This document shows, piece by piece, positions 1 through 33,316 of a stretch of 33,316 nt of DNA (its first letter is position 1; every line of letters begins with the position of its first letter). This DNA is from Desulfobulbaceae bacterium (lineage in GTDB: Bacteria; Desulfobacterota; Desulfobulbia; Desulfobulbales; Desulfocapsaceae): NCBI GenBank assembly GCA_031256095.1, contig JAIRRG010000193.1, forward strand, positions 1 to 33,316, written 5' to 3'. The position numbers and the translations under genes are program-made. The notes beneath the pieces were generated by a model. It was given only the letters and a program-made list of their open reading frames with translations, was not told the origin of the DNA and did no database searches.

Positions 1-76
1 GCATGGCGTAAGACACTTTGGCCAGGCGCTGCAACGCTTCGTCAATTTTTGCCTCATCAACGGTGATCTCAATCAT
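1..76 (-). CDS. Partial phage tail-completion / virion morphogenesis protein (gpZ-like), N-terminus only
   Basis: ATG at 74-76 overlaps the TGA of the upstream gene (ATGA); reads MIEITVDEAKIDEALQRLAKVSYAM... off the window edge; position after an FII-like gene. Confidence 0.45.
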   Translation of the reverse strand, partial: MIEITVDEAKIDEALQRLAKVSYAM

Positions 77-411
77 GATTGGTTCCGATACAGAATCAAT
101 TTGATAACGCCGCCGTCATTGACCGCGTCCTTGACGGTCCAGATTTTGTCATCGATATCCAACTCCTGCGACGGTAGAGGCATTGCCATCATCACACCGT
201 CACGGCGCGCCGCATAAAGGACGCGCTCCATCGTGAAAACACCCATGACATTGTCAAATGACGGGCCAAAAAACTGCTTGACCGGTTGATCTTTTTCCTC
301 ATCCCAAATGCCCAGACACGGCACGCCATCGACCAGCATCTCTTCCCCGAATTCACGTGGGTTGAAGAAGACCGGAATATCCATGGCCATCTGTTCTTTC
401 AGGCTAGGCAT
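73..411 (-). CDS. Head-tail joining protein (lambda FII-like)
   Basis: 112 aa ORF; size, position after capsid genes and sequence style (..FFNPREFGEEMLVDGVPCLGIWDEE..) fit FII-like head-tail joining proteins. Confidence 0.5.
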   Translation of the reverse strand: MPSLKEQMAMDIPVFFNPREFGEEMLVDGVPCLGIWDEEKDQPVKQFFGPSFDNVMGVFTMERVLYAARRDGVMMAMPLPSQELDIDDKIWTVKDAVNDGGVIKLILYRNQS

Positions 412-415
412 TTGC

Positions 416-751
416 TCACCGCTGTTGCTTCAGCATCGTCTTGATATCGGCGCCGATTTCATCCAGGCGCTTCGATGTGTGCTCGGTCGTTGATTCCAAG
501 CGCGATATTCTTCGCTCAAAATCGCTCTCATGAGCGCGTTGCGTCTCGATCTGAATTGCCCTATTTTTCACATACAACTCCAAATGAATGACTCGTTCGT
601 CGAGGCGTGCCATGGTCATATGGCTGGCAATAGCCGATGAGCCGACGCCAACTATGACGGACACCACCAAAGGGAAAATTAACTGCGTCCATTGCCCTCT
701 CGAATCATTTCCGCTGTTGCCAACAGGGGCGTTCTCTCTTCCAACTGTCAT
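416..751 (-). CDS. Small membrane protein with one N-terminal TM and C-terminal coiled coil; possible lysis accessory protein
   Basis: TM stretch LIFPLVVSVIVGVGSSAIA then heptad-like ERRISRLESTTEHTSKRLDEIGADIKTML; overlaps the lysozyme stop. Confidence 0.5.
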   Translation of the reverse strand: MTVGRENAPVGNSGNDSRGQWTQLIFPLVVSVIVGVGSSAIASHMTMARLDERVIHLELYVKNRAIQIETQRAHESDFERRISRLESTTEHTSKRLDEIGADIKTMLKQQR

Positions 752-1215
752 TGTCGCTCCCCTAAAAGTAATTCCCGTTCCGCTTTACGGCGCAGCACCA
801 AGCCAGGCAGTATCCGCCCGCCACCGTAGACCCAGCGTAGTAATTGATCACCAGCGCCCGTCCAGTCGCGGTCATTGACGCGGCAACGCAAGGTCGAGGC
901 CTGCAAGCGCCCGGCTCCGAGGTTAAAGGTGAAATCAGCGATGGCGGCCAGGCGGTGTTCTGGCTCATCACCCAGGGCCGGGCAGTAGCGCAACGTCGCG
1001 GCGACGGCGGTTTGCAAATCAATCATGAGCAAAGTTTCAGCTTCAGCCTTCGTAATCGGTGTCTGATTTTTTCCGCACAAATGGCCGTATCCGATGGTCC
1101 AATATCCGGCTGGGCAGACGTATGGCGCTGCCATGGGGAGACCAGCAATCCTGACTTCCTTGTGGAAGCCCTCGAATGTCTTGCACAGTTCGACGAGCCG
1201 CGCCGGAATTCGCAT
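748..1215 (-). CDS. Phage endolysin, GH24 lysozyme/muramidase
   Basis: ..LCKTFEGFHKE...GYWTIGYGHLCG...PALGDEPEHRLAAIADFTFNLGAGRLQASTL: T4-type lysozyme catalytic E and GYGH motifs. Confidence 0.9.
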   Translation of the reverse strand: MRIPARLVELCKTFEGFHKEVRIAGLPMAAPYVCPAGYWTIGYGHLCGKNQTPITKAEAETLLMIDLQTAVAATLRYCPALGDEPEHRLAAIADFTFNLGAGRLQASTLRCRVNDRDWTGAGDQLLRWVYGGGRILPGLVLRRKAERELLLGERQ

Positions 1216-1217
1216 GG

Positions 1218-1694
1218 TTATTTCCTCGCCCGCTCAAAGACGCGGCCCAAGAACCAGAAATTCAAAAGCCCGGCCCAGATGGCCATGTCATCCGATGTCC
1301 ACAAAAGGGAAAGGGAGGACAATGGATCACCGCCGCTGCTGACAATCATCCAAAAGCGCCCGGCTTTGACCAAACAGTAAATGAGCATGAACCAGTAGGT
1401 GATCATCGGGCGCACTGAGATCGAGAGGGCGTCTATCCATTTGACGCCTGAGACCTGTCCCTGGGCTTTGATCGACTCAGTGAAGGCCGTCAGCGTGCCC
1501 TGATCCCAGGCTGCCTGAGAGGAAGCGTCGATCTGGGCGAGTTGCCCGGCAAAACGGGCCTTTTCAAACTCTAGAGACTTGTCCTGCATGGCCAACTCGT
1601 GAGCCCTCTCATTTTTACGGTCAAGCCACTTGAGAAGTTCTGGAACCAGGCGAAAAACGCCGCCCATGAAGCCACCGAGCAAGGTTTCAAACAT
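1218..1694 (-). CDS. Putative holin (3-TM phage holin-like)
   Basis: Start at MFETLLGGFMGGVFRLVPELLKW; C-terminal hydrophobic segments PMITYWFMLIYCLVKAGRFWMIV and MAIWAGLLNFWFLGRVF; next to endolysin. Confidence 0.65.
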   Translation of the reverse strand: MFETLLGGFMGGVFRLVPELLKWLDRKNERAHELAMQDKSLEFEKARFAGQLAQIDASSQAAWDQGTLTAFTESIKAQGQVSGVKWIDALSISVRPMITYWFMLIYCLVKAGRFWMIVSSGGDPLSSLSLLWTSDDMAIWAGLLNFWFLGRVFERARK

Positions 1695-1947
1695 CTTCAA
1701 CCTCCTCGCCATTCCCGGTTTTGCCATCATCGTCAGCGGGCAGGGGCGGTGTTTCGCCGGACGTTTTGGATTGCTCCTTTGCAGGTTCCTTTGTACGGCT
1801 TGCGGCTGGCTTTTTGACAATCACCACGAGGCCCATGGCCGCGGCCCGTTCCGCCTCGGCCTTTTCCATTGCCACCACTTCGTCTGGGAAACGCTGCCCT
1901 TTGCCATCATCAAGCACCGCTCGCAGCACAACATCTATTTTTGCCAT
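1687..1947 (-). CDS. Hypothetical phage protein following major capsid (FI-position)
   Basis: 86 aa ORF MAKIDVVLRAVLDDGKGQRFPDEVV..; acidic/Pro-rich tail; overlaps holin start. Confidence 0.45.
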   Translation of the reverse strand: MAKIDVVLRAVLDDGKGQRFPDEVVAMEKAEAERAAAMGLVVIVKKPAASRTKEPAKEQSKTSGETPPLPADDDGKTGNGEEVEDV

Positions 1948-1955
1948 AACTCACC

Positions 1956-2972
1956 TCACACAACTTTGGCGTATACAGTCCAGCCCGGCTGTTTAGTCCA
2001 GGCCAGCGGGCGCGACTCGGCGATGGTGAAATAGCCGGACGGATCTTCCTGTTTGAATCCCTTTGAGAAAATCTCGACGGGACCGGCGCAGTCGTTGTCA
2101 ACCGGCAGGCCAAATTCGATTACGGATTCGGCATCGGCGGCGACCAGCAGGACGCAGTCCGGATCGAGATACTGTTTAGTGCTGCCGTCGAGATCGGTAT
2201 AAGCGCCGGCGACGGTCCAGATGGTCAACCCGTTCCAAGCGCCCTTGATTTTTTTGGCGACATGAGGCAATAAGGAACCAACGTTAATATCGCGGTTGTC
2301 CATGTACTTTTCGACATCGTGATGGTGGCGGAAGGCTTTCCAGGCGTTTTTGCCAAGCAACAGGTCGGTGGCGGCAAAGCCGGTCTCCTCCAGGAGCATC
2401 AGGCTCCAGCCATCGACATGACCAAGCAGATCGGATGCTGAGTCAGCCCATTGCGCGGCGCCGGTTAAAACGATGTTGTGAGCCAGAGGCCGTTTGTAAT
2501 CGACCGTGAATTTCGGCACGGCGCCAGCGCCCTCGACCATGTCGTAGAGGGTGATTTTGCCTGTCACCATGGCCTGCTGGCACATGATCTCGAGAGCAAA
2601 ATCAATCTCCTCTCGGTGCAAATCCATATCCTCGGCAATGGCGCGAGACATGCTGTCATCAAGGGGCGAATAAGGATTGACCCCGGCTGGCATCTTGAAG
2701 CGGTCCGCCGCCGAGAAAGCGCGTTTTGGGCGAAAACGCGGGGCCTTGACCGCGCCTGCCTCAATGATGTCGCTCTTGCGCATGGTGCCCGGCGCCGTGT
2801 TCGTGATGGCCGGCAGCATGGTGATGTTGCGGCTTTTGACGTGCAGCTCGAACAGCTCGCCAGCCGATGGTGGCCGCTTTCTGAAAAAACTCGTGAAGAC
2901 ATCGCTTTTCAGCGGCTTCCGTTTGTTAATAACCCCAGTGAGGATGCGGTGATCAAAGTAATCAATGTTCAT
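1956..2972 (-). CDS. Major capsid protein, lambda gpE family
   Basis: MNIDYFDHRILTGVINKRKPLKSDVFTSFF...; start moved in from the longer ORF, which overlaps the decoration gene upstream; synteny D-E. Confidence 0.85.
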   Translation of the reverse strand: MNIDYFDHRILTGVINKRKPLKSDVFTSFFRKRPPSAGELFELHVKSRNITMLPAITNTAPGTMRKSDIIEAGAVKAPRFRPKRAFSAADRFKMPAGVNPYSPLDDSMSRAIAEDMDLHREEIDFALEIMCQQAMVTGKITLYDMVEGAGAVPKFTVDYKRPLAHNIVLTGAAQWADSASDLLGHVDGWSLMLLEETGFAATDLLLGKNAWKAFRHHHDVEKYMDNRDINVGSLLPHVAKKIKGAWNGLTIWTVAGAYTDLDGSTKQYLDPDCVLLVAADAESVIEFGLPVDNDCAGPVEIFSKGFKQEDPSGYFTIAESRPLAWTKQPGWTVYAKVV

Positions 2973-2982
2973 TTGCTTCTCC

Positions 2983-3357
2983 TTATGCCTCGGCGGCGTA
3001 GATGCCATTAGAATGGAGTTCATCCAGGGCGTCGTACTGCCCGGCGGCGCTGACACTGTCGTCCCAGATGAGTTCGGCGGCCACGGCGTCGCAGTGAACA
3101 TAGGTGAGGGCGTACTTGTCGCCACTGGCAGGGATGGTGACATCCTCGGCCAGGATCGAGCGCGCCTCCATGTCATCGCCATCGCCGCTGTAAGCGTACT
3201 GTTTGCCATCTTCCTTAATACCGAGGACAGTGCCGGCCAGAAGCGTTTGTTCCGATCCCGTCGAGCCAAGCAACGCCCGCGCCAAAACCGGCGGATGATC
3301 CTTCAAAAATGCTTTTCTTTGATATTTGGCGATTGTTTCCATAGGTAGTCTCCTCAC
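2983..3357 (-). CDS. Head decoration protein, lambda gpD family
   Basis: 124 aa: DHPPVLARALLGSTGSEQTLLAGTVLGIKEDGKQYAYSGDG; between protease and capsid. Confidence 0.8.
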   Translation of the reverse strand: MRRLPMETIAKYQRKAFLKDHPPVLARALLGSTGSEQTLLAGTVLGIKEDGKQYAYSGDGDDMEARSILAEDVTIPASGDKYALTYVHCDAVAAELIWDDSVSAAGQYDALDELHSNGIYAAEA

Positions 3358-4628
3358 ATGGCGGCGATCTGATCAATGGCCGCCTGGATGCGGTCGTTTT
3401 TTTGCGGCGTGGCCAAGGTGTTGACTGGGCCAGGCGTCGCGCCACGCAGCGCGGCAAGAATGTCGGCCCGGATGCCGCCTTCACCGGCACCTGTACCCGC
3501 GTTATTGCTAGCCGGAGCCGCCAACAGCGGCGCAATCGCTTCCAGTTGCGCGGCGGTAACTCCAGAGGCGGCAAGCGCGTTTACCTTCTCAGCGGCTTCT
3601 TTACCAGCCACCGCCATCACCAAAGCCATGGTGTTGGCGCTGGCATCATTCATCTGTTGTTCAAATGCGGCTTTCAAGGTCGCCTCCGTTTCCGCCCGCG
3701 TCCTGGCCTCGGTCTCGGCCTGGATTTGGGCCAGCAACTCCGGGTGTTTTTCTGCCAATTCGGTTTTATCCATGTGTATCTCCTTGTGTATGCGGGCGAT
3801 CAATTCGGCCCGATCTGTGACAATCCCGCTGACAAGGCCCAATTCAAGGGCCTTGCCGGCGAGAAAACATTGGCCGTCGCCCCAAGCTTTCGGGTCGGCG
3901 GCATCCACCGCCATCCTGGCGGCGACATCGCTGCGGAAAACTTCGTGCAGGGTGGCAAGCGTTTCCTGAAAATAAGCTTGGTCGGCGGCAGACAGCGGCG
4001 AGTCCGGGTTACCCGCTGCCTTCCATGTCCCCGCTGTCATGTAAGTGACGCGGATGCCAATCGCCGCGTTCAGTCCACTGCGATCAACATGAGCGGCGAT
4101 GACGCCGATGCTGCCGACTGTGGCCGTCTGTGGCGCGAAGACGCGGCCCGTGGCCGCGGCCAGCCAGTAAGCCGCCGATGCGCACAGGCCATCAGCATAG
4201 GCATAAATGGGCTTGGCGTCCTGAGTGGCGATGAAATCGGCCAGCTCTTTGGTGCCAGCGGCCACTCCGCCCGGCGAATCGAAGGAAAGCAGCACGGCCT
4301 TGACCGCCGGATCAGCCATGGCCGCCAAAATGGCGGCGCGGATGGTGTCCTGACCATTCCAGGAAAAGGTCATGCCCCAAAAACTAATACTGCCGCCTTT
4401 ACGGTGGATGACGCCCTGGGCGTCAATGACCGCCACATCGTCATGCAGGGTATAACTGGCGGGTTGACCATCGCTGGACGCTGACCGAAGCGCAGCGCTC
4501 TGGGCGGGAACCGGCTGCGCCTGATCAGCGCCGGGGGAGGCGGCCCGGAGCATGGTTTCAAGGAAAGGTTCAAGGGCGGAGGGCAGAATTGCCCAGGCCG
4601 CCGGGCTGAAAAAATCAGGCAGAGGCAT
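3354..4628 (-). CDS. S49 (SppA-like) head maturation protease with C-terminal scaffold-like region (gpC/Nu3-like)
   Basis: ..VKAVLLSFDSPGGVAAGTKELADFI...AYADGLCASAAYWLAAAT..GSIGVIAAH; coiled C-terminal Ala/Glu-rich region. Confidence 0.9.
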   Translation of the reverse strand: MPLPDFFSPAAWAILPSALEPFLETMLRAASPGADQAQPVPAQSAALRSASSDGQPASYTLHDDVAVIDAQGVIHRKGGSISFWGMTFSWNGQDTIRAAILAAMADPAVKAVLLSFDSPGGVAAGTKELADFIATQDAKPIYAYADGLCASAAYWLAAATGRVFAPQTATVGSIGVIAAHVDRSGLNAAIGIRVTYMTAGTWKAAGNPDSPLSAADQAYFQETLATLHEVFRSDVAARMAVDAADPKAWGDGQCFLAGKALELGLVSGIVTDRAELIARIHKEIHMDKTELAEKHPELLAQIQAETEARTRAETEATLKAAFEQQMNDASANTMALVMAVAGKEAAEKVNALAASGVTAAQLEAIAPLLAAPASNNAGTGAGEGGIRADILAALRGATPGPVNTLATPQKNDRIQAAIDQIAAM

Positions 4629-6135
4629 TCGGCTCCTCCTTATAGTTGGATACCTTGGTCGGTTGAATAGTAAAACCAGCCAAGCGGCTTTCTTCTTCTT
4701 GCCGCTCGTCCATAACCTCGTCGAAGTCGCGACCGCGTTCAGCCAAGGCTTCCGAGTAAGTCATCAATCTTTCTTCCAGGGCGGTAACGGTTGAGGCAAT
4801 CTCCTTGACCGGATCGACATAGCCGCGCGGTGGCCCGATCCATAACGCCTGCGTGTACAGGTCGCGGGCATCGTAAAAATCGGGAGCGCCAGCAGGCAAT
4901 TTGATGAGACTGGCCAACCAGGCTTCCTCTATGACCATCCCCCAAATCGGCTGGCAGTAGTGGCGAACCAGCCAAGCGCGGTAGAGCAGGAATTTCCGCC
5001 AAGCTTCGAGCAAGGCGGCGCGGGCGCTGGAGTAGTTGGTCTTGGAAAAATCCTTGGCCAGCACCTCGTAAGGGATGCCAAGGCTGGCGGCCATGGCCCG
5101 CAGCACGAACTCGGAGAAGTGAGCGAAGTTAGGCGACGGGCGACCTGACTCCAAGATGTAGGGCTTTTCGCCAGTGTTGCCGTACATGACGGCGCCGCCG
5201 CGCGCTTCTTCATAGTAGCGTTTCTTGCCGTCTTCATCCTCTTCTTGCTGGGCGTATTCCGGCAGCACCGGACCGCCAGGTTCGCGGCCAATGAAGACCG
5301 GCAGACTGGCCGTGGTGACGGCGGCTAGCAGCTCATTATCGAGGGCGTCGGCAAGGTGGCGAAACAGGTTCATGCCGGGCGACAGCGCCGATTCGCCGCG
5401 GGTCTGTTCTTCCTCACTGTGCCAAAAAAGGTGGAAAGCGCCAGGACGGTGGCCAAGGCGGGCCGAGACGCACGTGAACTGGCTGGAGTCGAGGTCAGCT
5501 ATATTGACAATGCGGGAAGTAGCCGATGTCGGCGTGGCCAGCCAGTACGTCTCCGGGGCGCCGTAATGATTGAGCTGGACGCCATCAACAATGGATGGAT
5601 CACCGGCCAGATTCAAAGGAGTGCGCAGCCTTGACGGCTGCACATCCTGGATTGCAAGCTTGATTTTGCGGCCAGGATCGTCGAGCATCACCGGCAAATG
5701 GAACATCTCGCCATGCTTCAACATGCCGCGCAGGCCGAGGAACTGTAAATCCTCAAAATGCAACATACCGCGCGTGTGGGCCTGCGGCGTCCAAGCTTTC
5801 CAGACGGCCTCGATATCTTCCTGCAACTGGCGGGCGGCATCCGCGGAAATGCCAAGACGCTTGGAGTTCAGGCGCGACCGTGGTCGCAGACCAGTGCCGA
5901 CGGCGTTGATGGTAATTGAGTCGATGCCGGATTGAGCGGCCCAGTCATTGGCGGCCAGATCGGCGGCGCGGTCCTGAGAAAGGACTCGCTCCCGCGCCTG
6001 CTGCTCCAAGGTGTGGGCATAAGGCGGGTTATAGGCCGATAACGAGCCGCGCCGGGAACCGGCGTCGCGGGAAACCTTGGCCGCCGATGGCGGCAAGCTG
6101 ACCGGGCGGGCCTTGAGCGCGGTTTTGGCTACCAT
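4615..6135 (-). CDS. Phage portal protein, lambda gpB family
   Basis: 506 aa; ..GMLHFEDLQFLGLRGMLKHGEMFHLPVML..., ..GIPYEVLAKDFSKTNYSSARAALLEAWRKF; synteny. Confidence 0.9.
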   Translation of the reverse strand: MVAKTALKARPVSLPPSAAKVSRDAGSRRGSLSAYNPPYAHTLEQQARERVLSQDRAADLAANDWAAQSGIDSITINAVGTGLRPRSRLNSKRLGISADAARQLQEDIEAVWKAWTPQAHTRGMLHFEDLQFLGLRGMLKHGEMFHLPVMLDDPGRKIKLAIQDVQPSRLRTPLNLAGDPSIVDGVQLNHYGAPETYWLATPTSATSRIVNIADLDSSQFTCVSARLGHRPGAFHLFWHSEEEQTRGESALSPGMNLFRHLADALDNELLAAVTTASLPVFIGREPGGPVLPEYAQQEEDEDGKKRYYEEARGGAVMYGNTGEKPYILESGRPSPNFAHFSEFVLRAMAASLGIPYEVLAKDFSKTNYSSARAALLEAWRKFLLYRAWLVRHYCQPIWGMVIEEAWLASLIKLPAGAPDFYDARDLYTQALWIGPPRGYVDPVKEIASTVTALEERLMTYSEALAERGRDFDEVMDERQEEESRLAGFTIQPTKVSNYKEEPNASA

Positions 6136-6374
6136 CGCGATTTCCTGGCGTAGACCTTAACCGGGCTGGACGGATTGCCGGAAAGCACTTCGATGATGGC
6201 GGCAAACTCGGCGACGGTCCGCCGGATTTCCCGCAGATCATAGCGGGCCAGCCGCCGCGAGCCGATCACGTATTCCTTGCCGGTCGATGCGGCGGTCAAT
6301 GCCGCCTTCCAGTTGGCAAGCTCGGACTTGGCTTCGGAAAGAGTGTAGCCTTTATAGGTAGTCGGTGCGTTCAT
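6129..6374 (-). CDS. Head-tail connector, gpW-like small protein
   Basis: MNAPTTYKGYTLSEAKSELANWKAALTAASTGKEYVIGSRRLARYDLREIRRTVAEF; between terminase and portal. Confidence 0.7.
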   Translation of the reverse strand: MNAPTTYKGYTLSEAKSELANWKAALTAASTGKEYVIGSRRLARYDLREIRRTVAEFAAIIEVLSGNPSSPVKVYARKSRW

Positions 6375-6410
6375 GTTCCCACAAATAGCGCAGGGTATAA
6401 TGCCTGTCAC

Positions 6411-6451
6411 GAGACGTGGGAGACTTCTGAGACTTGTGAGACTTCTGAGAC
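6411..6451. repeat. 9-bp tandem repeat, consensus GAGACTTST
   Basis: GAGACGTGG-GAGACTTCT-GAGACTTGT-GAGACTTCT-GAGAC read directly. Confidence 0.9.
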
Positions 6452-6469
6452 AAAAAATTTGCGATTAGC

Positions 6470-6658
6470 TTAAAAATCCTTGGCAACGCGCTGCCGCCAT
6501 TCTCGTAAATAGCGTTCGCAGTCGGCGCGGCGGACGGTGACGCCTTTGGTCTTGCCATAACGTTCCGCCGGCAACTCGCCACTGTTGACCAGCCGGTAAA
6601 AATGCCCCTTCGAGCAACCAAGCAGCTTACAAGCTTGCTGCCAGTTGAGTCTTTCCAT
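6470..6658 (-). CDS. Small helix-turn-helix DNA-binding protein (excisionase/MerR-like)
   Basis: MERLNWQQACKLLGCSKGHFYRLVNSGELPAERYGKTKGVTVRRADCERYL: winged-HTH pattern. Confidence 0.75.
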   Translation of the reverse strand: MERLNWQQACKLLGCSKGHFYRLVNSGELPAERYGKTKGVTVRRADCERYLREWRQRVAKDF

Positions 6659-6662
6659 ACCA

Positions 6663-8669
6663 TTACCTCCTCATGGCCGCCAGGCGTTCGCCGGCGCTGA
6701 CCGGACGCCGCGCTGGATAAACCAGCGGGCCAGCCGCTTTTGCCGCCTCCGTCTCTTTTTTCGGCGGACGTTTGTGACGCAGACCCAGTTCCCAGGCCGC
6801 GACCAGACACATAACCTCACAGTCCCAAAAATGGTTCGGCTTTTGTTTCGGGTTTTCCCAAACCAAGCTTTCAGGATTGAAGACCTCGGCGCACATTTCG
6901 CGGGCGTAATCAAACAACAGCCCTTCATGTTCGATGCCGCCTTGGCGCTGTACCACATCGGCGTGCAGGTGGAAGGCGCCGGGATCACCGGCGGCAATGG
7001 TCAGTTTTTCCGCCAAATCACTCTTGAAAAAAGTTGTGTCGACGCGGCGCAGCAACAGCCCGCCGGGAATTTTAATCTTTGCACCCTTGGCGTCCGGGAA
7101 AAACTCAAGCGGCGAATAGGCAATGGGCGTGGCCTGACTCTGCTTACCTTGATAGGCCATGACACGGGGACGGCCAGCGGCCCAGGCGTAGACTTGTTTG
7201 GTGCGGCCTGGCGCGCCCATGGCGTCGATCACCGCCGCCTTGACCCGGTAGCTATTGCCCTGGGCGTCGCAGTAGACGCTCTTCCACAGCAGCTCATCGA
7301 GCGCCACAAAGGTCTGAGCCGTGCCGCATTGGATCAACCAGCTTTCCTCGGTCTCGCCAAAGCCATAGGCGCGAATGACGTAGCGGAAATACGCCGCCTG
7401 GGTGTCAATGCCGGCGACCAGGGCGGCGACGCGCGGCATTTCATTGACCCGGCCGGGGACGATGCCGCGCGGGCGGTCATCACACAGGGCCAGGATGGCA
7501 TTTTCCTGGCGCTCGGCATGCCGTTCCTGCCAAGGTTCGGCCTTGTACTGGTTCATGAAGTTCTTCAGATCGGCCAAGCGTCCCGATTTTTTCCAGCGCA
7601 AAAAGGCGTGGGCCACTTCCGACAAACTTACGAAGTAAGAAATCCAGGCCGGGATATGAAAGCCCAGTTTTTGCGGCTGATACTGAGCGATGTGTGCGTA
7701 AATCTCCAGCCCTGATCCTCGCTCGACCCACTGACCGCGGCGCACGGCCTGATTGCGGGCGGCGTCATCCCAAACGGCTGCGCAGTGGGCGCAGTGGTAA
7801 GCGGCGAGCTTCCCCTGTAAAACCGCCTCCGGGTCGTCCACTTCCGGCCAGCGGATGTTGTCGAAAATCATGATCTGCTGGGCGCCGCAGACCGGGCAGC
7901 GCGCCTGCCAATCGAACCGGGCGATGGCTTCCTCGGTGAAGGCCGTCCAGATCGGACCGCTCTCCATGGTCGGCGTCGAAATTTTCAGAATCAGGCGGCG
8001 CGACCGCCAGGAAATGGTGCGTTTTTCAGCGAGAGCGCAAGGGTCGGCCTCGCGGCGGGATTCTGGATACTTGTCGATCTCATCGAGGATCAAGAGGCGG
8101 ATCGGCCTGGAACCGAGGCGAGCGACGGAGCCGGCCCAACCGAGGAATATTGGCATGTGCCGCAGGTTGACGCGGATGGTCGATTCGTCGCCGACGGCGC
8201 CGGTCAGGTGGCGGCGCAGGCGCGGCGAATCCTCAAACATCGGCAAGATGCGGTCGCGCATCATATCCTTGGCCGTGTCCTTGTCGGCGTAGACAACCAT
8301 GGCCGGACCGGGGACGTGATCGGCGGCATGACCTAAGAGGTTGATGGCCGCCTCGGTCAGGCCGGTTTGCGGCGACTTGCAAACGATGCCGACCTCAACG
8401 CCGGGCAGACGCATGGCGTTCATCAGATCGGCCAGATACGGCGCGAAGATGTTTTTCCAACGGCCAGGCAGACTCGATTGCCGGACGACGCGGCATTTTT
8501 CCGCCCAATCGCTGGGCCGCTCCGGACGGCGGCGATGCAGCACCGCCCGCTCGGCTTCGCTGAAGGAAAAAGTCACTGGCTGGCGGCTGGCGCCACGCAG
8601 ATAACGTGGCAGCCAGGCCGGAACCGGCTGGGTGATGGCGCGGCGGTCGGCAAGATGGTTGTCAGGCAT
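6663..8669 (-). CDS. Terminase large subunit, GpA family
   Basis: MPDNHLADRRAITQ...; SPQTGLTEAAINLLGH Walker-A-like region, LLILDEIDKYP Walker B; start overlaps the Dam stop. Confidence 0.9.
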   Translation of the reverse strand: MPDNHLADRRAITQPVPAWLPRYLRGASRQPVTFSFSEAERAVLHRRRPERPSDWAEKCRVVRQSSLPGRWKNIFAPYLADLMNAMRLPGVEVGIVCKSPQTGLTEAAINLLGHAADHVPGPAMVVYADKDTAKDMMRDRILPMFEDSPRLRRHLTGAVGDESTIRVNLRHMPIFLGWAGSVARLGSRPIRLLILDEIDKYPESRREADPCALAEKRTISWRSRRLILKISTPTMESGPIWTAFTEEAIARFDWQARCPVCGAQQIMIFDNIRWPEVDDPEAVLQGKLAAYHCAHCAAVWDDAARNQAVRRGQWVERGSGLEIYAHIAQYQPQKLGFHIPAWISYFVSLSEVAHAFLRWKKSGRLADLKNFMNQYKAEPWQERHAERQENAILALCDDRPRGIVPGRVNEMPRVAALVAGIDTQAAYFRYVIRAYGFGETEESWLIQCGTAQTFVALDELLWKSVYCDAQGNSYRVKAAVIDAMGAPGRTKQVYAWAAGRPRVMAYQGKQSQATPIAYSPLEFFPDAKGAKIKIPGGLLLRRVDTTFFKSDLAEKLTIAAGDPGAFHLHADVVQRQGGIEHEGLLFDYAREMCAEVFNPESLVWENPKQKPNHFWDCEVMCLVAAWELGLRHKRPPKKETEAAKAAGPLVYPARRPVSAGERLAAMRR

Positions 8670-9528
8670 CACAAGGCGCCTCAGTCGAAGTGGCGCGGAA
8701 CAACTCCAGCAGTGATAATTGTTTATTCCTACTACAAGCCGCTGTCCGCGGCGACAACCACAGGCATTCCTGGCTGTATCCGCTATCGGTCCTGGTTTGT
8801 TTTTCCATCCGTGTCCAGCCGTTGAATAGGCGATCATACAAATTGCAGCGATAACCAGAGATCACTACATAGCCGGAGCAAGCGCGCAGGCATGCCGCCA
8901 ATGCCTCATGATCCGCGTCGGTAATTTCGTGGCGGTACGCTCCATAGCTGGTACGAGTGCTGGCCGGGTATGGCGGATCTATGTAGAAAAGGGTGTCGGG
9001 CGTATCGAGCAATGGGATAATGTCGAACGCGGACCGGTTCTCTATTGTCACGCCGCGCAGGCGCTCGATAACAGCCAAGAGGCTTTCCGGGTAATTCATC
9101 CAATCGTGCGCTGGCGAGGTGTAGCAGCGGAAAGAACGGGAACGGAAACCGGTTTTGTATCCGGTAGCCGCGCCAGATGAAAAACCCATGAATGAAGTAA
9201 TGCACAAACGGCGTGCCCGTTCCACCGGATCGAGTGATTTTTCCTGGGCCAGATTGAACTCGTCCCGCGCAAATGGCGTCACACTGAGCAGCCGAATCAA
9301 TTCTTTTGCCTGGGTATCATCTTGCAGCACCCGGAACAGGTTGATGATTTCTCCGTCCAGATCATTCAGATATTCGGCGTAAGCGCGTGGCTTGCTGAGC
9401 AACACCGATGCCGCACCGCAAAACGGCTCACAGTAGATACGATGCGGCGGGAAAAAACTCTGTATCCAGGGCGAGAGACGCCACTTGCCGCCGTGGTAAC
9501 GCACCATCGGACGGGTTGGAGTGGTCAT
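8662..9528 (-). CDS. DNA adenine methyltransferase, D12/Dam class
   Basis: RYHGGKWRLSPWIQSFFPPHRIYCEPFCGAASVLL and FYIDPPYPASTRTSYG (DPPY). Confidence 0.9.
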   Translation of the reverse strand: MTTPTRPMVRYHGGKWRLSPWIQSFFPPHRIYCEPFCGAASVLLSKPRAYAEYLNDLDGEIINLFRVLQDDTQAKELIRLLSVTPFARDEFNLAQEKSLDPVERARRLCITSFMGFSSGAATGYKTGFRSRSFRCYTSPAHDWMNYPESLLAVIERLRGVTIENRSAFDIIPLLDTPDTLFYIDPPYPASTRTSYGAYRHEITDADHEALAACLRACSGYVVISGYRCNLYDRLFNGWTRMEKQTRTDSGYSQECLWLSPRTAACSRNKQLSLLELFRATSTEAPCDA

Positions 9529-9546
9529 AATTTGTGAGCCTCCGGT

Positions 9547-9816
9547 CTATTCATCACTTTCAATCGCGTCTGCTGCCAAGCCGATATAACCGGCAGCGTC
9601 AAGCAGGTTGTCTCGCTTGTGCTCATGCGATTCGCGGGAAATCTTGAGCAGGGCCATGCACATCGCCACATCTTTGCCGGTGACGGTCTTATCGAGATAC
9701 ACAGACCACAGTTCAGCGATGCGATTCAGACTGTCTGCTGGATCACCATAATCAGCCTGCCGCTCGCCGTTGATCAAAGCGTGAGCCTTCAGCAAGATGC
9801 TTCCATTATTCGTCAT
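9547..9816 (-). CDS. Small conserved phage protein (DUF6378-like)
   Basis: 89 aa; INGERQADYGDPADSLNRIAELWSVYL...CMALLKISRESHEHKRDNLLDAAGYIGLA; ends in TAG. Confidence 0.65.
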   Translation of the reverse strand: MTNNGSILLKAHALINGERQADYGDPADSLNRIAELWSVYLDKTVTGKDVAMCMALLKISRESHEHKRDNLLDAAGYIGLAADAIESDE

Positions 9817-10492
9817 TTCTTCCCTCTCTCAATAACGTATTCGCGCATCTGCCGAGTAATCGACCGCGCCCTGGCCCATTCGTGTTGCAGAGTTTTCCAT
9901 TCTCTACCAACATCTTCCCGGCGGCGCGTAACGGCTCCAAATCGTCCTCAGTGTCGTAGGCGAAAAAGAGCTGCTTTGGGTGTAGATTTTTCAATTCCCG
10001 CGCAATCCACGGCTTCATGCGCGCTGCCTCTAAGCCGCCGGTAAATTCGATTCGGCCCGGCTGCTTGGCGAGCATGGCAAATACGGATTTGATATGGCTT
10101 TCGGAGCAAGCGAGCAAATTACTATCAAGGACATTGATACCGTTCTTCACAGATAATTCTCGCACGATTTTTCCTTCGCGTTTCGGTACTGCGCAGAACC
10201 AGCAATGATTCGGACAGCCGCGAGAGGTAATCACGTACCCATTTTTCAGATACATGCCGGGCACAAATTCACCGCCGCCGTCGCCGGTTGCCGGGCCGCC
10301 AATCAGCACCGGCGCCACAGGCCGCCACAGCCTGGCCAGGCGGTCAGCGGCGGGCAAGTCCCAGGTAAAAGTCACGCTGACATGAACCTCGTCCGCTTCA
10401 TCCCACAAGAAAGGCCCACGGCCAACAACGGCCAGTTCATCATCCGGCGTGGCTTTGGTGCGGCGGGAAAAGATGCGGATTATCCGTTTCAT
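9806..10492 (-). pseudogene. Phage radical SAM protein with apparent internal deletion and frameshift near the C-terminus
   Basis: Start MKRIIRIFSRRTK; radical SAM CX3CX2C in RGCPNHCWFC; C-terminus degenerates after FFAYDTEDDLEPLRAAGKML while another frame reads VGREWKTLQHEWARARSITRQMREYVIERGKK* into an ATGA overlap with the next gene. Confidence 0.6.
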
Positions 10493-10887
10493 GATGTTTC
10501 CCTTCGCGCCATTGCCGCTGCGGCCAGCCAACACGCTTCACATCCTTCCTGCTCTAAGCATGTTTCATTTCGCTGATCATCAGGACATTTGAAGGTGTTG
10601 CCAGCAAGGTGGCTGGCTAGCCATTTCATTTGAGCTTCGGCGGCTTCCAGCGCGGCGAGGAGGCGAGGAAGGTTATATCGGGCGGCGGCGATAAATTCCG
10701 CGTTTCCGTGCGCCTTCTCCGCATCTTCTTCCGTCTCGTGGCTGTACACGCGGACAAAGGCAGTGTCGGTTGTGTCGTCATCTGGCGCCATAACTACAGT
10801 GTAATCAATACCACTGTGCGCCCTCCACGGCCCCGGCGTTGCTGCCGCGCACAGTGCGCGGAGGGCGTCAATATCTTGCTTGGTCAT
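10489..10887 (-). CDS. Ead/Ea22-like phage accessory protein
   Basis: MTKQDIDALRALCAAATPGPWRAHSG...NAEFIAAARYNLPRLLAALEAAEAQ: typical Ea22-like opening. Confidence 0.65.
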   Translation of the reverse strand: MTKQDIDALRALCAAATPGPWRAHSGIDYTVVMAPDDDTTDTAFVRVYSHETEEDAEKAHGNAEFIAAARYNLPRLLAALEAAEAQMKWLASHLAGNTFKCPDDQRNETCLEQEGCEACWLAAAAMARRETS

Positions 10888-10933
10888 TTCACAACCTCCT
10901 TTTCTCGGTTGATGCCGATGTTGATTATTGCTA

Positions 10934-11710
10934 TCATGCTTCCTCCTCTTTATCTGTAGCCTCATCATCAATTCCGGTCAGCGTTACCTCGAATTCCAGG
11001 CGCCGCGCATACTCAGAGCAGGCGGCATCAATCAGGGTCTCCAGCTCGCGAACCAATGTCATGGCCTGCTTGGCCTCGCCGCCGACCTTGACCACGATAT
11101 CCAGGGCCTGAGCCTCAACCATCGACTTGATGCCGGTGTTCAGGGTCACAGCCCTGGCCGCCAATTCCTGATCGACATCGGCGCGCGGCACATATTGGCC
11201 ATCGAGGATGGCATTTTTCTTTTCCTCGCGAACGGCCCGCGCTTCCTTGATGCGGATGTCAGCCTCTTCAGCGCGGCGCAGCCGCTCTTCCGCCGCCGCC
11301 ACACGCCCATCCGGCGTCGTCGATTTCGGCAAACTGGCGGCGTAGCGCTCAACATCGACGCGGCGGAAAGCGCGGTTTTCCTTGCGCAACAGGCCTCGTT
11401 TGATGTCGTCGTAGAGCTTGGTCTTTTGTATTTGCCGCCCGGCTTCTTCCTGCAAATAGCGCAGGACGGCGCCGGTGGTTTTTAAGACCTCCGGGCTTTC
11501 CGTTTCGTTCATGGCTTTCTCCGCCTTTTCCAGCATGGCTGTGACGCGGGAGAGGGCGGCGACATTGGCGCTGGATGGGTCTTCGCGCACGAATCTTTTC
11601 GCTGTTTCCTTGGCCTGCAACAGCACGGGAATATCCGTGCCGCGGCTCTTTTCCAAGAGATGTTCCAACGCCGCCCGCTGTTCCGCATTGTTGTTTTTTT
11701 CTTCGGGCAT
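10934..11710 (-). CDS. Phage protein with Nu1/MerR-like reading head and long helical C-terminus; possible terminase small subunit
   Basis: AVLRYLQEEAGRQIQKTKLYDDIKRGLLRKENRAFRRVDVERYAASL winged-HTH-like segment followed by helical region. Confidence 0.5.
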   Translation of the reverse strand: MPEEKNNNAEQRAALEHLLEKSRGTDIPVLLQAKETAKRFVREDPSSANVAALSRVTAMLEKAEKAMNETESPEVLKTTGAVLRYLQEEAGRQIQKTKLYDDIKRGLLRKENRAFRRVDVERYAASLPKSTTPDGRVAAAEERLRRAEEADIRIKEARAVREEKKNAILDGQYVPRADVDQELAARAVTLNTGIKSMVEAQALDIVVKVGGEAKQAMTLVRELETLIDAACSEYARRLEFEVTLTGIDDEATDKEEEA

Positions 11711-11717
11711 GATGTTT

Positions 11718-11747
11718 CTAAAGCGGCGTTGTCGGTTTGTTTCGCAT
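11718..11747 (-). CDS. 9-codon leader ORF (MRNKPTTPL) with strong Shine-Dalgarno
   Basis: AAGGAGG (rc of 11753-11759) 5 nt before ATG; stop TAG 7 nt before the next gene's ATG. Confidence 0.3.
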   Translation of the reverse strand: MRNKPTTPL

Positions 11748-11873
11748 AAGCGCCTCCTTGACAGTGATGTGCAAGGTGGGCAGAGTAAGCATTACGTGGT
11801 GGTGTCAGGTTACTCTGATCCCTCCATTAGGTGCGTTCGTGGCCGCGAACCGCGAGCGCCCCGCTTCTTTTCG

Positions 11874-13199
11874 TTACAGTTTCAATTCGTCAAAAAGCAT
11901 TCCATCCGATTCCCGCACGGCTTTGCCGCCGACAAAATCCTGCCAGCGCTCGATTTGCACTTGGACGAAACGCGGGTCAATCTCCAGAGAAAAGCAGCGG
12001 CGGCCCAAACGCTCGCAAGCAATCAGCGTCGAGCCACTGCCGCCGAACGGGTCGAAGACAATGTCGCCGCTCGCCGACGAATTGCTAATGCAATGGGCGA
12101 CCAAATCCACCGGCTTGGTGGTTGGATGCAACTCTGATTTGGTGGGCTTCGGAATATTGATGACCGTGCCGGGCGTTTCTTCGATCTGGAGATTGTCGCC
12201 GGATAGGCGGTACAATTTCCCATCGATCAACAGAGTAAAGCTGCCGTCATCCTGAGCGGCAATACCGGGAAGTCCAGCTTCCAAAATGGTTTTCGGCTGG
12301 CGGTTACCATGCCATTTGTGGGCGGCGCCGGGTTTCCAACCGTAGAGAATCGGCTCGTGCTGCCAGTGGTAATCACTGCGGCCAAATACGGCCTGACCCT
12401 TGTTCCAAATAAGGCAAGAGGCGAAACGGAATCCGGCATCATGAAAGGCGTGGCGGAAGGCCAGACCATTGCCAATCGACTCGGCATGGGCGATATAGAT
12501 GGCGCCGCCGGGCTTGAGGGCGGCGAACATGCCAGCCATGGCAGAGAACAGAAAATCGTCAAACTGAGCGGCGGTCATTTTGTCGCCGGTGATTTTCCCG
12601 GCCTGGCCTTCGTAATCGACATTGTACGGCGGGTCAGTCCAGACCATGTCCGCTTTAATCCAGCCGGACAAAAGACAATTGCGATCACTGAGCCTGGTGG
12701 CATCGCCGCAATACAGGCGATGCGCTCCTAAAAGCCAGATGTCGCCGGGCCGCACCAGCGGCTGGGCCGGTGGGTTAGGGATAGCGTCCGGGTCTTGGCC
12801 GTTTTCTGCTTTGAGCAACTTATCAATCTCGTGCTGATCAAAACCGGTCAGCGTGATGTCAAAATTGGCGGCAAGCAATGCGGCGATTTCCTTGGCCAGC
12901 AATTCCTCATCCCAGGATGCCCAAGTGGCCGAGCGGTTGACCAAAAGACGGAAGGCGCGCACCTGCGCGGGTGTCAGGTCATCGGCCAGTAGCACCGGCA
13001 CTTCGGACATGCCCAGAACGATGGCCGCCTTCAAGCGCAAGTGTCCGTCGATAATCTCACCGCTGCTGCGGACAAGCAGCGGCACACGAAAGCCAAATTC
13101 GCGCAACGCCGCCGCCATGCGGTCAACGGCGCCATCGTTTTTTCGCAGGTTGAAAGCGTATGGAACGAGACGATGGGTTGCCCAGGATTCAATCTTCAT
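11874..13199 (-). CDS. ParB-N domain fused to DNA methyltransferase (beta-class-like, DPPY)
   Basis: N-term IIDGHLRLKAAIVLGMSEVPVLLADDLTPAQVRAFRLLVNRSATWASWD (ParB-N); C-term MVWTDPPYNVDYEG and FDPFGGSGSTLIACERLGRRCFSLEIDPRFVQVQIERW. Confidence 0.92.
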   Translation of the reverse strand: MKIESWATHRLVPYAFNLRKNDGAVDRMAAALREFGFRVPLLVRSSGEIIDGHLRLKAAIVLGMSEVPVLLADDLTPAQVRAFRLLVNRSATWASWDEELLAKEIAALLAANFDITLTGFDQHEIDKLLKAENGQDPDAIPNPPAQPLVRPGDIWLLGAHRLYCGDATRLSDRNCLLSGWIKADMVWTDPPYNVDYEGQAGKITGDKMTAAQFDDFLFSAMAGMFAALKPGGAIYIAHAESIGNGLAFRHAFHDAGFRFASCLIWNKGQAVFGRSDYHWQHEPILYGWKPGAAHKWHGNRQPKTILEAGLPGIAAQDDGSFTLLIDGKLYRLSGDNLQIEETPGTVINIPKPTKSELHPTTKPVDLVAHCISNSSASGDIVFDPFGGSGSTLIACERLGRRCFSLEIDPRFVQVQIERWQDFVGGKAVRESDGMLFDELKL

Positions 13200-13915
13200 C
13201 GGGCCTCCAGCAAATCTTTTTTAATCAGATACGGCTTGCCGACCGCGTCGAGTTTGGCGCAAACGGCCTGACGAAATGCGGGCCAATCGATTGTTTGCGC
13301 GAATGGATGATGATTGAGTTTGCCGACTTTATAAAAATCGACGAAAGCCGCCGTGGCATCAATCAAGCGCAGGACGGCGCCCGGATTTATCACCGGCTCG
13401 AAACTCACCCAGGTCGGGATGCCCCAACGTTTAGCGGCCCGGAGCGACTCAATACGGTCGGCTGGCAGGGCCGCCTTAGGCTCCCACCGCTTCGACTCCG
13501 CGTCATCATCGCTGGTCAGGGTGACCGCGAACTCAGCATCCATGTTGGATAAAATATCGAAATCCCGCTGTGCCAGCAGACAGCCCTTAGTCAGGACGGC
13601 AACCTTGATATGGGCCGAGGCTAAAATTTCAAGCGCCGCACGGGTTAAACAGGTTTCTCGTTCTAACGGCTGATAAGGGTCGGAAGTGAAAGACAACAAT
13701 ACCCGGCGCTTATCGCCGCGAAACTTAACGGCATCCGCTTGCAACTGCCGCAACACGTCACGGCGCGGGCAGGGCTGGCCGTGAAAGACCGCCGGCGCGG
13801 TAAGCGTCGCGCCCGGCGCGTAACAGTAGAGACAGCCGTGAGCGCAGCCTTTATAGAGATTGGCCGCCAAGGGCGCATACTCCCTGGCTTTCCCTTTCGG
13901 CTCGTAAATGACCAT
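13196..13915 (-). CDS. Radical SAM protein, spore-photoproduct-lyase-like (SplB-like)
   Basis: ANLYKGCAHGCLYCYAP (CX3CX2C), LLSFTSDPYQPLE, VAVLTKG, VSFEPVINP; SD AGGAGG upstream. Confidence 0.85.
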   Translation of the reverse strand: MVIYEPKGKAREYAPLAANLYKGCAHGCLYCYAPGATLTAPAVFHGQPCPRRDVLRQLQADAVKFRGDKRRVLLSFTSDPYQPLERETCLTRAALEILASAHIKVAVLTKGCLLAQRDFDILSNMDAEFAVTLTSDDDAESKRWEPKAALPADRIESLRAAKRWGIPTWVSFEPVINPGAVLRLIDATAAFVDFYKVGKLNHHPFAQTIDWPAFRQAVCAKLDAVGKPYLIKKDLLEAR

Positions 13916-13921
13916 GATTTT

Positions 13922-13980
13922 TCCTCCTGTTTTTCCGTGATTTTTATTTTTATAGTAACTTTTTTCTGTTATGATTTCAA
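13922..13980 (-). promoter_or_regulatory. Predicted sigma70-like promoter and RBS for the SPL-like/ParB-MTase pair
   Basis: Minus strand TTGAAA (13975-13980), 17-nt spacer, TACTAT (13952-13957), then AGGAGG; AT-rich. Confidence 0.55.
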
Positions 13981-14010
13981 ATAAAAACAACGAAAAATCA
14001 TACAAATAAA

Positions 14011-14574
14011 TCAATCTCGAACCATTCTAACCCCGAAATATCTGGCGTGTCGTGAAGGCGACGATTCGAGGGCTTCCAGGATGGAAAACCCTGACGTAAT
14101 GGCGCGGTTTATGGCATAGGCCACGGCAATCGGCGCGCACGATGAGGTTAGCAAGGTTCGCGGCGCCATCTCCAAAAGTGGCCCCAAGCCGCACCACTTC
14201 GCCACTTCGTCCGAGACGCTGCCGCCGCCCACCCTGATCAGGCCACAGGTCAAGAAGACGGTGATGGCGCCTCGGCCATGCTCAACCACCTGCCGCCAGT
14301 GCCGCCACGGCTCGCCGTAGGTGTCGATATCGATGCAGTCGAAATGCCAGTTGCCGGCGGCCAGGAGGCGGGACGAATCAATTTTGATGCGGCCCTTTTT
14401 CGGCTTCAGATCGACGGGAAAATACAGAGGCGGCGCGAACTCCCGGCGCAGCGTCCGCCACAGCGCGCCCGTCCCTTGACAGCAGTCGAGCACCGAAACC
14501 GGCGGATACTTCTGTAAAAAATATCTCCGCAAGGCCAGCTTCGACCGCAAATTGGAGTTATCCGTTTTTCTCAT
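14011..14574 (-). CDS. Rossmann-fold SAM-dependent methyltransferase-like phage protein
   Basis: VSVLDCCQGTGALWRTLRREF (motif I-like), FDCIDIDTYGEPWRHW (DIDxYG as in Trm1-like enzymes). Confidence 0.6.
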   Translation of the reverse strand: MRKTDNSNLRSKLALRRYFLQKYPPVSVLDCCQGTGALWRTLRREFAPPLYFPVDLKPKKGRIKIDSSRLLAAGNWHFDCIDIDTYGEPWRHWRQVVEHGRGAITVFLTCGLIRVGGGSVSDEVAKWCGLGPLLEMAPRTLLTSSCAPIAVAYAINRAITSGFSILEALESSPSRHARYFGVRMVRD

Positions 14575-15116
14575 TTGCCGCTCACCGTCGTATGAACGGC
14601 CACGCCTGGCACGTTCGCCAAGCCGTCAATGGCGTCCTGGATTTCGCCAAAACGCACGACGGGAATACCGACCAAAACCCACGCCATCTCCGGCGCCGCC
14701 AAGTCTATTTTTTTCAGGCTCGCCTTTTCGACACTAATGTCATCAAAGGAAAAATCGTCGAAACCAATCAGCGGCGCGCCGAGTTCAACGAGGGCGGCCA
14801 GCTCATCACCCAGCTTGTCGTCGTCAAAAAATGATATATCTGACAGGCGATTATCGGCGAGGATATAGGCGCGGCGCTGCTCTTCGCTAAGATGCTCTAT
14901 AAGGATGCAAGGGACGGTCGGCAAGCGCAACTGTAAGGCGGCGGCCAAACGCCCATGACCGGCGATGATCATGTCGGTATCATCAATTAAAATCGGGACG
15001 TTAAAACCAAACTCGGAGATGGATGCCGCTATCTGATCAATCTGGGCCGGGCTGTGCATCCTGGGATTGCGGTCGTAACCGCGTAAATCAGCGGGGTCTT
15101 TAGAGATGATTTCCAT
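14571..15116 (-). CDS. Orphan ParB N-terminal domain protein
   Basis: DLRGYDRNPRMHSPAQIDQIAASISEFGFNVPILIDDTDMIIAGHGRLAAALQL...RAYILADNRLSDISFFDDDKL. Confidence 0.9.
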   Translation of the reverse strand: MEIISKDPADLRGYDRNPRMHSPAQIDQIAASISEFGFNVPILIDDTDMIIAGHGRLAAALQLRLPTVPCILIEHLSEEQRRAYILADNRLSDISFFDDDKLGDELAALVELGAPLIGFDDFSFDDISVEKASLKKIDLAAPEMAWVLVGIPVVRFGEIQDAIDGLANVPGVAVHTTVSGK

Positions 15117-16590
15117 TGCAATTCCTCATTTGGCTGGCGGAACGGCCAGTGCGGATATACGACCCAGCGAAAACACGCTTGACGTCCAGCATCTTTTCCA
15201 TGGCCGCCAGCCGGGCCGCCTCGTCCATGCCGCCGATGGCCTCGTTCAGCCGCGCCAGCTCGTTGCGCGAGAAGACGATTTCACCGGCGGCGGTCAGGGC
15301 ATCCCAGCTTTTGTGGTCGTCGGTGACGTGGAATTCGGAGCCGGACGTGAGTGTTACGACGTAGCTTTTGATGTCTGCCGCCGACTCCAGCAGGGCTTCA
15401 AGTTCTGGCGCGGATTCCGGCATGATCGGCGAATCGCTTTGTTGCTCACGTTTAGCCTCCGGTGGATGGCAAACCGGCGGTAAGGCCAGCGCCGACGGCA
15501 AGGCAGCATCGATCCAGTCGGCCAAATTGTTGCCGCTTGCTGCATAATCGCCAGGGTCTTTGCCTTCCGGCACCGGCCAGCGGCGGGCCTGCGAATAGTG
15601 ATCTTGCCACCACTGCCAGCCTTGCAGGCCGGCGGTATCAAAGTCGAGGGCGACGAGGATCAGCGGCGAGCGGGCCAGCAGGTAATGGGCATCGGTATCC
15701 GGCTTGCCGCGGTTGGTCAGCACGGCCAGGGTGCCGACGCCGCGGGCGCAGGCGTGATGCACGGCCATGGCGTCGAGCTCGGCCTCAACCACCACCCAGA
15801 CGGCCAGATCGGGCGCGATCCCTTCCGGCGTGAGAATCAGCGGCGCCGAACTGGAGCCTTCGACGACTAGATATTTGCTGTCGTCGGATTTCAAATCACC
15901 GGTTCGGCGGCGGATGCGGATACGCAAGGCTTGCGGCTCGCCGGGGGTGCGGGCTGGTGGCGCCCACATCGGGATGGTGATGCCGCGGGGAATCCACAGC
16001 GACCGGTGCGCCTTGCCGGCTTTATCGATGCGGTCGGCGAGGCCGAAAGCGGCACGCGCGCGGTACAGCCCTCTGCCGGTTTTGTCCTCACCATCGAGAT
16101 TGCCGAGAAAATAACGCTCGATGGCCGCCAGCGGCAGGCCACGCCTGGAGAGATACTCCAGGGCTGGCTGGCAATTCAGAATCGCCTGGTGGGCCTTTTC
16201 CGCGAGCCTTCCGGCTTGCTTCCGCCAGATTAGCGCCGGAAGCGGCCAGGTCTGCGGTTGCCACTCGGTTTTTTTCTTCAGCGGTGTTAGACGCCTTGGC
16301 GCCGGGGCCTTGCTTTCGATTTGCAGGCGTCGGCAGGCGGTTTTGAAATCACAGCCGTCGATGGCCATAACCAAGGCAATGATGTCGCCGCCCTTATCGC
16401 ACCGTCGGCACCACCAAGTGCCGGTCTGCCCAGCCTCTTGCGCCGCGGCGCCGCCGGGCTGATCCGGCCAGACATGGAAGCGGTCATTGCCGCCGCACAC
16501 CGGGCACGGGCCATGATATTCGCCGCCCTTACTGTTACTGACATGCCGCAATTCGGCGCCGCCAGCGAGTAAATCCATGATTGCTGTCAT
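15100..16590 (-). CDS. Phage DNA primase with zinc ribbon and Toprim domain
   Basis: GPCPVCGGNDRFHVWPD...WWCRRCDKGGDIIALVMAIDGCDFKTACRRL; Toprim-like VVVEAELDAMAVHHA and LILVALDFDTAGLQG. Confidence 0.85.
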   Translation of the reverse strand: MTAIMDLLAGGAELRHVSNSKGGEYHGPCPVCGGNDRFHVWPDQPGGAAAQEAGQTGTWWCRRCDKGGDIIALVMAIDGCDFKTACRRLQIESKAPAPRRLTPLKKKTEWQPQTWPLPALIWRKQAGRLAEKAHQAILNCQPALEYLSRRGLPLAAIERYFLGNLDGEDKTGRGLYRARAAFGLADRIDKAGKAHRSLWIPRGITIPMWAPPARTPGEPQALRIRIRRRTGDLKSDDSKYLVVEGSSSAPLILTPEGIAPDLAVWVVVEAELDAMAVHHACARGVGTLAVLTNRGKPDTDAHYLLARSPLILVALDFDTAGLQGWQWWQDHYSQARRWPVPEGKDPGDYAASGNNLADWIDAALPSALALPPVCHPPEAKREQQSDSPIMPESAPELEALLESAADIKSYVVTLTSGSEFHVTDDHKSWDALTAAGEIVFSRNELARLNEAIGGMDEAARLAAMEKMLDVKRVFAGSYIRTGRSASQMRNCNGNHL

Positions 16591-16640
16591 CGTTTTTCAG
16601 CCTGTTTTATTGGATTTGCTGCATGTATTTGTTCGCCATC

Positions 16641-16858
16641 CTCCCATCCTCCCATCTTTTTCCCTTTTATCTCTTTTTATCTTATTGATATTAGGTATTA
16701 TGGGAGGATGGGAGTTATTCCTTATATCCATACGCACGGAAAGCCCTTACCTTTTCTCATGCGTAAGTATCTAAGGCCCTAACTCCCAACCTCCCATATC
16801 ACGGAATTTCAAAAATATATTACGCTCCAAACCAGGCGAAATCTGGGAGGTTGGGAGT
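16641..16858. repeat. Three successive inverted repeats in the primase-helicase intergenic region
   Basis: CTCCCATCCTCCCAT 16641-16655 / ATGGGAGGATGGGAG 16700-16714; CCTTATATCCATACGCA 16720-16736 / TGCGTAAGTATCTAAGG 16760-16776 (14/17); ACTCCCAACCTCCCA 16782-16796 / TGGGAGGTTGGGAGT 16844-16858. Confidence 0.9.
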
Positions 16859-16886
16859 AGCTGACTAACAAATGCCGCGAAACTGG

Positions 16887-18470
16887 TCATTTTGGCCATG
16901 AGGTTTTCTCCGGCGTGGCTTCGGCGTACTCGGCGAGCGTCTCGGGGTTGATGGTGACGCCGATGTAGTGCATCTTGTTGCTCTTCTGGCTGTGGATGCC
17001 TTTGCGTTCTAACGCCTGCGTGATGCGTTTGGCGCTGTACGGGTAGGCGTTGCCGAAGGTTTCTCGTAGCCACCAATTGCAGACGGCGGCGAAATCGGCG
17101 GCGGCGGTACGAGCCAGCCACTTGCCGCCGGGCGGCGGCGTGGGTTCGCGCAGGCAACAATCGGCGAGGAATTGGCCAATGTCGTCGAAGGCTTCGCGCT
17201 GCTCTCGCGTGTAATTTTTGACTTTTTCCGGTGGATTCAGTCCTTGGGCGAAGTAATCCATTGCCCCTTGCACCAGCCGGGCCAAGATGCCGGAACGCTC
17301 GGCCCGCAACCTGTTGAACATTTGCGGGTCGCGGCGGCGCTCGTCGGGCGCTTCCGGCTCGTCAACAAAACGCACCGGCCAGTGGATGGCGTGAACGCGC
17401 GTCCAAAAGGCGTCGTCATCGCTCTTTATTTTTGGCAGGTCATTGGTCATGAAAAAGAGCAGGTGGGTTTGATCCCATTGAGTAAAATATTTGTCACTAA
17501 CGCCGCGTGCCGACAGTTTTGAACCGCCGGTTAGTTCTTTGATGCGGCTCATGGCCAGCTTTTGATTGCCTTCGGCCTCGTTGGCAAAGGCGAGTCTTGC
17601 GCCGCGCAGGCTGAGGATGTCCGGATCGGGCTGAGCGCCGCTACGCTGGAAGGTTTGTTGCAGCAAGGTCGATGTTGGAATTTTCGTGACAAGCTCATTG
17701 CCCAAGACGTCGAAGCAAATTTTCATGAGCGTGTCTTTGCCGTTGCGACCGCGCGGGCCGTGGAAGATGGCCCAGATATGATCGTCGCGGCGGCCCTGGA
17801 TGCCATAACCGAGCAGGCGCAGGATATAGGCGGCCATGATGGCGTCGTCGGCATGACAGGATGAGAGGAAGGCGTCGAAGTGTGGCGATGGCTGGTCGAG
17901 GCCATGAAATTCGGTTGGGCAGCTTTTAAGGATGTAATCCTCCGGGCGGCCATCGCCGATCTCGCCGGTGCGCAGATCAATAACGCCGTTGGCGCAGGCC
18001 AAGAGATAATCCTGCAGGTCGGTCTCCTGGCCGTCGATGGCCAGCGGCTTGGCGATGGTGGCGGCGCAGGTCAGGACATTTTCCCGGCCAGACTTTTCGC
18101 GCAGGGTGTTGAGGCGGCGGCGAATGAGTTTGTAGAGGTCATCTTCATCGTTAAGATTTTTCTCGGTGATGATGCGCTGGTACTCTTCACAGACCCGCTC
18201 GACGGCGGCCAAGGAGCAACGCTGGTTGATGTCGATTTCCCAGTGGTGCCCGGCCCAGCGCAACCACTCTTTCCAGCGTTCGACGTAGACGTAGCGGTCA
18301 CGATGCAGCGCCGCGTAAAGAGTGGCGTCGCCGACGCGGTTGGCGTGCAGGCAAGACACGAGAAAATCGAGCGGCAGGGGCGAGGGCTTTTTATCTGGAT
18401 TTGGCGGCGAGGCGGCTGCTTCTTCCTGAATCCGCTTTTGCACCTTGTCGCGGATATCTTGCTTGCTCAT
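16887..18470 (-). CDS. Phage/plasmid primase-helicase, D5/P4 family
   Basis: Start MSKQDIRDKVQKRIQEE; IFHGPRGRNGKDTLMKICFDVLG (Walker A), GARLAFANEAEGNQKLAMSRIKELTGGSKLSARG, LLFFMTNDLPKI. Confidence 0.93.
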   Translation of the reverse strand: MSKQDIRDKVQKRIQEEAAASPPNPDKKPSPLPLDFLVSCLHANRVGDATLYAALHRDRYVYVERWKEWLRWAGHHWEIDINQRCSLAAVERVCEEYQRIITEKNLNDEDDLYKLIRRRLNTLREKSGRENVLTCAATIAKPLAIDGQETDLQDYLLACANGVIDLRTGEIGDGRPEDYILKSCPTEFHGLDQPSPHFDAFLSSCHADDAIMAAYILRLLGYGIQGRRDDHIWAIFHGPRGRNGKDTLMKICFDVLGNELVTKIPTSTLLQQTFQRSGAQPDPDILSLRGARLAFANEAEGNQKLAMSRIKELTGGSKLSARGVSDKYFTQWDQTHLLFFMTNDLPKIKSDDDAFWTRVHAIHWPVRFVDEPEAPDERRRDPQMFNRLRAERSGILARLVQGAMDYFAQGLNPPEKVKNYTREQREAFDDIGQFLADCCLREPTPPPGGKWLARTAAADFAAVCNWWLRETFGNAYPYSAKRITQALERKGIHSQKSNKMHYIGVTINPETLAEYAEATPEKTSWPK

Positions 18471-18742
18471 AGCGCACCCCGCAGTGCCGCTGGCAAGCGT
18501 CCGTTTTTCCGCCAAGATTTTCCGCCAGACCTGTAAACGGGCCGGGATGCGTGCACCCTTAGGCCCGCCCAGCCCCAGGAAGGACCCGCGGCACAAAGAG
18601 GCGCGTGGGAGGTTTTGGTTTGATTTATTGAAAAGGATATAAAGGGGAAACAAAGACCGATAGAACGATCAGGTGATAAACAGGGAATAAAATTTTGATT
18701 GAAGGATGGCTCTCTATGAAAAGATGAAGAGGCAGCACCATC

Positions 18743-18762
18743 AATGTGGGGGTAATGTGGGG
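18743..18762. repeat. Direct repeat AATGTGGGG-GT-AATGTGGGG beside tRNA-Arg
   Basis: Two 9-bp copies (18743-18751, 18754-18762) about 70 bp from the tRNA 3' end. Confidence 0.7.
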
Positions 18763-18832
18763 CTGGGTCAACAAAACGAAAATAAAAAAACGGAGCTATG
18801 ACCGAAAAGAAGCCATAACCACTTGATTTTAT

Positions 18833-18908
18833 TGGTGCCCCCGGCGTGAATCGAACACGCGGCACCAGGATTAGGAATCCTGTGCTCTATCCCCTGAGCT
18901 ACGAGGGC
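18833..18908 (-). tRNA. tRNA-Arg (CCT anticodon), CCA encoded
   Basis: GCCCTCG TA GCTC AGGGGATA GAGC A CAGGA TTCCTAA TCCTG GTGCC GCGTG TTCGATT CACGC CGGGGGC ACCA folds as a cloverleaf. Confidence 0.97.
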
Positions 18909-19976
18909 CTTGGCTGTTTTGAGGAAAACTGTGGCAAACCGCGACGATAATACCTGAAGCGCAAATCTTGGCAAGATAAATTGCCCGTTTCCCTTGCCCA
19001 TAGCCGACTCCTGGCAATGCTGTTGGCGGAGAAAAACCATTCCTGGCCCCGGCGAGGCAAAGCGCGAAGAAGGGAGAATGTAATCGGATAGGATTGGATA
19101 AAAATCCAACGAAAACAAATCGCTACAAATTTAGAAGGTTAGCGGCTGCACTATCAAGAGTTGGACTAGGAAGGGAAAAGTGAGTACTGGCGGTCATTTC
19201 TGTTTCTCGAAAAGAGCGGCGATGCAAGTAGTAAATTCCTGACCATATTGCTAGCTTTTGCAAATAAAATTATAAGCTGGTTTTAAGAAAAATGTGAAAG
19301 ATGTTAAGGAGGAATTTGCCGAATTTTACTGACCAACCGCTGTTTTTTAAGACTTCATATGAACGCCAGGTAGCCAGTGTCGGGCACGACTTTTCCCGTT
19401 TTTCCTATCGCCTCTTCATTCATCGCTGTTGCGCTTGTCAAGTAATATTATATGATGGCGATCATTCTTGGAACCTTAGACTTCCATCATCTTTATCAAC
19501 TTTCTGGGAAGAACGACCATGAGGTCACTGGAATGAGAGGAAGCTAGGGTTTGATCTGTTGCCCCTGAAACCGATCAAGGCCCTTCCAGTGAATTGGCTC
19601 CGGTTGGAATTTTGGGGGAAAGACCTCGAAAACTCTCTGGAAACTGGTATTACAAATGTACTTTCCCGCCCCCGCGCCAACGGGCGGGCCCAAGCGGGCA
19701 GGCCGCCAAGGTTATTGCAGGAGAAAAACAGGTGTTCCCGGAAGAATTACAGCAGTGGCATCCCGCCGAAAATGGCCTGGAAATCACTCAGGTCATCCAC
19801 CACTTTGCAGGCCGCACCCGGCGGCGGGCAGTCTCCGTCATTGGCGCCCAAGTTAATCAGGGAGCGCGGCATTCTTTGATCGGCGGCCTTGATGGCTGTC
19901 GGCGCTGGCCACTTTCCGGCGGCGTATTTACCAACATGATGGTCAGGCTCGGCCATTTTGGTAAAGCCTGATCATC

Positions 19977-21011
19977 ATGCGTCACGTCTGTCTTGATACC
20001 TTCGCCTATGCTTTGCCGCCGAGGACGCTGACTTCGGAAGAGCTGGAACAGCGGCTGGCCCCTGTCTACCAGCGCCTGAAGCTGCCCGCCGGGCGGCTTG
20101 AAATGATGAGCGGCATCAAAAGCCGGCGGCTGTGGCCGGAGGGGACGCGGCCCAGCCAGGCGGCGGCTTTGGCCGGCGAGGCGGCGATCCGCCGCGCTGG
20201 CATTGAGCGGGAGAAGATCGAATGCCTGATCTTCACTTCGGTATGCCGCGATATGATGGAGCCGGCCACGGCGTCTTTTGTCCATCAAAAACTGGGCCTT
20301 GCCGACAACTGTTTGCTCTTCGATCTGTCAAATGCCTGTCTGGGTTTTCTCGACGGCATGCTGATGCTGGCCCAGATGATCGAGCTAGGGCAAATCGGTC
20401 ACGGCCTATTGGTCTCCGGCGAGACCGCCGAGGATTTGCTGGCCTCAACAACGCGGGCACTGCTGGCCGACCAATCCCTGACCAGAAAAACTATTAAACC
20501 GGCTTTTGCCTCACTGACTATTGGTTCCGGCAGCGTCGCCCTGTATATGCGCCGGGCGGCGGCAAATGAGGCCAAGCCGCTATTGGCCCATGCCGCTTGG
20601 CTGGCCAACACCCGTCACAATAATCTCTGTCAGGGCGCCGACGGCATGGCCGGGGTGCTGATGGCCACCGATTCCGAGGAACTGCTGGCCCGCGGCATCG
20701 AAACAGCGGCCACAACCTGGCGAAAATTTTCCGCCGCTCCAGGTTGGAGCGAAGCCGACATCGGCTGTTTTTTTTGTCATCAGGTGGGCAGTACCCACGC
20801 CCGCCTGCTCTGCGCCAAACTGGCTATTGATCCGGCCAAAAATTTTCAGACGCTCGCCGACTTCGGCAACACCGGTTCGGTGTCGGCGCCGCTGACCATG
20901 GCTTTGGCTATGGAAGCGGGCGTCTTTCAGCCTGGCATGAAGGCAGCGCTGCTTGGTATTGGCAGCGGCATCAACTGCCTGATGCTGGGCGTCAATTGGA
21001 GGAAAGAATGA
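19977..21011 (+). CDS. 3-oxoacyl-ACP synthase III-like / OleA-like thiolase-superfamily enzyme
   Basis: LIFTSVCRDMMEPATASFVHQKLGL, FDLSNACLGFLDGM (Cys), CFFCHQVG (His), FGNTGSVSAPL (Asn), LLGIGSGINCLM. Confidence 0.88.
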   Translation: MRHVCLDTFAYALPPRTLTSEELEQRLAPVYQRLKLPAGRLEMMSGIKSRRLWPEGTRPSQAAALAGEAAIRRAGIEREKIECLIFTSVCRDMMEPATASFVHQKLGLADNCLLFDLSNACLGFLDGMLMLAQMIELGQIGHGLLVSGETAEDLLASTTRALLADQSLTRKTIKPAFASLTIGSGSVALYMRRAAANEAKPLLAHAAWLANTRHNNLCQGADGMAGVLMATDSEELLARGIETAATTWRKFSAAPGWSEADIGCFFCHQVGSTHARLLCAKLAIDPAKNFQTLADFGNTGSVSAPLTMALAMEAGVFQPGMKAALLGIGSGINCLMLGVNWRKE

Positions 21012-21571
21012 GTATATCGGCTGAAGACAAACAGCTGCTTTTGACCCTGGCGCGGCAAGCAATTGCCGGCCATTTTGCCGGGGAAGAACCGGCCTTGCCG
21101 GATACACCGGGTTTGCGGCAGCCGGCCGCCAGTTTTGTCACCCTGACAAAGGCGGGAATACTGCGTGGCTGCATTGGCAATCTTCAGGCTGCCGATTTGC
21201 TGGCCGGGTCGGTGCGGCGCAATGCTTTGGCCGCCGCCTTTAACGATTTTCGCTTTCCGCCCTTGACGGCGGCGGAGCTAAGCGAGGTTGACATTGAGGT
21301 GTCCCTGCTCAGCGAGGCAAAAAAACTCAATTATGCCGATGCCGATGACCTCTGCCGCCGACTACGGCCTGGCATCGACGGTGTGATTCTGCGCGCCGCT
21401 TCCCGTGGCGCCACCTTTTTGCCCCAGGTTTGGGAGCAGTTGCCGACGGTGGAGTCATTTTTGTCGCATCTTTGTTTGAAAGCCGGGCTGACCGCCGATT
21501 TCTGGCGGCACGGCCAGCCGGAGATCGCCATCTATCAGGTGGAGCATTTTGCCGAAGGGACGAAGCGATGA
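21008..21571 (+). CDS. amrA: AMMECR1-domain protein (AmmeMemoRadiSam system protein A)
   Basis: PAASFVTLTKAGILRGCIGNLQA...NALAAAFNDFRFPPLTAAELSEVDIEVSLLSE...GVILRAASRGATFLPQVWEQLP; ATGA overlap with preceding gene. Confidence 0.88.
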   Translation: MSISAEDKQLLLTLARQAIAGHFAGEEPALPDTPGLRQPAASFVTLTKAGILRGCIGNLQAADLLAGSVRRNALAAAFNDFRFPPLTAAELSEVDIEVSLLSEAKKLNYADADDLCRRLRPGIDGVILRAASRGATFLPQVWEQLPTVESFLSHLCLKAGLTADFWRHGQPEIAIYQVEHFAEGTKR

Positions 21572-22164
21572 CCGTCGCGGCCCTGACCGCGGAAATCGCC
21601 GAGAAACTGGCGGCTCTGTACCAGGAAATGGAAGCGGGCTACGATCAGGTGGCGATAAAAGTTGGCCTGAGCTGCCAGGGATGCCCCGACAACTGCTGCG
21701 ATTCGTATTTTCTTCATCATACCTATATCGAATGGGCTTATTTGTGGCGTGGCCTGGCGACGCTGGCGCCGCCACTTGTCGATGCCGTGGTCGAGCGGGC
21801 GCGGATCTGCCTTGATCATTACCGTGGGGCGATGGAGGCCGCGGCTTGGCCGAAAAAAATGTGCCCGCTCAATCGGGACGGCCTGTGTATACTCTATCTT
21901 TATCGGCCTATGATTTGCCGTTGTCATGGCGTTGCCGCCCGTTTACGCCGCCCCGACGGCAAAACTCTGCATTTCCCTGGATGTTTCCATTGTCAGGAAC
22001 TGACGGCGCCGCCTGGCCCTGCCGCCGAGATGGACAGAACTTCCCTGTTGCGGCGCCTGGCGCGCCTCGAAGAGGAATTTCTTGGCGGGCGGCTTGGCCT
22101 TTTGCCGAAAATGAAGATGACGCTTGCCGACATGCTGGTGGCCGGGCCGCCGAAATTGGCTTGA
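21568..22164 (+). CDS. YkgJ-like cysteine cluster protein
   Basis: VGLSCQGCPDNCCDSYFLHH...CPLNRDGLCILYLYRPMICRCHG; ATGA overlap with preceding gene. Confidence 0.75.
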   Translation: MTVAALTAEIAEKLAALYQEMEAGYDQVAIKVGLSCQGCPDNCCDSYFLHHTYIEWAYLWRGLATLAPPLVDAVVERARICLDHYRGAMEAAAWPKKMCPLNRDGLCILYLYRPMICRCHGVAARLRRPDGKTLHFPGCFHCQELTAPPGPAAEMDRTSLLRRLARLEEEFLGGRLGLLPKMKMTLADMLVAGPPKLA

Positions 22165-22281
22165 AAGGTGACCCAGTGGCTGGGTATAGATTGACCGGAA
22201 CGGCTTTTCCTGTGATGAGGGGCCGGTGGTATGGCCGGCATCGTCGCTGTCGGCCTGATTTTTGGCGGTAAAGACAAAGAA

Positions 22282-22818
22282 ATGGAGTCAATGATGCGGC
22301 TTCAGGTGCTACGGAAACAACCGAATGCTCGCATGTGTTTTGTCTGCGGGCTGGAAAACGCCTTTGGATTGCACAGCCGTTTTTACGAACTGGAAAACGG
22401 CGAGCTTTTGGCCCTGTTCACACCGAGACAGGAGCATCAGGGCTATCCGGGGCGGCTGCACGGCGGTTTGGCGGCCTCAATTCTTGATGAAACCATAGGC
22501 CGGGCGATCATGATCCGCTCTGCTGGCGACATCTGGGGCGTGACCATTGATTTTTCGGCCCGTTACCGCCAGCCGGCGCCGCTCGATGAGGAAATCCGGG
22601 TCATCGCCCGCATTGAAAGTGACGGCAAACGTATTTTCGAGGGCAGCGGCGAAATTCTTCTCGCCGACGGCAGCGTCGCCATCGAAGGGAAGGGGAAATA
22701 TCTGAGGATGCCGATCGACAAAATCGCCGATTTCGACCATGAAGGCGATGAGTGGCGGTGTCTGGCCGAGGCCAGCGACCCGGTGTCGGTTGTCTTGCCG
22801 GAGAGACGGAAAGACTGA
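22282..22818 (+). CDS. Hotdog-fold (PaaI-like) thioesterase
   Basis: NARMCFVCGLENAFGLHSRFYELENGELLALFTPRQEHQGYPGRLHGGLAASILDETIGRA; exact start uncertain. Confidence 0.8.
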   Translation: MESMMRLQVLRKQPNARMCFVCGLENAFGLHSRFYELENGELLALFTPRQEHQGYPGRLHGGLAASILDETIGRAIMIRSAGDIWGVTIDFSARYRQPAPLDEEIRVIARIESDGKRIFEGSGEILLADGSVAIEGKGKYLRMPIDKIADFDHEGDEWRCLAEASDPVSVVLPERRKD

Positions 22819-22876
22819 AAGCTTCACGCCCTTTCCTTGTGGCTGACCGTCGAAAATACGGCGCGGCCACCACCTG

Positions 22877-25800
22877 TCAGCGGTTTGCCTGGCACCAAGC
22901 AAAGGCGTTCTGAAACATCTTCAGCCACGGCGATACGGCCAGGTTTTTCATCTCTTCTGGCAACCAATGCGCTTGCCAGGGCAAAAAGCAGCGCTCTGGA
23001 TGTGGCATGACCGCCAGATGCCTGCCGTCGGCGGAACACAGGCCGGCGGCGGCGCCTGCTGAGCCGTTGGGGTTGAAAGGGTAGGTTTCCGTCGGCTGGC
23101 CATGATCATCGGCGTAAAACATCGGGATCTGGCCGCCCGCCCAGACCTGCGCCTGTACCGCCTGATCAGGAAAGAGCAGCCGCCCTTCGCCGTGATCAAC
23201 GTGGACGCCGAAAACCATTCCTTCCATGCCGGTGAGCATCATTGCCGGGGTCTTGCCGATTTTCACCGTCGTCCAGCGCGACTCAAAGCGGCCGGAACGG
23301 TTGTGGACGAAGCGCGGCTGTTTTTCCGCCGCCAGGCCCAATTCCGGCACCCAGCCTAAAAGCCCGAACAGTTGGCAGCCGTTGCAGACGCCCAAGGTGA
23401 AGGTATCCGGGCGCTGGTAAAATTCCGTGAACATCGCCGCCAGCCTATCGTTGAAGCGAATGGTAGCCGCCCAGCCTTTGGCCGATTCCGGCACGTCGGC
23501 GTAGGCGAAACCGCCGACCGCCGCCAGGCCGCGAAATTGGCCGAGGCCAATCTTGCCCGCCAGCAGGTCACGCATGCAGATATCCCAGGGTGCAAAACCG
23601 GCCTGATAAAAAGCGGCGGCCATTTCCCGGTCGGAGTTCGAGCCTTCCTCACGCAGGATCGCCACCTTCGGTTTGTCAGTTGCGGCGATAATCGCCGGGC
23701 TGCTTGGCGTCGGCGTAAAGGGCAGGTGGTAGTGAGGCTTGGCGCGGTCAAAAATCGCCGTTTTTTCTTCGTCGGCACATTGAGGATTTATTTGCAGCCG
23801 CTCCAATTGGTGACTGGTCTCTTCCCACAGTGCCCGCAGTTCCGGCATCAAGGCGTCGAGAATGACCGGCCCTCCGAAAATGTCGAGTCTATCAGGAATT
23901 ATATTGTTATCGACAAGGTTGTTGTAAATGCGGATTTTTTTGTCGGCGTCGCTGGTTCCCAAATAGCGGTACGGCACGCCTTTTTCTCGTAGCAGCTCCT
24001 CAATCCGTCGGCAGCATGAAAATTCACAGGCGACGACCATGCCCAATTCCTCGGCGAAAAGAGCGGCAGCGGCGTCTTTGACATCAAGCATGACGTTCAG
24101 TCCGCAGTTGCCGGCAAAGGCCATTTCCAAGAGGGTGACGATCAAGCCGCCATCGGAAACGTCATGCCCGGCGGTTATGAGTCCCTGCGCCAGCATTTCC
24201 TGGACCGCCAAAAAACCAGCCCGCAGCAGCCCGCCGTCGGCTTCTGGGCAATCATCGCCCAACTGGCCGTAGACCTGGGCCAGGGCGCTGCCGCCCAGCC
24301 TGTTTCTACCGCCTGATAGATTGAGCAAATAAAGGTGATCGCCGGCATTTTTTATATCCGGCGTCACCTTGACCGTGATGTCTTCCATGGCGGCGTAGAG
24401 AGAAATGACCAACTGGCGCGGCGACTTGACGGTTTCCTCGCCGACTTTTGTTGCCATTGACAGGCTGTCTTTGCCGCCATCGACGGCGATGCCGACGGTT
24501 TTCATGAGGGCGGCCATGGCTTCGGCGGCCTCGTACAGGGCCACGCCCTCGCCGGGCAGTTTTGGCGCCCACATCCAGTTGGCTGAACATTTTACCTGTT
24601 TCAGATCAACTATTTTGGCAAACGCCAGGTTGGTCAGGGCTTCGCCGACGGCCATGGCGGCGCCGCGGGCCGGATCGGCAATCATTTTCATCGCTTGCTC
24701 GCCAATGGATGAAGCAATGCCAGTGAGGCCGAAATGGCTTTGGGCCACCACCGCCAGGTCAGCCACCGTCAGTTGCAACGGGCCGCAGCATTGCTGCTGG
24801 GCGATGAGGCCGGTGACGGCGCGGTCAACTTTACTCGTCAGAAAGCGTTTCGAGCCGACCGAAACCAGGCGCAAAACCCGTTCGAGATGGGCGGCGATAC
24901 TTACTTCCGGCAGCGTCAATGGTTCCTTGGCGTCAGGAATACTCTCGTCACGGAAGGTTTTTTGCGGGATTTTTCCCAGCAGATCCGGCAGGTCAATGCT
25001 GACTGGCGTCGTGCCGTTGGCGCTGTCGCCGACGACGAAGCGCAGGTCGCCGGTCACTTCGCCCAAGACCTCGCAGGCCACCTTTTCACGGGCGCAGATG
25101 GCCTGAAAGGCGGCGAGATTTTCTGGGCGCAGCAGCAGGCCGCAACGCTCCTGGTATTCGGCGACGTAGATTTCCAAGACCGACATGGTGGGGTCGCCGA
25201 CGCGGATTTGGCGTATATCAACGTAACCACCGGATTTTTCAACAAGTTCTTTCAAGACATTGGCCGGGCCGCCGGCGCCCTGGTCATGAATCACTTCGAT
25301 CAGGCTGGTGCCGCCCATCTCGTTGCAGGCGCGGATAACGCGGTTCATCTTCTGCTCCATTTCTGCGTCGCCGCGCTGGACGGCGTTGAAATCGAGTTCG
25401 GCGGCGTTTTCCCCCTGCAACATGCTGGAAGCCGCGCCGCCGCCAAAGCCGACGCGGTAGGCCGGACCGCCGATTTGGATGATCAGCATCCCTGGTTCTG
25501 GTGCGTTTTTTTCCAGGTGGCGGCCATCCATCTGGCCGATGCCGCCCGTGAACATGATGGGTTTGAGAAATCCCCAGCGTTCTCCTCCGGGCGAACGAAA
25601 ATCGCAGGAACGCGTGAAGCCGGCAATCAGCGGCTCGCCGAATTTGTTGCCGTAGTCGGAGGCGCCGTTGCTGGCTTCGATTTCGATGCTCAAAGCGGAA
25701 GCCAGATTTCCGGGAACTGGCGGCAACTGCTATTCCAAAGGAAGGTTATAGCCGGGAATATGCAGGCTGCCGACACAGTAGCCGGCGGTGCCAGCGATAA

Positions 25801-26731
25801 CCTGAGCGCCGCGCCCGGTGGCCTGGACGTCACGAATGCGGCCTCCGGTGCCGGTCTCGGCACCCGGGAAGGGGGCGACGCCAGTTGGGAAGTTGTGGGT
25901 TTCGGCGGTGAGAAGAGGATGGGCTTCGAGGCGCCGCATCACCAGGGGCGACGGCTGGCCGGGGACGGCGGCTTGCAGCGTATCGATCGTAAAGCCATTG
26001 ATAACACTGGAATTATCCTTGAAGGCAATCAATGAACCATCGGGGTGGGTAGTGAGGGTTTCGGTGACTAATGCAAAGAGCGTTTGCTGTCGCTCCTGAC
26101 CGTCATGGAAGTGTTGGCCCTTGAAAAAGCCGTGCCGCGAATGCTCGGAATTAGCGTTGTTTAAATCCATGATTTCAACAATGGTTGGGTTGCGGCCAAG
26201 CTTTTTCACAAAGTAGTCGTAATACAATTGCCGGTCGCCAGCATCCATTGAGATGCCAGGCAGACCGAGCAGGGCATCAGCGCCCCCGCCCAGCAAATCA
26301 ACATCGTAAACCGCTTCTGGAATGATGCCGGTGGTAAAGCTGGTTAAGGGCGCGGCATAGCGGCATTCGGTCATGCGGTCATGGCGGCGGGCGATGAATT
26401 CGGCCATATCTTCGCTCTGCGGCGCCAGATAACGCCGCGAGCGCTCGCAGCGCTTGACGGCGGAGAGCCCCGTCGCCTGGCAGATGGAAACCATGTTCGA
26501 CGACCAGGCGGTGGCGAAATTGAGGCGTGGCCCAATCTCGACGACGCGGTCGCCGACAAGGGCAGGCGTCAGGGTTACAGAATCGGCCAGGAAGCCGTCG
26601 GCCAGGATCAGCCGCAGGCGCTCCAATTCATCGGCTGTCAGTGGGCGGCTAGTTTCAATGTTGAAAACGTATTCACAGGCGGCGTCGCGGTTTTTGTATA
26701 ACTGGAAAACGGAGGCGGTCATGGGCGTCAC
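22877..26731 (-). CDS. purL: Phosphoribosylformylglycinamidine synthase (long PurL) interrupted by an in-frame TAG at 25730-25732
   Basis: N-part 25730-26731 and C-part 22877-25726 are in the same frame: ..HIPGYNLPLE-TAG-QLPPVPGNLASALSIEIEASNGASDYGNKFGEP..; GGKDSLSMATKV, GVCNGCQLF, MPHPER. Confidence 0.9.
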
Positions 26732-26807
26732 ATGAAAATGGATGTGGTTTTGTCAGGAAAATAGGGTAACAACGGTAACATGAAGTGAGACGGGGCAAAA
26801 GGGCAAA

Positions 26808-26846
26808 AGAAAAGGCGGCCCGTTTGCCACGGAACCGCCTTTTTTG
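26808..26846 (-). terminator. Intrinsic terminator downstream of degP-like gene (possibly bidirectional)
   Basis: AAAGGCGG (26811-26818) / CCGCCTTT (26835-26842) stem flanked by A and T tracts. Confidence 0.7.
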
Positions 26847-26908
26847 TCATGGTTTCGTCCTCTGTTTAACGCCGGACGAGTCTTCGTTGAGTCTGTTGCC
26901 AAATCGCC

Positions 26909-28402
26909 TTACTGCGCCGACAGCACCACGTACTGGCTGCCGCGGCCAACGCGCACTTTCAGCAGCAGCCGTTTCTGGGCGTTGCTTTTCTTTATCGCCG
27001 CCACGGCTTCATCGACGTTTTTCACTGGCTTACGGTTGATCTCCTCAATCAGCTGTCCAGGTTTCAGACCGGCCAGATCGGCGGGGCTGCCGTCGTCAAC
27101 GCCGCCAATAATAACTCCCTGGCCTTCATGATAACCAAAACGTTCGGCCAGTTCCGGGGTCAATTCCCGCAAGTCTAGGCCATACTGGCCGCTGACATCG
27201 CCGGATTCCTCGCTGCCTTGAGCGTTATCATTCTTGCCGAAATTTTCCGGCTGCTTGCCGATGACGACATCAAAATTTTGTTCTTTACCATCACGAATCA
27301 GGGTCAACTGCGCTTTCGCGCCGGGAACGAGCATGGCGACGCGATTGCGGAGGTCGGCGCTGTCGGTCAGTGCTGTGCCGTTCAATTTGACGATGACATC
27401 GCCTTGGCGCAGTCCGGCTTTGGCCGCCGGGGTACCGGCCTGGACATCGCTGAGCAGGGCGCCGCCCGCTTTCGGCAAGTTAAAGGACTGGGCCAGCTTG
27501 TCATCGACATCCTGAATCGATACGCCGAGCCAGCCGCGCGTCACCTTGCCGCTGACGGCAAGTTGTTTCTCAATCCCTTTGGCCATGTTGATCGGGATGG
27601 CGAAACCTATCCCCATATAACCTCCTGAACGGGAGAAGATCGCCGAGTTGATGCCGATGGCTTCGCCACGGATGTTCAGGAGCGGGCCGCCAGAATTGCC
27701 GGGGTTGATGGCGGCGTCGGTTTGGATGAAACTTTCATAGTTGTTGATGCCGACCCGGTTGCGGCCTTTGGCGCTGATGACGCCGACGGTGACGGTCTGC
27801 TCCAGGCCAAAGGGGTTGCCGATGGCGATCGCCCACTCCCCGACTTCCAGCTTGTCGGAATCGCCCAGCGGCAGCACCGGCAGGTCGCCGGCACCGTCGA
27901 TTTTAATCAGGGCGACATCGGTCTGCGGGTCGCTGCCCACGGTTTTCGCTTTGAATTCGCGCTTGTCGGACAGGATCACCGTGATGCTGTCGGCGTTTTC
28001 CACCACATGGGAATTGGTCAGGATATGACCCTCCTTATCAATGATGAAGCCGGAACCCTGGGCCTGCTGAGTAGATTTTTTCTGGCGTTTCGGCTGCTGG
28101 TCGGGCCGGAACTGCGGCCCGAAGAAGCGCTCGAAAAACGGGTTGTTGAACATCTCCTCCAAACCCTGCATGTCGGTGCCCTTAACGGCCTTGGCCACCC
28201 GGATGTGCACCACCGCTGGTCCCGCCGCCTTGGCGACTTCAGTAAAGGATGGCAGCGTCATCGCCGAAGCCGCCGGTGCCGGGGCGTTTTTGTCGCCGCC
28301 GAAAAGATCAAGCGCCCGCGCCGGTAACGCCGGAACAAAAAAAGTCAGCATCAGGACGGTCAGCAGCAAGCTGCCTCTCCTCACTTGTCGTCTACTTGTC
28401 AT
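26909..28402 (-). CDS. degP: Periplasmic serine endoprotease DegP/HtrA family with two PDZ domains
   Basis: GSGFIIDKEGHILTNSHVVENAD, TDVALIKID, AAINPGNSGGPLLNIRGEAIGIN; two PDZ regions; signal peptide. Confidence 0.93.
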   Translation of the reverse strand: MTSRRQVRRGSLLLTVLMLTFFVPALPARALDLFGGDKNAPAPAASAMTLPSFTEVAKAAGPAVVHIRVAKAVKGTDMQGLEEMFNNPFFERFFGPQFRPDQQPKRQKKSTQQAQGSGFIIDKEGHILTNSHVVENADSITVILSDKREFKAKTVGSDPQTDVALIKIDGAGDLPVLPLGDSDKLEVGEWAIAIGNPFGLEQTVTVGVISAKGRNRVGINNYESFIQTDAAINPGNSGGPLLNIRGEAIGINSAIFSRSGGYMGIGFAIPINMAKGIEKQLAVSGKVTRGWLGVSIQDVDDKLAQSFNLPKAGGALLSDVQAGTPAAKAGLRQGDVIVKLNGTALTDSADLRNRVAMLVPGAKAQLTLIRDGKEQNFDVVIGKQPENFGKNDNAQGSEESGDVSGQYGLDLRELTPELAERFGYHEGQGVIIGGVDDGSPADLAGLKPGQLIEEINRKPVKNVDEAVAAIKKSNAQKRLLLKVRVGRGSQYVVLSAQ

Positions 28403-28719
28403 AAAAATCTCCTTTGAAAAAATGCCAGTGGCCCGGCATGGTGTATTCTCCCGCCGCAAATCATAAAACAAATGCGCCGTTTGGCAAGATGGCTAAGTTG
28501 AGATAGCGGGTGAGAAGAGTCGCCAGAGTCGACGGCAAACGACTGTTTCGCCGCGCCAAAGCGCTGCCACTTTTGTGCGCTGGTGTGCCCTTTTCGATGA
28601 CTTTGATTTTTCTTATCCTAGCGGATATGATAGCCACCGGTCTTTACGGCGCCTGCCACCACCAGCCAGCTGGAGCCAGCCCGGCGCTCTCTCTTCAGTC
28701 ATTCACAGTTGGAGGAATC

Positions 28720-30015
28720 ATGAGTTATTTTCAGCCGGAAATTGAATGCGCTTCGCGGGAAACCATGCGGGCCTTGCAGTCGGAACGCCTGCGTAAAATT
28801 GTCCGTCACGCCTACGATAACGTCCCATTTTACCGGGAAAGCATGGGTAAAAAAGGCTTGACGCCCGACGACATCCAGTCGGTTGACGATCTGCCGAAGC
28901 TGCCGTTTGTCAGCAAGGATGACCTGCGCGAAGCCTATCCCTACGGGCTTTTGGCGGTGCCGCGCTCGCAAGTTGTCCGCATCCAATCGACCAGCGGCAC
29001 CACCGGCAAACGGGTGGTGGGTTTTTACACCCAGGAAGACATTGACCACTGGGATGAATGCTGCGCCCGCGCCATTGTCGCCGCTGGCGGCAGTAAGGAA
29101 GACGTGGTGCATGTCTCCTACGGTTACGGTTTGTTCACGGGCGGGCCGGGGCTAAACGGTGGCTCGCATAAACTCGGTTCAATGACCTTGCCGATGTCGT
29201 CCGGCAACAGCGACCGGCAGATTCAATTCATGTGCGATCTCGGTTCAACCATCCTCTGCTGCACGCCGTCCTACGCCGCCTATCTCGCCGAAACCATTAT
29301 CAGCGGCGGCATGCGCGACAAAATTGCCTTGAAAGCCGGGATCTTCGGCGCTGAAGCCTGGAGCGAGGAGATGCGCCGCGACATTGAGGCCAAACTGGGC
29401 ATCAAAGCCTATGACATTTACGGCTTGACCGAATTGTCCGGGCCAGGCGTATCGTTCGAATGCTCGGAGCAGACCGGGATGCACGTCAACGAGGACTGCT
29501 ACATCACCGAAATTATTGACCCGAAGACTGGTGAGGTCTTGCCGGAAGGCTCGAAAGGCGAACTTGTTTTCACCGCCATCGCCAAATACGGTTTCCCGAT
29601 GATCCGTTACCGTACCCGGGACATCAGCGTTTTGCGCCGCCAACCTTGCTCCTGCGGGCGAACGTTCTTGAAAATTGGAAGACTGATGGGCCGCACCGAC
29701 GATATGCTGATTATCAGAGGCGTCAACGTTTTCCCCTCGCAGATCGAAACCGTGCTCTTGCAGGAAGGCTGCTCGCCCAACTATCAGATTATTGTTGGCC
29801 GCGTCAACCATACCGACACCTTTGAGATCAAGGTTGAGCTGACACCGGAGATGGTTGCCGACACGGTAAAAGAAATCGAGAAACGCGAAAACGACCTGGT
29901 GGAGGCCATGCGCTCAATGCTGGGCATCTCGCCGAAAATCACCCTGGTTGCCCATCGCTCCATCGCCCGCAGCGAAGGCAAGGCGGTGCGGGTCATCGAC
30001 AACCGCAAAATCTGA
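28720..30015 (+). CDS. paaK: Phenylacetate-CoA ligase family protein
   Basis: IQSTSGTTGKRVVGFYT, YGLTELSGPGVSFEC, RYRTRDIS, GRTDDMLIIRGVNVFPSQIE; RBS GGAGG 28711-28715. Confidence 0.93.
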   Translation: MSYFQPEIECASRETMRALQSERLRKIVRHAYDNVPFYRESMGKKGLTPDDIQSVDDLPKLPFVSKDDLREAYPYGLLAVPRSQVVRIQSTSGTTGKRVVGFYTQEDIDHWDECCARAIVAAGGSKEDVVHVSYGYGLFTGGPGLNGGSHKLGSMTLPMSSGNSDRQIQFMCDLGSTILCCTPSYAAYLAETIISGGMRDKIALKAGIFGAEAWSEEMRRDIEAKLGIKAYDIYGLTELSGPGVSFECSEQTGMHVNEDCYITEIIDPKTGEVLPEGSKGELVFTAIAKYGFPMIRYRTRDISVLRRQPCSCGRTFLKIGRLMGRTDDMLIIRGVNVFPSQIETVLLQEGCSPNYQIIVGRVNHTDTFEIKVELTPEMVADTVKEIEKRENDLVEAMRSMLGISPKITLVAHRSIARSEGKAVRVIDNRKI

Positions 30016-30030
30016 GCAACGGAGGCCATT

Positions 30031-30462
30031 ATGACCATTGATCAACTGACCGTCTTTGTCGAAAACGGCCCCGGCCGTCTTTTGGAGATCACAGAAACTT
30101 TAAGCAAGGCTGGTATCGATCTGCGCGCCCTCTCGATCGCCGACACCGCCGAGTTTGGCATCGCCCGCATCATCACCAGCGACCACCAGCGGGCGGTGAG
30201 CCTGCTACGCGAGGCCGGTTTCGCGGTATCGACCACCAAAGTGCTGGCCATCGGCCTTGACGATGAGCCGGGCGCCTTGGTCAAGGTTCTGCGTATCCTG
30301 GCTGATGAAAGTATCAATATCGAATACCTCTACGCCTTTATCACCCGCCAGAAGCGCCAGGCTTACGTCGTCTTCCGCGTCGAAAATAACGATGCCGCCA
30401 GCGCCGCCCTGGCAAAACATGGGGTGACGGTGGTCGGCGTCGCCGATATTGACGGCGCGTGA
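30031..30462 (+). CDS. ACT domain protein (tandem ACT), PaaK-associated
   Basis: LTVFVENGPGRLLEITETLSKAGIDLRALSIADTAEFGIARIIT ... VLAIGLDDEPGALVKVLRILADESINIEYLYAFI. Confidence 0.9.
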   Translation: MTIDQLTVFVENGPGRLLEITETLSKAGIDLRALSIADTAEFGIARIITSDHQRAVSLLREAGFAVSTTKVLAIGLDDEPGALVKVLRILADESINIEYLYAFITRQKRQAYVVFRVENNDAASAALAKHGVTVVGVADIDGA

Positions 30463-30679
30463 GAGATTGGGGGATGGAGGCGCAGTGGAACGGGAGCGGA
30501 CTGGAGATGTGGCGCTGTCGAAGCAGCCAGGCGCGGGCGTCTGGAATCGCTTCTTCGAGTTGCTGCGCTCCGTCGAGGTGCCGGCCGATTTCATGGCCGA
30601 GCGTCCGTTGAATGTGCTGCCATCAGAGCGCGACATTTTTGATGATGAGACGGTGCGGGACCTGGATGGGAAAGGATAG
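30449..30679 (+). pseudogene. Truncated VapB-like antitoxin remnant (C-terminal region only)
   Basis: GVWNRFFELLRSVEVPADFMAERPLNVLPSERDIFDD resembles VapB C-termini; no AbrB-type N-terminal domain. Confidence 0.55.
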
Positions 30680-30681
30680 CC

Positions 30682-31082
30682 ATGCTGCACATACTGGATA
30701 CCGATACCGCAAGCTACCTGATCAAGGGCAAGGGTCGGCGGTCGAAAATCGCCTGGCGGCTCTTGCCCCGTCCATGGTCTGCATTTCGGTGATGACACGA
30801 GCCGAGCTCCAGTACGGGCTGAAGCGGCTACGAGTAGATCATCACCTTCACTTGGTGGTGCGCCAATTCCTCAAAATGATCCGCACTCTGCCATGGGACG
30901 TCGAGGCGGCCAACTGGTACGCCGACATCCGCCACCCATTGGTCAGCAACGGTCAGCAGATCGGCGAACTGGACATGATGATCGCCGCCCATTCGCTCTC
31001 GGCGGGCGCAGTGCTGGTCACCAACAACCGTCGCCATTATGAGCGTATCGAAGCGCCATTGATACTGGAAAATTGGGCATAA
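30682..31082 (+). pseudogene. Frameshifted VapC-like PIN-domain toxin
   Basis: Frame 1 MLHILDTDTASYLIKGKG then stop; other frame GSAVENRLAALAPSMVCISVMTRAELQYGLKRL...ELDMMIAAHSLSAGAVLVTNNRRHYERIEAPLILENWA*. Confidence 0.8.
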
Positions 31083-31252
31083 ACGAATGACACAGTGGTC
31101 GGTCCCATCCCTGGCGATCATATGGACTTTAGGCGTCATCCGTTGCGCGTGTGTCTTGCGCGACCTTGTACATCTGAACAGTATTGGGGGTTAAACGGCT
31201 TCTTACTTGGCCGCTGCCGGACGCGCGCCGCCGCCCTACGCTACTTGTCCAT

Positions 31253-31783
31253 TTAGTGGCGCGGCTTGATGCCGCCGCAGTCGCTGCTGATGAACTTCAT
31301 CTGTTCCTCGACCACCATGACGTGTTTGGCGTTCGCCTCGGTAGTGACACTTTCGACCTTGATGGTGATCTGGTCGCCCGTGACTGCCGTCTCTCCCTTG
31401 CTGGTGACCGTACCGCCCCCTTGCTTGCACGCCATTTCAAAACTCGTGCGGTCGCCACTGCGGTTGAGCTTGGGTTCGTCGCAATTGGCGCCTTCTGGGC
31501 GCGGCACGGTGGTCCACTCGTTCTTTGCCATCTCGGCGCTGACGCATATGAAATCGCCCATCGCGGCTTCCATTTTTTTACGCTGCTCGGGCGGCATATT
31601 GACCATGGACTTGCGCATTTGCTCCTGCGCGGCCTTTATCTGCGGCAGCATGTCTTGGCCGTTCATCGTCATCTTGAGTGTGCGCCGTTCCCACAGGCCG
31701 GGTTTTGGGGCATCAGCGCCTTGTGCTGCATGGGTAGCGCCGGCAATCAATACGAGGCACAGAAAAATAAGAGCGATTTTCAT
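31253..31783 (-). CDS. Exported DUF3617-like protein
   Basis: Signal peptide MKIALIFLCLVLIAGATHAAQ; KPGLWERRTLKMTMNGQ..., VCVSAEMAKNEW-type pattern. Confidence 0.7.
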   Translation of the reverse strand: MKIALIFLCLVLIAGATHAAQGADAPKPGLWERRTLKMTMNGQDMLPQIKAAQEQMRKSMVNMPPEQRKKMEAAMGDFICVSAEMAKNEWTTVPRPEGANCDEPKLNRSGDRTSFEMACKQGGGTVTSKGETAVTGDQITIKVESVTTEANAKHVMVVEEQMKFISSDCGGIKPRH

Positions 31784-32095
31784 GGTACTGTCTCCGAAAA
31801 AGTGGAAAAAACGACAACCAGCGTTGATTGGGCTGAGTTTGCGAAACCCAACATGCAAAATCACACCAATGAACAAGCGTAGCAGGATGAATTAATTGAG
31901 CTTTTGCGAGACCCACCGCTCAGAATGTACCATACGATCGCGCAGCACACCAACGACTTTTAGCCGCCACAACGGGAGCGGCCAGTCCAGTCGGTTGTTG
32001 GTTATCGCAGGCTCACCCTCAACCTACACTACGCGCGCTCTACCCATCTACCAGTCTAAAAAAAAAATCGCCCCCATAGATCCCAGGCGAACGCC

Positions 32096-33316
32096 TCAAC
32101 CCAAAAGCGAGCCAATCCGATAGACCAAAATCGCCAAGATGAAGGCGCCGGCGGTATTGAAACAGATGGAAAAGACCGCCCAGCGCCACGACGATTCGCG
32201 GGCGATGCAGATGACGGTGACGAAGCAGGGCGCGTAAAACATGATGAAGACCAAGAGCGCCGCCGCCGTTGCTTGGGTCCATTGTCGATCGGCCTGCAGG
32301 CGGTTGGCCAGCGACTGGCCTGTTTCGGGAGCGGCATCGCCCATCGAGTAAGCCGTGCCCAGGGTCGAGACGATGACTTCCTTGGCGGCGACGCCACCCA
32401 AGAGGGCGATATTCGTGCGCCAGTCAAAACCCGCCCACCGCGAAATTGGCTCCAGTCCGTGGCCAATCCGCCCGGCCAGCGAATGTTCGAGGCTGGCGTG
32501 GGCTTCGCTGGCGTTGATCCGCGCCAGTTGTTGCCGCAAAGCTCGTGCATCTCCAGAGATATTTTTTCCCCCTGAAGCCGCTTCATCCTGAATCTCCTGG
32601 CTGAAAGCGGCCCGCGCCTGGCCGCGAGCGCGCTCAAAACCATCGCGGCTGGCGGTGTCAAGCCGGGGAAAGGTCATCATCGCCCACAACAGAATCGAAA
32701 TGGCCAGAATCACCGTTCCGGCCTTTTTGATGTATTGCCAGGTGCGCTCCCAAGTGTGGATCAGCAAACCGCGCAACGTGGGGAAGCGGTAAGGCGGCAG
32801 TTCCATGACAAAAGGCGTCGGCTCGCCACGCAAAACGGTAAGGCGCAGCAGTTTGGCAGTGAGAAGCGCCATGGCCCAGGCCAGCATCGTGAACAGGAAC
32901 ATGTTGCGGGCCTGGTGCTCGGCGAAAAAAGCGCCAATCAAAAGGGCCAAAACCGGCACCTTGGCGCCGCAGTTCATGAACGGCACAGTCAACAGCGTTG
33001 CCATCCGCTCCTTCGGCGAGCGCAGGGTGCGGGTAGCCATCACTCCCGGCACGGCACAGCCGCCGGCGACGCCGCCGGAAACAATAAACGGCATGACGGA
33101 AGAACCGTGCAGGCCGAAAATGCGAAAGACGCGGTCCATCATGAAGGCGACCCGCGCCAGGTAGCCAGAGTCTTCAAGGATGGCGATGCCGAAGAACATG
33201 AACATGATCAGCGGCACAAAGCCGAAAACGCCGCCAACGCCCTCAATGATGCCGGAAACGATCAGCGACTTGATGATGCCGTCCGGCAGATGCGCTTCGG
33301 CCAGGCCGCTGACCGC
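32096..33316 (-). CDS. feoB: Ferrous iron transporter FeoB, C-terminal part (5' end outside window)
   Basis: FMFFGIAILEDSGYLARVAFMMDRVFRIFGLHGSSVMPFIVSGGVAGGCAVPGVMATRTL...MNCGAKVPVLALLIGAFF. Confidence 0.93.
   Translation of the reverse strand, partial: AVSGLAEAHLPDGIIKSLIVSGIIEGVGGVFGFVPLIMFMFFGIAILEDSGYLARVAFMMDRVFRIFGLHGSSVMPFIVSGGVAGGCAVPGVMATRTLRSPKERMATLLTVPFMNCGAKVPVLALLIGAFFAEHQARNMFLFTMLAWAMALLTAKLLRLTVLRGEPTPFVMELPPYRFPTLRGLLIHTWERTWQYIKKAGTVILAISILLWAMMTFPRLDTASRDGFERARGQARAAFSQEIQDEAASGGKNISGDARALRQQLARINASEAHASLEHSLAGRIGHGLEPISRWAGFDWRTNIALLGGVAAKEVIVSTLGTAYSMGDAAPETGQSLANRLQADRQWTQATAAALLVFIMFYAPCFVTVICIARESSWRWAVFSICFNTAGAFILAILVYRIGSLLG

Follow-up and report, generated by a model that had tools for sequence, protein, structure and literature searches.

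Trm1, the tRNA (guanine26-N2)-dimethyltransferase (PF02005; structures 2dul and 3axs), acts on tRNA and has chains of 365–387 aa. In wyosine synthesis, also in tRNA, TYW1 acts after TRM5. Radical SAM proteins of the PA0069/Rv2578c family and of mobile pair A/B (TIGR04471/TIGR04470) have NCBIfam models, and fusions of a ParB-N domain to a beta-class N6/N4 DNA methyltransferase, in a single polypeptide, are common in phages (phrog_498). In bacterial genomes, TcmP (PDC-M41A/M30A) and the radical SAM protein DUF5131 (PDC-M30B/M41B) are paired as PADLOC candidates (TIGR04474 and PF07505). Our literature search found nothing on DUF5131 and only passing mentions of TcmP, Gp37Gp68 and PDC-M30; its scope did not include a computational survey from 2013 of base-modification systems in phages. 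Here we describe a phage module and compare it with these systems.

The window spans an entire bacterial contig of 33,316 bp and carries a partial prophage on the minus strand beside a tRNA-Arg(CCT) gene (Table 1). The prophage ends at this tRNA gene (18653–18908), its opposite end is truncated where the contig stops, and no integrase was noticed in the window. Four ORFs at 15116–11874 (minus strand) encode a ParB-N protein, a methyltransferase-like protein, a radical SAM protein and a ParB-N::DNA methyltransferase (genes 1–4), with a primase on one side and terminase genes on the other, as a preliminary description of this DNA had reported. Downstream of gene 4 follow a terminase-small-like gene, an Ea22-like gene, a second radical SAM gene, DUF6378, a D12 methyltransferase and the terminase large subunit, then (by eye) portal and capsid genes. 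The D12 and second radical SAM genes of that description are likewise confirmed. No relatives of the latter occur among an early set of fetched loci, and these two genes, together with gene 4, may act independently. The junctions overlap by 17 nt (primase/ParB-N), 4 nt (ParB-N/methyltransferase) and 4 nt (radical SAM/ParB-N::methyltransferase). For gene 3, the likeliest start is the ATG at 13915, preceded by AGGAGG, and not the TTG at 14014, which leaves a 95-nt gap after gene 2. In the host part of the window, an ORF at 30612–31082 resembles a PIN-domain (VapC-like) protein by eye, with a small ORF just upstream.

Table 1 Features of the prophage and their coordinates in the window.
Feature	Position	Strand	Evidence
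P4-type primase-helicase	18653-16887	-	
Zn-ribbon/Toprim primase, overlaps gene 1	15100..16590	-	PF08273 4.3e-13, PF13155 9.7e-5
Gene 1: standalone ParB-N (sulfiredoxin-fold), 181 aa, short C-terminal tail	14571..15116	-	
Gene 2: Trm1-like methyltransferase-fold protein, 187 aa	14011..14574	-	
Gene 3: radical SAM, 239 aa, PA0069/mobile-pair-B type	13196..13915	-	
Gene 4 (neighbour): ParB-N fused to beta-class N6/N4 DNA methyltransferase (DPPY), 441 aa	11874..13199	-	
Second radical SAM gene, between Ea22-like gene and DUF6378	9806-10534	-	CPNHCWFC motif; phrog_9298 5e-14; PF04055 weak
D12 (Dam-like) methyltransferase	9528-8662	-	
Terminase large subunit, gpA type by relatedness	6663..8837	-	Alignment with phage terminases of L017 and L033

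The ParB-N, Trm1-like and radical SAM genes (genes 1–3) form a conserved module that recurs across unrelated phages at rates above those of controls. Pattern-scanning IMG/VR for the gene 2 family yielded 27 loci, 25 after removal of near-copies, in which we called ORFs mechanically and searched with HMMs built for this analysis. ParB-N lies directly upstream (≤60 nt), usually overlapping, in 21 of the 25, and a radical SAM gene, either of the PA0069/mobile-pair-B kind (labelled 'SPL' type here) or DUF5131, is present within the fetched locus in 19, within 300 nt in 16. One further gene 2 member (L024) has a DUF5131 gene in a short record, missed by our HMM and recovered by a Pfam search. Several loci (L021, L025, L026 and L028) hold ParB-N and the methyltransferase with no radical SAM gene nearby, so not every locus includes the radical step; IMG/VR records are fragments, and such absences are therefore weak. 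A control scan seeded with the window's terminase large subunit, aligned to the L017 and L033 terminases, gave 80 loci (906 kb) with no gene 2 relative, no radical SAM gene and one standalone ParB-N. The radical SAM frequency of 19/25 compares with 0/80 in this control (Fisher p 5e-16) and with 1/80 in a second one, seeded with the window's ParB-N::methyltransferase (9e-15). Seeding by radical SAM gene places ParB-N and the methyltransferase within 2.5 kb in 30/72 (SPL-type) and 23/64 (DUF5131) non-redundant loci; these sets were chosen by the radical SAM gene and, given that seed bias, are left out of the p-values.

The radical SAM partner changes repeatedly. On a maximum-likelihood tree of gene 2 (90 rows; long-branch warnings in its deep parts), the partner class labels require 10 changes (SPL) and 12 (DUF5131), against about 30 for shuffled labels, and at least 7 and at least 8 of these, respectively, are forced by strongly supported branches. 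In 13 of 63 close pairs the members lie on opposite strands, so they stay neighbours even though the operon structure varies. Partner swapping and orientation flips together argue for a functional link, not for an inherited neighbourhood alone. It is hardly credible that genes 1–3 are unrelated accessory genes (morons) packed by coincidence into an early region: orphan genes do gather in such regions, which would suit gene 4, but the co-occurrence of genes 1–3 greatly exceeds both controls, appears in either direction of seeding and withstands exchange of partners.

Gene 4 behaves differently. It matches PF01555 (1.8e-31) and phrog_498 (2.4e-144), fusions of its kind occur in 18 of the 80 terminase-seeded loci, and the 80 loci seeded with it contain no gene 2 relative and a single radical SAM gene. 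It is probably an independent, common phage orphan methyltransferase whose distribution does not follow that of the trio. The four-gene cassette proposed in the preliminary description is rejected on these counts; co-occurrence holds for genes 1–3, far above controls, and fails for gene 4. We also considered ParB-N::methyltransferases as alternative partners of the radical SAM enzymes and discarded the idea, as their frequency in non-redundant radical-SAM loci (18/136) is not above the 18/80 background.

In sampled genomes, gene 2 is rare. Gene 2 relatives occur in 2/395 sampled genomes of the phylum and 1/258 of the class, the window's own genome being counted in both. One genome of the same phylum, G301, carries the ParB-N, methyltransferase and radical SAM genes in this order, and an integrase-looking ORF lies about 1.7 kb away. 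Against 50,697 phage records, the gene 2 proteins of the window, L012 and L116 find no match, and those of L014 and L155 find only Dulem virus 36, a complete, circular genome in which the trio is annotated as 'ParB protein', 'hypothetical protein' and 'PA0069 family radical SAM protein'. We found no recurrent extra modification enzyme beside the trio beyond one TET/JBP dioxygenase (1/27 records); neighbours are otherwise ordinary phage genes. That one record, L016, has at 1865–6769 a row of ParB-N, FkbM-type methyltransferase, ParB-N, TET/JBP dioxygenase, ParB-N, Trm1-like protein and DUF5131, a candidate complex DNA-modification locus. Separately, L003 (5102–6454) has a modification-like cluster, with a Dam-like-phage1 and GNAT-phage-like fusion (PF22555, PF22559) adjoining a standalone ParB-N gene and an SPL-type radical SAM gene close by, and L001 (395–2986) has a helicase-like ORF with, by eye, an apparent intein-like insert (CLDSETEVLTEAGW ... 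GNCQ).

Gene 1 matches PF02195 under its curated cut-off (E 1.4e-4) and, more strongly, phrog_620 (1.5e-43) and phrog_498 (1.1e-38). Its AF2 model (pLDDT 87.9) retrieves ParB/Noc/KorB N-domains and sulfiredoxin with Foldseek, over only ~120 of the 181 residues, and has no HTH or centromere-binding domain after the ParB-N part. The protein thus lacks the DNA-binding HTH of ParB and is unlikely to have a partition role, in line with the earlier view. Residues G53-H54-G55-R56 are compatible with a nucleotide-binding motif. In the phrog_498 fusions, the same kind of ParB-N domain serves a methyltransferase, although there within one polypeptide and unlinked to the trio. A W-L-[IV]-G tail looked like a hallmark of paired ParB-N proteins, and proved non-diagnostic (38/70 paired, 16/43 unpaired).

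Gene 2 has no match in PHROG, NCBIfam or PADLOC and no significant match in Pfam, where PF02005 (TRM) scores 12 bits (E 0.11), below its gathering cut-off of 27 bits. It has a motif I (DCCQGTG) and a motif IV (D82-I-D84-T-Y-G-E-P-W), and its AF2 model, built from 27 sequences, has a pLDDT of 85.8. The best PDB matches with Foldseek are Trm1 structures, 3axs (3.2e-8) followed by 2ejt and 2dul, and a profile of 82 family members has 2dul as its best PDB match (E 4e-4). The profile alignment sets D82-I-D84-T-Y-G-E-P opposite D136-L-D138-P-F-G-S-P of 2dul, where D138 and F140 presumably line the guanine pocket; no residues other than D82 and D84 are invariant across the 82 sequences. Profile and fold searches thus place the 'Rossmann' protein of the preliminary description nearest to the tRNA-guanine methyltransferase Trm1. 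Gene 2 shares with Trm1 the fold and a motif IV of the form DxD[PT][FY]GxP, but differs in its length, in lacking the C-terminal half of Trm1, in having T for P in motif IV, in its ParB-N and radical SAM partners and in its phage location.

This kinship raises the question of substrate. An RNA-modifying trio, in which the Trm1-like and radical SAM enzymes would modify tRNA or rRNA, for example against host defences that cut tRNA, ParB-N being an NTP-dependent accessory, seems unlikely to us. In its favour, the nearest solved relatives of gene 2 are tRNA G26 methyltransferases, and TRM is the commonest weak Pfam match in the family (15/82 members). Against it, gene 2 (187 aa) is about half the length of Trm1 chains and is without their C-terminal half, ParB-N domains of the gene 1 type are otherwise fused to DNA methyltransferases, and radical SAM genes of these families also adjoin DNA methyltransferases.

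Gene 3 has PF04055 as its sole Pfam match at E ≤ 0.01 (3.5e-11), and its cluster motif CAHGCLYC has the CX3CX2C spacing. Its NCBIfam matches, NF033668 (2.7e-27) and TIGR04470 (2.8e-9), both fall below cut-offs, so its kinship with the PA0069/Rv2578c and mobile-pair-B families is at sub-cut-off level. The mobile pair A/B and PA0069/Rv2578c models are those matched by gene 3 and its DUF5131 counterpart; the matches nevertheless lie far below NCBIfam cut-offs, and the partner in the trio is a methyltransferase, not a second radical SAM protein. Gene 3 does not match the Pfam model of spore photoproduct lyase (SPL; PF20903), and in family alignments the only invariant cysteines are C24, C28 and C31. 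Judged by these features gene 3 is not an SPL, because both the PF20903 match and the required fourth cysteine (C141 in B. subtilis, PMC3742179) are missing; the earlier label 'SPL-like' is only loosely right. We consider it very improbable that the enzyme reverses a DNA lesion as SPL does. The CX3CX2C motif would suit nucleic-acid repair, and a PF20903 protein adjoins TcmP in one bacterial locus; that reading nonetheless faces the lack of a PF20903 match and of the fourth cysteine that SPL needs, since only the three cluster ligands are invariant, and leaves the constant methyltransferase partner unexplained.

In its architecture, the trio resembles the TcmP and DUF5131 pair. TcmP, which carries a D-P-[FYW]-G motif, adjoins DUF5131 in 16 of 20 sampled bacterial loci, so in both systems a methyltransferase-like protein lies directly beside a radical SAM protein of DUF5131 or SPL kind. 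The pair differs in having no ParB-N gene, in the size of TcmP (280–380 aa) and in residing in bacterial genomes, not in a phage early region. In one bacterial locus (L387, 2313–3470), the TcmP gene is followed by an SPL family protein (PF20903 8e-32) in place of DUF5131. Profile–profile comparison (hhalign) gives TcmP and gene 2 a probability of 6%, with no detectable homology, and we rejected TcmP as a gene 2 homologue; gene 2 likewise has no PADLOC or NCBIfam match as component A. As component B, gene 3 is SPL-type and has no PADLOC match, and DUF5131 holds its place in other loci. The trio may thus work like the pair but is not a member of it. We regard as improbable that the trio is a counter-defence against PDC-M30/M41, or their phage counterpart, writing or altering a mark that those systems recognise. 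The D-P-[FYW]-G protein beside DUF5131, and the standing of DUF5131 as one of two interchangeable gene 2 partners, speak for such a link; the undetectable homology of TcmP and gene 2 speaks against it, as does the fact that PDC-M30/M41 are candidate defence systems only.

Since the trio recurs in many unrelated viruses, it is probably one unit that alters nucleic acid. Our best explanation, to which we lend about even credence, is that genes 1–3 are one functional base-modification module, most likely acting on the phage's own DNA and protecting it from host nucleases. A multi-step modification module of the kind proposed in the preliminary description stays the best reading for these three widely co-occurring genes, and not for four. 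DNA is the likelier substrate: the best matches of gene 1 include ParB-N halves fused to DNA methyltransferases, trio-less radical SAM genes of these families sometimes adjoin N6/N4, Dam-like or C5 DNA methyltransferases, and in L016 the TET/JBP dioxygenase lies just before the trio with a ParB-N gene on either side. The action of Trm1 itself on tRNA counts against this explanation, as do the single TET/JBP record, the otherwise ordinary phage neighbours and the loci with no radical SAM gene nearby.

We infer the complex, substrate, order of steps and product of the trio as follows. ParB-N, free of a partition HTH, would bind the small methyltransferase and deliver it to the substrate, standing in for the C-terminal half of a true Trm1; the shortened gene 2 would fit such a transfer of substrate delivery to ParB-N. 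The Trm1-like protein would then put a methyl or other SAM-derived group on an exocyclic amine through its motif-IV aspartate, the target being, by analogy, guanine N2. Finally, the radical SAM enzyme would take a hydrogen from the base or from the new methyl group to yield an elaborated product, as TYW1 follows TRM5. The more specific proposal of a new DNA hypermodification, with N2-methylguanine made in DNA by the Trm1-like enzyme and its methyl built upon by the radical SAM enzyme, as a DNA counterpart of the wyosine route, is rather improbable.

The module supplies a function hypothesis for a methyltransferase family with no model found in Pfam, PHROGs, NCBIfam or PADLOC. Through it, two little-understood radical SAM families, DUF5131 and the PA0069/mobile-pair-B proteins, also gain a constant partner, so that LC-MS could uncover a new modification of nucleic acid and help to explain the candidate defence systems PDC-M30/M41.
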